NCBI RefSeq assembly: GCF_000021485.1
Contig: NC_011761.1
Location: forward strand, 1,580,001 to 1,644,000
Source: Acidithiobacillus ferrooxidans ATCC 23270
GTDB taxonomy: Bacteria > Pseudomonadota > Gammaproteobacteria > Acidithiobacillales > Acidithiobacillaceae
DNA length: 64,000 nucleotides
Reading direction: 5' to 3'
Part shown: in pieces, positions 1 to 64,000 of the stretch
How the letters are laid out: every line of letters begins with the position of its first letter
How positions within the stretch are numbered: position 1 is the first letter of the stretch
Made by a program: the position numbers and the translations under genes
Notes under the pieces: model-generated
Told to the model about the DNA's origin: nothing
Database searches by the model: none
Seen by the model: only the letters and a program-made list of their open reading frames with translations

Positions 1-29
1 AAAAATCACCAGTAATACCGGGTTGACCT

Positions 30-2441
30 TCATGCCCCTCCACTCCGCTTTTTTTCCACGTCGAGCACATGCAAGGTCGTCGCCAGCACCGTATCCGGAT
101 TCAGGCTCATGGACTGAATGCCGATTTGTACCAGAAACTCCGCCATTTCCGGATAGTCCGAAGGTGCTTGCCCGCAAAGCCCGGAGTGGATGCCGTTACG
201 GGCGCAGCCCTCCACCGCGAGGCGGATCATCTCCTTGACGCCGTCGTCCCGTTCATCATAGTCGTAAGCGACGATGGCCGAGTCGCGGTCGACGCCCAGG
301 GTGAGCTGGGTCAGGTCATTGCTGCCAATGGAAAAACCGTCAAAGCGTTGGGCGAACTGATCGATCAGAATGATATTATTGGGAATTTCGCACATGGCAT
401 AGACCTGCAAGCCGTTTTCGCCACGGCGCAGGCCAAACTCCGCCATCTTCGCCAGCACGTCGTCCGCCTCTTTCACCCGGCGCACAAAAGGCAGCATGAG
501 GATGACATTATCCAACCCCATCTCTTCACGGACCCGCTTCATGGCCAGGCATTCCAGATGAAATCCCTCGGTATAGGCCGGATGCGCGTAGCGGGAGGCG
601 CCGCGGAAGCCCAGCATCGGGTTATCCTCCTCCGGTTCAAACCAGCGTCCTCCCAAGAGTGCGGCATATTCGTTGGTTTTGAAGTCGGACATGCGCACGA
701 CCACCGGCTTTGGATAAAACGCGGCCGCGATGGTTCCGATGCCTTCCGACAAGCGTTCCACAAAGAAATCGGCGGGCTGGGCGTAGCCCTGGGTCAGCAT
801 GGCCAAGGCAGCGCGTTCATGGGCATCCTCGACCTTCTCCGGATGCAGCAGCGCCATGGGATGAGCCTTGATGGCGCTGCTAATGATGAACTCCATCCGC
901 GCCAGGCCGATACCGTCATTGGGCAGCATGCACGTCTGAAAAGCGATTTCCGGATTGCCGAGATTGATCATGATCTGCGTCTGCGGGCGGGGCAGGGTGG
1001 CGAGATCGGTATGGCGGACCGTGAAGGGCAGGGCGCCGGCATAGACGCTGCCTATATCGCCGCCGGCACAGGATACGGTCACGCTATCACCATCCTTGAG
1101 CGTGGTGGTCGCAAGATCGGTGCCGACGACAGCGGGAATACCCAGTTCCCGGGCGATGATGGCGGCATGGCAGGTGCGTCCGCCGCGATTGGTGATGATG
1201 GCGGCCGCCTCTTTCATGATGGGCTCCCAGTCCGGGGTGGTGATGTCCGCCACCAGAATCTCACCGGGCCTGAAGTCCGCCAGATGTTTCACATCCCGGA
1301 TGACGCGCACCGGGCCGGATGCGATTTTGCCGCCGATGGCGCGCCCCTGTATCAGCGCAGGGCCCTGACCATCCAGGATGTACTCTTCCAGTACCTGCCC
1401 CTTTTTCTGCGACGCGACGGTCTCCGGCCGCGCCTGGACCATGTAAAGCTGCCCGTCGATGCCATCTTTCGCCCACTCCATGTCCATGGGTCGGCTTTCC
1501 TGCATCTTGCGGCTGTAATGCTGTTCGACCTTGATGGCGTAATCGGCGAGGGTCAGCACATCCGCGTCGCTGAGGCAGAATGTGTCCTGCTCACGGCGAT
1601 GGGTGGCGATATTGCGGGTGCTGTGGCGGGTATCTCCTTCGGTATAGATCATCTTGATTTTCTTGCTGCCCAATACCCGCCGCAGAACCGCCTTTTTACC
1701 GCGCAGAAACGCTGGCTTGAAGACGTAGAATTCGTCCGGGTCCACGGCGCCCTGCACCACGTTTTCACCCAGTCCCCAGGATGCGGTGATGAAGACCACG
1801 TCACGGAAGCCCGTTTCGGTATCCAGAGAAAACATCACCCCGCTGGTCGCTTTATCCGAACGCACCATTTTCATGATGCCGATGGACAGGGCGATCTTGA
1901 AGTGATCAAAGCCCTGGTCGATCCGATAGTGAATGGCGCGATCGGTAAACAGGCTGGCAAAGCAGCGGCGGCAGGCGTCCAGCAGGGCGGCTTCGCCGGA
2001 GATATTGAGGTAGGTGTCCTGTTGACCGGCGAAACTGGCGGTGGGCAGGTCTTCGGCGGTCGCAGAAGAACGGACGGCTACGGACAGTGTTTCGCCATAT
2101 TCCCTGCGCAGTTCGGCGTAGCCCGCGAGTACCTCCGCCTGCAGATCTGCCGGCAGCGGGGCGCCGTAGACGATTTCGCGTGCCCGCGCGCCGCGCCGCG
2201 CCAGGTCGGTGACGTTGGTCGGGTCTAAGCCGTCCAGCGCATCATGGAGCGCTGGCCAGGCGCCAGCCTGATCCAGCAGATACCGGTAGGCTTCGCTGGT
2301 GATGGCGAAACCATTGGGAACCTTCACCCCTTGGGGACTCAGTTCGCGGTACATTTCTCCCAAAGAGGCATTTTTGCCACCCACCAGAGGCACGTCTTCT
2401 ATGTGGATATCGTTGAAAAACCGAATATAACGACCAGACAT
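30..2441 (-). CDS. ppsA: phosphoenolpyruvate synthase
   Basis: 803 aa, about the usual length for PEP synthase, which converts pyruvate, ATP and water to PEP, AMP and phosphate in the cytoplasm. The N-terminal ATP-grasp-like domain opens with VPLVGGKNASLGEM, the swivelling phosphohistidine domain carries GGRTCHAAIIARELGIPAVVG with the catalytic His, and the C-terminal PEP/pyruvate barrel carries FSIGSNDLTQL. The gene is complete, ending 30 bases from the window edge. In an autotroph this enzyme supplies PEP for gluconeogenesis and complements the ppc gene at the other end of the window. The start ATG at 2441 gives the canonical N-terminus and is preceded by GAGGGGAG. Confidence 0.96.
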   Translation of the reverse strand: MSGRYIRFFNDIHIEDVPLVGGKNASLGEMYRELSPQGVKVPNGFAITSEAYRYLLDQAGAWPALHDALDGLDPTNVTDLARRGARAREIVYGAPLPADLQAEVLAGYAELRREYGETLSVAVRSSATAEDLPTASFAGQQDTYLNISGEAALLDACRRCFASLFTDRAIHYRIDQGFDHFKIALSIGIMKMVRSDKATSGVMFSLDTETGFRDVVFITASWGLGENVVQGAVDPDEFYVFKPAFLRGKKAVLRRVLGSKKIKMIYTEGDTRHSTRNIATHRREQDTFCLSDADVLTLADYAIKVEQHYSRKMQESRPMDMEWAKDGIDGQLYMVQARPETVASQKKGQVLEEYILDGQGPALIQGRAIGGKIASGPVRVIRDVKHLADFRPGEILVADITTPDWEPIMKEAAAIITNRGGRTCHAAIIARELGIPAVVGTDLATTTLKDGDSVTVSCAGGDIGSVYAGALPFTVRHTDLATLPRPQTQIMINLGNPEIAFQTCMLPNDGIGLARMEFIISSAIKAHPMALLHPEKVEDAHERAALAMLTQGYAQPADFFVERLSEGIGTIAAAFYPKPVVVRMSDFKTNEYAALLGGRWFEPEEDNPMLGFRGASRYAHPAYTEGFHLECLAMKRVREEMGLDNVILMLPFVRRVKEADDVLAKMAEFGLRRGENGLQVYAMCEIPNNIILIDQFAQRFDGFSIGSNDLTQLTLGVDRDSAIVAYDYDERDDGVKEMIRLAVEGCARNGIHSGLCGQAPSDYPEMAEFLVQIGIQSMSLNPDTVLATTLHVLDVEKKRSGGA

Positions 2442-2483
2442 GACGCTCCCCTCACAGTAAAACAGATCTCCGACTCCAGACTA

Positions 2484-2512
2484 AAGATAGTAGAGGGGGG
2501 GTGGTTCAGCAA
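2484..2512 (-). promoter_or_regulatory. candidate sigma-70 promoter of ppsA
   Basis: On the minus strand TTGCTG (2507-2512) and TATCTT (2484-2489) are separated by 17 bp and lie about 45 bp upstream of the ppsA start. Both hexamers are imperfect, so this is a pattern match only. Confidence 0.3.
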
Positions 2513-2535
2513 GCGGGCGCGCGAGCGGACGGGTG

Positions 2536-3498
2536 TCAGCGGTTGCCGGAGGGCTTCGGAGGCAGGGCGGTGGAGAGCGACTGACCCGCTGGCTCCGAAA
2601 ATTTCCAGGATATCCGCAATTCCGGCAGCGGGCGGCCCAACAACTGCTCCAGGCGCTCGATTTCCGGGGTGTATATGGCCTGAAGAAAGCTGCGCGCTTC
2701 GGCGTCCATGGGCGGCTTGCGCCCTTCGCGCAGGAAAACGTTGCGCCAGACGAATTCGCCCCAGGTTCGCGGAAAGAGATGCTCGCCAATATACCGGCTG
2801 ATGTGTCCGCTGGCCAGTTGGCGCGCCCAGTTTCCCCGCGGCAGGCGATGGACGTTATGGACGGTTTCCAGATCCATGTCGTGCAATGGTCCGCGGTCGA
2901 TCTCCAGAAAATCGGCAATGTCCTCCAGTACGGCCAACGGGTTTTTTTTGAGGTCCTCGAGGAGACAGACATGCACCTGGCCGGCACCGAATTGCTGCTG
3001 GTAACGCATGATCTGTGCGGTATAGCGCCCCAGCTCCACATAAAGCTGGGAGATCCCCCAGCCCTTGTCGGGGCGGGTCCAGTCCCGTTGTAACGCCTCC
3101 ACGAAGGGTAAGTCGAGTACTCCTTCATTGAAGTCCATGAGGTACTGGGCATGGGCCCGCTGCACCGGATCACGCAGGATGACGATGATCCGTGCGTCCG
3201 GTTGCACGGCGTGGATACGCTCCGGCGCTTCTTCGCACCAGAGATAGGAGGGACTGGCGTCCCCTATCCGCGGGAACCGCTCCGCGCCGCGATAAAGCTG
3301 CTGATACTGTTCGACATTGCCCACATATTGAATCCAATGCCTTTGTTCCGGCGACGGATGGGGCTGGGTAAAAAAGTGCGGTTCCTTCATCGCCGGCAAA
3401 AAAACCTGGGGATGTTGCCGCAGGTAGGCGTAAAGCGAAGTCGTGCCGCTTTTTACCGCACCGATAATATAGAAGTTGGGCCACACCGGTTGGGACAT
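2536..3498 (-). CDS. sulfotransferase domain protein
   Basis: 320 aa, soluble, resembling the PAPS-dependent sulfotransferase family (Sulfotransfer_1 / heparan-sulfate-type). The 5'-phosphosulfate-binding loop is visible near residue 12 (GAVKSGTTSLYAYLRQ) and the 3'-phosphate-binding segment near residue 105 (RIIVILRDPVQRAHAQYL). It would transfer sulfate from PAPS to a hydroxyl of an unknown carbohydrate or lipid acceptor. It lies 11 bp behind rlpA and appears to be the last gene of the dapC-dapD-dapE-rlpA run, suggesting an envelope substrate, but that is inference. ppsA downstream seems to have its own promoter. The substrate cannot be read from the sequence. Confidence 0.85.
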   Translation of the reverse strand: MSQPVWPNFYIIGAVKSGTTSLYAYLRQHPQVFLPAMKEPHFFTQPHPSPEQRHWIQYVGNVEQYQQLYRGAERFPRIGDASPSYLWCEEAPERIHAVQPDARIIVILRDPVQRAHAQYLMDFNEGVLDLPFVEALQRDWTRPDKGWGISQLYVELGRYTAQIMRYQQQFGAGQVHVCLLEDLKKNPLAVLEDIADFLEIDRGPLHDMDLETVHNVHRLPRGNWARQLASGHISRYIGEHLFPRTWGEFVWRNVFLREGRKPPMDAEARSFLQAIYTPEIERLEQLLGRPLPELRISWKFSEPAGQSLSTALPPKPSGNR

Positions 3499-3509
3499 CT
3501 CGCGGTTCC

Positions 3510-4334
3510 TTACTGTTCTACGCTGTAAAAATCATGAAAGCCCATCTGCCTGAGTTCGGCGATGACCTGGACCGCAGCGACGCCACCCGGCAGCGGGCCA
3601 ATCTGTACCTTGTAGTATTGCTGCCCGTTCACCAGTCCGGGCACGATGAGCACGCCGCGAATGCCGGCATGGAGCAGACGGTTGCGTTCACGGGTGGCGT
3701 TGTTGACCCGGCTGAACGCCCCGGTTTGCAGAAAGGTTTGGGACGGCGCCGGTATTTCCGGGGCCATGGGCAATGCTGCCGCCGTAACCGTGCCCCTGGA
3801 TGTACCCGCCGGAGGCGCGGCTACCGGTGCCAGAGCCACGATCTCCACCGGGGCGACGCCTTGCCCCGCCATCCCCAGGGCGTTGGCCGCTCCGTAGGAG
3901 AGGTCCATCGCGCGGCCATCCACAAAGGGCCCGCGATCATTGACCAGCACGATAACACTTCGGCCGTTGCTGAGGTTGGTGACCCGGGCGCAGGTCGGCA
4001 GTGGCAGATCCCGGCTGGCGGCACTGAAGGCGCGTGGCCGGAAAGGGGTGCCCATGGCGGTGGTGGAGCCGGACTCCCAGCCATACCAGGAGGCCATGCC
4101 GCGCACGGCGTACCCGGCGGAGCTGTTCAGCGGCGCATAGATACGGCCGTGAACCTGATAAGGACGGTTATAGGCGGCGTGCAGATCAGGGGCGGGGGTG
4201 GCGCAGGCCGCAGAGGCGGACGGCGCCGTACTGTTGGCAGTGGGTGATGTCGAGACTCCTGCACAGCCGCTCAGTGCCAGCATCCACAGTCCCAGCACGG
4301 TATAGACGGTAGCGCGTGCGCCACTAACGGCCAT
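3510..4334 (-). CDS. rlpA: RlpA-type septal lipoprotein (DPBB + SPOR domains)
   Basis: 274 aa from the ATG at 4334. That start gives a lipoprotein signal ([15 protein letters not shown]) and overlaps the dapE stop by 11 bp; the open frame runs further upstream, but only inside dapE. The double-psi beta-barrel is seen around residues 75-165 ([10 protein letters not shown]... [22 protein letters not shown]), with the conserved Asp/Arg of the family. A SPOR domain closes the protein ([10 protein letters not shown] through [10 protein letters not shown]). RlpA proteins are outer-membrane lipoproteins that bind denuded septal glycan and, in some species, cleave it as lytic transglycosylases. Cotranscription with lysine/meso-DAP synthesis genes fits a peptidoglycan role. 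Confidence 0.9.
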
Positions 4335-5472
4335 TCGCGGTCTCCAGCAGATGCACCATGATCTCCATATAGATTTGCGCCAGATGCTCCAGATCGGCGA
4401 CGGCAACGCATTCGTTGATCTTGTGGATGGTGGCATTGACGGGCCCGAGTTCTACGACTTGCCCGCCCAACTGGGCAATGAAGCGCCCGTCCGAGGTGCC
4501 ACCGCCGGTGGACAGTTGGGCCACGCGCTGTTCCACGGCTTGCAAGGCCTTTTGGGTAGCAGCTACCAAGGGGCCCGGTGCCGTAAAGAAAGGCGGACCG
4601 GACAATTGCCAGTCGATGGTGTAGCGCATGGCGGAGGCGTCAAGGATTTTGTGGACCCCTGCCTGCAAAGATTCCGGCGTGGACTCCGTGGAAAAACGAA
4701 AATTAAAATCCGCCTGCAACTGGCCGGGAATGACGTTGTTGGCCCCGGTGCCCGCGTGGATATTGGAGAACTGCAGGCGGGTAGGCGGGAAAAAATCATT
4801 CCCCGCATCCCAGGACTGATCCACGAGATCCGCGAGTGGGCGGAAGGCGCGGTGGATGGGATTATCGGCCTTGTCAGGGTAAGCCACATGGCCCTGGATG
4901 CCGTGTACCGTCAGGCGCCCGTTCAGCGAACCGCGCCGACCATTTTTGATGACGTCCCCCAACACCTTTTCGGAGGAGGGCTCGCCGACCACGCACCAGT
5001 CGATGGTCTCCCCATGCTCCCGCAGCCAGTCCACCACATGGCGGGTACCGTGGGTGGCGATGCCTTCTTCATCGGAGGTGATCAGAAAGGCCAGACGACC
5101 GGAATGCGCCGGATGCAGGGCGACAAAACGCTCTGCGGCGACCACCATGGCGGCGAGGCTGCCCTTCATGTCGGCAGCACCACGTCCATAGAGCATGCCG
5201 TCGCGGATGATCGGCTGAAAGGGGTCGTTTTGCCATTCCGCGAGCGGGCCGCTGGGGACTACATCCGTATGCCCCGCAAAACAAAGTCGCGGGCCGGCGC
5301 CACCCCGCTCCGCCCAGAAATTCTCCACCCCGTTGGCAGGCAGACGCGTCACCCGAAAACCCACAGCCTTCAGCCGGGCGATCATCAGTTCCTGACAGCC
5401 TGCATCCTCCGGGGTCACCGAAGGGCGGGAAATCAGGTCTTCAGCCAGTTCCAGTACGGCGCTCTTGCCCAC
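4324..5472 (-). CDS. dapE: succinyl-diaminopimelate desuccinylase
   Basis: 382 aa, typical for DapE, the M20-family di-zinc hydrolase that removes succinate from N-succinyl-LL-diaminopimelate in the succinylase branch of lysine and meso-DAP synthesis. The metal-binding motifs are present: [11 protein letters not shown] near residue 67, [11 protein letters not shown] near 94 and TSDEEG near 130. It sits 11 bp behind dapD and overlaps rlpA by 11 bp, so it belongs to one operon with dapC and dapD. Confidence 0.96.
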
Positions 5473-5483
5473 GGGGCACTCCC

Positions 5484-6308
5484 TCAGATATCGCGGAGAA
5501 TGGCGTTGATGCCCACTTTGCCAAGAGTCTTGGCATCCACCTGCTTGACGATGACCGCGCAGTAGAGGCTGTAGCTGCCGTCCTTGGAGGGCAGACTGCC
5601 GGAAACCACCACCGAACCGGCGGGCACCCGTCCGTAGGTGATTTCGCCGGTTGCACGATCATAAATGCGCGTGCTGGAGCCGATAAAGACGCCCATGGAG
5701 ATGACCGAGCCTTCCTCAACGATCACACCTTCCACCACTTCCGAGCGGGCACCGATGAAACAGTTGTCCTCGATGATGGTGGGGTTGGCCTGTAAGGGCT
5801 CCAGCACACCACCGATGCCGACACCGCCGGACAGATGCACATGTTTGCCGATCTGGGCGCAGGAGCCGACCGTCGCCCAGGTGTCCACCATGGTACCCTC
5901 ATCCACATAGGCACCGATATTGACAAAAGACGGCATCAGCACGCAGTTGCGACCGATAAAGGCTCCGCGCCGCGCCGTGGCGGGGGGCACCACCCGAAAA
6001 CCGCCGGTGCGGAAATCGTTGCTGTTATAATCGGCGAACTTGCCCGGCACCTTGTCGTAAAAATTGGTCTCGCCCCCCGGAATCCGGGCATTATCCTGCA
6101 AACGGAAGGAGAGCAGCACCGCCTTCTTGATCCACTGATGGGTGATCCATTGGCCATCGCGCTTTTCGGCGACGCGCAGGACGCCCTTGTCCAGTCCTTC
6201 GATGGTCTGATGCACGGCTTCCCGAAGCTCCGCGGGGGCCTGCTTGGGGGAGATCTCCGCACGATTTTCCCACGCGGCGTCGATCATGGTGGCAAGATTC
6301 TGACTCAC
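5484..6308 (-). CDS. dapD: 2,3,4,5-tetrahydropyridine-2,6-dicarboxylate N-succinyltransferase
   Basis: 274 aa from a GTG at 6308, matching the length of E. coli DapD. The frame stays open far upstream into dapC, but this GTG has AAGGAG eight bases before it and gives the expected N-terminus ([15 protein letters not shown]). The left-handed beta-helix repeats are visible in the middle ([52 protein letters not shown]). The trimeric cytoplasmic enzyme succinylates THDP with succinyl-CoA. Its neighbours dapC and dapE catalyse the next two steps. Confidence 0.96.
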
Positions 6309-6321
6309 ACGAACTCCTTGA

Positions 6322-7542
6322 TTAATAGTTGTTAACAGTGGAAATGGGATGCTGTTCCATAAAGCGACGTATGCGCTGCAGACCCTCGACGCAATCTTCC
6401 AGGCTGCCGACCAGCGCGATGCGGACCCTATCCCGACCGGGGTGGACGCCGTGGGCCTCTCTTGCGAGATAAGCGCCGGGTAGACAGCGCACATGTTCTG
6501 CCCCATAGAGGGCGCGCACGAAGGCTTCGCCATCGCCGACCCGCGGCCAGAGATAAAAGCCGCCAGCGGGTGTCTCGATGGGTAATAGCGCACCGAGAAT
6601 GTCATGGGCGGCGGCGAATTTGCGGGCATAATCGGCGCGAGTGTGATGCACGTGCTGCTCGTCCTGCCAGGCGGCGATGGCTGCGGCCTGGATGAAGGGT
6701 GGGGTGGCCGCACCCAGATAGGTGCGGTAACGAACAAAGGCCTTGAGAATATCGGCATCACCCGCCACAAAGCCGCTGCGCGCACCGGGAATGCTGGAGC
6801 GCTTGGAGAGACTGTGAAAAGCCAGCACCTGCGCCAGGCTGCCCGTCGCTGCCGCCGCTTCCAGAATGCCAGCGGGTGCCTGTCCTTCGGGATACAGTTC
6901 GCTATAGCACTCATCGGCGGCGAGCACGAAGCCATATTGCCGGGCTTTGCGGATCAGCCAGCCCAGGGTTTCCAGTGACAGGGTCGCCCCCGTGGGATTA
7001 TGGGGCGAGTTGATATAGAGCAACGCGCAGCGGGCCCAGACCGATTCCTCTATCGCGAGAAAGTTCGGCTGCCCGCTCGCATCGCAGTTCAGAAAATAGG
7101 GTTCCGCCCCCGCCAGCAGTGCGGCTCCTTCATAGATCTGATAGAAGGGATTGGGTAACAAGACCAGGGGCTTGGGGGTCTGACAGGGCGGCAGCACCGC
7201 CTGCGCGATACTGAACAGGGCCTCGCGGCTGCCGTTGGCGGGGATGATGTGCTGTTCCGGATCCAGAAAACCGGCGGGCAAGGTAAAGCGCCGGCTTGCC
7301 CAGTCCGCGATGGCCCGGCGTAAACGCAGGTCGCCCAGCACCTTGGGATACTCCGCGAGACCATGCAGGTGTTCGATGATCGCTTCACTGACTATGGCTG
7401 GCGCCGGGTGGCGTGGTTCACCGATGGAGAAGTCGATGGGCTCCTTTACTGGCGGTATTGTTCCTGCCAGCAGCGCGCGCAAGCGCTCGAAAGGGTAAGC
7501 CTGCAAGGTCTCCAGCAGGGGATTCATGGAATCTGTCGTCAT
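6322..7542 (-). CDS. dapC: succinyldiaminopimelate transaminase
   Basis: 406 aa from the ATG at 7542 (an ATG at 7527 is possible; neither has a strong Shine-Dalgarno). It is a fold-type I PLP aminotransferase: [12 protein letters not shown] near residue 170, ADECYSELY near 205, and the PLP-lysine region [18 protein letters not shown] near 240. The position directly before dapD and dapE identifies it as DapC, converting N-succinyl-2-amino-6-ketopimelate to N-succinyl-LL-DAP. It is the first gene of the operon; no clear promoter is visible. Confidence 0.9.
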
Positions 7543-7689
7543 AGGATGCGATTCTGGGGCAAGGACGGCGGTGATGACAAGCCCCGAAACTTTCCTGGAG
7601 CGACCGCGGATTCCGCAGGAAGCCAAAGGGCTGGGATTTTGCCGGATTATGCAGGACAATGCGGCGGGATTGAAATCGCCTTTTTCCAG

Positions 7690-8633
7690 ATGGGACCACC
7701 GATATTCACCAGAACAGCCACCCTGCCCCTGCGCTCCGCCGGAGCTTTCCCGCCATTGCCCTGCTGCTCGGTTCCAGCCTATGGGGCGTACTCTGGTGGC
7801 CGCTCCGCTACTTTCATGGAGCGGGCCTGCACGGCGCGTGGCTGATTTTTACCGTTTACCTACTGCTGGCGCTTCCAGCCGGGTTGTGGTCCTGGCGCCG
7901 TCGTCATGAGTTGCGGCAGCACGGACGCACTCTGGTCGGACTGTTCCTGCTTGGTGGCTGGACCAATGTGGCCTTCATGCTGGCGTTGGTGCATGGCGAG
8001 GTCGTCCGTATTTTGCTGCTCTTTTATCTTTCGCCGGTTTGGGCCATTTTTTCCGCGCGGATTTTTTTGAAGGAGGCGATCGGCTGGCGCGGCGTCCTTG
8101 CGGCCCTGCTGGCAGTGGCCGGGTCGGCTCTGGTGGTCAGCAATGGCCGGGGGTTTTCTTTTGCGGACCTCGATATGAATGACTTGCTCGCCATATCTTC
8201 GGGCCTCGCCTTCGCGCTGAGCAATGTCATTCTGCGTGCGGACACGGCACTCGGTGATATGCATCGCGCCACTGCGGTATGGTGGGGCTGTGTGCTGCTT
8301 GCCTTGCCTTTTGCGCTTTTTCAGCGGTTACCGGCACTATCCCTGCCGGACTATGGTTATCTGCTGGCCTTTTCCTGGCTGTGGATTGCCGGGGCGACGG
8401 TGGCGGTACAATTCGGTGTCGCGCGGATGCCGGTAAGCGTTTCGGCGGTGATCATGCCTTTTGAGGTCGTCGTGGGTGCACTATCGGCCTGGTGGTTGGC
8501 CGGGGAAGCACCGACGCTCCTCGAATCGTTCGGGGGGACCCTGATACTGACCGCGGCGCTTCTGCAGATTACCCGCAGCCAGGGGCATCCGGTTTTACTC
8601 GGGGGCGTCGAAATGGAGAAGGGCGAACTCTAA
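7690..8633 (+). CDS. EamA/DMT-family transporter, 5' end disturbed
   Basis: This is an integral membrane protein of the drug/metabolite transporter superfamily with about ten hydrophobic helices (for example LVGLFLLGGWTNVAFMLALV, RGVLAALLAVAGSALVVS, LESFGGTLILTAALLQI). The first conventional start in the main frame is a TTG at 7884, but the same frame upstream to about 7755 clearly codes for helix 1 (IALLLGSSLWGVLWWPLRYF and WLIFTVYLLLALPAGLWSW). No ATG, GTG or TTG exists in that frame after the stop at 7671. The ATG at 7690 is in another frame and would need a one-base shift near the C/G runs at 7722-7742. So either a rare start (ATT at 7704 or CTG) is used or there is a frameshift. The 3' end overlaps the convergent HAD gene by 39 bp. 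The substrate is unknown. Confidence 0.7.
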
Positions 8634-9269
8634 CTGTTCACTGCGCTGGATGATTTGGTCGGCACCCCAGTGCTGCGGGTCGTTACCAGCCTCGATGTAG
8701 CCCCAGGCCGCTGCCCAGCAGCGAGTTCCCGCGCCCCTGCCTGCTGCCATATCGCGGGGATCGTCGCCGATCATGAGGCTGCGGGCCGCGCTGGCCCCCA
8801 TCTCGGCGAGAGCGCGGGTGACCGGCATTGGATCAGGCTTGGCGTGCGTCGTCGTGTCGCCGCTGACGATGGCGGCGGGGGCAACGGGCAGTTTGAGCGC
8901 ACTCAGCAAAGGCAGGGTCAGAAACCCCGGTTTATTGGTTACGACGCCCCATGCCAAGCCGCGCTCCGACAGGGTCGTCAGTGCTTTTGCCATACCCGGG
9001 AAAAGGGTGCTCCGTTCGCAGATATGGGCGGCATAAATCTCCAGAAACTCCGCTCGCAGGGGTGCAAAATCCGGGTCCTCCGGATGCACCTGAAAAGCCA
9101 CCCGCAAAAGGCCGCGGGCGCCCTGGGAAGCGACCGGGCGGAGCATTTCCAGGGGCATGGCCGGCAAACCGCGTTCGGTACGCATCCGATTGGCTGTGGC
9201 TCCGAGATCGGGAGCCGTATCCACCAGGGTGCCGTCGAGATCGAAAAGTACGGCCGCCTGTTCAGACAT
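8595..9269 (-). CDS. HAD-family phosphatase (Gph / MupP type)
   Basis: 224 aa, HAD hydrolase subfamily IA. It has the nucleophile motif DLDGTLVDT at residue 10, VVTNKPGFLTLPLL (motif II) near 115 and MIGDDPRDMAAGRGAG (motif IV) near 168. On sequence alone it would be called phosphoglycolate phosphatase. In Pseudomonas, however, the HAD gene following a TRZ amidohydrolase and ubiG is MupP, the N-acetylmuramate-6-phosphate phosphatase of cell-wall recycling, and this arrangement is the same. It overlaps ubiG by 8 bp. Either substrate is possible. Confidence 0.85.
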   Translation of the reverse strand: MSEQAAVLFDLDGTLVDTAPDLGATANRMRTERGLPAMPLEMLRPVASQGARGLLRVAFQVHPEDPDFAPLRAEFLEIYAAHICERSTLFPGMAKALTTLSERGLAWGVVTNKPGFLTLPLLSALKLPVAPAAIVSGDTTTHAKPDPMPVTRALAEMGASAARSLMIGDDPRDMAAGRGAGTRCWAAAWGYIEAGNDPQHWGADQIIQRSEQLEFALLHFDAPE

Positions 9270-9969
9270 TAGGTGCTGCTTTGCGCGCCTGACTCAGGTA
9301 GTTGATGCTGACATCATCGCTCAGACGCCCGCGGTGGCGGATCGGGTCAAAGTGCATGCCCTTGAGGGCCATGGTCTGCAGATGACTTTGGTGGGTCATG
9401 GCCAGCAACTCGCTGGGCCGGATGAACTTCCGATAGTCGTGGGTTCCGCGGGGGAGCAGTCCAAGCACGTATTCGGCTCCGACTATAGCCATCAGATAGC
9501 TTTTGGGGCCGCGATTGAGGGTGGCAAAAAAGGCATCTCCGCCGGGATGGAGCAGGCGGGCGCAGGCATCCACCACGGCGGCAGGATCCGGCACATGCTC
9601 CAGCATTTCCATGCAGGTCACCACGTCGTAATACTCCGGTTTTTCCGTGGCCAGATCCTCGACGGCGATCTGCCGGTAGTCGATGTGGAGATGGTTGGCA
9701 TCCGCATGGGCGCGCGCCACGTCCAGGCCGTCCTCCGCGAGATCGATCCCGGTAACCTCCGCCCCCTGACGCGCCATGGCTTCGGCGAGGAGCCCGCCCC
9801 CGGTACCCACGTCCAGCACCTTTTTGCCCGCCAGCCCGCCACAGCCTCTGGCGATAAAATCCAGGCGCAACGGGTTGATTTCATGCAGGGTACGAAATGG
9901 CCCATCGGTATCCCACCACTGACCGGAGAGGGCGTCGAATTTGTTCACTTCAGCCTGATCACTATTCAT
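9262..9969 (-). CDS. ubiG: ubiquinone biosynthesis O-methyltransferase
   Basis: 235 aa, the normal length for UbiG, which methylates the 2- and 6-hydroxyl positions in ubiquinone synthesis using SAM. The N-terminus FDALSGQWWDTDGPFRTLHEINPLRLDF is characteristic, followed by SAM motif I (VLDVGTGGGLLAEAMA), TGIDLAEDGLDVA, and CMEMLEHVPDPAA. The start overlaps the stop of the upstream amidohydrolase (ATGA at 9966-9969), indicating translational coupling. Confidence 0.96.
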   Translation of the reverse strand: MNSDQAEVNKFDALSGQWWDTDGPFRTLHEINPLRLDFIARGCGGLAGKKVLDVGTGGGLLAEAMARQGAEVTGIDLAEDGLDVARAHADANHLHIDYRQIAVEDLATEKPEYYDVVTCMEMLEHVPDPAAVVDACARLLHPGGDAFFATLNRGPKSYLMAIVGAEYVLGLLPRGTHDYRKFIRPSELLAMTHQSHLQTMALKGMHFDPIRHRGRLSDDVSINYLSQARKAAPNV

Positions 9970-11291
9970 CTGTCATTATCCTTTTCACGAATGCGCTCTA
10001 CCCAGCCCCGAACGCGTGCGAACAGTTCCTGCGTGTCCCAATCCACGGCTCGTCCTTCGACGACACGCGGGTTACCGTTTACCCAGACATGGCTGACCTG
10101 ATCGCGGCCCGCACAATACACCACCTGCGAGACCGGGTCGTACACCGGATAAGTCGCCGGGTGATCCAGGTCAATGGCGATGCAGTCGGCGGCCTTGCCG
10201 GGTTCCAGGCTGCCCGTTTCCGCGCCCCAGCCGATGGCTTCCGCGCCTCCCAGTGTTGCAGCTTCCAAGGCCTCCCAGGCGGGGAAAACGGTGGGGTCCC
10301 CACTCACACCTTTCGCCAACAAGGCTGCGGTGCGCAATTCACCCAGCATGTCGAGGTCGTTGTTGCTGGCCGCGCCATCGGTACCGATCGCCAGCCGGGT
10401 GCCCTGTTTGCGCAGGGTGGCAACGGGTGCCATTCCGGAGGCCAACTTCAGATTGGATTCGGGGCAGTGGGCTACCTGCAGGCCACTGTTCCGGCAGATC
10501 GCCAGGTCCTCTTCATTCAACCGGGTCATGTGAACGGCAAGAAAGTGCTGATTCAATAGCCCCAGTCGGGCCAGCCGCGCCAACGGCCGCATGCCGTCCC
10601 GGGCGATGGCCTCATCGATTTCATGCGCTGTCTCGTGGACATGCATATGCAGGGGCAGTTTTTCGCTGGCGGCCAGATCGCGCGCGCCGCAGAGCCCCGC
10701 GTCTCCCACCGTGTACGGCGCGTGGGGCGCGATGCTCTGGTGAATGAGGGGCATCCGGCGCAGGCGCGGCAACAAGTCTGCAGCCAATTGCAGACAGACG
10801 TCGGCGTTCGCCGCGTAAGCCGTGGGGAAGTCGATGACGACATGTCCGATGGTAGCCCGCATGCCCATGCGCTGGGCGACTTCCGCCGCGGCTTCCGGGA
10901 AGAAATACATGTCATTGAAGGTGGTGGTGCCGCCGCGCAGCATCTCCGCAACAGCCAGTTCGGTGCCTATGGCCACAAATCCGGGGCTGACAAAACGACC
11001 TTCCACGGGCCAGATATGTGCATTCAGCCACGTCATCAGCGGAAGGTCATCCGCGAGTCCGCGCATCAGGGTCATGGCCGCATGGGTATGGGCATTGACC
11101 AGTCCGGGCATCAGGACATGTTGGTCGAGGTGGGTCATGCTGGCCGCGGTGTAGCGCGTGAGTATTTCTGCGGCGGGACCGATGGCAACGATACGCCCAT
11201 CCTGCACCGCCAGCGCGTGATCGTGGAGCACGGTGCGCGGGCGAACCGGTACTACCCAACGGGCGCGAATGACCTGATCAACCGACTGCAT
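9966..11291 (-). CDS. mtaD: TRZ/ATZ-family amidohydrolase (S-adenosylhomocysteine / methylthioadenosine deaminase-like)
   Basis: 441 aa from the ATG at 11291, which has GGAG eight bases before it; a GTG at 11312 is less likely. Metal ligands are VNAHTHAAM near residue 65, HVHETAHE near 205, HMTRLNEEDL near 240 and GTDGAASNNDLDM near 305. The family includes cytosine deaminase-like enzymes and, in this position next to ubiG, proteins annotated as 5'-methylthioadenosine/SAH deaminase. A link to methyl metabolism through UbiG is attractive but inferred. First gene of a three-gene operon with ubiG and the HAD phosphatase. Confidence 0.85.
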   Translation of the reverse strand: MQSVDQVIRARWVVPVRPRTVLHDHALAVQDGRIVAIGPAAEILTRYTAASMTHLDQHVLMPGLVNAHTHAAMTLMRGLADDLPLMTWLNAHIWPVEGRFVSPGFVAIGTELAVAEMLRGGTTTFNDMYFFPEAAAEVAQRMGMRATIGHVVIDFPTAYAANADVCLQLAADLLPRLRRMPLIHQSIAPHAPYTVGDAGLCGARDLAASEKLPLHMHVHETAHEIDEAIARDGMRPLARLARLGLLNQHFLAVHMTRLNEEDLAICRNSGLQVAHCPESNLKLASGMAPVATLRKQGTRLAIGTDGAASNNDLDMLGELRTAALLAKGVSGDPTVFPAWEALEAATLGGAEAIGWGAETGSLEPGKAADCIAIDLDHPATYPVYDPVSQVVYCAGRDQVSHVWVNGNPRVVEGRAVDWDTQELFARVRGWVERIREKDNDR

Positions 11292-11370
11292 TCCCGATTT
11301 CTCCAAACCCACACGGACCTCTGCCTTCTGGAAACCGAAGGCACCATATTAGCACAGGGGTGGCTCCGGA

Positions 11371-12543
11371 TCAGCCGTTGACAATCCTCCTGATCGCCTC
11401 GGCATAGGCCCATACCGTTGCCGAGTAATAGGTATTCGGGTTGTAGCCCATGATGGCGTAGAAATTGGGGTAGGCGATGAACAGGGTCGGGCCATGCTCT
11501 GTCTGCAGGCGCAGCAGGCCTACGGGCGTGGATCCCGGAAGTCCGGACGGCACCTCCGGACGGATGCCGGCGGCGCGTAGTTGCGCGAGTGGGTGCCTGC
11601 CATGCAGGAATGGCGCTACGTTCGTTCCCCGATTGCCGGATACTTGGCTCAACACCGGCTGCCCCGGCTGCCAGCCGTGGCCACGGAAGAAGTTGGCAGT
11701 AGAAGCGAGGACGTCGGCAGGTGAGTGCCACAGGTTGGGCATCGGCCCGCCGGGAGGATCATTCCATGTGACCCCGTAGCGCAGGTAACTGCTGGCGAGA
11801 AACTGGGACATGCCCATGGCACCCGCCGGTGAACCCTGGAGTGTCCCCGGAGGGACGCCCAACCGCTGCGCGAGCTTCAGGGTTTCCGCGGTTTGATGCA
11901 GAAAAAACCGGCGCCGCCCCGGTAATGCCAATGCCAGGCTCAAATTGCTGTTGAGCACGGAAAATTTGCCCAAAAAGGTCCCGAAACCCGTTTCGATATT
12001 CAGGATACCCATCAGAATCGGCCCGGAAACCCCATATTTTTGACTGACGGCCTGCAGTAACGCGGCGTGATCACGCCAGAACTGTACGCCCCGGTCCAGA
12101 CGGTTCTGCCGCAAAAAACGATCCCGATAACGCCACCACGGATAGGGTGTCGCGGGAGCGGCGGAAGGGGGTGGGGGCGTCATCATTTCCACTGCGCGGG
12201 CATTGAAACGGGCGTTTTGCAGGGCAGGAATCACATAGCCGGCGGGCAGGCCATCCCGCTCCTGCAGGTGGCAGGCGATTTCCTGCAGGCGTTGCTGGTA
12301 TCGGAGCGGGAAATTCTGGAATGCCACATTGCTGACGCAGGTACTTCGGGCCTTCTGGGTGAGCGCGGCGCTGGGTTGCTCGGGCATGGGTGCCGCAGGC
12401 AGCGGCGGCAGTGGGGCTGGTGCTGTGACCGCCGGTGCAGCCGGTGGATTCACCGGGCCGACGTTGGTCGCGCAGGCTGATGAGGCTGCGGCTATGCAGG
12501 TCGCCAGTATCGTCTTCGGAAGCAAGGCCCAATTTTTATGCAT
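11371..12543 (-). CDS. mltB: MltB-type lytic murein transglycosylase lipoprotein
   Basis: 390 aa from the ATG at 12543, with GGTGA eight bases upstream. The lipoprotein signal ends in AAASSAC, followed by a Pro/Ala-rich linker. The SLT_2 catalytic domain occupies the rest, with the acid Glu in ILNIETGFGTFLGKF, SPAGAMGMSQFLASSYLRYG, and the C-terminal HSPADVLASTANFFRGHGW. MltB enzymes cleave glycan strands to 1,6-anhydro-MurNAc at the outer membrane. It lies 50 bp behind an NlpC/P60 lipoprotein, so two wall hydrolases are paired here. Confidence 0.9.
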   Translation of the reverse strand: MHKNWALLPKTILATCIAAASSACATNVGPVNPPAAPAVTAPAPLPPLPAAPMPEQPSAALTQKARSTCVSNVAFQNFPLRYQQRLQEIACHLQERDGLPAGYVIPALQNARFNARAVEMMTPPPPSAAPATPYPWWRYRDRFLRQNRLDRGVQFWRDHAALLQAVSQKYGVSGPILMGILNIETGFGTFLGKFSVLNSNLSLALALPGRRRFFLHQTAETLKLAQRLGVPPGTLQGSPAGAMGMSQFLASSYLRYGVTWNDPPGGPMPNLWHSPADVLASTANFFRGHGWQPGQPVLSQVSGNRGTNVAPFLHGRHPLAQLRAAGIRPEVPSGLPGSTPVGLLRLQTEHGPTLFIAYPNFYAIMGYNPNTYYSATVWAYAEAIRRIVNG

Positions 12544-12593
12544 GACATTTTCACCAACGAGGATTCCGGAAGTATTCGATTGAAGTGGCCGGG

Positions 12594-13160
12594 TCAAGGG
12601 GCCCGCATCGCCAGCAGTTCAGGGGGCATGGGACGCCGCACACCATCCAGACGCTCCGCCCAGTAAGGAATTCGCAAGCTTTGTACCGCCACACCCTGGC
12701 GGGGGTTCAGGGCGCTGACGAACTGGTCGCCGCCGATATAGATGCCGACATGGGAGAAGGGCTGGCCCATGGTGTTGAAAAATACCAGATCACCAGGACG
12801 AATGCGCCTGGGGTTTACCGAAGGCAAGGCGGCCGCCTGGGCAAAAGAGGTTCGGGGAATGTTTACGCCGGCGCGACGTAATACATACTGAATGAACCCG
12901 CTGCAATCGAATCCCGTCCGAGGGTTGTCTCCACCCCATTGATAGGGCTTGCCAATTTCTGCGATCGTATGCACGAGCACGGCATCGAGTATGGTGGTTT
13001 CCGCGCGATTGTCGTAAGCGGATGATGCGTTATCGGAAGATCGGACTGCTGGCGGCGGCGTCATGGTGGCACAGCCGCTGAGGGTCATGGTCAGCAATAG
13101 CAGAAGTCCGCCCCCACGCTTCACGGAACCCACAGGTGACATAACGTGTTGCTTTCGCAT
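12594..13160 (-). CDS. NlpC/P60-family lipoprotein endopeptidase
   Basis: 188 aa from the ATG at 13160, preceded by GGGGGAAGAGGA. The signal peptide ends in a lipobox (LLLLLTMTLSGC). The NlpC/P60 domain contains the catalytic Cys in TGFDCSGFIQYVL and the His in FSHVGIYIGGD, with RPGDLVFFN between them. Such enzymes cut D-Glu-mDAP stem-peptide bonds. It is upstream of and codirectional with the MltB-like gene. Confidence 0.9.
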   Translation of the reverse strand: MRKQHVMSPVGSVKRGGGLLLLLTMTLSGCATMTPPPAVRSSDNASSAYDNRAETTILDAVLVHTIAEIGKPYQWGGDNPRTGFDCSGFIQYVLRRAGVNIPRTSFAQAAALPSVNPRRIRPGDLVFFNTMGQPFSHVGIYIGGDQFVSALNPRQGVAVQSLRIPYWAERLDGVRRPMPPELLAMRAP

Positions 13161-13249
13161 CGTCCTCTTCCCCCTTCTTTTCTCTATGAAAAGTAGATAG
13201 CCCAAATGTGCCAGTTTGGCAAGGGGAAGTTCTGGTTCTGCAGCGGTTC

Positions 13250-13278
13250 TTGACGCACGTTGCACAGAAGGCTAGGAT
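13250..13278 (+). promoter_or_regulatory. promoter of tRNA-Asn
   Basis: TTGACG (13250-13255) and TAGGAT (13273-13278) are spaced by exactly 17 bp and end 11 bp before the mature tRNA 5' end, a good sigma-70-type fit. Confidence 0.65.
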
Positions 13279-13289
13279 ACGCGCACTTT

Positions 13290-13365
13290 TCCCCGGTAGC
13301 TCAGTCGGTAGAGCGGGTGACTGTTAATCACTAGGTCGGCAGTTCGAGCCTGTCCCGGGGAGCCA
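13290..13365 (+). tRNA. tRNA-Asn (GTT)
   Basis: The 76-base cloverleaf includes an encoded CCA end. The acceptor TCCCCGG pairs with CCGGGGA, the anticodon stem GGTGA pairs with TCACT around loop CTGTTAA (anticodon GTT), and the T arm is GGCAG-TTCGAGC-CTGTC. Its 3' part is repeated at 19362-19409 and an integrase remnant follows at once, so it served as an integration site. Confidence 0.97.
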
Positions 13366-13366
13366 A
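13319..13366. repeat. attachment-site repeat inside tRNA-Asn (left copy)
   Basis: From the anticodon stem through the CCA end plus one base, this stretch matches 19362-19409 in direct orientation at 44 of 48 positions. Tyrosine integrases commonly use tRNA 3' ends as att sites, and the site leaves the tRNA gene intact. Confidence 0.75.
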
Positions 13367-13371
13367 GTTAA

Positions 13372-13565
13372 TCAGGTTGTTAGCCTTTCTTGTGCGCTAT
13401 CAAGTAAAGGGGATTGTGACAAATTTGTACCAGTGGACGATAGCGCGCCCTCAATGTTTGCTGAGTCTCCCGCCAGATGTTCCGGAGCAGGATGTGCGTA
13501 GCGCCGGACCATCTCAACGGATTCCCAACCCCCATTTCCTGCAACCGGCTGAATGTCACTTGCAC
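13372..13565 (-). pseudogene. tyrosine recombinase (integrase) C-terminal remnant
   Basis: Only the last part of a phage/island integrase remains. The C-terminal signature GWESVEMVRRYAHPAPEHLA contains the nucleophilic Tyr. The preceding residues LQEMG are in a different frame because of one extra G in the run near 13540, so the fragment is frameshifted as well as truncated. The catalytic Arg-Lys-His-Arg residues that normally lie upstream are gone. It ends 7 bp from the tRNA-Asn, the standard position for an integrase gene. Confidence 0.7.
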
Positions 13566-13596
13566 ATATGGAGGTATCCATATCAGTGACGGGCAT

Positions 13597-13920
13597 ATGA
13601 CGGCAGCGGCCCCCGCCCCTGTTGCCTTGCTTTCTTAGACCGAGTCTAGAAACCGCTCCTCTGGTGCATCAGGTGAGGTGAAAAAATTCGCCCTGTCCGA
13701 CGATCTGTCAGACGCATTTCCCCTTCTGATCCGATAATTCAGAAAATGGATAGGACAAGCCCCCTCTGTCACAAGGTCAGTGGGAGCGCTGGTATTTCAC
13801 TGGATACGTAGATACCGACAGCCGTGACACGTTGCGCAGCCAATGGTGCTCTTTTTGTCCGGACAGGTGCAGTGCGGATGGGCGCTCCTCTCTTTGGGCG
13901 CGGCCCATTGTCCGCCGCAG
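13597..13920. other. stretch without a recognisable gene
   Basis: About 320 bases between the integrase remnant and the mlaC-like gene. Short frames exist but none has a ribosome site or recognisable motif. It probably holds decayed mobile-element sequence and the end of the downstream operon; no clear terminator was found. Confidence 0.5.
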
Positions 13921-14574
13921 TCACTGGCCCTTATTCCAGGGCCGCTCCTTTTTGCTCAGATCCTGGAGAAAACTGGCGATTCCTTTATGGGCCACTGTTT
14001 GCCCGTACGTATTCCGGTAAGTCAGGTTCATGCAAACCCCGTCGATGAATACATCGTAAATCTTCCAGCCGGAACGTTCCTGGAGGAACGCATAGGTGAC
14101 CGGAATGTTCGCCAGCCCGTTCGTTTGCCGAATCTTCGTATTCACCTGCACGATGTCAGGATGTCGATATATCTGGCGACTGCTAAGGATCTGTACCGTC
14201 TGGCCGGAGTAATGACTGAATGCAATCATGTAGGTATGAACCAGTTGCTCCTTGAAAAGCTGGACGAATTCATCCTGCTGTGCCGGCGTCATCTGGCTCC
14301 AGTATTGACTCATGACGAAGCGCGACATGGTCATGAAATCGATGTGGGGCAGCACAATATCCGCGATCTGTTGCTGGACGGCGGGTGTGAAGGGTTTTCC
14401 CTCATGCGTCTGCAATACGCGGATGACCTCCTGGGTGATGTCCCGGACCATGATAGTGGGCGTATCCGGTACCGCCGCCCAGACTGCTGTGCTCCACAGG
14501 AGCAGGAAACATGCGCTCCAGATACTGTTGAACACTCTGAAACGATACAGTGTTGCGATGTCTTTGCCGTTCAT
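13921..14574 (-). CDS. MlaC/Ttg2D-like periplasmic phospholipid-binding protein
   Basis: 217 aa with a signal peptide (FNSIWSACFLLLWSTAVWA, cut near AA-VPD), so periplasmic. The rest matches the MlaC (Tol_Tol_Ttg2) family: ADIVLPHIDFMTMSRFVMSQYW, the DEFVQLFKEQL helix, and WKIYDVFIDGVCMNLTYRNTY near the end. MlaC shuttles phospholipids between outer and inner membrane. No mlaFEDB genes are near; instead it is the last gene of a unit with rpoS and a PagL-like gene. The start ATG has AAGGACG before it. Confidence 0.85.
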   Translation of the reverse strand: MNGKDIATLYRFRVFNSIWSACFLLLWSTAVWAAVPDTPTIMVRDITQEVIRVLQTHEGKPFTPAVQQQIADIVLPHIDFMTMSRFVMSQYWSQMTPAQQDEFVQLFKEQLVHTYMIAFSHYSGQTVQILSSRQIYRHPDIVQVNTKIRQTNGLANIPVTYAFLQERSGWKIYDVFIDGVCMNLTYRNTYGQTVAHKGIASFLQDLSKKERPWNKGQ

Positions 14575-14605
14575 GAGGACGTCCTTTGCACCAATGCCGG
14601 TACAA

Positions 14606-15148
14606 TCAACTCAGGGGAAATGAATAGGTAACCAGGAGTTCGTTTTCTCCCGGATTGCTTGTGTAGAGATCCCCATTGGACAAATGCGCAATTTTCAGTC
14701 CCAGGCGCCCGCCGTCATCCATCTGGTAGGCCAACCCCAACTCCAGCCGGAAGAGAAAATTGCTACCCATATTTTTACTGTTGCCTTGACTATAGCCGCT
14801 CACGGCCGCTTCTGGCGTGAGTATCCAGTGCGGGGTCAACGCAAGGTCGGCATAAAGGCCTCCATAACCATCGACGCCACCATCGGTGTTGGCCAGCAAG
14901 CCCAGCATATAGCCAATGCCATAAAACCGGAATCCGGATTGGTACTCCGCATTGAACTCGGCCGGAGTATGGTTGTAGCCGGCATCATCGACCGCACCGA
15001 CCAGATTGAAGGCGCCGGCGCCAACGCTCAGATAGGGTGCGCCGCTGGGCATCAGGGTAACGGCCCAAGCCGAAGGCGCCACTGAAAACAAGGTGACCAA
15101 TCCGAGAATCCGTAGCCACTGTGGGACAGTAAAAAACGGGAGACGCAT
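14606..15148 (-). CDS. PagL-like acyloxyacyl hydrolase (lipid A deacylase family)
   Basis: 180 aa with a signal peptide ending near PSAWA, followed by alternating beta-strands typical of a small outer-membrane barrel and a C-terminal aromatic strand (LLVTYSFPL). The family catalytic motif is visible near the end: IAHLSNGDLYTSNPGENE, giving His155, Ser157 and a Glu at 168 or 170. PagL removes the 3-O acyl chain of lipid A. The start has GGAGAGGA before ATG. It lies 31 bp before the mlaC-like gene and 27 bp behind the oxygenase gene, all in one direction. Confidence 0.75.
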   Translation of the reverse strand: MRLPFFTVPQWLRILGLVTLFSVAPSAWAVTLMPSGAPYLSVGAGAFNLVGAVDDAGYNHTPAEFNAEYQSGFRFYGIGYMLGLLANTDGGVDGYGGLYADLALTPHWILTPEAAVSGYSQGNSKNMGSNFLFRLELGLAYQMDDGGRLGLKIAHLSNGDLYTSNPGENELLVTYSFPLS

Positions 15149-15175
15149 GAGTCCTCTCCTTGAGCAATAAATGCG

Positions 15176-15958
15176 TTATCCACCTGCATCGGGAGTTGGT
15201 TTTTCCTCAATTCCGCCTGCCAGCCGGTAGCCGTCGGCGTCCTTACCGCGGATACGCCGCCAGATCACCTGCGGCGTGAGGCGGTTGGCCACGACGATAA
15301 AAACTTTGCGCATATGCCCCACCGGGCACTGAACCGCCTTGACGGCATGCCAGGAATGATCGGTCTGCGCGAAGAGAAAACTGCGATTTCCCAGCACCTG
15401 GGAGGCGCCGGCTTCGCGCAAGTCCGCATAGTCCGGAGCCGAGTGGCGTGGCCATTTGCCCCCATCGTCCAGTACCAGGGTCTGCCCGCCCCAGGCCTCA
15501 TCCCAGTCATCCGGGGTGTTGAAATAGAAGATATGAGAACCGAGCTTGCGCCGGGCGTCGGTATGCGGCGAAACGGACCCGCCGGGCGGGGCGTAATGCC
15601 AGTGCATGGTGAGAATCACGGGTGTCCTGGGGCTTAAGCCCAGCATCTCCCGCCAGAAGGATTTGTAGGCATCGCTCTGCAATTCTTGAATAAAATACTT
15701 CCAGCTCGGTGCCAGCACTTTTTCCAGTGCCGGACGATACTGTAGCGCGAGGCGATCATGGCTTTGTTGCCCATGCGCTCTTTTATAGCCCATTTGGGAT
15801 TCAAAAAGGGCAGGATCGGGAAGATCCTTGCAGAGTTGGTCAAACTTTTCCGGATAAAGAAAATCAGAAATGCAAATCCATGGGTAAGGCCGGGTATGCT
15901 GAAAGTTTTGGGCTTGGGTGCGCAGCCTGCTCATGGCAGACGCGTCGATGATTTCCAT
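15176..15958 (-). CDS. 2-oxoglutarate/Fe(II)-dependent oxygenase superfamily protein
   Basis: 260 aa, no signal peptide. The jelly-roll metal site is clear: His132 and Asp134 (SPHTDARRKLGSHIFYFN), a distal His at 204 (TDHSWHAVKAV) and the 2-oxoglutarate-binding Arg at 217 (GHMRKVFIVV). It is therefore likely an active hydroxylase or demethylase with unknown substrate. SD AGGAGGA precedes the ATG. It is 21 bp behind rpoS and ahead of the PagL-like gene, so it could act on an envelope or lipid component, which is speculation. Confidence 0.8.
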   Translation of the reverse strand: MEIIDASAMSRLRTQAQNFQHTRPYPWICISDFLYPEKFDQLCKDLPDPALFESQMGYKRAHGQQSHDRLALQYRPALEKVLAPSWKYFIQELQSDAYKSFWREMLGLSPRTPVILTMHWHYAPPGGSVSPHTDARRKLGSHIFYFNTPDDWDEAWGGQTLVLDDGGKWPRHSAPDYADLREAGASQVLGNRSFLFAQTDHSWHAVKAVQCPVGHMRKVFIVVANRLTPQVIWRRIRGKDADGYRLAGGIEEKPTPDAGG

Positions 15959-15979
15959 AAAAAAGTCCTCCTGAGTGAT

Positions 15980-16930
15980 TTACTGTAACTCCGTATGCTG
16001 GCGCAGCAGATCCAATGCCTCCTCCTGTAGCTGTCTGACCCGTTCGTGGCTTACGCCCAACTCTTTGCCGATAGCGGAAAGGGACGCCCCGTCCTGACCG
16101 TCTATGCCGAAACGACGGATCAGGATCGTACGATGTCGCACGTCCAGACCCAGGAGGGCTCGGTGAATCTGCCTCTGGAGGTCCTGTTCTTCAAGAGAAG
16201 CCCCCAGGTCCGCCTGATCGGCATCCACCAACGTTTGCGCCAAAGATGGGCTACCCTCCCATCGGGAGGGCGCATCCAGACTGACCACACGGCGGTCCTG
16301 CTGGAGACAGTCCTCCACATAGGCGACGGACTTGCCCATGACCTGCGCCACGTCTTCTACGCGAGGGTCGCCCTGCATCGTTTGTGCGATCTGCCGGGAA
16401 CTGCGCAGCACCGCGCTGAGATTTTTGATGATATGGGTAGGCAACCGTACCACTCGCGACTGCTGCATGATGCCTCGGTCTATATTCTGGCGAATCCACC
16501 AGGTGGCATAGGTGGAAAACCGAAATCCCCGCGTCGGATCAAATAATTCCGCCGCACGGATCAATCCGAGATTCCCCTCTTCGATGAGATCGAGGAGCGG
16601 AAGGGTGTGCTGCCGTTGGTAGCGGCGCGCAATGCGGACGACGAGACGGAGGTTGCATTCCACCAGGCGATTGCGAGCCGTAATATCCCCCTGTTGTGCG
16701 CTGAGACCCAGGGAGACCTCCTCCTCCGCCGTGAGCAGGGGGTTATGGCCGATTTCCTGCAGATAGAGCTTTATGGCGTCAAAATGATCGGACGCCCCGG
16801 CTTCCCAGGCAGGGTCGGCTATGGCGTCGAATTCCGGCGTTTCGGGCCAGAGGCAGGCTTCGTCCTGTCCAACCTCGGCTATTTCTTCAAGGGCGTCTGG
16901 AACGTCCCCGTCGGCATCCTCTGTCAACAT
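15980..16930 (-). CDS. rpoS: RpoS-like group 2 sigma factor
   Basis: 316 aa. Region 1.2 is [20 protein letters not shown], region 2 is [32 protein letters not shown] and [18 protein letters not shown], and region 4 ends in [21 protein letters not shown]. Length and region 1.2 fit RpoS and exclude RpoD and RpoH. The N-terminus is acidic, as in RpoS. RpoS normally directs stationary-phase and stress transcription. Here it does not follow nlpD or pcm, the usual neighbours, but is second in a five-gene run leading into an oxygenase and two outer-membrane lipid genes. The gene lies between two tRNA-Asn repeats, so it may be an acquired or extra copy. Confidence 0.88.
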
Positions 16931-16951
16931 GGTCAGTCCTTTGCGCTGGAC

Positions 16952-17308
16952 TCAGACCGCTGTTGAGGAGGACACCGTGATGTGCGGATTGTTGCTCGAA
17001 CCGCGCTCCAGACCGAACTTGTCACACGTCATGATGTTCACGTAGCGTTCGATGCTTTGCTGCGAAAGGCCATCCACTTCCCTGCAGCGCGCGGCAACCC
17101 AGCATCCCGCCTTGTAGGCATTGCCCAATCGTATACAGAGCGCATCGAAAAGGGACCGGGGTATGTGGAGTATCAGATGATTTCCGGCATGGGTGGTGAA
17201 GTCCAGAGTGACATCATCTGGGGGCGTGACAGCGGCGGAAGGTGTTCCCCGGATCACATCGGGAAGCGCGTGATGGAGTTGATGCGATGAGATGGTCTTG
17301 GGTTCCAC
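16952..17308 (-). CDS. hypothetical protein upstream of rpoS
   Basis: 118 aa from a GTG at 17308 with AAGGAG five bases before it. There is no signal peptide or membrane segment and I recognise no family. The middle of the protein (residues about 65-76, YKAGCWVAARCR) is encoded by a 35-bp stretch that recurs exactly inside the sugar-transferase remnant at 20489-20523, in another reading frame. It ends 21 bp before rpoS and is probably cotranscribed with it; a regulatory role is possible but unsupported. Confidence 0.6.
   Translation of the reverse strand: MEPKTISSHQLHHALPDVIRGTPSAAVTPPDDVTLDFTTHAGNHLILHIPRSLFDALCIRLGNAYKAGCWVAARCREVDGLSQQSIERYVNIMTCDKFGLERGSSNNPHITVSSSTAV
17082..17116. repeat. 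35-bp exact repeat, copy 1
   Basis: A 35-base string starting CTGCAGCGCGCGG and ending CCCGCCTTGTA is identical to 20489-20523, same orientation. The sequence diverges at once on both sides. At copy 2 the string codes for a plausible conserved part of a WbaP-type protein, so copy 1 is more likely the derived one. Confidence 0.85.
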
Positions 17309-17339
17309 GGCGTCTCCTTATTATTGCCTATAGAATTTT

Positions 17340-17345
17340 ATTATA
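17340..17345 (-). promoter_or_regulatory. candidate -10 element of the rpoS operon
   Basis: A perfect TATAAT on the minus strand lies 31 bp before the GTG of the first gene, in an AT-rich patch that contrasts with its surroundings. No good -35 hexamer is found at 16-18 bp. Confidence 0.35.
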
Positions 17346-17432
17346 AACCTTAGTCTCCCAAACCCTGCCAGGCAAGCACTCGCCGTTCCCCTTGTTTGCA
17401 GACCTCTGCTCAATGTCACGCGGCCGTATCTG

Positions 17433-17669
17433 GTGCAATTGCTGGAGCGTGGGCATCTATCCATTTGCACGTTTTTTATTCTGCCGACGGAAGAGGGCAG
17501 AGAGATCGACAAATTGGTTTTTTCATTTCGGTATCCTTCGAAAATTACAGTCGACTCAGTTTACCTCCTCACTTTCCCCTGGCGTCGACGTGGGTTACCA
17601 GGGGTGGTGATCGGCGATGCGTTAGTGCCCACACAAGGTGGAACCGTAGTTATCCTCAACCCAGTCTGA
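17433..17669 (+). CDS. hypothetical protein
   Basis: 78 aa from a GTG; the frame remains open and plausible for about 30 more codons upstream without another usual start. The sequence is well mixed (RGHLSICTFFILPTEEGREI, KITVDSVYLLTFPW, GVVIGDALVPTQGGTVVIL) and looks like a beta-rich globular fragment rather than a random frame. No Shine-Dalgarno is seen, and the N-terminus may be lost. No family is recognised. Confidence 0.35.
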   Translation: MQLLERGHLSICTFFILPTEEGREIDKLVFSFRYPSKITVDSVYLLTFPWRRRGLPGVVIGDALVPTQGGTVVILNPV

Positions 17670-17949
17670 TGATGTCGCGTGAATAAGCGAGTGTTGCCGA
17701 GAGGAGGATGCAGAATATCGGAATGAGGGCCGGATGAGTCCTTGCGAATCTGAGGGAAGATGCCGCAAGCAGGATTCGATCCATCCGGATACGAGCTAAG
17801 GTGCCCCGTGACGTGGGGCTGAACCGGGTCGATGGGACGCGGTTCCCGGCAGACGCCTGGTTCAAGAGGACGAGAGAGAGCACCATCGTCTGCTGCCCGT
17901 GTTCAGACACCGCGGGCTGGTCTTTGGGGTGTAGGATCTCGTCCCCTGA

Positions 17950-18354
17950 TCAAAGCGGGATCTTTGGCGAAGGGGCCTTGGGTCGATCCCAACGTACCTG
18001 CAGGGTCCGATGCCCCGGCAGGGGAGTCATGGGTAGGGATGGCGCCGCATTGGCGCCTGCGCCCAGGCTCAGGGGGTCTCGAGGGATGGCCCCCGAAAAC
18101 GGCATTTCCGGAGGCGACGAAAGCAGGGTGACCGGTACCGGCAAGCGGAACGAGGGCAAGGCGAAGGGGCCGAAAGAGACGCGCATCAGGCGCTGCATCC
18201 GGGTTATTTGCCGATCCATGGATACCTGCATCGCCTGCATCTGCCACAAGCTGTGCTGGACCATGGCCTGCGCCTGCGCCGGGGAAAGATTTTCGCTGGA
18301 GATCTGCACATGCCTGTTAGAACCACCGAAACCTTCGGGGCGAAGATTGTACAT
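17950..18354 (-). CDS. hypothetical protein
   Basis: 134 aa from the ATG at 18354 (an ATG at 18387 would add 11 residues). The N-terminal half is a Met/Gln-rich amphipathic helix (SPAQAQAMVQHSLWQMQAM, DRQITRMQRLM). The C-terminal half is Pro/Leu-rich and probably disordered. Composition and codon choice resemble real genes, but no ribosome site is seen and no family is recognised. It lies in the poorly populated zone upstream of the rpoS unit. Confidence 0.4.
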   Translation of the reverse strand: MYNLRPEGFGGSNRHVQISSENLSPAQAQAMVQHSLWQMQAMQVSMDRQITRMQRLMRVSFGPFALPSFRLPVPVTLLSSPPEMPFSGAIPRDPLSLGAGANAAPSLPMTPLPGHRTLQVRWDRPKAPSPKIPL

Positions 18355-18429
18355 GCACAGGAGAACCCCGGGGAAAGACTGTGTCATTGGCTATATGAGG
18401 TAGCCTGGAACTGTGATAATCATTCTTCC

Positions 18430-18744
18430 ATGAGCGCTGAACATTTCCGGATTACCGATGATGGCCCAGCCCTGGATGCGCACGAAATGGATGTGCGGGA
18501 TCTGACCCCGGCTTTGCTATCACTGGCAGACGCTTGTGAGGCAGCCAGGCATTGTTTGGTCCGAAGAGCAAAATGGTAGTCAACGTCAAACAAAGCATCG
18601 TTCAAAACCGGCAGTTTTGGTGTAGACTTTACTTTAGCGTCCGGGGTGCTCCAGTCAACAATACACTGGATCCATAGGTCCCCCATCGTGGCATCGGACC
18701 GCGATGGAGTGAAGGGGATGTTCATCCGATTACTTGAAAATTGA
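18430..18744 (+). pseudogene. frameshifted small gene of unknown family
   Basis: Three consecutive frames join into one sensible protein of about 104 residues. Frame 1 (from ATG 18430) gives MSAEHFRITDDGPALDAHEM and DLTPALLSLADACEAARH; frame 2 near 18555-18600 gives FGPKSKMVVNVKQ; frame 3 from about 18600 gives SFKTGSFGVDFTLASGVLQS and DRDGVKGMFIRLLEN, then a stop. Each frame alone is short. At least two indels are needed, so the gene is broken. I recall similar proteins in mobile elements but cannot name the family. Confidence 0.55.
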
Positions 18745-18792
18745 AACCACCATTATTTGTTGCTAACTTGATCAACCATAAGGAGAAACACA

Positions 18793-19209
18793 ATGCATAG
18801 TAAAAGTAATCCTGTTGTTTGGTTTGAAATTTACGTTCAAGACATGGAGCGTGCCAAAAGCTTCTACGAAGCAGTTCTCGCAATCAAGCTGTGTGAAATG
18901 CCCGCTCCGACAGCGGAAATGACTATGGAAATGTGGTCTTTCCCCATGGACAGAGAAACCGGGATGAACACCTACGGCGCCGGAGGCATGCTAGTAAAAA
19001 TGGAAGGCAAATCCTCTGGGGTTGGTGGCACCATGGTATATTTTGGTTGTGAAGACTGTGCTGTTGAAGCGGCACGTGCCGTCTCACATGGCGGTATTTT
19101 GATCAAAGAAAAAACGTCTATCGGTGAACATGGTTTCATCGCTCTTGTTCAGGATACGGAAGGCAACATGATTGGCTTTCATTCAATGGTATGTAAACCT
19201 AGCGAATAA
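18793..19209 (+). CDS. VOC-superfamily (glyoxalase/bleomycin-resistance-like) protein
   Basis: 138 aa with AAGGAG seven bases before the ATG. It has the vicinal-oxygen-chelate pattern: NPVVWFEIYVQDMERAKSFYEAVL at the start, a glycine-rich turn (GMNTYGAGGMLVKMEG) and QDTEGNMIGFHSM at the end. Such proteins range from lyases to antibiotic-binding proteins; the metal ligands are not obvious, so the substrate is unknown. Codon use is more AT-rich than the flanking core genes, consistent with recent transfer into this element. Confidence 0.8.
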   Translation: MHSKSNPVVWFEIYVQDMERAKSFYEAVLAIKLCEMPAPTAEMTMEMWSFPMDRETGMNTYGAGGMLVKMEGKSSGVGGTMVYFGCEDCAVEAARAVSHGGILIKEKTSIGEHGFIALVQDTEGNMIGFHSMVCKPSE

Positions 19210-19361
19210 GGTCAGATTGTGCATAGCTTCCGGTGTCAGGATGTGAACCGTTTGTTGGTCACATTCTGACCGGCCCTCGATCTCGAAACTGGTCTGCTCC
19301 ATCAAGGGGCGAAGCCGGTTGATGATGCGCCGGTGCGGTTCGCTACGGGCAAACGCGTCCG

Positions 19362-19409
19362 GACTGTTGGTCACTAGGTCGGCAGTTCGAGCCTATCCCG
19401 GGGGGCCAA
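19362..19409. repeat. attachment-site repeat (right copy, partial tRNA-Asn)
   Basis: Direct copy of 13319-13366 with four differences, two of them in the anticodon loop (GTTGG in place of GTTAA) and one in the acceptor. There is no 5' half and no promoter, so it is not a tRNA gene. It marks the other end of a tRNA-integrated element of about 6.0 kb. The adjoining stretch 19210-19660 has no gene I can support. Confidence 0.75.
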
Positions 19410-19660
19410 AAGAAACAAGTAGTTAAGCAAATATCGCCTAGCTCCTTTTTGTTTTTCTGGACATTTTCTGGACATCGGGTTTTCTGAAGAGGGATACTGG
19501 ACACCGTCGGCCGTGTTTTTGCTGACAAAGCACTACCGAAGATCATGAGGCTCCCGTGTCCACTATTGTCAGGCCACCTCAATCCCAAGCTGGCGCAGCA
19601 CATGCTTCAAGAACAGCGACAGCACAGCCTGCTTCAAGAATAGGAATGTGATTATAATGG

Positions 19661-20560
19661 TCAATACACTCCTCTCCGAAGCAATACCACTTTTACGGTG
19701 CGCAGCAGGATGACGATGTCGTACCACAGGGACCAGTTCTTCACGTACCACGCATCCAGAGAGGCGCGTTCGGCGAAGGTGGTTTCGGAGCGGCCGCTGG
19801 TCTGCCACAGGCCGGTGATTCCGGGATAGACCTGGCGATAGAGGGCGAACCCGTTGCCGTAGCATTCCAGCTCCCGGTCCAGCAGGGGAGCGCGGGCCCA
19901 TCAGGCTCATTTCGCCTCGGAGCACGTTGAACAACTGGGGGAGTTCATCCAGACTGGTGCGGCGCAGAAAGCGTCCGATGCGCGTCACGCGGGGGTCATC
20001 GCGCAACTTGAAATTGCGCTGATATTCGGCGTGCAACTCGGGATGGCTGGTAAGATATTACCGCAGACGGCTTTCGGCATCGACGACCATGCTGCGGAAC
20101 TTGTAACAGGGAAAGGGCCGCCCGCCCCGCCCCACCGGTTCCTGCACAAAGGCACCGGCCCGCCATCGTCCCGGCGAATCCGCCACGCCAGAAAGAGCAG
20201 CAGGGGCGACAGGAGCAGCACCAGGATGCTGGCCGCCGTTAGGTCAAAGGCCCTCTTGATGATCCGCGGCCCAGGGCGGGCGAGGTTGTCCCGCAAGCGC
20301 AGCATGAAAATCTCGTGGCTGAAAAAGTGCAAAGTTTCCAGCCCGAAGATGGACAGGCCCCGCAAAGGGGGCACAATGGTCAGGTCGGGATAGCGCATGC
20401 CGAGATTCCACACCAGGCTTTCCATGGCCTGCCACTGATCCATTTCCAGCGCCAGCCCCATATGGGGGTTGTCCAGCTCCGCCATGGTCTGCAGCGCGCG
20501 GCAACCCAGCATCCCGCCTTGTATCTGCGCGCCTTCCGCGACCAGTATTCTATCCCTTAC
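19661..20560 (-). pseudogene. WbaP-type undecaprenyl-phosphate sugar phosphotransferase, decayed
   Basis: Reading across frames reconstructs the central and C-terminal parts of a polyprenyl-phosphate hexose-1-phosphate transferase. One frame gives ILVAEGAQIQGGMLGCRALQ and PRIIKRAFDLTAASILVLLL; the next RGGRPFPCYKFRSMVVDAES; then [20 protein letters not shown] and [20 protein letters not shown]; and finally [20 protein letters not shown] and [14 protein letters not shown] before a stop at 19661. At least three frameshifts (near 20145, 20065 and 19893) are required and the N-terminal membrane half is missing. The intact enzyme would start exopolysaccharide or O-antigen repeat-unit assembly on the inner membrane. 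Confidence 0.85.
20489..20523. repeat. 35-bp exact repeat, copy 2
   Basis: Identical to 17082-17116, here inside the decayed sugar-transferase gene, where it encodes QGGMLGCRALQ on the minus strand. Confidence 0.85.
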
Positions 20561-20733
20561 CCACTTGAAACAGCGAGGAACCTCATCATATTGAATTGTA
20601 AATAATTATACTTCAATAGGTTGGGTCCGACAGACTGCTGGGGAATTGAAAAGTTCCACAGAATCATGATTAGTCTATAATTGCCTTAGTAATTTATTTA
20701 CATGATCTTCTGCCGAAGGAAGGGGGTAGCGCT

Positions 20734-20940
20734 ATGAACGAGAGCAAAAAAGTGATTCAGGCCGATATGGATCTGTGCGTACTCGCCGGGAACATGGGTC
20801 CGGAAACCGATAAGAAGTTGGCGGCCGCCATGCTGGAAACGCTTCTCGAAAAGGGCTATAGCGGCAAACGTATCTGTGATGTCCCCATACAGGAATGGAA
20901 AAAACTCCGCGATGAATCCATCCCCATAAGCGAAACATGA
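20734..20940 (+). CDS. small hypothetical protein
   Basis: 68 aa, hydrophilic, predicted mostly helical (TDKKLAAAMLETLLEKGYSG). GGAAGGGGG lies about eight bases before the ATG. No family is recognised. An inverted repeat GATCTTT-N6-AAAGATC follows at 20951-20970 and may help end transcription, although no T-run follows it. Confidence 0.5.
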   Translation: MNESKKVIQADMDLCVLAGNMGPETDKKLAAAMLETLLEKGYSGKRICDVPIQEWKKLRDESIPISET

Positions 20941-20974
20941 TAACAGAGTGATCTTTTAACAGAAAGATCGACCC

Positions 20975-21210
20975 ATGAATGTAGAAGCGTCGCCGGCTCG
21001 AATGCCGAGCCTTGGATGCATCGCCAGAGGGGTATGCGTCTGCACCCGCAGTCCGCTCCATGAAGGGCGGATACAAGCTGTTCCGGGGGATGCCCGGCCG
21101 ATGCTAGGATCATGCTGGTGGGCGAGGCGCCCGGAAGCATGGAAGAGAGGCTGGGCCGGCCATTTGTCAGTCATGCGGGCAAGGTATTGAATGCGGTATT
21201 GGATGAGGAA
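20975..21210 (+). pseudogene. family 4 uracil-DNA glycosylase, truncated and frameshifted
   Basis: From about 21040 one frame reads CTRSPLHEGRIQAVPGDARP, matching the iron-sulfur Cys and loop region of type 4 UDGs. The next frame, from 21103, reads RIMLVGEAPGSMEERLGRPF and VSHAGKVLNAVL, which is active-site motif A (GEAPG) and the following helix. The shift between the two, the lack of an N-terminal Cys pair and the loss of everything after VLNAVL show that the gene is dead. It sits directly upstream of the transketolase gene. Confidence 0.7.
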
Positions 21211-21310
21211 ATTCCCGTTGGCGCAGTATCCTGGTCGAAGACCTGCAAAGGCTGCGCCGCTTGTTTGAGGAAGACCATTGCCGCCACTCTTGACATAATG
21301 GAGGAATCCC

Positions 21311-23341
21311 ATGACAACTCCAACAGCCCCCTTTGGGGGGGAATACACATCCATTGATCAGCTTTCTATCAATACGATTCGCACGCTGGCTATGGACGCT
21401 GTGCAACAGGCCGATTCAGGGCATCCAGGGACGCCCATGGCGTTGGCTCCAGCCGGCTACGTGCTATGGACGCGATTCCTTCGACACCATCCGTGCAATC
21501 CCATGTGGTTCAACCGGGACCGCTTCGTCTTATCGGCTGGGCATGCCTCCATGCTGCTGTATGCCTTACTCCATCTCAGCGGATATGACCTTTCACTCGA
21601 AGAAATCCGGCATTTTCGTCAATGGGGCAGCAAGACTCCCGGACATCCGGAATACGGCCTCACTCCAGGGGTAGAAACCACCACTGGCCCTCTTGGTCAG
21701 GGCCTGATGAACGCGGTGGGCATGGCCATGGCCGAGGCCCATTTGGCAGCCCGCTTCAACCGGCCGGGATATGAAATCATCAATCACCAGACCTACGTTT
21801 TTTGTAGTGACGGCGATCTCATGGAGGGGGCATCCCACGAAGCCGCTTCCCTGGCTGGGCATTTAGCTTTGGGCAAACTGATCGTGCTCTATGACGACAA
21901 CCACATTACCATCGAAGGGAGTACGGCACTGGCCTTTTCCGACGACGTCGCCCGGCGTTTCGACGCTTACCATTGGCATGTCCAAAACCTGGGCGAGGCG
22001 GCGAATGAGCTCGACACATTGGAGAACGCCTTCCGTAATGCGCAGCAGGAAAGCAATCAGCCCTCCTTGATCATCGTCCGGTCTCATATCGCCTATGGCG
22101 CCCCTCATGCCCAGGATACCGCCAAGGCCCATGGAGCCCCGTTGGGGGAAGCGGAGATTCGTGCCACGAAAGCGTTCTATGGATGGCCACCGGACGCCGG
22201 ATTCCTCGTCCCGGATCCGGTGTTAATGCATATGCGTCAGGCTCAGGAGCGCGGGGCGGATCTGGAATCGGCATGGAATCGGAAATTCGAAGCCTATCAG
22301 AAGGATTACCCCCAGGAGGGCGCCCATCTGATAGCGGCCATGGCGGGGGAGCTTCCTGAAGGTTGGGACGAGAACATTCCCCACTTTACTCCTGAGGATG
22401 GCCCCATGGCGACTCGGGTGGCCTCCGAGAAGACTTTGAACGCTTTTGCCGATAAGGTTCCCTGGTTGATGGGCGGTAGCGGAGATCTGGCGCCGTCCAC
22501 CAATACCCGGATCGCCAGTTCCGGGGATTTTGAAAAAGACGGTTACAAAAATCGCAACATTCACTGGGGGGTGCGCGAGCACGTCATGTGTGCCGCCTGT
22601 TCCGGTATGGCGCTCCATGGCGGGATTCGCCCTTATGGCGCAAGTTTTCTGATCTTCACCGACTATGCGCGGCCGGCCATCCGTCTCGCCGCCATGATGA
22701 GGCTGCCCGTGATTTACGTGATGACCCACGATTCCATCGGTCTCGGGGAAGATGGACCGACGCATCAACCGATAGAACATCTGGCGTCGTTCCGCGCCAT
22801 GCCCAATCTGTGCGTAATCCGTCCAGCCGATGCCAACGAGGCGGCCTATGCGTGGCGTGCGGCCATCATCCGCCGGGACGGGCCTACGATGCTCGTCCTT
22901 ACGCGGCAATCCCTTCCCGTATGGGACCGCAGCCTTCTCGGTGAGGCCAGAGGGAGCATGCAGGGGGCCTATGTGCTGTCCCGAGAACGGGGCGGTCGCC
23001 CTCATATTCTTCTCCTAGCCAGCGGTTCCGAGGTGCAGCTCGTTCTGCAAGCCCAGGCCAAACTATACGAGCGAGGAATAGATGCCCGGGTGGTCAGCAT
23101 GCCCAGCTGGGAGCTGTTCCGCGCCCAGCCAGCGGCTTACCGGGATACGGTGCTCCCACGAGATATCAAAGTCCGGCTCGCCGTAGAGGCTGCGGCATCC
23201 CTGGGGTGGTGCGAATGGGTGGGAGAGGGCGCCACCATAGGCCTGAGCCGCTTCGGCGCCAGTGCACCCTATCCAGAAAATTTCCGCCATCTGGGATTCA
23301 CCGTGGATAATGTGGTACAGGAAGCCCAACGGCTATTATAA
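21311..23341 (+). CDS. tkt: transketolase
   Basis: 676 aa, a full-length thiamine-diphosphate enzyme exchanging two-carbon ketol units in the Calvin and pentose-phosphate cycles. Seen are [19 protein letters not shown] at residue 35, the cofactor motif [20 protein letters not shown] near 160, and the pyrimidine-domain motif [20 protein letters not shown] near 475. SD GGAGGAA precedes the ATG. It stands alone behind a broken glycosylase gene; whether it belongs to the CO2-fixation set of this organism cannot be told from here. Confidence 0.96.
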
Positions 23342-23523
23342 CGCAGCCGAGTCGCGGGATAGGTATAAAATCTCTTCGTTAATCGGCATGAAGTTATGAT
23401 TAAGGCATCTTTTATACGCCGTGATGATCGGTTTTGACGGATTTTTGGAAATGGGGCGAGCGCAATCCCGCCCGAGCTGGGCGTTGAAGGCGTTTCCGGG
23501 GCGTATGTTTAGGGGGGTATCCA

Positions 23524-24144
23524 ATGACCCATGTGGTTACAGAAGCCTGTATTCTCTGTAAGTATACCGATTGCGTCACGGTATGCCCGGTGGATTGCTT
23601 CCACGAGGGCCCCAACTTTTTGGCCATCGATCCGGACGAATGCATCGATTGCACCCTCTGTGTGTCCGAATGCCCGGTAGACGCCATCTTCCGCGACGTG
23701 GATTTGCCGAACGGCATGGAGGAATATCCGGAACTCAACGCGCGCCTGGCACGCCGCTGGCCCGTCATCATCCAAAAAAAGCCTGCCCTGCCCGATGCCG
23801 AGCAATGGCGGCATGTGCGGGATAAACGCCTATCTCTGGACATCGGGGAAGGCGGGGCGGAATCGCCCCTGCCCGAGCCGCCCGTGCCCCTAAAGGAATA
23901 CCAGCGCACACCGGAGTTTACCGACGCCGACACCCCCGCCGGTCTGCTCCATGGTCACCGCACCAAAGCCGGGGTCTGGGGGCGCATCGTGCTCCTGGAA
24001 GGGAACTTGCGATATTGCCTGGAAGACGGCAGCGCCCGCGCATGGATCCTGAGCCCGGCACGGCCTGCCTGGATACCGCCCGATCTGCCGCACCGGGTGG
24101 AATTCCTGGGCCCAGCACGTTTCTACGTAAGCTTTTGGCGCTGA
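23524..24144 (+). CDS. 7Fe ferredoxin fused to a TehB-like cupin domain (DUF1971)
   Basis: 206 aa in two clear parts. Residues 1-100 are an FdxA-type ferredoxin with nine Cys (9, 12, 17, 21, 25, 40, 43, 46, 50) in the spacing of a [3Fe-4S]+[4Fe-4S] protein, including the usual tail [19 protein letters not shown]. After an acidic Pro-rich linker, residues 125-206 match the small cupin found as the N-terminal domain of some TehB proteins ([57 protein letters not shown]). FdxA alone is about 107-112 aa, so the extension is a genuine fusion in a single uninterrupted frame. A TehA-type gene follows two genes later, so the fused cupin probably belongs to the same function. Confidence 0.88.
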
Positions 24145-24153
24145 GGAGGTCTC

Positions 24154-24393
24154 ATGAAAAAGCCGCCGGCACCACGCTTTGCCGTGGGCGATCACGTTAC
24201 CTGGAACTCGGAAGCCGGCAGGGTGACGGGGCGGATCATTGCCATCCACGAGCAGGATTTTCCGGTCCACGGCTATACCCACCATGCGAGCCCGGAAGAC
24301 CCGCAATACGCCATCCAAAGCGACAAAAGTCGCCATGTGGCTTACCATAAGGGCGGTATCCTGCGTCTCGCTGAGGGAGGATCGCAGGGCTGA
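24154..24393 (+). CDS. HVA1/DUF2945-type tudor-like small protein
   Basis: 79 aa, nine bases behind the ferredoxin-cupin gene with GAGGAGG before the ATG. It shows the pattern of the hypervirulence-associated TUDOR family: FAVGDHVTWNSEAGRVTGRI, then DPQYAIQSDKSRHVAYHKGG. It is a soluble beta-barrel fold of unknown role. Its place inside the ferredoxin-cupin/TehA operon suggests a role in the same response. Confidence 0.75.
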   Translation: MKKPPAPRFAVGDHVTWNSEAGRVTGRIIAIHEQDFPVHGYTHHASPEDPQYAIQSDKSRHVAYHKGGILRLAEGGSQG

Positions 24394-24424
24394 TCGTCCA
24401 GGCGTTACTGAGGAGGCAGCCGAC

Positions 24425-25513
24425 ATGAAAAGGAATCGGACCGGTCTGCCCCGTCTGGTAGACTCCGCCGCCGAGAACTTGGCTCCTGCCTATTTCGCTT
24501 TGGTGATGGCCACGGGTGCTGTCTCCTTGGCGGCCCAGGCGGTGGACTATTCTTTCCTCGCCCGGTCGCTCTTCTGGCTCAACGGAATATTCTACGTGGT
24601 TTTATGGTTCCTGACTGCCTGGCGCATGCTGCGCTTCGGCCGGCGGATGGGGGTGGATTTCAAGGATTACCAGCGCGGCCCAGGTTTCTTTTCCGTGGTG
24701 GCCGGATCCGCCATTCTCGGCACCCAGTTCGTCCTTTTGGCGAACGAGGAGAAAAAGGGGATGCTGCTCTGGGGGCTTGCCATGGCCCTTTGGCTGATAC
24801 TGAACTACGGCATCTTCACGGCCTTCACCATCCGGAAACATAAGCCTTCTCTGGATGAGGGCATCACCGGTACCTGGTTTTTGGCAGTGGTTGCCGCCCA
24901 GTCCCTCGCCGTGCTCGCTGCTGTTCTGGATGCGCACTGGGGCCCCGTGCATTGGCTGGAATTCAACTTCATTGCCCTCTCCCTGTGGCTCTGGGGCGGC
25001 ATGCTCTATATCTGGATCGTGGTGCTTGTCTTTTATCGTTACACTTTCTTCCTTTTTTCGGCTGAGGATCTGGTGCCGCCGTACTGGATCAACATGGGGG
25101 CCATGGCCATTTCCACCCTGGCGGGCTCCCTACTCATCGTCAACGCCGCCAAGGCGCCCTATCTCCATTCCCTTCTCCCCTTTCTGAAAGGCTTTACGGT
25201 CTTTTACTGGGCCACAGGGAGTTGGTGGATCCCGCTATTGATTGCCTTGGAGTTCTGGCGTCACGGGGTCAAGAGGCTTCCCGTGCGTTACGATCCTCTC
25301 TACTGGGGCGTCGTCTTCCCCCTCGGTATGTACAGCCTATGCACGCTCCATATGGCGCAGAGCATGGATCTGCCCTTTTTACTCCCTCTCGGGCATGTCT
25401 TCCTCTATCTGGCTCTGCTCGCTTGGGTGATCACCCTGGCCGGAATGATCCATCATTGGGGGCTGGGTCTACGCGCCGGGACGAAGACCAGGATTCACCG
25501 CCCTCTGCCATGA
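24425..25513 (+). CDS. tehA: TehA/SLAC1 (TDT family) transporter
   Basis: 362 aa from the ATG at 24425 (GAGGAGG nine bases upstream); the frame is open further upstream, but only over the preceding gene. It has ten hydrophobic helices, starting NLAPAYFALVMATGAVSLAAQ and including FNFIALSLWLWGGMLYIWIV and GFTVFYWATGSWWIPLLIAL, the layout of TehA/SLAC1 anion channels and TDT dicarboxylate transporters. TehA confers tellurite resistance in E. coli when overexpressed. A TehB-like cupin encoded two genes upstream supports an oxyanion or stress role over C4-dicarboxylate uptake. Confidence 0.85.
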   Translation: MKRNRTGLPRLVDSAAENLAPAYFALVMATGAVSLAAQAVDYSFLARSLFWLNGIFYVVLWFLTAWRMLRFGRRMGVDFKDYQRGPGFFSVVAGSAILGTQFVLLANEEKKGMLLWGLAMALWLILNYGIFTAFTIRKHKPSLDEGITGTWFLAVVAAQSLAVLAAVLDAHWGPVHWLEFNFIALSLWLWGGMLYIWIVVLVFYRYTFFLFSAEDLVPPYWINMGAMAISTLAGSLLIVNAAKAPYLHSLLPFLKGFTVFYWATGSWWIPLLIALEFWRHGVKRLPVRYDPLYWGVVFPLGMYSLCTLHMAQSMDLPFLLPLGHVFLYLALLAWVITLAGMIHHWGLGLRAGTKTRIHRPLP

Positions 25514-25621
25514 GGCCGTTGGCCTCGGGACGGAATCCTGCCCACCATCCGCGCCTGCCCAGGCGCCCATAAAGTTCAGGAACCCACCTGGATCAGCAAT
25601 CAGGAAAGCATTTCCCTGATC

Positions 25622-25798
25622 GTGGCGGATTCGGCGGCGACGGGGCGGACGGAGTGTCTCCTGAGCTTTTGTGGAGAGCCCTTCATGGCTCGCAGTACGG
25701 AACGGAGCGTGCCGCGTTATATCTTCCACATCCAGGGGCATTCGGAGCTGATCAGCCGCTTTCTGGAAATTCTGCGCAATTACCGCCTGTCCGCCTGA
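25622..25798 (+). CDS. possible small protein or gene remnant
   Basis: The frame is open from 25514, directly after tehA, to a stop at 25796-25798 and reads sensibly (WISNQESISLIVADSAATGR, RYIFHIQGHSELISRFLEIL). The first usable start is GTG at 25622 (58 aa), yet coding-like sequence begins earlier. Either the start is unusual or the 5' end is lost. It overlaps the end of the convergent alkA gene by 19 bp. Confidence 0.3.
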   Translation: MADSAATGRTECLLSFCGEPFMARSTERSVPRYIFHIQGHSELISRFLEILRNYRLSA

Positions 25799-26748
25799 TC
25801 CGATTGGGACAGCGGCAGTTCATCGCCGGGGTTCCACATACGGCCCTCGCCTTCCAGTCGCCGCATCAACAACAGAAAATATACCATGCCGGCGTAGGGC
25901 TGCCATGGCCGGAGCCGGTGGGCGACCTGGGCATAATCCAAGCTGCCGTTTTCCTCCAGCCAGCGGGCCAGGGCCTTGCGCGCCCCCACGTCGTCACCGG
26001 GGAAAACGTCCAGACGCCCCAGGGTGCGCAGCAGGACGTACTCCGCCGACCAGCGGCCGATGCCGCGCAAACGCAGCAGACGCTGCACGGCTGCGGCGTT
26101 GGGCAAATGCTGCCAGTCTTCACGCTCCAGTCCGCCGACCGCCGCTTCTTCCGCCAGCGCGCGCAAGGCGGTCACCTTCTGGCCGCTGAAGCCTAGACCA
26201 CGCAGGGCCGTCACCTCCTGCCGCAGCAGAGAGCCAGGATCCGGAAAAGGGTACACCTGGTCCATTTCTCCCACCCCCTCCCTGCAGAGCTCCGAGAGTC
26301 GGTTGAGGAGAGTGATACCCAGATGCAGACTCAGTTGCTGGCAGGCGACGGCATTGACCATGCCCTCGAAGAGGGATGGGAAACGGGGTGGTCGGAGGCC
26401 TCGGTAGCGCGCCTCCAAGGACGCGAGACGAGGATCTCCAGCGGCTACCACGTAAAAGGGGCCAAGATCCCGATCCAGGCTTAGCATCCAGGTGAGTTGC
26501 GCGCGGACCCAGGAGACGGTCCGCTCGTCCTGGGGGCCTTCGTAGATTTCTCCTTCCAGAAACGGATCGGGATCGCCCTTCGTCTGCCAGAGCCGGACTT
26601 TCAGCCAGTCGTCCCCATAGCGCCAGACGCGCCGATAGGTTTCGCTCTCCCAGCCATCCATCCTGTTATGGGCTTGACGGCGCAGCGCCCAGACCGTGAG
26701 ATCCAAACGAAAGGGCGGTCGCGGGCTGAGGCGGAAGTAGTATCCCAT
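25780..26748 (-). CDS. AlkA-type DNA-3-methyladenine glycosylase (HhH-GPD)
   Basis: 322 aa. The C-terminal HhH-GPD domain is clear: VACQQLSLHLGITLLNRLSE, the hairpin LRLRGIGRWSAEYVLLRTLG, and the catalytic Asp segment DVFPGDDVGARKAL. The N-terminal 110 residues resemble the AlkA N-terminal fold. It excises alkylated bases in base-excision repair. The ATG follows directly on the stop of the AhpD-like remnant. Confidence 0.85.
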   Translation of the reverse strand: MGYYFRLSPRPPFRLDLTVWALRRQAHNRMDGWESETYRRVWRYGDDWLKVRLWQTKGDPDPFLEGEIYEGPQDERTVSWVRAQLTWMLSLDRDLGPFYVVAAGDPRLASLEARYRGLRPPRFPSLFEGMVNAVACQQLSLHLGITLLNRLSELCREGVGEMDQVYPFPDPGSLLRQEVTALRGLGFSGQKVTALRALAEEAAVGGLEREDWQHLPNAAAVQRLLRLRGIGRWSAEYVLLRTLGRLDVFPGDDVGARKALARWLEENGSLDYAQVAHRLRPWQPYAGMVYFLLLMRRLEGEGRMWNPGDELPLSQSDQADRR

Positions 26749-26982
26749 CTATCGGTCCAGATCCGGCCGGTAGCTGCCGGCAGGGGTGCGGAAGGCAATG
26801 GCCAGGCGGTTCCAGGCGTTGATGGCCACTATGGCCAAGGTCAGATCCACCAGTTCCTTCTCCTCGAAATAACGGCGAACGTTTTCATGGAGCGCGTTCC
26901 TCATCAAGCGTCCCTCCTGCTCCATCAGGATGATGCCGGGCAAGTGCGCGAGGTTCAGATCCCGTATTCTGCTCAGGCTCAA
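26749..26982 (-). pseudogene. AhpD/carboxymuconolactone decarboxylase C-terminal remnant
   Basis: Only the last helices of an AhpD-like alkylhydroperoxidase survive (YFEEKELVDLTLAIVAINAW, NRLAIAFRTPAGSY). The family is about 150 aa with a CxxC redox pair in the first half. Here the first 35 residues do not resemble it and no Cys is present. It is immediately upstream of the AlkA-type gene. Confidence 0.6.
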
Positions 26983-27295
26983 GGAGAACGCAAGAACGGG
27001 CTTAGGTCAATGGTCTTTTCCGTGGTTTCTGGCTACGCCCAAATGCAGTGCATCGGTAGTGCACGGACCCGTCGCATAGCGCCGAGTGTAATTCCCTGCG
27101 AGTGATCATACTAAATCTCCTCTCCATAATAACGCTCTCCGTCGGTGATTCCGACGGGTAGCATAATGGTGAGGCAACAATCCATTAGTAACAAATCTGA
27201 TGAGTCAATGCGCCGTTGGCCAAGATACTTGACGTCGAGCATACCGCCCAGCCCAGCGTATTACGGTACCCAATGGCACGTTGGCGGGGTGGATC
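26983..27295. other. gene-poor stretch with a stem-loop
   Basis: No supported gene. A perfect 7-bp inverted repeat CCGTCGG-TGATT-CCGACGG lies at 27139-27157 without a T-run on either side. The stretch separates the GT2 gene from the AlkA/AhpD pair and looks like a decayed junction. Confidence 0.4.
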
Positions 27296-27940
27296 CTAAC
27301 AGGTTAGTGCATTCAGCGTATCTCGGTAATAATAATAGTCTCCGAAATCCAACTTACGGATTGAGCATCCTGCCATACGGGCTTTTTCCAGAAAGGCATA
27401 ATCTTCCCCGTAGCGCAGGTCATCAAAGCACCCCAATCGCTTAAAAACTTCAGACTTAACCACTATAGTCGCCCCTTGGGAGGTTTCTGATATGGCAATG
27501 CGCCGTTTCTTATTTCTTGCGTCAGGAACCGTCTCAGGGCCATTGATGACCCGGATTCCACCATGGAACAAATCCACCTCCGGATACGTACGGATCACCC
27601 GTAGCCGGTTTTCCAGATAATCCGATGCATACACGTCATCGGAGTCCAGCCGCGTTATCCAAGGAATGCTTTTACTGCGGCCCACCTCCGCCCCGATATT
27701 CAGCGCAGTTCCAACACCGACATTTTCAGGCAGCCGGATCAAACCCGATGGATGTATCATTTTTTTGGTGAGATCCATCGCGCGTTGCAGACTGTTATCG
27801 GTGCTGCCATCATCTATCACCACCAAACAGAAATCCTGAAAAGTCTGCCGATAGAGAGAACCAATAGCCCTTTCCAATAGGTTCATACGGTTAAATACGG
27901 GCACTAACACCATGAAAACCGGTGATTTATTGTCCAACAT
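27296..27940 (-). CDS. family 2 glycosyltransferase
   Basis: 214 aa from the ATG at 27940 (GAGGAAC upstream). GT-A fold: VFMVLVPVFNRMNLLERAIG, VVIDDGSTDNSLQRAM and the DXD-like WITRLDSDDVYASDYLENRL, then GEDYAFLEKARMAGCSIRKL. It is shorter than many GT2 proteins but holds the whole catalytic core. It would transfer a sugar to a glycan or lipid; the acceptor is unknown. It is more AT-rich than the neighbouring operon and stands alone, suggesting transfer. Confidence 0.85.
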   Translation of the reverse strand: MLDNKSPVFMVLVPVFNRMNLLERAIGSLYRQTFQDFCLVVIDDGSTDNSLQRAMDLTKKMIHPSGLIRLPENVGVGTALNIGAEVGRSKSIPWITRLDSDDVYASDYLENRLRVIRTYPEVDLFHGGIRVINGPETVPDARNKKRRIAISETSQGATIVVKSEVFKRLGCFDDLRYGEDYAFLEKARMAGCSIRKLDFGDYYYYRDTLNALTC

Positions 27941-28115
27941 GAAATTAGTTCCTCGCCTGTTTTGGTAATGATACACCATGCATCTGACGATATCTCACAA
28001 CCGGCCACGATCCATCGTGCAAAGCAACACCGCCCGTCATCAATGTAAGTGGCTTACTTTTTATCAACGTCCCCAGCCAATGCTTGGCATGCGTCGGCTG
28101 GATCGGCTGTATCCA

Positions 28116-28334
28116 TTAGCCGGGGGTGAGCAAATCGTCAGGGCCTGCCCATTCGTAACGTGGTTTGCCCTTTGCACTGGGGCCATATCCCTGCTCCTGG
28201 AGCAATTTGGCGAGGGCCAGGGCAGCATTTCCCGCCTTGGCGCTATTTTCGATAATTTCGGTGGAAATAGCCCCAGCCTCGTGGGCGCTCAGATGGATGG
28301 TTACCGTTTTTTCCTGTTCGTCCTTGATCAGCAT
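28116..28334 (-). CDS. small conserved hypothetical protein, tandem paralogue B
   Basis: 72 aa with AAGGAGG six bases before the ATG. It is hydrophilic and helical: TVTIHLSAHEAGAISTEIIE, NAALALAKLLQEQGYGP. It aligns by eye over most of its length with the gene 9 bp upstream (T-L-alternation, NA--G---L-L--LL-EQ-Y), so the pair arose by duplication. Function unknown. Confidence 0.65.
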   Translation of the reverse strand: MLIKDEQEKTVTIHLSAHEAGAISTEIIENSAKAGNAALALAKLLQEQGYGPSAKGKPRYEWAGPDDLLTPG

Positions 28335-28343
28335 AATACCTCC

Positions 28344-28541
28344 TTATTGTCCGAAGGGATGGGGTGGCTGGCGGAAATGATCGTCTATCCGATAATCCTG
28401 CTCGGCGAGCAGATAAACCAGATCCAGCGTTTCTTTGCCGAATTGGTCGGCATTCTTGATGATCGGTTCAACCAGATTGCCGAGATCTTTTTTCTCAAAA
28501 CGCAGGGTGATGCCCGATGAATCTTTCGCTAAAACTTCCAT
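28344..28541 (-). CDS. small conserved hypothetical protein, tandem paralogue A
   Basis: 65 aa from the ATG at 28541, with AGGAG nine bases upstream. Its sequence (GITLRFEKKDLGNLVEPIIK, NADQFGKETLDLVYLLAEQD) parallels the next gene. No signal peptide or known domain is seen. Two similar very small proteins in one operon may form a heteromer; this is inference. Confidence 0.6.
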   Translation of the reverse strand: MEVLAKDSSGITLRFEKKDLGNLVEPIIKNADQFGKETLDLVYLLAEQDYRIDDHFRQPPHPFGQ

Positions 28542-28649
28542 GGTGTCTCCTCTTGGTAGGAAAACCAATAATACATACTGAGTAGTTCAAGAAGCGGAGC
28601 TTGTCAAACTGCCGGGCCGGATTTTATGCCGGGAGGGCTGGGCATGAGC

Positions 28650-29906
28650 TCACGGATCGGAAGAATCGGGAGGAGAGCGAATGATTTCCACGGCGGCGCT
28701 GTGGCGCAGATAATCCGTTCCCCAGTCGAGGAGGGTGAGCAGGCGATTGCGGGTGCCGATGATGTGGTAGAGGTGCAGCCCCAGCCAGAGCAGCCAGGCA
28801 CTCCAGCCATGCCAGTGCAGATGCCAGCGTTCGATCTCGCAGACCGCATCGAAACGGCCGATGACGGCCATGCTGCCAGGGTCCCGGTAGGCGAAAGGGG
28901 GAGGGAGGGGCCGCCCTTGCCGTTGGGATTGCAGCACTAGGGCGACGTGGCGGGCACTCTGCAGGGCAAAGGGTGCAACCTGGGGCCAAAATTCACCGTT
29001 ACTGCTACAGGCCAGGTCGCCGAGGATGAAGACCTCGGGGTATTCCGGCAGGCGCAGGTGGGGATCGACGATGATTCGTCCACCGGGTCCCCGGGCACCG
29101 GGCATGGTGGCCGCCAGAGGATTGGCCGTTACGCCGGCGGTCCAGACGAGGGTACGGGCAGGAATAGCCGGGTCCGGCTGGCATTGCACCATTTGCCCGT
29201 CAAATCCCTGGACATGGGTGTGAAAGCGCAGTTGGGCGCCGAGTTTTTGCAGCTTGCGGGCGGCTTGGCCCTGCAGGGGCGCGGAAAAGCCGGGAAGCAG
29301 GGCGGCGCTGCCCTGCACCAGGGTGACTTGCAGATCTTCCAGGCGCAATTCCGGGTAGTCGCGGGGGAGCACGACGCGCAGGAGCTCCAGCAGGGCAGCG
29401 CAAAATTCCACCCCGGTGGGGCCGCCTCCGGCAATGACGAAGCTGAGCCAGCGCTGCTGTTGGGCGGGGTCTGTGCAGTGGCTGGCTGCCTCCAGAGCAC
29501 TGAAGATGTGCGAACGAACCGCTTCCGCCGCTTCCATGCCTTTGATCTGCAGGGCATGGTTGGCGATGGCGGCATTGCCGAAAAAGTTGGTGACGGTGCC
29601 GAGGGCGATGAATAGGTAATCATAGGAAAGGATGTCACCGTCATCGAGCAGGATCGAACGCTGGGGGAGGCGCAATCGGGCGACCCGTCCCAAGCGAAAA
29701 TGCAGGCCGCCGCGCAGGAGGCGCCTTTGCGGCGTGGCGATGGCCTCCGCCTGGAGATCTCCGGCGGCCACCTGGTAGAGGAGGGGCTGGAAGAGATGAT
29801 AATTGCGCTGGTCGATCAGGGTCACCTCCAGCCCTTGACCCCGGAGCGCGCGTGCGGCGGCGGTGCCGGCAAAACCGCCGCCGAGAATGAGAACACGTTC
29901 AGTCAT
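28650..29906 (-). CDS. ndh: type II NADH dehydrogenase (NDH-2 family)
   Basis: 418 aa from the ATG at 29906, overlapping the MFS gene stop by 8 bp. Two Rossmann folds: FAD site VLILGGGFAGTAAARAL at residue 5 and NADH site FVIAGGGPTGVEFCAALLEL near 157, plus VFILGDLACSSNGEFWPQVA near 293, before the C-terminal amphipathic membrane anchor (WLLWLGLHLYHIIGTRNRLL). It oxidises NAD(P)H without proton pumping and passes electrons to quinone. As last gene of the operon with a glucose-dehydrogenase-like SDR, it could reoxidise the NAD(P)H produced there. Sulfide:quinone reductase is a relative, but its Cys motif is not present. Confidence 0.85.
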   Translation of the reverse strand: MTERVLILGGGFAGTAAARALRGQGLEVTLIDQRNYHLFQPLLYQVAAGDLQAEAIATPQRRLLRGGLHFRLGRVARLRLPQRSILLDDGDILSYDYLFIALGTVTNFFGNAAIANHALQIKGMEAAEAVRSHIFSALEAASHCTDPAQQQRWLSFVIAGGGPTGVEFCAALLELLRVVLPRDYPELRLEDLQVTLVQGSAALLPGFSAPLQGQAARKLQKLGAQLRFHTHVQGFDGQMVQCQPDPAIPARTLVWTAGVTANPLAATMPGARGPGGRIIVDPHLRLPEYPEVFILGDLACSSNGEFWPQVAPFALQSARHVALVLQSQRQGRPLPPPFAYRDPGSMAVIGRFDAVCEIERWHLHWHGWSAWLLWLGLHLYHIIGTRNRLLTLLDWGTDYLRHSAAVEIIRSPPDSSDP

Positions 29907-31056
29907 GGGGCCTGGTCCCTTGGGCATGGGCAGGCTGGCTGTTGCGCCAGGCCAGCCAGACGAGGGGGATGGCCCAGAGGGCCGAGAGGGTATAGATGGG
30001 GCCGAGGCGGAGCAGATCCTGCAGGGGGCCAAGCCCGAAGGAGCCGATGCCTTCGCCCACCATGAGGGCCCCGACTAGAAGCCCGGCCATCTGGGTGCCT
30101 TCTTCGGGGTGGGCGGCAATGCCGTAGGCCATGCTGTAGGGATAGTAGATGCCGCAGGCGACCCCGGCGGCGGTGAACGCCATGAGCAGGGCGCTGGCGG
30201 TGATGAGCTGGGGGATGAGCAGGAAGCACGCGGCCATCCCCAGGGGGGCGAGCAGATAGACGATCCGGCGGTGCAGCAGGCGGTTGGGAATGAAGCCCAG
30301 GGCAAAGCGCGCGGCGGTCATGCCGCCCCAGAAGAGGGCCAGGGCGAGGGCGCCGCTGGCGGCGGGCAGACCGCGGTTGACGCTCACCAGGACATTGGCC
30401 CAACTGCCGAAGCTGCCTTCGCAGATGGCGTAGATCAGCACAGCACCGGCAAAGGGGAGCATGGAACGACGCCAGGCGCGCAGGCCGCCCAGCTCCGCTG
30501 GACCAGCGGCGGCAATGGGCAGCAGGAGCAGGGCCAGCCAGGCAAGGGCGAGGAGGGCCGGCCAGCCGGCCCAGCCGATGCTGCTATGAAAGCCTTCGAG
30601 GATCAGGGGCGAGATTGCGGTGGCGCCGCCGATGACGGCGTTGAGGATGGTCACCGCCGCTGTGGCGGCTCCGGCAAAGAGAAGGGAGGCGGAGCGGTTG
30701 ATGGCGGCGTTGGTGAGGCCGAAGCCGATGCCGAGAAGGAGGGTTTCGGCAAGGATCAGTCCATACGCGAGGCCGCTGTCCGTAAAGGCGGCGGCTACCA
30801 GCAGGAACATGGCGGCGGCGTTGCTCAGCGCCCCCAGGCGAAAGACGCCGGAGCCACCGAGGCGGCTGTGGATGCTGCCGGCGGCAAGGGCGCTGAGGAT
30901 GGCGCCGATGATCTCGGGGAAATATAAGAATCCATAGGCGCTGCTGCCGAAAGCGTAGGGAGCCTGGTGCAGGATGTGGCCCAGGGCGGGGACCATGACG
31001 AAGGCCGCCCCCTGCAAAAAGCCCGCGGTGTAGACGGCGGCGGCGCCGCGTTTCAC
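29899..31056 (-). CDS. MFS-type membrane transporter
   Basis: 385 aa, very hydrophobic, about 12 predicted helices arranged in two halves (AYGFLYFPEIIGAILSALAA, LLLGIGFGLTNAAINRS, RFALGFIPNRLLHRRIVYLL, VACGIYYPYSMAYGIAAHPE). The N-terminal half resembles sugar-transporter-like MFS permeases. It overlaps the GMC gene by 4 bp and ndh by 8 bp, so it is translationally coupled. The likely cargo is the substrate or product of the oxidoreductases in the operon. Confidence 0.8.
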   Translation of the reverse strand: MKRGAAAVYTAGFLQGAAFVMVPALGHILHQAPYAFGSSAYGFLYFPEIIGAILSALAAGSIHSRLGGSGVFRLGALSNAAAMFLLVAAAFTDSGLAYGLILAETLLLGIGFGLTNAAINRSASLLFAGAATAAVTILNAVIGGATAISPLILEGFHSSIGWAGWPALLALAWLALLLLPIAAAGPAELGGLRAWRRSMLPFAGAVLIYAICEGSFGSWANVLVSVNRGLPAASGALALALFWGGMTAARFALGFIPNRLLHRRIVYLLAPLGMAACFLLIPQLITASALLMAFTAAGVACGIYYPYSMAYGIAAHPEEGTQMAGLLVGALMVGEGIGSFGLGPLQDLLRLGPIYTLSALWAIPLVWLAWRNSQPAHAQGTRPHD

Positions 31057-32585
31057 GCCCAGGCCCCTGTTTTGAAGCGTTCGGCCAGATGCGCGGCGAC
31101 GCGGATGGCATTGGCCATGATGGTGAGGGAGGGGTTGACCGCGCTGATGGAGGGCATGAAGGAGGCGTCCACGACATAGAGGTTGGCGAGGTCATGGGCC
31201 CTGCACCAGGGATCCAGGACACTGTCCGCAGGGTCTTCGCCAAAACGGCAGGTGCCCACCTGATGGGCAGTGGCGGAGATGTCCATGGCCTGAAAGAAGA
31301 CCATGGGAAAGCCGGCCTGGTGGAGAATCTTGCGCCATTGGTCACAGAGGCGCTGGTGGCTTTCGCGGTTTTTGGGTTGCCACGCGAGGCGGATATGGCC
31401 GTCGCTGTCGAGGGTGACCCGGTTGCCGGCGTCGGGCAGGTCTTCGGTGGTGAGCCACCAGTCCACGGAGTGGCTGGCGGTCCAGGCGACGAGGGGAATG
31501 GGGAGCAGGGGCTGTTGGGCATGGAGCAGCGCCGGCGTGACCTTGCCGAGATTCTGGATGTGGCCGAGGGGATAGGGATAATCGGGGTCGCCCGAGTCGT
31601 CGTAAAAATCGTTGATGGCCAGGGTTTTCTGGAAGACGGTGGTGTTTTCCTGGGCGGCTTTGAGGGCCATGCAGGCGCTATTGAGATGGCACATGTAGTT
31701 GCGCCCGACCTGATCGCTGCTGTTGGCGAGACCTTGGGGCGCGGCGGCATCGGCGGAGGCGAGGAGGAGGGCGGCGGAGTTTACGGCGCCGGCGGCAAGG
31801 ACGACGACGCGGGCGCGCAGGGTGCCCTGATCGGTTTCCACACCTTCCACACCCCTGCCGTCGCCGCCAGGCAGCAGGCGCAGGACGCGATGCCGGGTGA
31901 GCAGGCGGACGTTGGCGTGGGCCAGGGCGGGGGTGACACCGCAGACTTCGGCATCGCCCTTGGCGTGCAGCAGGCAGGGGAAGCCGTCACAGGTGGGACA
32001 ACGCACGCAAGGGCTATGGGCGGGGTCTTCCTCGTTGCGGTGGAGGGCGAGGGGGAGGGGAAAGGGGTGCAACCCCATATTCCGCAATTTTTGCTCCAGG
32101 GCTGCGAGGAGGGGCTCGTGGGGGAAAGGGGGGAAGGCGAAGGGACCGCGGGGCGGTTCCAGGGGATCGGCACCGGCCTGACCGTGGGTGAAGTACCAGG
32201 CCTCGGCCTGGTCATAGTGGGGCGCGAGATCGGCGTAGGCGATGGGCCAGGCGGGGGTGAGGCCGTCGCGATGGTGACGGGGAAGGAAATCTTTTTCGCG
32301 CCGGCGCAAAACGGCCGCCCCGTAGAACTTGGTGTTGCCCCCCACATGATAGCCGGTAACGGGGGTGAAAATCTGGCCGTCGCCATCGTGCCACTGTTCA
32401 GGGGTATGGTAGCGGTGTTCGGCAAAGACGGTGTGTGGGTCCCAGTTGCCCCATTCGCGGGGGAGGTAGTCGCCGCGTTCGAGGATGAGGATGGACAGTC
32501 CTGATGGGGCGAGGGCGCGGGCCAGGGTGCCGCCGCCGGCGCCGCTGCCGATGATGATCACATCGGCGTCGAGGTTAGCCGCCAT
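31053..32585 (-). CDS. GMC-family FAD oxidoreductase with a four-Cys insert
   Basis: 510 aa from the ATG at 32585. The frame is open further upstream, but that part is only the shadow of the SDR gene. FAD-binding DADVIIIGSGAGGGTLARAL at residue 5; substrate-domain end HQVGTCRFGEDPADSVLDPW and the GMC C-terminal motif SISAVNPSLTIMANAIRVAA. Between them a CVRCPTCDGFPC stretch plus a later Cys (AEVC) could hold a metal or iron-sulfur centre. GMC enzymes oxidise alcohols or sugars; in this operon a carbohydrate is likely. It overlaps the SDR gene by 11 bp and the MFS gene by 4 bp. Confidence 0.87.
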   Translation of the reverse strand: MAANLDADVIIIGSGAGGGTLARALAPSGLSILILERGDYLPREWGNWDPHTVFAEHRYHTPEQWHDGDGQIFTPVTGYHVGGNTKFYGAAVLRRREKDFLPRHHRDGLTPAWPIAYADLAPHYDQAEAWYFTHGQAGADPLEPPRGPFAFPPFPHEPLLAALEQKLRNMGLHPFPLPLALHRNEEDPAHSPCVRCPTCDGFPCLLHAKGDAEVCGVTPALAHANVRLLTRHRVLRLLPGGDGRGVEGVETDQGTLRARVVVLAAGAVNSAALLLASADAAAPQGLANSSDQVGRNYMCHLNSACMALKAAQENTTVFQKTLAINDFYDDSGDPDYPYPLGHIQNLGKVTPALLHAQQPLLPIPLVAWTASHSVDWWLTTEDLPDAGNRVTLDSDGHIRLAWQPKNRESHQRLCDQWRKILHQAGFPMVFFQAMDISATAHQVGTCRFGEDPADSVLDPWCRAHDLANLYVVDASFMPSISAVNPSLTIMANAIRVAAHLAERFKTGAWA

Positions 32586-33360
32586 GACGGAAATCGGGGT
32601 AGATGAGCATGCCGCCATCGACGGCGATGGTGGTGCCGGTAACGTAGCTGGCCAGGTCGCTGGCGAGGAAGGCCGCGACATGGCCGATCTCCTCCGGCGT
32701 GCCAAGGCGTTCCATGGCGATCTTGTCGTCGAGATCCTTGAGGCTATCGGGGTTGCCCCAGACGGCTTTGTTGATGGGGGTCTTGATAGCGCCGGGGGCG
32801 ATGGCGACCACGCGGATGCCCTTGTCGGCCGTTTCCTGGGCAAGGGTCTTGGTGAACATGGAGAGTCCCGCCTTGGCGCTGGTGTAGGCGCTGTAGCCCT
32901 CCCAGGGAATGAACTCGTGTACCGAGGTGATGTTGATGATGACGCCGCAACCGCATTTTTCCATGCGCGGGATGGCGGCGCGGGCACAGTAGTAAGGGCC
33001 CACGAGATCGACGGCGAGGACTTTTTCCCAGAGCTGCGGGTCATCGTCGCCGACGACGGCGCGGGGACCATCCATGCCCGCGTTGTTGACGAGGATGTCG
33101 AGACCGCCAAAGGCGCCGTCGATCTCCCGCAGCAATCTTTCGACGGCGGCCGGATCGGAGATGTCGGCCTGGAATGCCTGCGCCTTGCCGCCTTTGCCCT
33201 GGATGGCGGCGACGACTTGCTCGGCCTCGGCCTGCCCCTTGCGGTAATGAACGGCGACTTGGGCGCCGGCGGCCGCCAGGATTTCGGCGATGGCCTGGCC
33301 GAGGCCGCCGCTGGCGCCGGTGACCAGGGCACGGCGTCCGGTGAGATCGATGGCAATCAT
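32575..33360 (-). CDS. short-chain dehydrogenase, glucose 1-dehydrogenase type
   Basis: 261 aa from the ATG at 33360 with AAGGAG nine bases upstream. Cofactor loop ALVTGASGGLGQAIAEIL, NNAGMDGPRAV, active-site Ser in INITSVHEFIPWEGYSAYTS with Tyr and Lys in AYTSAKAG, and the tail YVTGTTIAVDGGMLIYPDF. The SVHE-IPW segment and the DGGM--YP-F end are the pattern of Bacillus glucose 1-dehydrogenases, which oxidise beta-D-glucose to gluconolactone with NAD(P)+. Its ATG overlaps the stop of the upstream gene (ATGA). Confidence 0.87.
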   Translation of the reverse strand: MIAIDLTGRRALVTGASGGLGQAIAEILAAAGAQVAVHYRKGQAEAEQVVAAIQGKGGKAQAFQADISDPAAVERLLREIDGAFGGLDILVNNAGMDGPRAVVGDDDPQLWEKVLAVDLVGPYYCARAAIPRMEKCGCGVIINITSVHEFIPWEGYSAYTSAKAGLSMFTKTLAQETADKGIRVVAIAPGAIKTPINKAVWGNPDSLKDLDDKIAMERLGTPEEIGHVAAFLASDLASYVTGTTIAVDGGMLIYPDFRHGG

Positions 33361-33899
33361 GCGTTTTCTCCTTGCAGGGTGATGCTGAAGTCCTCGCCCT
33401 GCCACTGGCCGGTATCCCGCCAGTAGAAGGGGAAGTGGAGCGTGGTTCCGGCAGCCATTGTCTGCGTGGGCAAAATAGCGACATGGCCGAGATCCCAATC
33501 TTCCGACAGGGTGTCCGTGGGGTCTTGCCAGCCATCGACTCCCCGATGCACCGTAAAGGGTGCCGAGAGCAGGAAACGCAACTCATTGCCGGTGGGCATT
33601 TGCCGGAAGCGCCAGTGGGTGATGGCGGGTAAAGGGACGACCGGATCGTCGATCTGCAATTGCGGCTCGGGCAAGGCCTTGAGCTCCTGCCAGAAACCCT
33701 TGCCATCGGCAATGATCAAACCCATGTCCCGGACCTGGGGGACGTCGATGCGCGGATAAAAGACCTCCGTGACAATGCCCTTGCCGACGGTGAACCAGAG
33801 CCGGGCCGGGCCGGGGGCGGTGCCGACGAGGGCTTTTTGGGCGGTGGACCAGACCGGATGGCGCCAGGTGGCGCTGGGGGCTTTGCTCGCTGCTTCCAT
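33357..33899 (-). CDS. stand-alone N-terminal domain of a bacterial glucoamylase (GH15-N)
   Basis: 180 aa from the ATG at 33899 (GGAAGGA about 11 bases upstream). The sequence matches the beta-sandwich that precedes the catalytic barrel in prokaryotic GH15 glucoamylases and glucodextranases: WSTAQKALVGTAPGPARLWF, VGKGIVTEVFYPRIDVPQVR, DMGLIIADGKGFWQELK. The catalytic alpha/alpha-barrel is absent and there is no signal peptide, so it cannot hydrolyse glucan alone. It is first in a five-gene overlapping operon with two sugar-type oxidoreductases, suggesting a carbohydrate-binding or assembly role. Confidence 0.75.
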   Translation of the reverse strand: MEAASKAPSATWRHPVWSTAQKALVGTAPGPARLWFTVGKGIVTEVFYPRIDVPQVRDMGLIIADGKGFWQELKALPEPQLQIDDPVVPLPAITHWRFRQMPTGNELRFLLSAPFTVHRGVDGWQDPTDTLSEDWDLGHVAILPTQTMAAGTTLHFPFYWRDTGQWQGEDFSITLQGENA

Positions 33900-34392
33900 G
33901 GCGTGCTTTCCTTCCAATGCGCGCGGGGGGGAGGGGGTCCGTAACCTATAGCAGAGTATAGGAGATATTGATCAGGCAGGACGGCGGCGATGCGGGAATC
34001 CATCGCTGCTGCCATGGGCGGAAAATGATGCATTGCCGTACCAGCCAGTGAATTCCCCTTTTTGCCTGCGGAATATCCGACAGCTTTTTGCGCCGGGAAG
34101 TTCCATCGGATCCGGGAAACGATTTTTCAACCAATAACGCCGATACGGGCCCAATGTCTGCTTTTGGTGGAATGCAAGAAACCGGTTTGTTCGTGCGGCG
34201 GAGCAGCCTGATGTCTTGCAAAGCAGCGCATCGGCCAAGGATCGCATCAAGGATCGAGAGAAAGATAAAGTGGCTGAGAAAACATCTGGCCAGTCGAGCC
34301 GGAAGATGGCGCGCCGATCTGCCGTGGCTTGACCCGTCTCCATTATCCTTCTACCGTTTTTTGCAGGACCTGAAAGCAAAAAGGAGATAGCC
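33900..34392. other. intergenic stretch without a supported gene
   Basis: The region between the GH15-N operon and phhB should hold the operon promoter (minus strand). Frames of up to about 140 codons exist on both strands, but none has a ribosome site or recognisable sequence. One short basic frame at about 34215-34331 plus is the only one with protein-like composition. No confident promoter was found. Confidence 0.4.
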
Positions 34393-34722
34393 ATGGACCA
34401 AGATCTTCAACATGCGCATTGCGTACCCTGTGAGGGTGGGGTTGCGCCCCTGGACGCGGAACGGGTAGGACTTCTATTACGCTCCCTATCCCAATGGCAA
34501 GTGGCCGGGCAGGCGATCCGCCGGGAGTTTCGTTTCAAAAACTTTTACGAGACCATGGCCTTTGTGAATGCCGTGGCATGGATCTCGCACCGGGAGGACC
34601 ATCACCCGGACCTGGAGCTGGGTTATAACCGCTGCGTCGTCCATTACAGTACCCACGCCATTGGCGGCCTTTCGGAAAATGACTTCATCTGCGCCGCCCG
34701 GGTGGATGCGCTGCTGACATGA
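34393..34722 (+). CDS. phhB: pterin-4a-carbinolamine dehydratase
   Basis: 109 aa with AAGGAG seven bases before the ATG. The DCoH family signature is present: FRFKNFYETMAFVNAVAWIS followed by HREDHHPDLELGYNRCVVHY, containing the catalytic His-His and Asp, and STHAIGGLSENDFICAARVD. It dehydrates 4a-hydroxytetrahydropterin; in bacteria without phenylalanine hydroxylase it often supports molybdopterin-type or other pterin metabolism. No pterin-dependent hydroxylase is visible nearby. Confidence 0.92.
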   Translation: MDQDLQHAHCVPCEGGVAPLDAERVGLLLRSLSQWQVAGQAIRREFRFKNFYETMAFVNAVAWISHREDHHPDLELGYNRCVVHYSTHAIGGLSENDFICAARVDALLT

Positions 34723-35276
34723 TGGGGGCGGGAAGGGCGCGTCCGTGAGGCGCTTATCGCCTTGCTCCTGGTGGCGATCCTGGGGGGCGCTCTGATTGTG
34801 GTTGTAGCCAGGGGGCAGCGACTCGTGCGGACTGCCATGCCGACCATCACCTTGCCGTCGCTGCGAAGTCCGCCCTGATCCAGGGGGACAAAGGCGTCCG
34901 ATATCTTGTCGGAGGATCGCTGGAACGACATAAGAAACAGTAACTTAAAATTTTTTCTAGGTGTTTTTGTTTTTGTGGGCCAATCCAGGGCTGGTCGCGG
35001 TGGTGCATCTGACCGCGACCGGGACATTATTTCTTCACGCCTGTACTTCGGATTCGATACTACCTGACCAATAGGTACGGGGCATGGGTTCTTGACATTA
35101 CACCAAGCTTCAATGTTTACCATGGCCTAGTGGTGGGTTATACGCAGAGTATCGGTGGTTATCCGTGGCCGAGGTTTCACTCCGGTACCTGGCTGACGCC
35201 CTGCGCAATCGAATGGCAGTTCATACGGGCAGTTTCATTAATTCCTTTACACCTAACTTTCAACAGGAGAGAACCC
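34723..35276. other. stretch with a possible membrane peptide and the copZ control region
   Basis: Directly after phhB, and in the same frame, about 45 codons read ALIALLLVAILGGALIVVVA followed by a short polar tail up to a stop near 34878. No normal start codon precedes it, so I do not call it a gene. The rest is non-coding and contains the candidate operator at 35092. Confidence 0.4.
35092..35116 (+). promoter_or_regulatory. candidate MerR-type promoter/operator for copZ
   Basis: TTGACA (35092-35097) overlaps the dyad ACATT-N12-AATGT (35095-35116). The arrangement resembles CueR/MerR operators, which sit in long 19-bp spacers; the expected -10 here (TTACCA) is poor. A copper-responsive regulator would fit the downstream chaperone. 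No merR-like gene is in the window. Confidence 0.3.
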
Positions 35277-35501
35277 ATGAGCGATATCAGATTGAAGATC
35301 ACCGGCATGACCTGCGGACACTGCGTGCGGGCCGTGACCAAGGCGCTGGAAGGCATACCTGGTGTGGAAAAGGCGGACGTTACGCTGGAGCCGGGAGAAG
35401 CCGTGGTGCATGGTCTGGCGGACACCGCCACGCTGATCGCCGTGATCAGGGAGGAAGGCTATGAGGCGGAAGAGTGCAAAAAGTCACAGAGCGGATCGTA
35501 G
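35277..35501 (+). CDS. copZ: copper chaperone, heavy-metal-associated domain (CopZ-like)
   Basis: 74 aa with AGGAG before the ATG. It is a single ferredoxin-like HMA domain with the metal-binding motif GMTCGHC (Cys13, Cys16) and the usual pattern VTKALEGIPGVEKADVTLEP. Soluble CopZ/Atx1-type proteins bind Cu(I) and deliver it to P-type ATPases or repressors. No ATPase gene is adjacent. Confidence 0.9.
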   Translation: MSDIRLKITGMTCGHCVRAVTKALEGIPGVEKADVTLEPGEAVVHGLADTATLIAVIREEGYEAEECKKSQSGS

Positions 35502-35761
35502 CTGCAAATAGCTTGGGATAAGCCGGGCGCAGCGGCCTGGCGCACCGGAAACAGGCGCATGACGGATTCACGACAAAGCAACTATATGATTTTCCATTGT
35601 TATAAGAGGGATGGACAGTTTCCTGTCGCTGACACCGGACAGTTTTATGGCAGGAAATATCACCCGAATTCCGCAGAACTCCTATAAAAACAATGGGTAT
35701 TTGGATTGGCATGAATATTGATACTGCAGATTCGCAGTTTCAACCTTGAGGAGTAAGCAAC
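35502..35761. promoter_or_regulatory. upstream region of the acid-shock-like gene with repeats
   Basis: It contains a direct repeat GGACAGTTT at 35613-35621 and 35637-35645 (24 bp apart) and an inverted repeat CTGTC-N10-GACAG (35623-35642) between and over them. Such geometry can mark a regulator site, but no known box matches. Otherwise no gene. Confidence 0.3.
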
Positions 35762-35953
35762 ATGTCCATGAAAACTTCTGCTATTGCTATTGTCATGATG
35801 TCAGCCTTCGCAGTTTCCACCGCCTTTGCGGCGACACCGGCCAAGGCTCCGGCGAAGCACCCAGCCAAGGTGGCCACGCACAAGGCCGTCGCGCACAAGG
35901 CCGTCGCGCACAAGGCTCCTGTGAAAAAAGCCACAGCCAAGAAAGGTTACTAA
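35762..35953 (+). CDS. small exported Ala/Lys/His-rich protein (Asr-like)
   Basis: 63 aa with GAGGAG eight bases before the ATG. A signal peptide (MSMKTSAIAIVMMSAFAVST, cut after AFA) is followed by a low-complexity basic tail of short repeats such as KAVAHKAVAHKAP and PAKAPAKHPAK. Acid-shock protein Asr of enterobacteria has the same build: signal peptide plus Ala/Lys/Thr/His/Pro-rich basic periplasmic peptide. The similarity may be compositional only. It is monocistronic with a strong terminator, as expected for a highly expressed stress peptide. Periplasmic buffering or chaperoning is inference. Confidence 0.75.
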   Translation: MSMKTSAIAIVMMSAFAVSTAFAATPAKAPAKHPAKVATHKAVAHKAVAHKAPVKKATAKKGY

Positions 35954-35975
35954 GGGGAACTTCCCTAAATAGGAC

Positions 35976-36003
35976 AAAGGGGCCTTCGGGCCCCTTTTTT
36001 ATT
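35976..36003 (+). terminator. rho-independent terminator of the Asr-like gene
   Basis: AAAGGGGCC and GGCCCCTTT form a perfect stem around a TTCG tetraloop, followed by a T-run. It starts 22 bp after the stop codon. Confidence 0.92.
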
Positions 36004-36090
36004 TGGGGGAGCGGGTATCAGGCCCATTTCAGGGGTGCCAATCTGCTCAAATTCGCTATATGATTGGCGCGTAAACAGAAAGGAACTCCC

Positions 36091-36357
36091 ATGTTGCACT
36101 GGATCACCGACAGCCGCGCCGGTTTTGTGGCGTTACTGATGGTCGCCTTCATCGTGGCGATAGGTGTGTATGTGTTACCCGCTCTGATGGCCTGGAGCAT
36201 GGATAGCCCGCACCGGATACCCATCACCCTGCTGGATCTGTTGCTCGGCTGGACTGTCCTCGGCTGGGTTGCCGCGCTGATCTGGGCGGTCATGAGTGGC
36301 AATGGCGATAGTTTTGACGACGACCGTCCACCCCGCCGCCAGGAGCCCTGGATGTGA
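36091..36357 (+). CDS. superinfection-immunity (Imm)-like membrane protein
   Basis: 88 aa from the ATG at 36091 (AGGAA upstream; the open frame extends nine codons more). Two hydrophobic helices: GFVALLMVAFIVAIGVYVLP and, with the family hallmark, LLDLLLGWTVLGWVAALIWA. This LLLGWT--GW--ALIWA pattern is that of the T4 Imm-type superinfection immunity family, widespread in bacterial genomes. Phage Imm blocks DNA entry of a second phage; the bacterial role is unknown. Confidence 0.75.
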   Translation: MLHWITDSRAGFVALLMVAFIVAIGVYVLPALMAWSMDSPHRIPITLLDLLLGWTVLGWVAALIWAVMSGNGDSFDDDRPPRRQEPWM

Positions 36358-36480
36358 TAGAGTCCAGGTCGGGACGGCGATGCTTGCGGCATGGATGCTC
36401 TGCACACTCATCCCGGAATCATCAGCGTCAGGAAATGATATGAACACCGCAGTGACTACGGGCTTGCCGCAACCGGGCGG

Positions 36481-36978
36481 ATGCCTGATTTGAAAATATC
36501 TCCATTGGTCATTTTCACCGTGGGTACCGCGGCCTCTGGTAAAAGCACCTGGGCGCGATCGGTGCAGTCCCGTTATACGGGATTGCGTATCGCCGTCATC
36601 GAAAGAGACGAGATCCGGGTTTCCCTGCACGAGGGGAGGATCGAGGGGGTTTTTTCCTGGCTGGCGTGGAATCCTGCCCTGGAAGGCAAGGTCCAGCGGC
36701 TTTGGGAACAGCGGGTGCGGGGTGCCATCGGTACGCACGATGTCCTTGTCCTTGCCGACACCCATCTGGATGTCGGCGATCTGGCAAAAAAAGCACAATG
36801 GTTGCGGGATCAGGGAGTCACGGAGATGTCTGTGCATTACTTCCCGGCCTTGCCGCTGATGGAGCTCATCCGCCGCGATCGGGGAAGGGGCCACCCGGTG
36901 GGTGGCGAAGTGCTCAGGGAGCACATCAAAAAGCTGGAGCCGGAGGACCGCTACTGGGAGGCTGTGGATGGCCTTTAA
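36481..36978 (+). CDS. P-loop nucleotide kinase, polynucleotide-kinase-like
   Basis: 165 aa. P-loop VGTAASGKSTWARSV at residues 14-28, then VIERDEIRVSLHEGRIEGVF and a lid-type region LIRRDRGRGHPVGGEVLREH. The organisation is that of the AAA_33/zeta-toxin/T4 Pnk 5'-kinase group (Walker A, then D-E/D-R near residue 45). The C-terminal phosphatase domain of T4 Pnk is absent. Substrate could be RNA/DNA ends or a small molecule. The start ATG lacks a good ribosome site. Its stop abuts the convergent DUF2147 gene. Confidence 0.7.
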   Translation: MPDLKISPLVIFTVGTAASGKSTWARSVQSRYTGLRIAVIERDEIRVSLHEGRIEGVFSWLAWNPALEGKVQRLWEQRVRGAIGTHDVLVLADTHLDVGDLAKKAQWLRDQGVTEMSVHYFPALPLMELIRRDRGRGHPVGGEVLREHIKKLEPEDRYWEAVDGL

Positions 36979-37398
36979 CTACCGCGATTTAGATGGAACC
37001 TTGGTCCAGATGGTGTTGCCGCCGAGCCACGAAAAGCCGACATAACCGTACACCTTGAGCTTGCGGGAATCCAGAGTCGTCAGTGTGCCATGGTAGTAGG
37101 TTTTGCTGTTCGGGTCGTAAATGCGGCCCTTAGCCCATTCTCCCGGACGTCTGGGTACGAAGTCCGCCAGAATTTGCGGCTGACCCTCGGCGCGGGCCTG
37201 CTGCACAGTTTCCTGCATATGCCTCACGCTCTGTCCGAAGAGCACCCCATTTTTTGCGTAAATGCGGATATACCCGTTGCCCCCCGCAGTTTGCCACAAG
37301 CCGGTAATGCTCCCGCGTTCTGTGCCTGCAAAAGCGATACCGATACTCCCCAAAAGTAGCCCGGTGAGAATAAAGCAACGAGCTAAAAGACGTTTCAT
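36979..37398 (-). CDS. DUF2147 family exported protein
   Basis: 139 aa from the ATG at 37398. Signal peptide CFILTGLLLGSIGIAFA followed by a small domain of the DUF2147 family: ITGLWQTAGGNGYIRIYAKN, GRIYDPNSKTYYHGTLTTLD, RKLKVYGYVGFSWLGGNTIW. Periplasmic, beta-rich, function unknown. The convergent P-loop gene ends in the adjacent base. Confidence 0.8.
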   Translation of the reverse strand: MKRLLARCFILTGLLLGSIGIAFAGTERGSITGLWQTAGGNGYIRIYAKNGVLFGQSVRHMQETVQQARAEGQPQILADFVPRRPGEWAKGRIYDPNSKTYYHGTLTTLDSRKLKVYGYVGFSWLGGNTIWTKVPSKSR

Positions 37399-37530
37399 TC
37401 CTTGACCTTCCCAGCCTTGTATCCCTACCTGCAAATTTTATGTTGTAAAATTTTAACAATATCAGCAACGACTGGCAACTACGGCCGAATGGCGGCGCTG
37501 TCCCGCATCGGGCCTTGCATTCCGTAGCAA

Positions 37531-37548
37531 TACTGTATAAAAATATAG
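37531..37548 (+). promoter_or_regulatory. LexA (SOS) box before lexA
   Basis: TACTGTATAAAAATATAG contains CTGT-N8-ATAG, one mismatch from the gammaproteobacterial CTGT-N8-ACAG consensus, with the typical AT-rich core. It ends 45 bp before the lexA start and probably controls the whole lexA-imuA-imuB-dnaE2 operon. I see no other convincing box nearby. Confidence 0.7.
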
Positions 37549-37593
37549 CCATCGCCAGAGATGGCGGTTCCGCTGGCCCTCAGGAGATATTGC

Positions 37594-38211
37594 ATGGATG
37601 AACTTACCCCCCGGCAGTCCGAAATTCTCGCCTGGATTCGTGCCCGCATGGCGGAAGACAGCCTGCCGCCTACCCGTGCGGAGTTGATGCGGGCCTTTGA
37701 CTTCCGTTCACCCAATGCTGCCGAAAGTCACCTGCGGGTATTGGCGCGCAAGGGCTATATCCTGCTGCAGAGTGGTACGGCCAGGGGCATCCGCCTCTGT
37801 GCAAGCGAAGAAGAAACCGGGTTGCCGCTGATCGGGCGAGTGGCCGCCGGGCAACCCATGCTGGCCGAAGAGTTCCGGGAGGGACAGTTGCCCGTCGACC
37901 CAAAGCTCTTTTCGCCAGGGGCCGATTACCTGTTGCGGGTGCAGGGCATGAGTATGCGTGATGCCGGCATTCTCGATGGCGATATTCTCGCCGTCCGTCA
38001 TGACGCCTCGCTCACTCTCCAGGACGGTCAGATGGTCGTGGCCCGGGTCAACGGCGAGGTGACGGTCAAACGCTGGAAGCGGGATGGCAAGCAGGTCTGG
38101 CTGCTGCCGGAAAACCCGGATTTCTCTCCTATTTCTGTGGATTTGCAACGCGATAGTCTGACAATAGAAGGCGTGGTGGTCGGACTGCTGCGTATTGGAG
38201 GCAACTTATGA
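37594..38211 (+). CDS. lexA: LexA repressor
   Basis: 205 aa from the ATG at 37594, with AGGAG seven bases upstream. The N-terminal winged helix contains MDELTPRQSEILAWIRARM and the recognition region FDFRSPNAAESHLRVLARKG. The self-cleavage bond is Ala85-Gly86 (GRVAAGQPM), with catalytic Ser120 (VQGMSMRDAGI) and Lys159 (EVTVKRWK). RecA filaments trigger cleavage and derepress SOS genes. The imuA start overlaps its stop (ATGA), so repressor and mutasome are made from one transcript. It could be a second LexA beside a stand-alone one elsewhere. Confidence 0.93.
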   Translation: MDELTPRQSEILAWIRARMAEDSLPPTRAELMRAFDFRSPNAAESHLRVLARKGYILLQSGTARGIRLCASEEETGLPLIGRVAAGQPMLAEEFREGQLPVDPKLFSPGADYLLRVQGMSMRDAGILDGDILAVRHDASLTLQDGQMVVARVNGEVTVKRWKRDGKQVWLLPENPDFSPISVDLQRDSLTIEGVVVGLLRIGGNL

Positions 38212-38852
38212 ATCCATCCGTACATAAAACCGCCGTCAACACCCTGTTGAACAATCATCCCCGGCACTTGTGGCGGGGTCTGAATGATCAGCGGACGCCG
38301 GGCGTGGCGACGCACTGGCCGGATCTGGAGCGGTTGGTAGGTAGCTGGCCACGTGGCGCCATCACTGAAGTGGTCAGTGCTCTGGACGGTATCGGAGAAC
38401 TGCGCCTGGTGCTGCCCGCCGTGGCGGAACTGAGTCAGCGCGAGGCGCGCTGGATACTCTGGGTCGCGCCCCCGCATATCCCCTATCCGGCGGCGCTGGC
38501 GGCCGCGGGTGTCGATCTTGCGCGGATGCTGGTGCTGCATCCACGCAAGGATCAGAATACGCTCTGGGCGCTGGAACTGGCTCTGCGTTCCGGCAGTTGC
38601 AGCGCGGTGCTGGCCTGGCCGCCGACTCTACAAGATGTCCAGTGGCGTCGCCTGCAATTGGCGGCCGAGGCGGGCAATAGTCTGGCCTTCTTCTTTTTCC
38701 GACAAAGCAACGCCGCTGCGGTACCCGTTGCCTTGCGTCTGGATCTGCACCCTGCCCCGCAAGGAATCGACGTGAACGTCCGTAAACGTCGTGGTGCCAT
38801 GCCGACGCGGGGTATGGTGGCGCTCAGCGACCAACTGGCGCTGGCGTTCTGA
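38208..38852 (+). CDS. imuA: ImuA, RecA-like SOS mutagenesis factor
   Basis: 214 aa. It belongs to the ImuA/SulA-like family, distant RecA relatives: HLWRGLNDQRTPGVATHWPD, LERLVGSWPRGAITEVVSAL, VAPPHIPYPAALAAAGVDLA and AVLAWPPTLQDVQWRRLQLA. The Walker A loop typical of RecA is not conserved. In other bacteria ImuA works with ImuB and DnaE2 in damage-induced mutagenesis. It starts inside the lexA stop and is six bases ahead of imuB. Confidence 0.9.
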   Translation: MNPSVHKTAVNTLLNNHPRHLWRGLNDQRTPGVATHWPDLERLVGSWPRGAITEVVSALDGIGELRLVLPAVAELSQREARWILWVAPPHIPYPAALAAAGVDLARMLVLHPRKDQNTLWALELALRSGSCSAVLAWPPTLQDVQWRRLQLAAEAGNSLAFFFFRQSNAAAVPVALRLDLHPAPQGIDVNVRKRRGAMPTRGMVALSDQLALAF

Positions 38853-38858
38853 AACCCC

Positions 38859-40271
38859 ATGCGCTGGCTGGCGGTACAGTTTCCGCGTTTGGGCGTGGAG
38901 CTTCGGGAGCGGGTGCAGGCGGAAGCGGCCGCGCTGGCGCTGGTGGACATGCAGGGCAGTGCTGGAACCTTGTTGCAGGTCAACGCGACAGCGCTTCAGG
39001 CGGGACTGCGAACGGGCATGACGACGGCACGGGCCTTGGCCATGCTCCCGGAACTGCAACTCTGTACCCGCGACCCGGCTGCCGAAGTGCAGGCGCTCAG
39101 CCACTGGGCCAGGCTGCTTTATAGTCTGGCACCACGGGTAGTGCTGCTGGAGGAGATGTCCCCCGCCCTGGCGGTGGATATCTCCGGTAACACCCGCCTG
39201 CGGCAGGATGACACATTGTTGCAGGTCGTGGCGGCATGGGCTGCTGCGACGCGGCTGAGTGTGCGTACCGGGGTGGCTCCGACCCCTCTGGGGGCCGCTT
39301 TGCTGGCGCAGTGGCAAGGTGCCGGTTCCCGTTCCGGCTCTTGCCTGGAGCCTACCGACTGGGCGTTGCTCTGGCCGCAAATCCCCATAACCTTGTTGCC
39401 CTGTGCCGTCGCCACCCGTGCGGCCCTATTGGCCCTGGGGGTTCGTCATTGCGCCCAGCTTCAGGCCCTGGATCGTGCCGATCTGGTCAGGCGCCTTGGT
39501 CCCGAATCCTTGCATGTGCTGGATCGTCTGAGCGGCAGGATAGACGATCCGCGTCCCGCATTGTCTTTCCCGGTGGATCCGGAAGTTTCCATCCCGCTGT
39601 ACGATGAAATCCGCCACTGGGAAGGTCTGCGCTTTGCCCTGCACCGTGCTTTACAGGATCTTCAGCTTCTTCTCCGGACGCAGGCGCAAGCCAGCCGCTC
39701 CTGGCTGCTGCAGTTGCAGGGTCGTGAGCGGCAATGGTCTTCCACGCTGGAAGTGCGCGATCCTACCACGAATGTGGAGACACTGTTGACGCTCTGGCAA
39801 TGGCGGTTACAACAACAGCCTCTGGATTTTGCCGTGCATACCCTGCACCTGCAGGCACTGGCGCCGCAACACTGGCCTGGGCGTCAGGCAACCTGGTGGC
39901 AGGACGGGGTGGAGGAGGCGCGCTGGCAGTTGGTGGAGCAATTGCGTCAGCGTCTGGGTGACGTTGCGGTGCATGCCGTCGCCGGAGTTGCGGATCACCG
40001 CCCGGATTACGCCTGGCAGAAGGTGCCACCGGGAGCTGGACAGGGAGAGGCCAATGCCGCTCGTCCCCTCTGGTTGCTGGCGCAGGCACTGCCGCTCCAT
40101 GCCCCACCGCTCCTTCCGCCGGCGCAGGTAGAACGTATCGAAGGCGGCTGGTGGGATGGCCAGGATCAGAGCCGGGATTACTTCCGCTGGCGGCATCCTG
40201 GCGGGGCTCTGTGCTGGGTGTATCGAGACCGGCGTCAGGGGTGTTTCTATGTGCAGGGCTATTTTGCCTGA
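38859..40271 (+). CDS. imuB: ImuB, Y-family polymerase-like mutasome subunit
   Basis: 470 aa, usual length. Y-family fold with MRWLAVQFPRLGVELRER at the start, where active polymerases carry an acidic Asp in place of the Pro-Arg seen here, and LEEMSPALAVDISGNTRLRQ in the palm. The acidic catalytic triad is incomplete, as in known ImuB, which serves as an adaptor linking the beta clamp and DnaE2. The C-terminus (HPGGALCWVYRDRRQGCFYV) matches the ImuB family. Its last 23 bases overlap the dnaE2 start. Confidence 0.92.
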   Translation: MRWLAVQFPRLGVELRERVQAEAAALALVDMQGSAGTLLQVNATALQAGLRTGMTTARALAMLPELQLCTRDPAAEVQALSHWARLLYSLAPRVVLLEEMSPALAVDISGNTRLRQDDTLLQVVAAWAAATRLSVRTGVAPTPLGAALLAQWQGAGSRSGSCLEPTDWALLWPQIPITLLPCAVATRAALLALGVRHCAQLQALDRADLVRRLGPESLHVLDRLSGRIDDPRPALSFPVDPEVSIPLYDEIRHWEGLRFALHRALQDLQLLLRTQAQASRSWLLQLQGRERQWSSTLEVRDPTTNVETLLTLWQWRLQQQPLDFAVHTLHLQALAPQHWPGRQATWWQDGVEEARWQLVEQLRQRLGDVAVHAVAGVADHRPDYAWQKVPPGAGQGEANAARPLWLLAQALPLHAPPLLPPAQVERIEGGWWDGQDQSRDYFRWRHPGGALCWVYRDRRQGCFYVQGYFA

Positions 40272-43200
40272 GTACGCCGAGCTCCACTGTCTCAGCGCAC
40301 TGAGTTTTTTACGGGGTGCCAGTGCCGTGGAAGACCTGCTGGACCGTGCCCAGGCGCTGGGATACCGTGCCCTCGCCATTACCGAGGAGTGTTCCCTGGG
40401 CAGCGCGGCGCGAGCCCACAGCCATGCCTGCAATATCGGTTTTCCGCTGATACTGGGCAGTGAAATCGCCCTGACCGATGGTCCGCGCATCGTCCTGCTG
40501 GTGCAGGAGCATGACGGTTATGTCGCGCTATCCCGCTTCATCACCCGCGCCCGGGGGCGGGCGGGAAAAGGCCATTATCAGGCCCGCATGGCGGATTTGC
40601 CGGAACTTGTGGGTTGTCTGGCCATCATTCTCCCTGATTCGCAAAGCCTGCGCTTCGATGTTGCCGGCGCCATCGCCGTAAGGGATTGTCTTGGCGCCGA
40701 AAATGTCTGGCTGGGCGCGGAGCTCCTGCGTGGCGGCGATGACGCGGCGCAACTTCGGGAGGTGTTGGAGCAGGGCAGGGCGCTGAATATTCCTTGTCTG
40801 GCTTGCGGGGATGTCCACATGGACCGGCGCAGCCGTCGTTTTTTGCAGGATGTGCTCACTGCCATCCGCCTGCGGCGTCCGCTGGCAGATCTGGGCTGGG
40901 CACTGGCCCGTAATGGCGAGCGCCACCTGCGCCCGCGCTCCGTACTGGCGGAGATCTATCCTCCGGAGCTGCTGGTCGAAACCTTGCGGGTGGCAGAGCG
41001 CTGTCAATTTTCTCTCGATAGTCTCGTTTATCGCTACCCCGATGGGGCCTGTCCCGCAGACCAGCAGCGAGATGATTATCTCGCCGAACTGGCCAGGCAA
41101 GGTCTGCAACGGCGTTATCCCCAAGGTGTCGCCACGGTGGTAGCCACGCAACTGGAGGCGGAACTGGCACTGGTGCGGGAACTGGATTACGCCGGCTATT
41201 TCCTGACCGTCCACGATATCGTCCGATTTGCCAAGGGGCGCGGTATCCTCTGCCAGGGCCGGGGCTCGGCGGCCAATTCGGTCATTTGCTATGCCCTCGG
41301 CATTACGGAAGTAGACCCCAGCCGAATGCAACTGCTTTTCGCGCGATTCATTTCCCGCGATCGTCGGGAGCCGCCGGATATTGACGTGGATTTCGAGCAT
41401 GAGCGCCGCGAAGAAGTCATTCAGTACGTGTTTCAGCATTACGGGCGGGACCACGCCGCGCTGACCGCTACCATCATCCATTATCGGCCGCGCAGTGCCA
41501 TGCGCGATGCCGCCCGTGCCCTTGGTTTTGCGCCGGTCGAGATTCAGCGCCTCACCCAGGGCCTGGCTTGGTGGGATGGACGCCAAATTCGCCCGGAGCG
41601 TTTGCAGGAGCAGGGCTTCGACCCTACCAGCCCGACCATCCAACGCCTGGTCACCGTAGTCAATGCACTGGTCGGTTTCCCGCGTCATCTCTCCCAGCAT
41701 GTCGGTGGCATGGTGCTCTCTGCGACCCCCCTCAATGCCTTAGTTCCCATCGAACCCGCCGCCATGGCGGAGCGCGCGGTGATTCAGTGGGACAAGGACG
41801 ATCTCGACGTCCTTGGTATCCTCAAGGTCGATATACTCGCGCTGGGGATGCTGAGCGTGTTGCGCCGTGCCCTCGATGATCTGGGCATGACCCTCGCCGA
41901 CATCCCTGCCGAAGACCCGGCCACCTACGCCATGCTCCAGCGCGGTGAGAGCCTGGGCGTCTTTCAGGTGGAGTCGCGGGCGCAGATGAGTATGTTGCCG
42001 CGCCTCAAACCCCGTTGTTTTTACGACCTGGTGATCGAAGTCGCCATCATCCGCCCCGGCCCTATCCAGGGCGATATGGTGCATCCCTATCTGCGTCGCC
42101 GCCAGGGGCTGGAGCCGGTGCGCTATCCTGGACCGGAAGTCAAAAAGGTGCTGGAACGGACCCTGGGTGTGCCGATTTTTCAGGAGCAGGTGATGCAGAT
42201 TGCCATCGATGCTGCGGGTTTCAGTGGTGACGAGGCTGATGGTCTGCGCCGGGCCATGGCCGCCTGGCGGCGCAAGGGGCATCTCGGCCCTTACAGCGAC
42301 CGCCTCATCCGCGGTCTCCGTCTGCGCGGCTATTCCGAAGCATTCGCCCAGCGTCTTTGCCAGCAGATTCAGGGCTTCGCCGAATATGGTTTTCCCGAAT
42401 CCCATGCCGCAAGCTTCGCCCTGCTGGTTTATGCCTCCGCCTGGATCAAGTGCCACCATCCGGCCATATTCGCCGCCGCGCTATTGAACAGCCAGCCCAT
42501 GGGTTTTTATGCCCCCGCCCAGATCGTGCAGGAGGCCCGCCGCTGTGGCGTTGAGGTATTGTCCGTGGACATCTGCCATAGTGACTGGGATTGTAAGGTA
42601 CAGGATGGGGCGCTGCGTCTGGGGCTTTGCCTGATCAAGGGCATGTCTCCCAAAGAGGCGGAAAGGCTTCTGCACTGGCGGGCGCAGGGCGGTGCGCTGC
42701 ACAGCGAGGCGCTTCGCCATGGCCTTGGTCTGTCCGCTGCCGCGCTGCACCAACTGGCATATGCCGGGGCCCTGTCCAGCCTGCACGGGGACCGACATCA
42801 GGCCCTGTGGGCGGTGCAGGGCAGCCTGCCCCTGCCCACCGCATTGCCCATGCCGGTGGTACCAGAGCAGGCTCCCGCCCTTCCTGCCGAAACGTCCGCT
42901 GCCGCCTGTATTGCCGATTATCAGCAACTGGGCCTGAGCCTTGGTCCCCATCCTCTGCATTTTCTGCGCGAGCGGATCGCCCAAAGTGGCTATCGCCGTA
43001 TCGCCGAGGTGCGCCTGCAGCACCACGACCGCCCGGATCGTCTCGCCGGTCTGGTCACCCACCGGCAGCGTCCCGGTACAGCCCATGGTACGGTATTCCT
43101 GACACTGGAAGATGAGTCCGGTATGATCAATGTCATTGTCTGGCCGCAAAGGGTCGAAGGCTGGCGCCGGGCACTGCTGCAGGGCCGCCTGCTGGGTATC

Positions 43201-43311
43201 GGCGGTCGGCTGGAGCGCCAGGGTGTCAGTCTTCATTTTATCGCCGACGCCATGGAGGATCTCAGCCCCTGGCTGGGTACACTGAGCACACGCTCCCGGG
43301 ATTTTTATTAG
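40249..43311 (+). CDS. dnaE2: error-prone DNA polymerase III alpha subunit (DnaE2/ImuC)
   Basis: 1020 aa from the ATG at 40249, shorter than DnaE1 (about 1160 aa) and typical of DnaE2. PHP domain at the N-terminus (YAELHCLSALSFLRGASAVE, ALAITEECSLGSA), catalytic palm with CQGRGSAANSVICYALGITE and the paired Asp in PPDIDVDFEHERREEVIQ, then GVFQVESRAQMSMLPRLKP. An OB domain is near the end (RLAGLVTHRQRPGTAHGTVF). The beta-clamp and tau-binding tail is reduced. It performs translesion synthesis with ImuA and ImuB under SOS control. Confidence 0.95.
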   Translation: MCRAILPEYAELHCLSALSFLRGASAVEDLLDRAQALGYRALAITEECSLGSAARAHSHACNIGFPLILGSEIALTDGPRIVLLVQEHDGYVALSRFITRARGRAGKGHYQARMADLPELVGCLAIILPDSQSLRFDVAGAIAVRDCLGAENVWLGAELLRGGDDAAQLREVLEQGRALNIPCLACGDVHMDRRSRRFLQDVLTAIRLRRPLADLGWALARNGERHLRPRSVLAEIYPPELLVETLRVAERCQFSLDSLVYRYPDGACPADQQRDDYLAELARQGLQRRYPQGVATVVATQLEAELALVRELDYAGYFLTVHDIVRFAKGRGILCQGRGSAANSVICYALGITEVDPSRMQLLFARFISRDRREPPDIDVDFEHERREEVIQYVFQHYGRDHAALTATIIHYRPRSAMRDAARALGFAPVEIQRLTQGLAWWDGRQIRPERLQEQGFDPTSPTIQRLVTVVNALVGFPRHLSQHVGGMVLSATPLNALVPIEPAAMAERAVIQWDKDDLDVLGILKVDILALGMLSVLRRALDDLGMTLADIPAEDPATYAMLQRGESLGVFQVESRAQMSMLPRLKPRCFYDLVIEVAIIRPGPIQGDMVHPYLRRRQGLEPVRYPGPEVKKVLERTLGVPIFQEQVMQIAIDAAGFSGDEADGLRRAMAAWRRKGHLGPYSDRLIRGLRLRGYSEAFAQRLCQQIQGFAEYGFPESHAASFALLVYASAWIKCHHPAIFAAALLNSQPMGFYAPAQIVQEARRCGVEVLSVDICHSDWDCKVQDGALRLGLCLIKGMSPKEAERLLHWRAQGGALHSEALRHGLGLSAAALHQLAYAGALSSLHGDRHQALWAVQGSLPLPTALPMPVVPEQAPALPAETSAAACIADYQQLGLSLGPHPLHFLRERIAQSGYRRIAEVRLQHHDRPDRLAGLVTHRQRPGTAHGTVFLTLEDESGMINVIVWPQRVEGWRRALLQGRLLGIGGRLERQGVSLHFIADAMEDLSPWLGTLSTRSRDFY

Positions 43312-43467
43312 TCCCGCTACCGAGGAAGTCCCTGCCCAGACAGCGGGTTCCTCTGGTCCGTCCGGCTTTACCAGGATGAGGCCGTCTGGCTTTTACCACG
43401 GCCACAGGTTTAGAATCCAAGCGTATCGTCGTTACATCTCGCAAAAACATAAGGACCGTATTCACTC

Positions 43468-44319
43468 ATGGAGAAAAAATCCATCGCGTTGGCCGTAGGC
43501 CTTTTTATTATCGGAGGCCTCACCGGCGCCGTCGTGGAACGTTTTGCAGTAATGCCCGGCACAGGATCGGGAGTCAGTCTCGGCACAGCGGCAAGCTTGC
43601 TGGAATCCGTGACCCATGGGGAAGCCAAGGCCGAGAAGGTGTTTCCCGGTCCCGGCGGATTGACCGGAATCGAGGTGACTCTGCAGGGCCATCCGACGGT
43701 CGCCTTCGCCACCGCGGATGGCCGATACCTGGTTGCCGGCCCCGTCCTGAACAAGCAGGGTGAGGATGAAGCGCACACGGCGATGGTGAAGCTTGGCCTG
43801 ATTCCCAAACCGGCGAGCGCAGGGGCTTTGGCGGCGAAGGCGGCTGGTGCCGATAGCTTTGTGCTGGGTACAGGCGGACCGGAAATCACTGCTTTCGTCG
43901 ATCCAAACTGCATTTTCTGCCACAAGTTTTATGAAGAGGCCAAACCGCTGATCGAGGCCGGCAAGCTCAGAGTACGTTATGTGGTGGTGGCTTTTCTCAA
44001 GCCGAGCAGCATGCCGAAGGCCGCAGCCATTCTTGGTGCCGCAGACCCCGCTGCCGCCATGGCGAAGAACGAAAAGGGCTTTGATGCGGTGACGGAAGAG
44101 GGGGGGATTGCACCGGCGCAAAATCCCGCCGCCGCCACCCTCAGTGCGGTAGAAAACAATACCAGGCTATTGGGTGAAAGCGGTGAAATGGCTACCCCCA
44201 CCCTGATTTACTGTAATTCAAAGGGTGAGCCGACCTTGGTACATGGCCTGGGCAAAGAGAGCTTCATGGATTTTGCTGCGCATATCGGTAATCTGCAAAA
44301 TGGAGCGTGCCGGAAGTGA
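43468..44319 (+). CDS. dsbG: DsbG/DsbC-like thiol:disulfide interchange protein, membrane-anchored
   Basis: 283 aa. The N-terminal hydrophobic segment (SIALAVGLFIIGGLTGAVVE) may be an uncleaved anchor or signal. Then comes a cystatin-like dimerisation part and a thioredoxin fold with active site DPNCIFCHKFYEE (Cys148, Cys151). DsbG has CPYC and DsbC CGYC, so CIFC is unusual, but the surrounding residues and the cis-Pro region (MATPTLIYCNSKGEP) fit. It would act in the periplasm as isomerase or sulfenic-acid reductase. pepN begins within its stop codon. Confidence 0.85.
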   Translation: MEKKSIALAVGLFIIGGLTGAVVERFAVMPGTGSGVSLGTAASLLESVTHGEAKAEKVFPGPGGLTGIEVTLQGHPTVAFATADGRYLVAGPVLNKQGEDEAHTAMVKLGLIPKPASAGALAAKAAGADSFVLGTGGPEITAFVDPNCIFCHKFYEEAKPLIEAGKLRVRYVVVAFLKPSSMPKAAAILGAADPAAAMAKNEKGFDAVTEEGGIAPAQNPAAATLSAVENNTRLLGESGEMATPTLIYCNSKGEPTLVHGLGKESFMDFAAHIGNLQNGACRK

Positions 44320-46943
44320 ATATCTCGGGATCGAAAGCGACGGTAATCCGGCGTGGAGACTACCAGGCTCCCAGCTATCAAGTCTCCGAAATCGCCTTGG
44401 ATGTGCGCCTGGATCCAGACAATACCGAAGTACACACCCGCCTTCAGTTGCATCGCATCGCACCGGAGCCGGTCGCGGAACTGCATCTGGATGGCGAGTC
44501 TCTGGAACTGTTGGGTCTCCAGCGGGATGGCCAGGCGCTGGCAGAAAGCGCATATCGGCTGACCGAGGGTGGTTTGCTCTTGCTGAATCCTCCGGAAGCC
44601 TTCATTCTGGAAAGCAGGGTACGTATCCATCCTCGGGCCAACACCGCGCTTTCCGGTCTCTATCATGCGGGCGGGCAGTTTCTGACCCAATGTGAAGCGG
44701 AGGGATTCCGGCGTATCACCTATTACCTGGATCGCCCCGACTGCCTCGCCCGCTTCACGGTGACCCTGCACGCCCCGCAGGACAGTTGCCCGGTATTGCT
44801 CGCCAATGGCAACTGTATGGCCACGGGTGTTGAAGAGGGTGGCTGGCACTGGGCCCGCTGGGAAGACCCCTATCCCAAGCCGGCCTACCTCTTCGCCATG
44901 GTGGCCGGGGATCTGGCGGTAGTCCGCGACCGGTATCGCACTGCTTCCGGCCGGGAAGTAGCCCTGGAAATCTATGTGGCCGAACGCGATACCGGTGCCT
45001 GCGCCCAGGCCATGGACAGCCTCAAACACGCCATGCGCTGGGACGAAGAGGTCTACGGCCGGGAATACGATCTAAACCGCTATATGATCGTCGCTACCGA
45101 CAGCTTCAATATGGGCGCGATGGAGAATAAAGGCCTCAATATTTTTAATGCCAAGTATGTGCTCGCTAGCCCGGAAACAGCTACGGACAGCGACTATCAG
45201 GGTATCGAGTCGGTTATCGCCCACGAATATTTCCACAACTGGACCGGCAATCGGGTGACCTTGCGCGACTGGTTTCAGCTCAGTCTCAAAGAAGGCCTGA
45301 CGGTGTTTCGCGATCAGGAATTCAGTGCCGATCAAAATTCCCGCGGTGTCCAGCGCATCGGCGATGTACGCCGCCTGCGTGCCGCCCAGTTCCCGGAAGA
45401 CGCTGGTCCGCTCGCCCACCCGGTGCGGCCCGATGCCTATTCCGAGATCAACAATTTCTACACCGCCACGGTTTATGAAAAAGGCGCCGAATTGGTGCGA
45501 ATGATGCACACCCTGCTTGGCAATGTGCCATTTCGGAAGGGTATGGATCTGTATTTCGAGCGTCACGACGGCCATGCGGTAACCATAGAGGACTTTATTG
45601 CCGCCATGGAAGACGCCAACCAGCGTGACCTCTCCGGATTTCGGCGCTGGTATGGCCAGGCGGGGACGCCCGTGGTACGGGCTACAGGCAGCTACGATCC
45701 TGCCCGGCACAGCTATACCCTTACCCTGCATCAGGAAACCCCGGCAACCCCCGGTCAACCCGTGAAAGAGGCGGTGCCGATCCCGGTTCGTATGGCGTTG
45801 CTCAACACCCAAGGGCAACGTGTGCCTCTGGAGGTTGTCGGGGGTGCCTCCGAAACGGTATTGTTGCTGGAGCAGTCGGAGCAATCCTGGAACTTTGCGA
45901 ACTTGCCGGGTCCGGTGATTCCTTCCCTTCTGCGCGGCTTCTCCGCCCCGGTGCGGCTGCAGGACTCTCTGGATGACGACGCCCATGGTTTTCTGGCACG
46001 CCACGATGATGATCCCTTCAATCGCTGGGAAAGCATGCAGGACCTTGCTGTAAAAGCCTTGCTCGCCGCTGTGGCGGATTCATCGGTCGCACCATTGCCC
46101 ATCACATTACGGAACGCCGTCGCAGCGACGCTGGCGGACCGTCAGGTGGACCCCGCCTTTTGTGCCGAACTGTTGACGCTCCCCGGCGAGGATTATATTG
46201 GTGAACAGATGCCTGTAGTCGCCGTCGAGGCCATCCACCGGGCCCGGGACGGGATGATGCGTGCCATCGGCAGACATTTCGCAAAGGAATGGACCGGTCT
46301 GTATCACGATCTTGCTGCCGCCTATCAGCGCGACGGTCTGTCCATCGGTCGCCGGCGCCTGCGCAACCTGGCTCTGGCTTATCTCATCGCCGGTGAGGGC
46401 AACAGCCGCGAAGGAGCGATCCTGCACGCCCGTCAGCAATATATACAGGCCGATAACATGACGGACCGACTGGCAGCTTTCCAGTTGCTGGCGCAACACC
46501 GGCATCATGATGCCGAAGACGTCATCCTCGACTTTTACCAAAGGTGGCACGAATACCCGCTGGTGATCGACAAATGGTTTGCCATACAGGCGGCTGCGCC
46601 CTACCCGAAAACCTTGCGGCAGGTGGAACATCTGCTGGTGCATCCCGCCTTCGACTGGCGGGTGCCCAATCGGGTGCGTGCGGTACTCGGTGCGTTTGCC
46701 GCCAATCCCACGGTTTTCCATGCGGCGGATGGCTCCGGTTATACGTTCTTTGCCGAGCAGATCCGCCGTCTGGATGACATCAATCCGCAGACGGCGGCGC
46801 GCCTGGCGACACCCCTCAGTCGTTGGCAGCGTTACGATGCCCCGCGTCAGCAGGCGATGGTGACGGCCTTGAAAATATTGGCTGGTAAGCCTGGGCTTTC
46901 CCGCGATCTGGCAGAAGTCATACAGCGTTCCCATCCAGAGTAG
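44316..46943 (+). CDS. pepN: aminopeptidase N (M1 family)
   Basis: 875 aa from a GTG at 44316 that overlaps the dsbG stop (GTGA); this start has GGAG at good distance, unlike the GTG at 44307. Substrate motif GAMEN is in NMGAMENKGLNIFNAKY, and the zinc site HEYFHNWTGNRVTLRDWFQL contains HExxH, with the third Glu ligand in SLKEGLTVFRDQEFS. The length matches bacterial PepN (about 870-880 aa). It is a cytoplasmic zinc exopeptidase for protein turnover. Coupling to a periplasmic Dsb gene is probably positional. Confidence 0.95.
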   Translation: MNISGSKATVIRRGDYQAPSYQVSEIALDVRLDPDNTEVHTRLQLHRIAPEPVAELHLDGESLELLGLQRDGQALAESAYRLTEGGLLLLNPPEAFILESRVRIHPRANTALSGLYHAGGQFLTQCEAEGFRRITYYLDRPDCLARFTVTLHAPQDSCPVLLANGNCMATGVEEGGWHWARWEDPYPKPAYLFAMVAGDLAVVRDRYRTASGREVALEIYVAERDTGACAQAMDSLKHAMRWDEEVYGREYDLNRYMIVATDSFNMGAMENKGLNIFNAKYVLASPETATDSDYQGIESVIAHEYFHNWTGNRVTLRDWFQLSLKEGLTVFRDQEFSADQNSRGVQRIGDVRRLRAAQFPEDAGPLAHPVRPDAYSEINNFYTATVYEKGAELVRMMHTLLGNVPFRKGMDLYFERHDGHAVTIEDFIAAMEDANQRDLSGFRRWYGQAGTPVVRATGSYDPARHSYTLTLHQETPATPGQPVKEAVPIPVRMALLNTQGQRVPLEVVGGASETVLLLEQSEQSWNFANLPGPVIPSLLRGFSAPVRLQDSLDDDAHGFLARHDDDPFNRWESMQDLAVKALLAAVADSSVAPLPITLRNAVAATLADRQVDPAFCAELLTLPGEDYIGEQMPVVAVEAIHRARDGMMRAIGRHFAKEWTGLYHDLAAAYQRDGLSIGRRRLRNLALAYLIAGEGNSREGAILHARQQYIQADNMTDRLAAFQLLAQHRHHDAEDVILDFYQRWHEYPLVIDKWFAIQAAAPYPKTLRQVEHLLVHPAFDWRVPNRVRAVLGAFAANPTVFHAADGSGYTFFAEQIRRLDDINPQTAARLATPLSRWQRYDAPRQQAMVTALKILAGKPGLSRDLAEVIQRSHPE

Positions 46944-46984
46944 ACATCGGCATCATGCAAAGAGACTGAAGGGATGTCGACGCA

Positions 46985-48454
46985 TCAGTTCCACGGACGG
47001 GGGATGCTCTCCAGCCGTTTCCAGTGCCGGGAGAATTTTTTGTGTTGCCGGACCTCCCGGGCATGGAGATAGCCCATCAGCATCCCCGCATTGAAGGCGA
47101 GCCCGTGCCTGCGGCTGGTAGCCAGTCCTGCAAGATGCTGCCCTGCCATATCTGCGTCATGCATTGCGCCGGAGATTTTTTGCAGGGCGGAGAGGGTCTT
47201 GATCAGCGCCTTGCTGTCTTTGCTGGGCCACATATCTCCTAGTGCGAGAATTACATAGCGCCAATTCTTGATGCGAATGCGCAGGGCATGAAGCTCGGCG
47301 GGGGTTTGGGCCGCAGCACCCGCCGCCGTCAATTTGCGGTCCTGACGCCGCAAATGCATTTCCGCGTAGTGCTGGAGGTCTTCGTCACTGTGCAATGCGG
47401 CACGCAGCAGCAGCGCCCAGATCTGCAGTATCGTAGCGGCGAGGTGACCCAGTCCGGCAGGGGTGGTTTCGGCCTGCGCGCTCAACCAGGTGTACAGGGG
47501 CGCGACCTCTGTGCCTGTCCCGGCAGCCAAAGTCGCCCAGTATTCGGCCAGCACTTCATGATCGCGCCGTATACTTTGCTGATGAAACCAGTCCGCCAAT
47601 TCCTGACGGACACCCTCCAGACGCTTGTCGGTATCCAGCGCCCGGCAGAATCGCAGCACTGCGCGCAGGCTGCGGACAGCTTTGCGCAACTGATGAAAGG
47701 TCTCCGGGCTGTTACCGGCCGCATGCTGCCTGGCGGCGGTGAGGGCCTGCTGACATTGTGCGATCAACAGGCGGCTAAGTGCCTTCCCGGCATTTTCGTG
47801 TCGGCGCAGCGGTGGTGTTTTGTCCCCCAGCGCAACGGCATCGGCTGGTATCAGTCCGGCCAGACGCAACCCCCGGAACATCTTGCTCTCCCCATCAGGC
47901 AGCAACGGCAGATGGGCGCATAGCTCCGCGCCCATCTCCAATATCGCAGCAGGCTCCCCGGTCGCCAACTCCAGCTCGATTTCGAGAATCGGTTCGCACA
48001 GGCCGCTGGCAAGGATTTCTCCACGATCCAGGGCGACTACTATCTGACTGCCATCGGCACAATCCACCCGGCTTTCCAGCCGCTCAAAACGGGTTTCGAG
48101 GATGGCCTGCAGAGCCAAATCCAGAAAGGGTGCCAGCAATACCGCGGCGTCCGGGTCGGTAAACACCCGGAGGTCCGCTGCGGAGGAGGAAACGGTGACA
48201 TTCCATTCGGGGCGCTGATGCAATCCGCCCACGGACTGTCCATCGGCCTTGAGGGTGGCGACCCACTCCTTACCTTCTCGACGCACCCGATACGCGAGCT
48301 TCGCGCGCCGCAAGGCGCCGTCCCGGCTGTCATAATAGACCGCATGCAGTTTCAGGGTAGGGGCTTTCCCCAGTGCGAGCAGAGGGAATTTGCAAATCCT
48401 TTCCCAGGTGACAGGGGATGGGTCCAGTATTTGCAGTTTAAGCTCCTGTTCCAT
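46985..48454 (-). CDS. CYTH-CHAD domain protein (inorganic triphosphatase / polyphosphate-binding)
   Basis: 489 aa. The N-terminal CYTH domain (residues 1-200) starts with the ExExK motif (MEQELKLQ) and has the tunnel residues in LAYRVRREGKEWVATLKAD and EPILEIELELATGEP. The CHAD domain (about 220-489) is rich in conserved His/Arg/Lys (FHQLRKAVRSLRAVLRFCRA, HALRIRIKNWRYVIL), matching its phosphate-binding surface. CYTH enzymes hydrolyse triphosphate; CHAD proteins associate with polyphosphate granules. It overlaps the parA-like gene by 17 bp and ends the folD-ppk1-parA operon, so a polyphosphate role is well supported. Confidence 0.9.
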   Translation of the reverse strand: MEQELKLQILDPSPVTWERICKFPLLALGKAPTLKLHAVYYDSRDGALRRAKLAYRVRREGKEWVATLKADGQSVGGLHQRPEWNVTVSSSAADLRVFTDPDAAVLLAPFLDLALQAILETRFERLESRVDCADGSQIVVALDRGEILASGLCEPILEIELELATGEPAAILEMGAELCAHLPLLPDGESKMFRGLRLAGLIPADAVALGDKTPPLRRHENAGKALSRLLIAQCQQALTAARQHAAGNSPETFHQLRKAVRSLRAVLRFCRALDTDKRLEGVRQELADWFHQQSIRRDHEVLAEYWATLAAGTGTEVAPLYTWLSAQAETTPAGLGHLAATILQIWALLLRAALHSDEDLQHYAEMHLRRQDRKLTAAGAAAQTPAELHALRIRIKNWRYVILALGDMWPSKDSKALIKTLSALQKISGAMHDADMAGQHLAGLATSRRHGLAFNAGMLMGYLHAREVRQHKKFSRHWKRLESIPRPWN

Positions 48455-49076
48455 ATTTCCCTTCCATCACGAAACGCAGAATCTGCGCCCATTGCGGCAG
48501 ATCGGCCCGGGTTTCGGCGGCGCGTAGGTCTGCCACTCCCGCACCCAGTTGCGCCGCCCTCACATAAAGTTCGCTGTCGCGCAGGGTGGCCACTACCGGC
48601 AATTGCAAATCCGCAAGAAAGGTCTGCAAATGCTGTCCGCCCTTGGTACGCGCATTCACCCGGTTGGCAATCACGCCCATGCGCACCTTTCCCTTACGAA
48701 AGCGTTTTATTTCCTTCAGTTGTTCCAGGAAGACGCGGCTGGCGTCCATATCGAAGGAAGATGGTCCGATGGGCACCAGCAACGCTTCCACCTCCCCCAG
48801 CATGTCTTCCAGACGCCCTTTCTTGAGACCGGCAGGGGCGTCAAAGACCACGAAATCCGTGGGTGGATAATCGCGGAAATCCCGGTCGGCATCGGTAATG
48901 ACGGACAGCTTGGGGAGGTGTTCCGATCGTCGCCCGGCCCAGGTGCTGGACGAGCGCTGTGGGTCCAGGTCGGCGAGGAGCACCGAACCGCGCAGTGCCA
49001 GCAGGCTGGCGAGATTGGTGGCGACGGTTGTTTTTCCGGCACCTCCTTTACTGTTGAGCACCAGCACCCGGATCAC
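48438..49076 (-). CDS. ParA/MinD-family ATPase
   Basis: 212 aa from a GTG at 49076 (GAGAGG upstream). Deviant Walker A KGGAGKTT at residues 10-17, Walker A' LLADLDPQRSSSTWAGRR near 34, and Walker B FVVFDAPAGLKKGR near 75. It lacks a DNA-binding N-terminus, so it is an orphan, small ParA of the type that positions cargo on the nucleoid (McdA, ParC, PpfA). No ParB is nearby; between ppk1 and a CHAD gene its cargo could be polyphosphate granules. ppk1 ends 12 bp upstream. Confidence 0.88.
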   Translation of the reverse strand: MIRVLVLNSKGGAGKTTVATNLASLLALRGSVLLADLDPQRSSSTWAGRRSEHLPKLSVITDADRDFRDYPPTDFVVFDAPAGLKKGRLEDMLGEVEALLVPIGPSSFDMDASRVFLEQLKEIKRFRKGKVRMGVIANRVNARTKGGQHLQTFLADLQLPVVATLRDSELYVRAAQLGAGVADLRAAETRADLPQWAQILRFVMEGKYGTGA

Positions 49077-49088
49077 TGCTCGCGCCTC

Positions 49089-51194
49089 TCACCCATAATG
49101 ACTGCTCCTGTTGTAGTGTTCCAGCAGACGGTCCTGTGCGGATTTGCAGTTGGCATCCAGGGGGTTGCGTAAAAATTCATAATCACCATCCGCACGCATC
49201 GCCCAAGCGTTACAGTCGTCTTCCAAGTATAGCTGAAGGGTTTCCGTGAGTATGCGGGCGCGCAAGTCGGGGTCGGTAATGGGTACTGCGACTTCCAGAC
49301 GGCGGAAAAGATTGCGTCCCATCCAGTCGGCGCTCGATATCCAGAGACGGGGATGCCCGTTGTTTCCGAAGTAATAGACGCGACTGTGTTCGAGGAAACG
49401 GCCGACAATGGAACGTACCCGGATATGATCGGAGACACCTGGGATGCCGGGGCGCAGGGCACAGGCGCCGCGCACCACCAGGTCGATTTCCACCCCGGCC
49501 TGGGAGGCCCGGTACAGGGCGCGAATCAGATCGGGTTCGACCAGCGCGTTCACCCGCACGATGATGCGACCTTTGCTTCCGTGACGGATCTCCGTATCGA
49601 TGGCTTCCTGTATGCCCTGGAACATCGTAAAGGGACTCTGCAGCAGACAGCGCAATTGTGGTGCCTTGCCCATGCCAGTGATATGCATGAACAGGTCATT
49701 CATGTCCGCCGTGATGTCGGGATTTGCCGTGAGCAGGCTGAGATCAGTGTAAATCCGCGCATTGCGGGGATGATAATTGCCCGTACCCAAGTGCCCGTAG
49801 AGGCGGATCCCGTCCTCCTCCCGGCGCAGGATGAGAATCATCTTGGCATGCACCTTGTGATTGACCACGCCGTATACCACCTGCACACCCACTTCTTCCA
49901 GACGCTCGGCCATCCGGATGTTATTGGCTTCGTCAAAGCGGGCCTTGAGTTCGACCACTGCCGTGACCTGTTTCCCGGCCATGGCCGCTTCTATCAACGC
50001 GTCGATGACCGGGGAGTCGGGGGTGGTACGGTACAGCGTCTGCTTGATGCCGATGACTTTTGGATCGCTGACCGCCTGGCGGAGGAAATCCAGAACCGGG
50101 TTGAAGCTCTGGTATGGGTGATGGAGCAGGATGGGCGCCTCCCGTAGATGCGCGAATATGTTCTCGGGGTGTGAACAAACCGCTGGCAGCCCCGGTATGA
50201 AGGGCGGATAAAGCAAGTCGGGGCGGGGGACCATTTCGATGATGGCCGCCAACCGTGACAGATTCACGGGACCCTGCAATGAATACAGGTTGCTCTCGCT
50301 CAGTTCAAAATGTTTCAGAAGATATTCCACCACTTCCCGCGGACAATTGTTAGCGACCTCCAGCCGTACCGCCTCGCCAAAGGGGCGTAGCGGTAATTCA
50401 TCGGCCAGCGCGTCGAGGAGATTGTCCACCTCTTCCTCATCCACAAAGAGTTCACTGTTGCGCGTCACCCGAAACTGATAAAAACCCTGGATGGTCAGAC
50501 CCGGAAAGAGCGCCTGCACATGTTCGTGGATGACGGAGGAGAGAAACACGAAATCATTCGGACCCGCCAGATGTTGCGGAATCCAGATGATGCGGGGGAG
50601 AATGCGTGGCGCCTGTACGATGGCGATGGGGCTGTGTCGCCCGTAAGCATCCTGGCCTTCCAGAACGATAGCGAAATTCAGCCCTTTGTTCTGTACCTTG
50701 GGAAAGGGGTGGGCGGGGTCGAGGCTCAGGGGAGTGAGCAGAGGCAGCACCTCCGTCTGGAAATAATTGCTGATCCAACGTTTCTGCGCTGCCCGCCATT
50801 CGCGGCGGCGCAACAAGCGAATACCTTCCTTAGCCAGAGCGGGCAGCAGGCGCTGATTCAGGCATCGGTATTGTTCGGAAATGATTTCATGGGCCTTTTT
50901 CGCTACTGCCTCGATTTCGCGTTGGGGCCCAAGCATGTCCGGTCCCAAGGGGCCGGCGCCGAATTTAAGCCGCTGCAACAGTCCGGCCATGCGCACTTCA
51001 AAAAATTCGTCCAGATTGCTGGAAACGATGGTCAGGTAGCGTAAACGTTCCAGCAGCGGTACGCGCTGGTCGTCAGCCAGGGCCAGTACCCGCTGGTTGA
51101 AGGCGAGGATGCTGAGGTCTCGGTTGAAGTACAGCTCAGGGCTGTCGAGAGGCGGCGCGGAACGGGCTTTTTCCGGCGCAGGCACCTCAGACAT
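49089..51194 (-). CDS. ppk1: polyphosphate kinase 1
   Basis: 701 aa, complete: N-domain [20 protein letters not shown], helical domain [20 protein letters not shown], and the two phospholipase D-like C domains with the autophosphorylated His in [20 protein letters not shown] and the second His in [18 protein letters not shown]. It reversibly moves ATP gamma-phosphate to polyphosphate. It overlaps folD by 8 bp and precedes parA and CYTH-CHAD. In acidophiles polyphosphate also takes part in metal tolerance. Confidence 0.96.
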
Positions 51195-52053
51195 GCGGTG
51201 CCCCCATGCGGTGCTCCGCGGCGATCAGGGTGTTCTGCAGAAGGGTAGCCACAGTCATGGGTCCGACCCCGCCGGGGACCGGGGTGATCCACGCCGCACG
51301 CTGCTCTGCGCCGGCAAAGTCCACGTCGCCGGTCACCCGCCCATCCGGAAGACGGTTGATTCCTACATCGATCACCACCGCGCCCTCACGAATCCACGCA
51401 CCAGAGATCAACCCCGGTTTGCCGGCCGCCGCAACCAGCAGTTCGGCGCGCCCTACATGAGCCGCCAGGTCCCGGGTAAAGCGATGACAGACGGTCACCG
51501 TTGCGCCGGCGAGGAGAAGTTCCAATGCCATGGGGCGCCCGACGATATTGGAGGCACCAACGATTACCGCCTCTTTTCCCTTGATATCGATGCCAGATTC
51601 CTGAAGGAGGGTCATGATGCCCGCAGGTGTGCAGGAGCGAAGCAATGGCGCGCGCAAGGCGAGACGGCCAATATTGTAGGGGTGGAAACCATCCACGTCT
51701 TTTTCCACCGCGATGGCTTCGATGATTTCTTCCGGATCAAAATGGGGAGGGAGTGGCAGTTGCACCAGGATGCCGTCGACTGCGTCATTGACATTCAGCT
51801 CCCCAATATGGGCCAGAAGTTGTTGTGGATTAGTGTCTGCTGGCAAATTGGCGGAGAATGAGGCAATTCCCACCGAAGCACAGGTCTCCCGCTTTTTCTG
51901 TACATAAATCCGGGAGGCCGGATCAGCGCCGACCAGTACTACCGCAAGGCCGGGGGAGCGCCCCCATTGGCGGAGAAAGGCATGGCTGCGAAGGGAAATA
52001 TCGGCATGTATTTTTTGCGCGATGGCTTTGCCATCAATGCGTCGTGCAGTCAC
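51187..52053 (-). CDS. folD: bifunctional methylene-THF dehydrogenase / methenyl-THF cyclohydrolase
   Basis: 288 aa. Family patterns: [20 protein letters not shown] with the catalytic Lys/Tyr, [40 protein letters not shown] for NADP, and [16 protein letters not shown] at the end. It interconverts 5,10-methylene- and 10-formyl-THF in the cytoplasm. First gene of the polyphosphate operon; that pairing seems historical rather than functional. Confidence 0.96.
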
Positions 52054-52287
52054 TTGGGCCTCTTTGGCGAGGTCTCGCTACTCAGGAAAAAATGCTCACC
52101 CATGAAAAAGTTACCTGTGTGAAAAGTGGGCGCGTCAACCGGCGAGGTGGCGGCAAAACGGAGCATCCCGGAAAACGAGAGCCATGTTCGCCGGATATTC
52201 TTCGGGCGGCCTCTTCTTTTGTCAAGCTACAACGGGGCACTGAAGGGTACCCCGGCCCATGATGTCCAACAAGATGAAACAGTCGTT

Positions 52288-55200
52288 TCAGGCTTCCCGG
52301 GAATTTTGAGGTTCCCGTAAATCCTTGGCGAGTATCATATAGATGGCTGGCACAACGAAGAGCGAGAAAAAAGACCCGATAGCCAGCCCGGTAAAGATTA
52401 CCAGACCCATGTCGAAGCGGCTGACCGCCCCGGCTCCACTCGCCAGCAAGAGGGGCAATACGCCCAGCACCATCGCACCGGTGGTCATGAGAATGGGCCG
52501 CAGGCGGATGCTGGAGGCTTTTTCCACGGCGGAGCGCTTGTCCAGCCCTTCGTGTCGCTGGATCTGGTTGGCGAACTGGACGATGAGGATGCCTTGCTTG
52601 GCGATGAGGCCAATGAGAGTAATGAGGCCCACTTCGGTGTAGATGTTGATGGTGGCCAGCCCCAGACTGATGAAGATCAGCGCCCCGCTGATGGACATAG
52701 GCACCGTGATGAGCACGATGAGCGGATCGCGAAAGCTCTCGAATTGCGCGGCGAGGAGCAGATAAATGAGGAGGATGGCCAAGGCAAAGGTAACCAGCAG
52801 CCCGCTTTTCTCCTGCATATACTGCCGCGACTGGCTGGAGTAGTCGATGGAGAAGCCCTTGGGCATAATGTTCTGGGCCTGGGTTTTCAGATAAGCCAAT
52901 GCTTGGCCGAGGGTCACACCGGGGGCGGGCACCGCCTGAATGGTGGCGGAATTGAGCTGCTGGAACTGCGGCAGAAACTGCGGTTGCACCTCCGTTTCCA
53001 CCGACACCAGGGTGGATAGCGGCACCATCTGCCCCGTTGCAGTAGCTACGTAGTAGGTCTTGAGCATGCCTGGGTTGGCGCGGAAGTGGTCCGGCACCTG
53101 CGGGATCACTTCATAGCTCCGGCCTTTCAGATCAAATCGATTGACGTAATTGCCGCCAAGCAGCGGTTGCAGATCCTGCGCGATATTCGCCATGGTCAAG
53201 CCGAGGTTGGCGGCCATATTGCGATGGATGTGAAGGACGATTTCCGGATTGTCGATGCGCAGATCCTTGGTCACGTAGACGAACAGGCCGCTTTTCTGGG
53301 CGCGGTCGATGACATCGTTGGCCACCTGGTCCAGCTTGTCGTAACCTCCACTCGACTGCAGCACGAATTGAACCGGCAGCCCCCCGGCGGACCCTGGCAG
53401 GGACGGCGGTTGGAACGACGCCACCTGCAGACCGGTGATCCCGTTCATTTGCTGTTGTACCTGGGGCGCCAACTGCATGGCGGTTACCGATCGCTTGTCC
53501 CAGTTTTTCAGCCGCATGCCGGCGATGAGACTGTTCGTTCCGCCACCACTGCCAACGGATATCCCCGTGACCATGAAGACGGCCTTGGTCTCCGGATACC
53601 TGCCCAGGTCATGGACGATTTTCATGCCGTACTTGCTCAGTAGTTCCGGGGTGATGTTGGGCGCGCCCGTACCCATATTGAAAATGATACCCTGATCTTC
53701 CTGCGGCGCCAGTTCCTGTTTGCTCGTGGTGAAGAGGAAATAAATGCTCACGAATATCACGGCGGCAAAAAGCAGGGTCACCGGCACGAAGTTGAGGCTA
53801 CCCCGGAGCAGCCGATCGTACAGGCGGCGCAGTTCCTCGTAGCGGGTATCGATGAAGTGGGCGAATCCATGCGCGCTGCTGGCTCGGAGTATCTTGCTGC
53901 TGAGCATGGGCGACAGGGTCAGCGCCACCACCATGGAAACCACCACGGTAGCCACCAGCGTAAAGGCGAACTCGCTGAAAAGACTGCCGGTCAGACCGCT
54001 CATGAAGCCGATGGGGGCAAAGACGGCGATCAGCGTGGTGGACATCACCACGATGGCGGTACCCAGCTCCCGACCAGTCATCAAGGCCGCTTGGAGGGGG
54101 CTTTTGCCCTCGTCGATGTGACGGTGCACGTTTTCCACCACGATGATGGCGTCATCCACCACCAGGCCGATGGCCAGAACGATGGCGAGCAGGGTGAGCA
54201 GGTTGATGGTGAAGCCCATGGCCCACATGATGAAGCCGGCACCGATGATGGACAGGGGAATGGCCACCGCCGGGATGAGCACCGAACGGAAGGAACCCAG
54301 GAAGAGGAAGATCACCAGAACCACCACTGCCAGCGTGATACCGATCGTTATGAGAACGTCGTTGATGGAGGCCTTGATGTAGTCCGTTGCGTCGTAGGGG
54401 ATGGCCATGTGCATGCCCGGCGGAAGGGCAGTGCCGAGTTCAGCCAGGGCCGCCTTGACTCCCGCCGCGACATTCAGCGAGTTGGCCGACGGTGCCTCCT
54501 GAATACCGACGAAAGCCGCCGGTTTGCCGTCAAAATAAGCGCTGGAATCGTAATTCTGCGCTCCGAGTTCTACCTGGGCGATGTCCTTGAGGCGGATGAT
54601 GGTATTACCCACATTTTTGACCACGAGGTTGCGGAACTGCGCCGCGTCATGGAGGTTGGTGGTCGCGACGATAGTGTCCCCCGTCTCGGTCCCCCGGGTG
54701 CTCCCTACCGCCGAGATGAAGTCGTTGGCGGCCAGAATCTGGGATACCTGGGACGCGCTGATCCCGAGGGCTGCCATCTTCCGGGGATTGAGCCAGACGC
54801 GCATGGAATACGTATTGCCGTTCCCGGAGCCGGGCGGCAGGATCTGCGCCTGACCCACGCCGCTGACCGCCGCGAGCTTGGGCTGGACCACCCGCAGGAG
54901 GTAGTCGGTAATCTGCTGCTGGTTCAATTGGTTGCTGTAAAAGGCGATATACATGAGATCCGTGGTATTGCCCACGGTCACGTTGATCACCGGCAACTGG
55001 CTGCCGGCGGGCAGTTCGTTGGTCACCTGCTGGACCTTCGACTGGATATTGGCCACCGCCGCGTCGGGGCTGTAATTCAGTTTCATGTACACGGTGATGG
55101 TGGACATGCCCTCGGAACTGTTGGAGGTCATGTAGTCGATGCCGGGGGCGCTGGCGATCACCCGCTCCAACCGGGTGGTGATGAAGCCCTGGATGGTGTT

Positions 55201-55368
55201 GGGATTGGCGCCGGGGTAGGCCGTGGTTACCGTAACCACGGTGTTGGTGATGGCCGGGTACTCGCGCACCGTCATTTCGGTATAAGCCCGTAATCCGAGA
55301 AGGAGGATCACCAGACTCAAGGCCGTAGCCAGAACCGGTCGATGAATGAAGATATCCGTAAATTTCAT
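52288..55368 (-). CDS. RND efflux pump inner-membrane subunit (HAE-1 family)
   Basis: 1026 aa from the ATG at 55368 (GAGG nine bases upstream, overlapping the adaptor stop); an ATG at 55377 is possible. The two-fold RND layout is clear: helix 1 HRPVLATALSLVILLLGLRA, a large periplasmic loop, then the TM4 proton-relay pair in LAIGLVVDDAIIVVENVHRH and a matching half near residues 840-1015. The sequence is closest in style to MexB/MexF/MdtB multidrug pumps rather than CzcA metal pumps: it lacks the CzcA DFG-DGA-VE motif in TM4. With adaptor and outer-membrane channel it forms a full tripartite pump. Confidence 0.93.
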   Translation of the reverse strand: MKFTDIFIHRPVLATALSLVILLLGLRAYTEMTVREYPAITNTVVTVTTAYPGANPNTIQGFITTRLERVIASAPGIDYMTSNSSEGMSTITVYMKLNYSPDAAVANIQSKVQQVTNELPAGSQLPVINVTVGNTTDLMYIAFYSNQLNQQQITDYLLRVVQPKLAAVSGVGQAQILPPGSGNGNTYSMRVWLNPRKMAALGISASQVSQILAANDFISAVGSTRGTETGDTIVATTNLHDAAQFRNLVVKNVGNTIIRLKDIAQVELGAQNYDSSAYFDGKPAAFVGIQEAPSANSLNVAAGVKAALAELGTALPPGMHMAIPYDATDYIKASINDVLITIGITLAVVVLVIFLFLGSFRSVLIPAVAIPLSIIGAGFIMWAMGFTINLLTLLAIVLAIGLVVDDAIIVVENVHRHIDEGKSPLQAALMTGRELGTAIVVMSTTLIAVFAPIGFMSGLTGSLFSEFAFTLVATVVVSMVVALTLSPMLSSKILRASSAHGFAHFIDTRYEELRRLYDRLLRGSLNFVPVTLLFAAVIFVSIYFLFTTSKQELAPQEDQGIIFNMGTGAPNITPELLSKYGMKIVHDLGRYPETKAVFMVTGISVGSGGGTNSLIAGMRLKNWDKRSVTAMQLAPQVQQQMNGITGLQVASFQPPSLPGSAGGLPVQFVLQSSGGYDKLDQVANDVIDRAQKSGLFVYVTKDLRIDNPEIVLHIHRNMAANLGLTMANIAQDLQPLLGGNYVNRFDLKGRSYEVIPQVPDHFRANPGMLKTYYVATATGQMVPLSTLVSVETEVQPQFLPQFQQLNSATIQAVPAPGVTLGQALAYLKTQAQNIMPKGFSIDYSSQSRQYMQEKSGLLVTFALAILLIYLLLAAQFESFRDPLIVLITVPMSISGALIFISLGLATINIYTEVGLITLIGLIAKQGILIVQFANQIQRHEGLDKRSAVEKASSIRLRPILMTTGAMVLGVLPLLLASGAGAVSRFDMGLVIFTGLAIGSFFSLFVVPAIYMILAKDLREPQNSREA

Positions 55369-55379
55369 CGCCGCCATCC

Positions 55380-56471
55380 TCAGGCTTTGCCGCTGGCGGG
55401 GATTTTGACAGGACTACCCTCGTGGAGCTTGATCTGCCCCCCGGTGACCACCAGCTCTCCCGCACGCAGCCCCGACAGAATCTGTACCTCGCTGCCTCGC
55501 TGGATACCGGTCTTGACGATGCGCTGGAGGGCGATCTGGCTTTCCTTGCCATGGATGGTTTTTTTCTCCACCACATAGACAAAGTCACCGAAGGTATTAT
55601 AGGTGATGGCGCTGGCCGGTACGGTCAACACTTTCTCCAGCCTTTTCTCGATCACCGTGACATTCCCGAACATACCCGGGCGCAGGATGGTTTTTGGATT
55701 AGGCACCGTGGCCTGGACGTCAATCTGGCGCGTGGCGGTATTGATGGCCGCCCCCATGGCGGTGATCTTGCCGCTGAAGGTCTGGCCGGGATAACTGTCC
55801 ACCTCCACCTGAACGGGTGTGCCTACATGGATGCGGGCGAAATCACTCTGAGGCACCGTAAAGTTCACAAAGAGGGGATCCCAGGACTGGAGATCCACCA
55901 TGGCGGTCCCGGGGATGATGTATTGCCCCAGGTCTACCTGGCGAACTCCGAGATAGCCGCTGAAGGGCGCGCGGATGGCGAGTTTTGCGAGAGTGGCGTG
56001 GTCATTTTTTACGGCGGCGACCGCGCTTTGGTAGCTGGCCACCGCGGAATCGAGCTGAGACTGGCTGGCGGCCTTGGTGGCGATGAGCGTCTGCGTCCGG
56101 CGGAGATTGATCTGGGCCAATCGCCGCTGAGCCTCGTCGCTGGCCAGTTGCGCCAACTGGTTGCTGTTGTCGATCTGGATCAGAGGGGTACCGGCCTTGA
56201 CGTATTCTCCGGAATGAAAATAGATACCGGTAATGGCACCGCCCAACTGGGGCGTCACCTCCACACCCTGGATGGCGGCAAACGATCCCACGGCAGTTAC
56301 TTCCGGGTGCCACTCCCGCTCTACCACCTTGCTGGCGCTGACGCTGACGACCGGTACGGGCATATGCGCCAGGGCCTGGTGCATCATATAGTTGCCGTAG
56401 AGCTTGAAGCCGAAAATACCGCCGAAAAGGATCAGCAATACAAGAATGACAATGACAAATGCTTTCTTCAT
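55380..56471 (-). CDS. RND efflux periplasmic adaptor (membrane fusion protein)
   Basis: 363 aa with an N-terminal membrane anchor (FVIVILVLLILFGGIFGFKL). Lipoyl-like halves are seen at GGAITGIYFHSGEYVKAGTP and IRAPFSGYLGVRQVDLGQYI, with a helical hairpin (LRRTQTLIATKAASQSQLDS) between them, and the beta-barrel at DPLFVNFTVPQSDFARIHVG. It links the inner-membrane pump and the outer-membrane channel; the gene order adaptor-pump behind the channel gene is common. Confidence 0.93.
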   Translation of the reverse strand: MKKAFVIVILVLLILFGGIFGFKLYGNYMMHQALAHMPVPVVSVSASKVVEREWHPEVTAVGSFAAIQGVEVTPQLGGAITGIYFHSGEYVKAGTPLIQIDNSNQLAQLASDEAQRRLAQINLRRTQTLIATKAASQSQLDSAVASYQSAVAAVKNDHATLAKLAIRAPFSGYLGVRQVDLGQYIIPGTAMVDLQSWDPLFVNFTVPQSDFARIHVGTPVQVEVDSYPGQTFSGKITAMGAAINTATRQIDVQATVPNPKTILRPGMFGNVTVIEKRLEKVLTVPASAITYNTFGDFVYVVEKKTIHGKESQIALQRIVKTGIQRGSEVQILSGLRAGELVVTGGQIKLHEGSPVKIPASGKA

Positions 56472-56514
56472 GACCAGTCTCCGCGGCGGATGGCTGTGTT
56501 GAATGCTGAATGGC

Positions 56515-58062
56515 TCATGGCTTTACCTGTGTTACCGGCAACGCGCCAGCAGAGGGATGAGGCTTGCCCTGTGTATTTACGGGCGTTGACTTCCTGTCGG
56601 CTTTGTTCCACCAGCCGCCGCCCAATGCGACCAACAGCGCGGCCGTATCCTGATAGCGCTGCGACCTAGCGGTTATTTCGGCAATTTTGGCGTTGTCATA
56701 CTGCACTTCTGCAGTGAGGAGGGTGAGATAGTCAGATGCACCCGCACGATAACTCGCCTGCGCCAGCCGCAGTGCTTCCGCTGCGGCCTGTAGTGCCGCG
56801 CGTTGCGCAGCAAGGGTCTGCGCGTCATGTTCCACGGCGCGCAAGGCGTTGGCCACCTGGTCGAAGGCGTTCAGCACCGTGCTGCGGTAGGCGGCATAAA
56901 CCGCATCATAGGCGGCATGGGCCTCGGCTTTCTGAGCTTCCAGTTTGCCGCCCTCGAAAATCGGCTGGGACACGGCACCTACCAGGCTCCATATGCTGCT
57001 GACGGGGTTGAAAAACAGCGCGGGATGACTCGCCGTATCGCCAAACGCCGCAGTAAGCTGAACGGTAGGGTAGAATTGCGCCCTTGCCTCGCCGATGACC
57101 GCATTTGCGGCCTTCATTTGCGAAAGTGCAGCGCGGATATCCGGACGCTGTTTGAGCAATTGCGAGGGGAGGCTCACCGGCAATTCTTCGGGTAGTTGCA
57201 ATTCGGTCAGGGTAAAGGGCTGCCGCCTAGCATCTGCGGGAAAAGCGCCCACGAGAATGGCCAGTTCATGGCGATAGACGGCGAGTTGCTGCTTCAGCGG
57301 GGGCAACGTCGCCAATTCGCTGGCCAGTTGGCTGCGCTGGGTGACGACACTGAGATAGTCCACGGCGCCCGCCTTGTACTGGTTCTCGGTGAGTTCCAGA
57401 AGTTGCCGCTCCTGGGCGACGATGGCCCGGGTGGCGCGAATTTGCCCCTCTGTCGCCGCCTCGCTGACGGCAGTGGTGACGATGTTACCGGTCAGGGTCA
57501 ATCGTGCCGCTTCCAGTTCCCACTGCTGATATTTTACCAAAGCCTCACTGTTGCGATAGACCAGACGGTTGACACCAAAAATGTCCGGGTAATAGGAAAC
57601 GCCGACGCTTCCGGTAATCAGGGAATAGTGAAATCCACTGCTGCCACCAAAGGCTGCCGCGCTAGCTTTGCTCCGATTAGCCTGCAGATTGCCGGTGACC
57701 TGTGGATAGAAGATGCTGGCGTTCGCGCGCGCGGTGGCCTCGGCCTGTTTCAACTGGGCCTGAGCCTGGGCGATGGTCGGGCTGTTTTTCAGGCCTGTCG
57801 CGATTAATTCGTCGAGCGCCTTGGAGTGAAAGAGTTTCCACCACTCCTCGTGCAGCTCTTTGCCATACGCGATCTTCTGGGCGTGACCGGAAGGGCCGCC
57901 CGGAGCCACGGTTTCTTTGGGGCTGATGCCCGCCGTGTAAGGTGTTTTGTCGGCCGGTGCCTGGGGAACGCGCAGCGGCGGCTCAAAGCTACAGGCCGCC
58001 AGACTTCCCGCAAGTGCCGTTGCCAGTACCGTAGCGACGGGTCTTGGTAGTGGTTTTTGCAC
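56515..58062 (-). CDS. outer-membrane efflux lipoprotein (NodT/OprM family)
   Basis: 515 aa from a GTG at 58062 with AGAGGTG upstream; a TTG at 58077 is an alternative. Lipoprotein signal LATALAGSLAAC with lipobox Cys. Two OEP repeats are visible: NSPTIAQAQAQLKQAEATAR and SIFYPQVTGNLQANRSKAS, then RPDIRAALSQMKAANAVIGE and AEALRLAQASYRAGASDYLT. It forms the TolC-like trimer. First gene of the pump operon. Confidence 0.92.
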   Translation of the reverse strand: MQKPLPRPVATVLATALAGSLAACSFEPPLRVPQAPADKTPYTAGISPKETVAPGGPSGHAQKIAYGKELHEEWWKLFHSKALDELIATGLKNSPTIAQAQAQLKQAEATARANASIFYPQVTGNLQANRSKASAAAFGGSSGFHYSLITGSVGVSYYPDIFGVNRLVYRNSEALVKYQQWELEAARLTLTGNIVTTAVSEAATEGQIRATRAIVAQERQLLELTENQYKAGAVDYLSVVTQRSQLASELATLPPLKQQLAVYRHELAILVGAFPADARRQPFTLTELQLPEELPVSLPSQLLKQRPDIRAALSQMKAANAVIGEARAQFYPTVQLTAAFGDTASHPALFFNPVSSIWSLVGAVSQPIFEGGKLEAQKAEAHAAYDAVYAAYRSTVLNAFDQVANALRAVEHDAQTLAAQRAALQAAAEALRLAQASYRAGASDYLTLLTAEVQYDNAKIAEITARSQRYQDTAALLVALGGGWWNKADRKSTPVNTQGKPHPSAGALPVTQVKP

Positions 58063-58089
58063 AACGACACCTCTCAACGGCCTGTACCG

Positions 58090-58129
58090 ACTGGTCAGTA
58101 TAATGGCGAGAATCCCCCCTTTCTGTCAA
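58090..58129 (-). promoter_or_regulatory. promoter with TetR-type operator of the RND operon
   Basis: Minus strand TTGACA (58124-58129), 18 bp, CATTAT (58100-58105), followed at once by the near-perfect dyad ACTGACCAGT (58090-58099). A repressor bound there would block the start site. Palindromes of this type are common for TetR regulators of RND pumps; none is encoded in the window. Confidence 0.5.
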
Positions 58130-58284
58130 ACCGACCCCATCCTTAATTCCGTCGGCGCACGTTGGACGCCCGCAAAGTTGCATCGGGGCCGGAATGATCT
58201 GTCCTAAAGAAGTATATATCACCTCTTGAATTAGAGAGAGTTTCACCCCATATTGGAAGCCGAGGATTTTGATTGGAGGAGCGT

Positions 58285-59073
58285 ATGAAGACAAAATTTT
58301 TTGGAGCCATTGCCATGCTTTGGCTGCTGGCAGCGCCTGCTGCATGGGCCGAGCCCAGCGTAGCCCAGGTTGCCCAGGCCGTACAGGCGGGTCACCTGAG
58401 CCAGGCGCAAGGCATGATGCGGGAGGTGTTGGCTGCGCATCCGCAATCTGCGGAAGCACAGTATGTGGAAGCGCGAATTCTTGCGCGTCAGGGTGACTGG
58501 GCCGGGGCCGGCGCGGCTTTGGCGAAAGCGGAACAGCTAGCGCCGACCATGCCCTTTGTCAAACCGCAGGTGTTGACAACTTTTAAGCAGTCTCTGCAGC
58601 GCCATGTTGACAAACCGGTCGGCAAAGGCGGTCACTGGGGTGCTGTGCTGGCCTTTTTCCTCGGACTGGTAGCCTTGATCGCGCTGATCTCCATGCTTCG
58701 GCGGCGGCGCCAACAGCCCGGGATGTTGTACCGCGGACAGCCTTCCGGGCCCTTCGGTGGTACGAATGGGTACGGGCCCAATGGGCCGATGTATCCCGGC
58801 GGGGGTACCATGGGCGGTGGTATGCCGCAGCAAGGCGGCGGGTTGGGGTCGAGTCTGGCATCCGGCATTGCCACCGGCGTGGGGGTGGGGGCAGGACTGG
58901 CGGCCGGGCAGGCGCTGGCCGGAAGCCTTTTCGGACATGGCAGCGAGGCGGGTAATGTGGGCAGTGACGGCGGCAATGATGCTCTCGGCCTGACGAATGA
59001 CTCCTGGGGCAACGATCAACTGGCATCCAATGATGATTTCGGTATGGATGATGGCGGAGACGGCTGGGGTTAA
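58285..59073 (+). CDS. TPR-like, membrane-anchored protein with Gly-rich tail
   Basis: 262 aa from the ATG at 58285 (GGAGG eight bases upstream). Signal peptide (FFGAIAMLWLLAAPAAWA); a TPR-like helical segment (QAGHLSQAQGMMREVLAAHP, EAQYVEARILARQGDWAGAG); a single membrane helix (GAVLAFFLGLVALIALISML) followed by RRRR; then a long Gly-rich tail with a helix-prone small-residue stretch (ASGIATGVGVGAGLAAGQAL) and an acidic end. The topology places the TPR part in the periplasm and the tail in the cytoplasm. Function unknown; it is divergent from the RND operon. Confidence 0.75.
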   Translation: MKTKFFGAIAMLWLLAAPAAWAEPSVAQVAQAVQAGHLSQAQGMMREVLAAHPQSAEAQYVEARILARQGDWAGAGAALAKAEQLAPTMPFVKPQVLTTFKQSLQRHVDKPVGKGGHWGAVLAFFLGLVALIALISMLRRRRQQPGMLYRGQPSGPFGGTNGYGPNGPMYPGGGTMGGGMPQQGGGLGSSLASGIATGVGVGAGLAAGQALAGSLFGHGSEAGNVGSDGGNDALGLTNDSWGNDQLASNDDFGMDDGGDGWG

Positions 59074-59096
59074 GCCACTTGTTTTTGCAAACTCGG

Positions 59097-59123
59097 AGGG
59101 GCGTCGCTGGATGCCCCTTTTTT
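59097..59123 (+). terminator. rho-independent terminator after the TPR-like gene
   Basis: AGGGGC (59097-59102) pairs with GCCCCT (59113-59118) and is followed by a run of T. It lies 23 bp after the stop. Confidence 0.85.
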
Positions 59124-59139
59124 AATTCGTTTCCGGATA

Positions 59140-59718
59140 TTATGGCAACGGGTAACCGAGGTTGCGCAATGCCCGGCAGACGGCGATCAGCGGTAAACCC
59201 ATCAGGGCGTTGGGATCCTCGCCTTCCATGTGTTCCACCAGGCTGATTCCCAGCCCTTCGGAGCGAAAACTTCCGGCACAGTCCAAAGGCATGTCCCGTT
59301 CCACGTAGCGACGGATCTCCGCATGGGTCAGTGCGTACAGGACGACACGATATGGCACCAGAAACGCTTCCGTACCAGACGGGGCGACCACCGTCACACC
59401 ATTCAAAAAATCCACCGCCTGGCCCTGCATCCAGGTCAGTTGCGCAACCGCCTGTTCGATATTTCCTGGCTTGCCGAGAACGCGGCCGGCGCAGACGGCC
59501 ATCTGATCGGCACCAATCACCACTGCCTGCGGGAAGCGTTGGGCGACGGCCAGCGCTTTGGCATCCGCCAGACGGCACACCAGTGTTTCAGGGGTTTCGT
59601 CCGGAAAGGGGGTTTCATCCACCGCTGCAGTCTCCACCCGAAATGGGATCTGCAGCCGGCGCAGGAGGTCCCGCCGGTAAGGGCTGGTAGAGGCCAGAAT
59701 CAGTTCGGGTAAGGCCAT
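59140..59718 (-). CDS. Maf-family nucleoside triphosphate pyrophosphatase (YceF type)
   Basis: 192 aa from the ATG at 59718 (AAGGA upstream; a GTG at 59724 is possible). Maf signatures: LILASTSPYRRDLLRRLQIP, VDETPFPDETPETLV, VVIGADQMAVCAGRVLGKPG and CAGSFRSEGLGISLVEHMEG. The SEGLG and E/Q pattern is that of YceF, which hydrolyses m7GTP, rather than YhdE (dTTP/UTP). House-cleaning role in the cytoplasm. It follows ppc by 12 bp. Confidence 0.9.
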   Translation of the reverse strand: MALPELILASTSPYRRDLLRRLQIPFRVETAAVDETPFPDETPETLVCRLADAKALAVAQRFPQAVVIGADQMAVCAGRVLGKPGNIEQAVAQLTWMQGQAVDFLNGVTVVAPSGTEAFLVPYRVVLYALTHAEIRRYVERDMPLDCAGSFRSEGLGISLVEHMEGEDPNALMGLPLIAVCRALRNLGYPLP

Positions 59719-59730
59719 GCGCACGCGTCC

Positions 59731-62520
59731 TTAACCAGTATTGCGCTGACCGGCGGATATGGCGTTGATGGTGCGCAGCAGGGGATCCAGCCATATCTCC
59801 CGGAATTCCGGGGGGGTCTCGTCGTTGCGATAGCGCCGCAGCAACGCGAGTTGAATATGATTCAGAGGCTCCATATACACATTGCGCCGTTGCAGGGAGA
59901 ACGCCAGGGTTGGGTTGTCGGCAAGCAAATGGTCAGCCCCGACGATGGCGAGCATCTCCGCCTGACTGCTTTCAAATTCTGCCTGAATTTTACGGTAGAT
60001 TGCGATGGCGGCGTCCCGGTCGTTGGGTAAGCCTGCGTATTCTCCGGCAATCGCCATGTCGGTCTTGGCCATCGCCATGCCGATATTCCCCATGAGCGCC
60101 CGAAAGAACGGCCAGTGCCGGTACATGTCCTGTAGTGCCTGCAAACGTTCCGGCTTGTCCTCCCGCCAGCGGGCGAGGGCGGAACCGAGGCCGTACCATG
60201 CCGGAAGAACATGTCGTGACTGAGCCCAGGCAAATATCCACGGAATGGCGCGGATGGAGGACATGGAGCGATCGCCGCGCTGGCGATGGGAGGGGCGCGA
60301 GCCGATGTTCATGTGGGCGATTTCGTTGAGGGGGGTGGCCTCGTAGAAATAATCCATGAACCCTGGGGTGCCTTCCGTGAGATCGCGGTATACAGCCTCC
60401 CCAGTCCTGGTGAGTTCCGCCATGATTTTCAGATGGTCCGGGTTGTCACCAGATGCTGACCGAACCAGTCCTATGCTCGCCTTGATGAGACCCGCCGTAC
60501 CTACGGTCAGTTCATACACCGCAGTCTCCAGATTGGCGTACTTGAAGGAAAGCACCTCGCCCTGTTCGGTAATTTTGATCTGCCCGCGTACCGTATCTGG
60601 TGGTTGTGCCAGTATGGCTTCATAGGTGGGGCCACCGCCACGGCCCACACTGCCGCCGCGACCGTGAAAAACCCGAATCCGTATCTTCCGTTTGTCTGCC
60701 AGGGCTGCCAGCCGTAGCTGGGCCTGATACAGGGACCAACTGGAAGAAAGTATGCCGCCATCTTTGCAGGAGTCGGAATAGCCCAGCATCACCTCCTGGA
60801 TGTCATCCTGACTGCCGAGAATCTTGGCGTAAACCGGGTTGTCCAGCAGGGTGGACATCACCGTATCCATACGCTCCAGATCGTGAATGGTTTCAAACAG
60901 CGGGGTAACGGCGATCTCGCTGTAGAGACCCTGCCGTGACCATCCGGCCAGGCCGAACTCCTTGGCAAGTACCAGTACCTCCATAATGTGGCTTGCCTCA
61001 TGGGTCATGGAGATGACGTAGTTGCCAAAGCCGGCGGTGCTGACTTCACGCCGTAGCTGGGCGATGCAGCGGAACATCGCGCAGGTTTCCGCCGCCATAG
61101 GGGACAGGTCAGGCGCTTGCTCCACCAGCGGACCGGGGCGGCGCAGCGCGTCGGAGAGCGCCAGCATGCGCGCTTCTTCGGAAAGCTCCACGTAGTTGGC
61201 GAAGCCTGGAATTCCGGCGAAAAGCTCGGCGATGGTGCGGGAGTGCACGGAAGATTCCTGGCGGATGTCCAGGTTGGCCAGGTGAAAGCCGAAGGTCTGG
61301 ACCAGCCATATGATCTCCTGGACCTCGTTGTCGGCGATATACCCGTCATTGTGGCCACGCAGTGAGTCACGTACCAGCAAAAGGTCATCAAGGAAATCCT
61401 CCGCTGCGGCATAGGCGGGGCCCGCCGACTCATTCAAGACCTGACCGTTTTCCAGTTGGCGCAGACGCAAGTCGAGACGGGTCATCATGTACCGCAGTTT
61501 GCGGCGATAGGGCTCACTGGGGAAACGTTGGTCCACCCACTCCGCAAGTTCTGGAAAGTCGTCCGCATCACGCTCCAATGAAGCAAGCAGAACGGGAGAG
61601 ATGGCACAGAATCGGCTGGAATGTCCGAGCAACTGATAGAGGTCGCTCAGACGCTGCTGATATTCTTTCAATACTTCAATGCTCTGGGTGCGCAAAGCCC
61701 AGCCGGTAATGGCCGCGGTAACATTGGGGTTGCCGTCCCGGTCCCCCCCGATCCAGGAACCAAAGCGGATAAACGCGGGAATATCGATGTCGGCATTTGC
61801 AAAAACCCGGCGCGCGGCCCGGCGCGCGGCCCGATAAGTGAGAGGTACCGCCTCGAACAGGCTGTCGCGGAAGTAGAACAGACCGTTTTCCACCTCATCC
61901 TGCACCTGTGGCTTGTTGGTGCGCACCTCTTCCGTTTCCCAGAGTATCTGGATCTGCGCCCGCAGGTTGTCCATCACCTCCTGTTCTTCTTCGTCATTGA
62001 GCGCAGAATCGTCGAGCATCTTGCTGGTCACGAAAATGCGGCGCAGGGCATGGAGGACCGTTCGGCGCTTGGACTCCGTGGGGTGTGCCGTGAATACCGG
62101 CAGATAACGGATCTGATCCAGGAGAAATTGCAATTGTCCGGGGTTGATACCCTGGCCTTGCAATTCGCGGAAGGTTTCCTCGAAGGACCCTGTCCACAGC
62201 ATGCTTCCCTTTTGGAGCAGACGGCGGCGGTGCAGGTGCTGGAACTCCTCTTCGGCGATGTTGACCAAGCTGAAATAGGTGTTAAACGCACGGATGACCA
62301 GGACCAGATCGTCCTGGGGAAGGGCGTCGATAAAGCGGGCGAGTCGCTCCCGGAGGCGAAGGTCCTCCCGCTTGTGGAGGCGAATGTATCCCTGACGCAG
62401 TTGCTCCACGGCGTTGAATACGCGATGCCCGGCCTGTTCGCGCAGAACCTCTCCCAGCAGGTTGCCGAGCAACTTGACGCGGTTACGGAGCGCTTTACCG
62501 TTGAGGGCCTTTTTTTCCAC
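59731..62520 (-). CDS. ppc: phosphoenolpyruvate carboxylase
   Basis: 929 aa from a GTG at 62520 with AAGGAG nine bases upstream; the frame is open 42 codons further to an ATG at 62646 without a ribosome site and with no family resemblance. Catalytic motifs: VFTAHPTESKRRTVLHALRR near residue 145, the FHGRGGSVGRGGGPTYEA loop near 590, and the C-terminal NAISAGQRNTG. It fixes bicarbonate onto PEP to give oxaloacetate, refilling the (often incomplete) TCA cycle of autotrophs; it balances ppsA at the window start. Confidence 0.95.
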   Translation of the reverse strand: MEKKALNGKALRNRVKLLGNLLGEVLREQAGHRVFNAVEQLRQGYIRLHKREDLRLRERLARFIDALPQDDLVLVIRAFNTYFSLVNIAEEEFQHLHRRRLLQKGSMLWTGSFEETFRELQGQGINPGQLQFLLDQIRYLPVFTAHPTESKRRTVLHALRRIFVTSKMLDDSALNDEEEQEVMDNLRAQIQILWETEEVRTNKPQVQDEVENGLFYFRDSLFEAVPLTYRAARRAARRVFANADIDIPAFIRFGSWIGGDRDGNPNVTAAITGWALRTQSIEVLKEYQQRLSDLYQLLGHSSRFCAISPVLLASLERDADDFPELAEWVDQRFPSEPYRRKLRYMMTRLDLRLRQLENGQVLNESAGPAYAAAEDFLDDLLLVRDSLRGHNDGYIADNEVQEIIWLVQTFGFHLANLDIRQESSVHSRTIAELFAGIPGFANYVELSEEARMLALSDALRRPGPLVEQAPDLSPMAAETCAMFRCIAQLRREVSTAGFGNYVISMTHEASHIMEVLVLAKEFGLAGWSRQGLYSEIAVTPLFETIHDLERMDTVMSTLLDNPVYAKILGSQDDIQEVMLGYSDSCKDGGILSSSWSLYQAQLRLAALADKRKIRIRVFHGRGGSVGRGGGPTYEAILAQPPDTVRGQIKITEQGEVLSFKYANLETAVYELTVGTAGLIKASIGLVRSASGDNPDHLKIMAELTRTGEAVYRDLTEGTPGFMDYFYEATPLNEIAHMNIGSRPSHRQRGDRSMSSIRAIPWIFAWAQSRHVLPAWYGLGSALARWREDKPERLQALQDMYRHWPFFRALMGNIGMAMAKTDMAIAGEYAGLPNDRDAAIAIYRKIQAEFESSQAEMLAIVGADHLLADNPTLAFSLQRRNVYMEPLNHIQLALLRRYRNDETPPEFREIWLDPLLRTINAISAGQRNTG

Positions 62521-62854
62521 GTATTTCGTCTCCTTTGAGGCTGATCTGCCCGGAAACCGCCTGGCAAACCCCCTGTTGCCGCTTTCGGCTCCGGGCGGGC
62601 GGAGCCGAACGGCACGCGAGATCACTTTTGACGGCTGGCTTTGCATCTAACGTAATGGCAAGTGCGCGACAGGTCAATTCACAGTGAGGCTGGTCTCCGC
62701 AACCCTCGCCCCGAGGCCGCGTCCCGATGTCGCGCAATGCATGGTATTCGGATTGTTTTTGCGGTAGGCTGATGGCCTCGAAGTGGAAGGAGGCCCGCAG
62801 GCTTTTTCACTACATCTAAAAGCGCCATAAAGCGACAGTCTTAAGGAGATAAAA
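62521..62854. other. divergent ppc/hfq intergenic region
   Basis: It must contain promoters for both ppc and hfq, but I see no hexamer pair good enough to call. No gene. Confidence 0.4.
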
Positions 62855-63121
62855 ATGGCCGGACAACAAAAAGGACAGGTCCTTCAGGATCCTTTTCTCA
62901 ATCTTTTGCGTAAAGAACATGTTCCTGTCGCCATCTATCTGGTGAACGGCATCAAGCTGCAAGGTTTCGTGGAGTCCTTCGACCAGTTTGTCGTGCTACT
63001 GCGCAATAACGTCAGTCAGATGATTTATAAACACGCCATTTCCACGGTGGTTCCTGGTCGCGATGTGCGTTTGCCCTTGCCGGAAGCTGAAGGTGAGAGC
63101 AGCACCGAAGAAGAGGCCTGA
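62855..63121 (+). CDS. hfq: RNA chaperone Hfq
   Basis: 88 aa with AAGGAG seven bases before ATG. Sm1 ([29 protein letters not shown]) and Sm2 ([14 protein letters not shown]) are both intact, including the YKHA RNA-binding loop; the tail is short and acidic. It forms a hexamer matching sRNAs to mRNAs. hflX follows directly, the classic hfq-hflX order. Confidence 0.97.
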
Positions 63122-63144
63122 TTCTGGCGAATACCGCAGTCGCT

Positions 63145-64000
63145 GTGGCCGCGCCCCGGGAGAGGATTCTGCTCGTCCATGTGGTATTACATGGAGAGGC
63201 GGATCCCGACGCCGGGGCGGAGTTTTTCCATCTGGCCACCGACAGTGGTGCGGATGTGTTGGAACTGCTTTCCGTTCAGCGCGGACGTCCCGATCCTGCG
63301 ACCTTTCTGGGGCGTGGCAAGGTGGCGGAACTGGCGGAGCGAGTTGCAGCATTGTCCGTGGATCTCGTTCTTTTCGACCGGGTTTTGAGCCCTGTGCAGG
63401 AGCGCAATCTGGAGGGCGCCCTCCACTGCCGGGTTGTCGACCGGGTAGGTCTCATCCTCGATATTTTTGCGCGGCGGGCGCGGACCCATGAAGGCAAACT
63501 GCAGGTGGAGTTGGCGCAACTGACGCGCCTTCGTACCCGCCTTGTCCGCGGCTGGACCCATCTGGAGCGCCAGCGCGGCGGCATCGGATTGCGGGGTCCG
63601 GGTGAAACGCAGCTGGAAACGGACCGCCGTCTCATCGGCGAACGCATTCTTTCCCTGCGCGGGCGCCTGATCAAAGTGGCTGCACATCGGGCAACACAGC
63701 GGCGGGCGCGGCAGCGGGCACCCCTGCCGACGGTCGCCTTGGTCGGTTATACCAATGCCGGCAAATCCTCCCTCTTCAATACCCTCACCAAAAGTTCCAG
63801 CTACGCCGCGGACCGTCTTTTCGCGACCCTCGATCCCGCCATCCGGCGTTTGCAGATAGAGGGGCATGAAGCCATTCTCCTGGCCGATACCGTCGGTTTC
63901 TTGCGCGACTTGCCGACCGACTTGATTGCCGCTTTTCGCGCGACACTGGAAGAGGTAAACCAGGCGCAATTACTTCTTCATGTGGTGGACAGCAGCGCGC
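63145..64000 (+). CDS. hflX: HflX GTPase, partial at window end
   Basis: The frame runs off the right edge after about 285 codons. N-terminal HflX domain: LSVQRGRPDPATFLGRGKVA, LFDRVLSPVQERNLEGAL, RVVDRVGLILDIFARRARTH, GGIGLRGPGETQLETDRRLI; then the G1 motif VALVGYTNAGKSSLFNTLT and G3 LADTVGF. HflX rescues stalled ribosomes after heat stress. The start is uncertain: the GTG at 63145 is the first normal start after hfq, without a good ribosome site; CTG 63124 is possible. Confidence 0.93.
   Translation, partial: MAAPRERILLVHVVLHGEADPDAGAEFFHLATDSGADVLELLSVQRGRPDPATFLGRGKVAELAERVAALSVDLVLFDRVLSPVQERNLEGALHCRVVDRVGLILDIFARRARTHEGKLQVELAQLTRLRTRLVRGWTHLERQRGGIGLRGPGETQLETDRRLIGERILSLRGRLIKVAAHRATQRRARQRAPLPTVALVGYTNAGKSSLFNTLTKSSSYAADRLFATLDPAIRRLQIEGHEAILLADTVGFLRDLPTDLIAAFRATLEEVNQAQLLLHVVDSSA

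Follow-up and report, generated by a model that had tools for sequence, protein, structure and literature searches.

Acidithiobacillus is regarded as an autotroph for which producing NADH costs energy, and five overlapping genes in the iron-oxidising A. ferrooxidans ATCC 23270 raise the question of what a set that resembles a sugar-oxidation chain would do in such an organism. The genes lie on the minus strand at positions 33899–28650 of the window, the 64,000-nt stretch of DNA analysed here (NC_011761.1, 1,580,001–1,644,000). A preliminary description, made from the letters of the window, had proposed that a GH15-N protein, a glucose-1-dehydrogenase-like SDR, a GMC flavoprotein, an MFS transporter and a type II NADH dehydrogenase (NDH-2) overlap by 4–11 bp and could pass electrons from a sugar into the quinone pool. 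The ORF coordinates confirmed this layout, with successive overlaps of 4, 11, 4 and 8 nt, and both 4-nt overlaps (GH15-N/SDR and GMC/MFS) were stop/start overlaps (Table 1). Scans for promoter-like sites (3 against 1.2 expected) and terminator-like sites (4 against 4.3 expected) gave nothing above chance to lean on.

Table 1. Features of the five-gene locus, with positions in the window.
Feature	Position	Strand	Basis
GH15 deletion remnant, 180 aa	33357..33899	-	GH15 N-domain residues 1–95 and the C-terminal ~85 residues of the intact protein, fused in frame
Approximate deletion junction	33605..33618	-	About 1.8 kb absent relative to full-length relatives
SDR, glucose 1-dehydrogenase-like, 261 aa	32575..33360	-	Pfam adh_short_C2, NCBIfam, PDB relatives
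GMC flavoprotein, FAD-glucose/fructose dehydrogenase type, 510 aa	31053..32585	-	GMC_oxred_N/C, Cys193-x2-Cys196-x2-Cys199-x4-Cys204, His441/Asn484
MFS-like transporter, 385 aa, GTG start	29899..31056	-	Sub-cut-off Pfam MFS_1 match, 50 hydrophobic windows in a hydropathy count
Type II NADH dehydrogenase (NDH-2), 418 aa	28650..29906	-	Pfam Pyr_redox_2 and NDH2_C

The first gene had been read as a working GH15-N protein, and comparison with its relatives revealed an in-frame deletion remnant of a GH15 glucosidase of ~787 aa, which lay beyond the view of a reader of this sequence alone. Residues 7–95 of the remnant covered only positions 1–90 of the 263 in the Pfam profile Glucodextran_N, and residues 1–99 and 88–180 matched opposite ends of a single ~787-aa gene in relatives. 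The alignment followed the full-length protein through residue 95 and then resumed only in its C-terminal part, leaving about residues 96–698 missing from the window copy, both catalytic glutamates included. Pfam and alignment thus located no Glyco_hydro_15 catalytic domain with its two catalytic Glu in the gene at 33357–33899, and the remnant is almost certainly catalytically dead, judged from its sequence. An assembly artefact was ruled out as the cause, since a contig of another assembly (L134) carried the identical junction over 3282 bp (99.7% identity, 9 mismatches, 0 gaps). No further deletion of 12 nt has to be assumed at this junction, as the sequence of A. ferruginosus CF3 already has the shorter form. 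We also rejected a stand-alone GH15-N domain, such as a mutarotase-like helper: relatives carry both halves in one full-length gene, and the pLDDT below 50 of remnant residues 1–98 in the predicted structure counted against it. Fold searches with this model returned only weak matches, CBM56 among them and none at E 0.001 or better.

A second operon, copy B, was located ~362 kb from the window operon (copy A), at genome position 1,976,273–1,979,412, and it was broken in the opposite way: its GH15 and SDR genes are intact, and GMC and MFS are reduced to a scar in which the start of GMC is joined to the end of MFS. The copy B GH15 is 74% identical to the cluster GH15, and for the copy B SDR the figure is 85%. 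The copy B GH15 retains the Glyco_hydro_15 domain (Pfam PF00723, 5e-28; PF09137, 1e-71), and its residues 9–691 matched a GH15 glucodextranase (1ug9) and a bacterial glucoamylase (1lf6) with E 8.5e-106. Its E427 and E631, which fall inside the stretch lost from copy A, aligned with Glu438 and Glu636 of 1lf6, which we take to be the catalytic residues, so that Glu stands at both catalytic places. Unlike these enzymes, the copy B protein has ~95 extra C-terminal residues, and the window copy has no catalytic domain. Between them, copies A and B retain every gene in at least one intact version. The lost job of the first gene is probably done by the intact GH15 elsewhere in the chromosome, and the two broken operons appear jointly to carry one pathway. 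In A. ferruginosus CF3, the copy A GH15 had decayed through different deletions, the copy B GH15 was intact and the copy B SDR was broken; one set therefore remains again, counting a GMC gene that is split over two contigs and that we infer to be intact. The complementary losses could nonetheless reflect redundant copies decaying by chance: if 3 of 8 gene copies are lost, the probability that the losses hit different genes is 32/56. Two operons of a single chromosome broken in opposite ways are a caution against reading a truncated operon gene as a designed small protein.

We searched for the same gene order in other genomes, starting from all 60 loci and counting for each gene only those with enough flank. 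The linkage recurred, and the outcome that would have spoken against the preliminary description, no conserved linkage, did not occur. SDR lay near GMC in 47/57 loci (six of these distant, at 30–42% identity), MFS lay near or after GMC in 38/51, and GH15 lay near GMC in 26/45, including one decayed locus (L056); several of the tallied loci share a genome (L002/L003, L004/L012, L014/L015 and L020/L056). NDH-2, described as an integral member, was near GMC in only 10 of 45 loci, a count that excludes L047 (contig ends early), L045 (other strand) and L058 (partial, below the score limit). In L047, an Acidimicrobiales locus, NDH-2 overlaps GMC by 4 nt, and in L043, from Armatimonadota, it lies 1.8 kb downstream of GMC. 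The conserved set is GH15-SDR-GMC-MFS and NDH-2 is an add-on; the window carries copy A of this operon, with NDH-2 added and the GH15 catalytic domain lost by in-frame deletion. GMC and MFS are dispensable, as 3/29 family genomes (G001, G018 and G021) keep GH15 and SDR without them. In a class-level sample, where scoring was limited to the top few candidates of each genome, GH15 of this type occurred without GMC in 24/28 GH15-positive genomes, and 5/9 GMC-positive genomes had no GH15 at the cut-off used.

The SDR had been called glucose-1-dehydrogenase-like, and its nearest solved relatives bear this out: among its eight best PDB chains, seven carry the name glucose (1-)dehydrogenase and the remaining one "dehydrogenase" (best E 1e-56). 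Residues 5–260 matched the Bacillus NAD(P)-glucose 1-dehydrogenase (1rwb, 1gee, 1gco; E 1e-56), and the alignment showed the SVHE-IPW, GAI-TPIN and C-terminal YP-F stretches in common. Among NCBIfam models, the SDR passed glucose 1-dehydrogenase NF005559 (232 bits, cut-off 215) and fell short of the more specific glucose-1-dehydrogenase model NF006493 (241 bits, cut-off 420), in which it differs from the Bacillus enzyme, as it does in having GMC, MFS and NDH-2 as operon partners. These matches make a glucose or aldose 1-dehydrogenase the probable identity of the SDR. GMC and SDR might instead have a substrate that is not glucose (another aldose, a polyol, glucosylglycerate-type solutes or a toxic alcohol or aldehyde), with GH15 as a neighbour of convenience. 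Both superfamilies are broad, the SDR also passed the FabG model NF009466 (226 bits, cut-off 222), and in other phyla GMC lies near a GH63/MGH1-like hydrolase (cluster c10, 5 loci, one member of which was compared with Pfam), whose family also contains mannosylglycerate hydrolases. However, the names of the best SDR chains argue against such a substrate, as do the two nearest GMC structures, both of them hexose-oxidising enzymes. A Zn glucose dehydrogenase (PF16912) adjoins GMC in L043 and directly precedes GH15-GMC in L033, and it was read by eye in L035; these three gene runs contained no SDR match, and an unrelated glucose dehydrogenase in the place of the SDR counts against a non-glucose substrate, which we consider improbable.

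The GMC protein gave its best profile and fold matches to the FAD glucose dehydrogenase (FAD-GDH) alpha subunit of Burkholderia cepacia (6a2u; 3.8e-56) and the large subunit of fructose dehydrogenase (FDH; 7w2j; 5.5e-46). Its predicted model (pTM 0.91) returned FAD glucose dehydrogenase and fructose dehydrogenase as the first nine Foldseek matches. His441 and Asn484 aligned with the His476/Asn519 pair and were invariant in a hand-picked alignment of 30 rows (A1). The mycofactocin dehydrogenase MftG was rejected as the identity of this protein (69.5 bits against an NCBIfam cut-off of 387). FAD-GDH and FDH carry a 3Fe-4S cluster; four conserved cysteines fall at the place aligned with it, with another spacing, C-x2-C-x2-C-x4-C in GMC against CC-x4-C-x3-C in FAD-GDH and FDH, and the loop at residues 200–203 was modelled with pLDDT below 50. 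Cys193, Cys196 and Cys204 were present in 51/51 rows and Cys199 in 50/51 of a set of ORFs longer than 440 aa, drawn from a cluster present in 58 loci with duplicates taken out. The alignment placed Phe87 at the position of His105 of FAD-GDH, the FAD-linked histidine reported for that enzyme (PMC6719666). Gene and Pfam calls of the operon gave no hitchhiker or cytochrome c subunit gene among the five, unlike the FAD-GDH and FDH complexes, which have both partners. GMC is reasonably likely to be an Fe-S sugar or aldonate dehydrogenase. A GMC family in which four Cys are conserved as a motif and a cytochrome partner is missing would be a concrete new branch of the relatives of glucose-sensor enzymes.

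NDH-2 contains the Pyr_redox_2 and NDH2 C-terminal domains, and its closest structure is an NDH-2: residues 4–401 matched the type II NADH:quinone dehydrogenase 9mqy with E 1.4e-65, and NDH2_C is shared with 9mqy and 4nwz. Unlike known enzymes of this type, it is encoded in a sugar-oxidation operon, near GMC in only part of the relatives. The genome holds one further NDH-2-like gene (38% identity), and a partnership of the window NDH-2 with the operon SDR is plausible, if a little short of likely. The MFS gene scored 30.7 bits against Pfam MFS_1, just under the cut-off of 33.4, and no PDB relative was found at E 0.01. Under a mixotrophic reading, this transporter would import an external sugar, SDR and GMC would oxidise it and NDH-2 would respire the NADH, with GH15 an optional neighbour. 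The frequent MFS gene after GMC (38/51) and the loci without adjacent GH15 are in its favour; however, in 10/11 proteobacterial genomes with SDR-GMC-MFS and no flanking GH15, a GH15 of full or almost full length lies elsewhere (51–55% identity), the absence of an adjacent gene being weaker where the upstream flank is short (1.0 kb in L026, 3.2 kb in L029). Moreover, a simple hydropathy count found no N-terminal hydrophobic signal in the copy B GH15, which fits an internal substrate, and import by a protein this loosely matched is one of two possible directions. We therefore regard mixotrophy as doubtful.

The most likely role of the set is instead oxidation of glucose from an internal alpha-glucan, with NADH passed to quinone through NDH-2. 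The proposed chain found support in its conserved linkage and its SDR, and none for a working GH15-N or an integral NDH-2. The copy B GH15 would release beta-glucose from internal alpha-glucan, the SDR would convert glucose to gluconolactone with NAD(P)+, GMC, an FAD enzyme that probably holds an Fe-S cluster, would oxidise a sugar or sugar acid, NDH-2 would pass NADH electrons to ubiquinone, and MFS would move a sugar or sugar acid across the inner membrane in either direction. In an autotroph, stored glucan would thereby be burnt without phosphorylation. Two complementary broken operons carrying one glucan-oxidation pathway is the overall explanation that we favour by a modest measure. If it is true, a conserved glucose-oxidising set feeding quinone would be how Acidithiobacillus draws on stored material once iron or sulfur is exhausted, for example in ore biofilms. 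A wider proposal is speculative and rather unlikely: an undescribed non-phosphorylating alpha-glucan respiration in autotrophic acidophiles, in which GH15 supplies glucose, SDR and Zn-MDR interchangeably make NADH, and a cytosolic GMC with a new four-Cys Fe-S site delivers further electrons to quinone with no cytochrome subunit involved. It would make GMC plus dehydrogenase an old module in up to six phyla, a figure that counts SDRs of distant phyla only 30–42% identical.

The whole copy A operon might also be decaying, with overlaps and remnant a functionless relic; the first gene is broken, and GMC-MFS has been lost from copy B and three other family genomes. Codon comparison with copy A relatives, however, gave dN/dS of 0.08–0.24 for SDR, GMC, MFS and NDH-2 (0.08–0.11 for SDR), leaving out the MFS of G012, which has a stop near the gene end. 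A broken MFS in that genome was rejected on reading the sequence, as the C terminus is merely slightly shorter. Because of these low ratios and the gene order recurring in other genomes, the five-gene arrangement is more than chance, and a relic is very improbable. The operon SDR is very probably AFE_1857, identified by gene order; if so, the papers cited below favour the internal-glucan reading and also argue against decay, as it was detected as a protein and is regulated. Our literature search found no paper linking Acidithiobacillus with GMC and glucoamylase or with "GMC family oxidoreductase", none naming AFE_1854, 1855, 1856 or 1858, and, as far as the listed results show, no account of this operon beyond papers naming AFE_1857; for none of the five proteins did an activity measurement come to light. 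GH15 is mentioned for Sulfobacillus in another paper (PMC5418355). AFE_1857 is reported to be repressed by an AHL analogue together with glycogen/maltodextrin and trehalose genes (PMC5021923), and it appears in a paragraph dealing with sugar proteins whose levels rise in pyrite biofilms (PMC6450195).

The window (positions 1,580,001-1,644,000) lies within a single 2,982,397-bp contig, and the five overlapping genes named in the preliminary description were borne out, all on the minus strand (copy A). Pfam and NCBIfam concurred with their family names, with the MFS gene slightly under the Pfam cut-off.

Coordinates of the operon genes and related features (window positions for the first eight; positions on G000:C1, the contig of the same genome, for the others; L102 and L103 are extracted loci)
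Feature	Position	Strand	Remarks
GH15-N	33899-33357	minus	180 aa; overlaps SDR by 4 nt
SDR	33360-32575	minus	overlaps GMC by 11 nt
GMC	32585-31053	minus	overlaps MFS by 4 nt
MFS	31056-29899	minus	overlaps NDH-2 by 8 nt
NDH-2	29906-28650	minus	last of the five
Transketolase AFE_1843	21311-23341		match to PMC6450195 label
Heavy-metal-binding AFE_1862	35268-35501		match to PMC6450195 label
RND AFE_1880	52288-55377		match to PMC6450195 label
Copy B GH15	1,976,273-1,978,630		786 aa; 74% identical to cluster type
Copy B operon	G000:C1:1976273-1979560 (L102 10274-13560)		outside window; GH15 and SDR intact, GMC-MFS fusion scar
Third GH15 gene	G000:C1:2214264-2216255 (L103)		39-43% identical

GH15-N had been read as an operon protein in its own right, which proved wrong. 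Its residues 1-99 and 88-180 match sites about 2 kb apart in relatives, which are the two termini of a single ~787-aa gene. Protein alignment showed that GH15-N retains residues 1-95 and then just the last ~85 residues of the full-length form; about residues 96-698 are missing by comparison with relatives, including the entire Glyco_hydro_15 domain. Also inside the lost part are the equivalents of two glutamates of the intact paralogue (copy B GH15), E427 and E631; these align with the catalytic residues of a solved glucoamylase (1lf6), Glu438 and Glu636. The deletion left the reading frame and the SDR overlap intact. The deletion is real: in L134, a 3,283-bp contig from another assembly, 3,282 bp align to the window right across the junction, ungapped and with 9 mismatches. 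In the predicted structure, residues 1-98 had pLDDT <50, and most of the remainder formed a moderately confident beta fold, so the product is no folded GH15 N domain. The comparisons show that the first gene is a remnant of a full-length GH15 gene. The C-terminal beta domain (residues ~692-786 of copy B GH15; window 33357-33615) is conserved, lies outside the glucodextranase and glucoamylase matches, and has a weak fold match to CBM56.

The second operon, copy B, was broken in the opposite way. Its SDR, next after GH15, has 85% identity to the window SDR and is followed by a scar in which the first dozen or so GMC codons are fused to the last part of the MFS gene (MFS residues 343-375 match within it). 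Copy B thus lost GMC and MFS and retained GH15 and SDR, whereas copy A lost GH15 and retained the remaining genes. The relative G012 (closed 2.92-Mb genome) carries both copies, each with all four genes. The copy B scar also occurs in A. ferruginosus CF3, where the copy B SDR is mostly gone and the copy A GH15 decayed through different deletions, with stops; searches found one copy each of GH15, SDR, GMC (split across two contigs) and MFS left. If three of eight gene copies are lost, the probability that no gene loses both its copies is 32/56 by our arithmetic, so complementary breakage by itself could be luck. The GMC tree placed the copy A rows of the A. ferrooxidans group in a 6-row clade beside a 16-row clade (Acidithiobacillaceae and related) containing G012 copy B, a topology that fits equally with old paralogues and with acquisition of one copy. 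A penicillin-binding protein gene ends immediately before the copy B GH15 start, and no SDR or GMC match was found within 16 kb around the third GH15 gene.

Gene neighbourhoods were tallied over 60 non-independent loci, mainly Acidithiobacillaceae and other Proteobacteria, counting only loci with sufficient flank. SDR was close to GMC in 47/57 loci (six of them distant, 30-42% identity), MFS in 38/51, full or partial GH15 in 26/45 (one decayed), and NDH-2 in 10/45. GMC, whole or interrupted by contig ends, was present in 24 of 29 family genomes, and 23 of these 24 also had the GH15 type; G008, an assembly estimated as 85% complete, was the one that had GH15 solely in truncated form. Three of the 29 (G001, G018, G021) had GH15 and SDR and no working GMC. 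Eleven proteobacterial genomes carried SDR-GMC-MFS with no GH15 in the available flank; ten had a same-type GH15 elsewhere, and none was found elsewhere in the genome of the eleventh (locus L018). As counter-evidence, among 369 genomes of the class sample GMC occurred in 9, GH15 in 28 and both in 4 (Fisher p 0.003; 0.015 without the own genome; kinship ignored). Six more distant genomes (a cyanobacterium, two Actinomycetota, two Verrucomicrobiota, one Myxococcota) gave no GH15 match in four and only partial matches (32-36% identity) in two, and five loci of distant phyla had a GH63/MGH1-like hydrolase near GMC (cluster c10; Pfam on one member). By this distribution, the partnership with GH15 is a feature of the proteobacterial branch. 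Three loci, L002 and L003 (labelled Gallionellaceae MAG) and L001 (labelled A. sulfuriphilus), were 93-94% identical to the window GMC; their presence in records of other taxa would reflect contamination, misbinning or transfer.

For the SDR, 7/8 best PDB chains (lowest E 1e-56) bear the name glucose (1-)dehydrogenase; in NCBIfam it scored above the cut-off of one glucose 1-dehydrogenase model and of a FabG model, and below that of the specific glucose-1-dehydrogenase model. A zinc glucose dehydrogenase (PF16912) adjoins GMC in L043 and lies immediately upstream of GH15-GMC in L033, L035 is a third case (translation read by eye), and the three gene runs contain no SDR match. This exchange of two unrelated glucose dehydrogenases is our strongest argument that the predicted step is glucose oxidation.

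The top profile matches of GMC were the FAD glucose dehydrogenase catalytic subunit (FAD-GDH; 3.8e-56) and fructose dehydrogenase (5.5e-46), and the same two enzymes made up the first nine fold matches (TM 0.77-0.83) of its AlphaFold model (pLDDT 86.7, pTM 0.91). Cys193, Cys196 and Cys204 were present in 51/51 rows and Cys199 in 50/51. These four fall at the site occupied in FAD-GDH by Cys212, 213, 218 and 222, three of which bind its 3Fe-4S cluster according to PMC6719666, and His441 and Asn484 align with the pair His476/Asn519. However, the cysteine spacing differs, Phe87 stands in place of the FAD-linked His105 (read off the profile alignment), and, unlike FAD-GDH, no hitchhiker or cytochrome c gene was found among the five window genes. 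Loop 200-203 of the model had low confidence. In an Oscillatoriales cyanobacterium, SDR and GMC flank a 499-aa ORF (L040 8470-9969) that has domains binding NAD, FAD and 2Fe-2S and is a possible electron partner of GMC. NDH-2 matched solved NDH-2 enzymes, and the genome has one further NDH-2-like gene (38% identical). NDH-2 also overlaps GMC by 4 nt in an Acidimicrobiales locus (L047); in the Armatimonadota locus L043 it is found 1.8 kb downstream of GMC. The earlier outline of sugar oxidation, possibly of glycogen-derived sugar and possibly into quinone, held except for the GH15-N protein, with the participation of NDH-2 and the transport step putative. The individual parts are of known kinds; the literature searches turned up no description of the gene combination, the opposite breakage or the cytochrome-less four-Cys GMC.

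Three labelled proteins in PMC6450195 match window genes in the same order, so 'glucose dehydrogenase AFE_1857', between AFE_1843 and AFE_1862, is very probably the window SDR. That paper mentions AFE_1857 when discussing sugar proteins whose levels are higher in cells from pyrite biofilms. In PMC5021923, a quorum-sensing analogue represses it in planktonic cells together with AFE_1799, AFE_2082, AFE_2083 and AFE_2836, which are assigned to glycogen, two also to trehalose synthesis. These correlations fit a link to internal glucan. All scorable gene pairs were under purifying selection (dN/dS 0.05-0.24).
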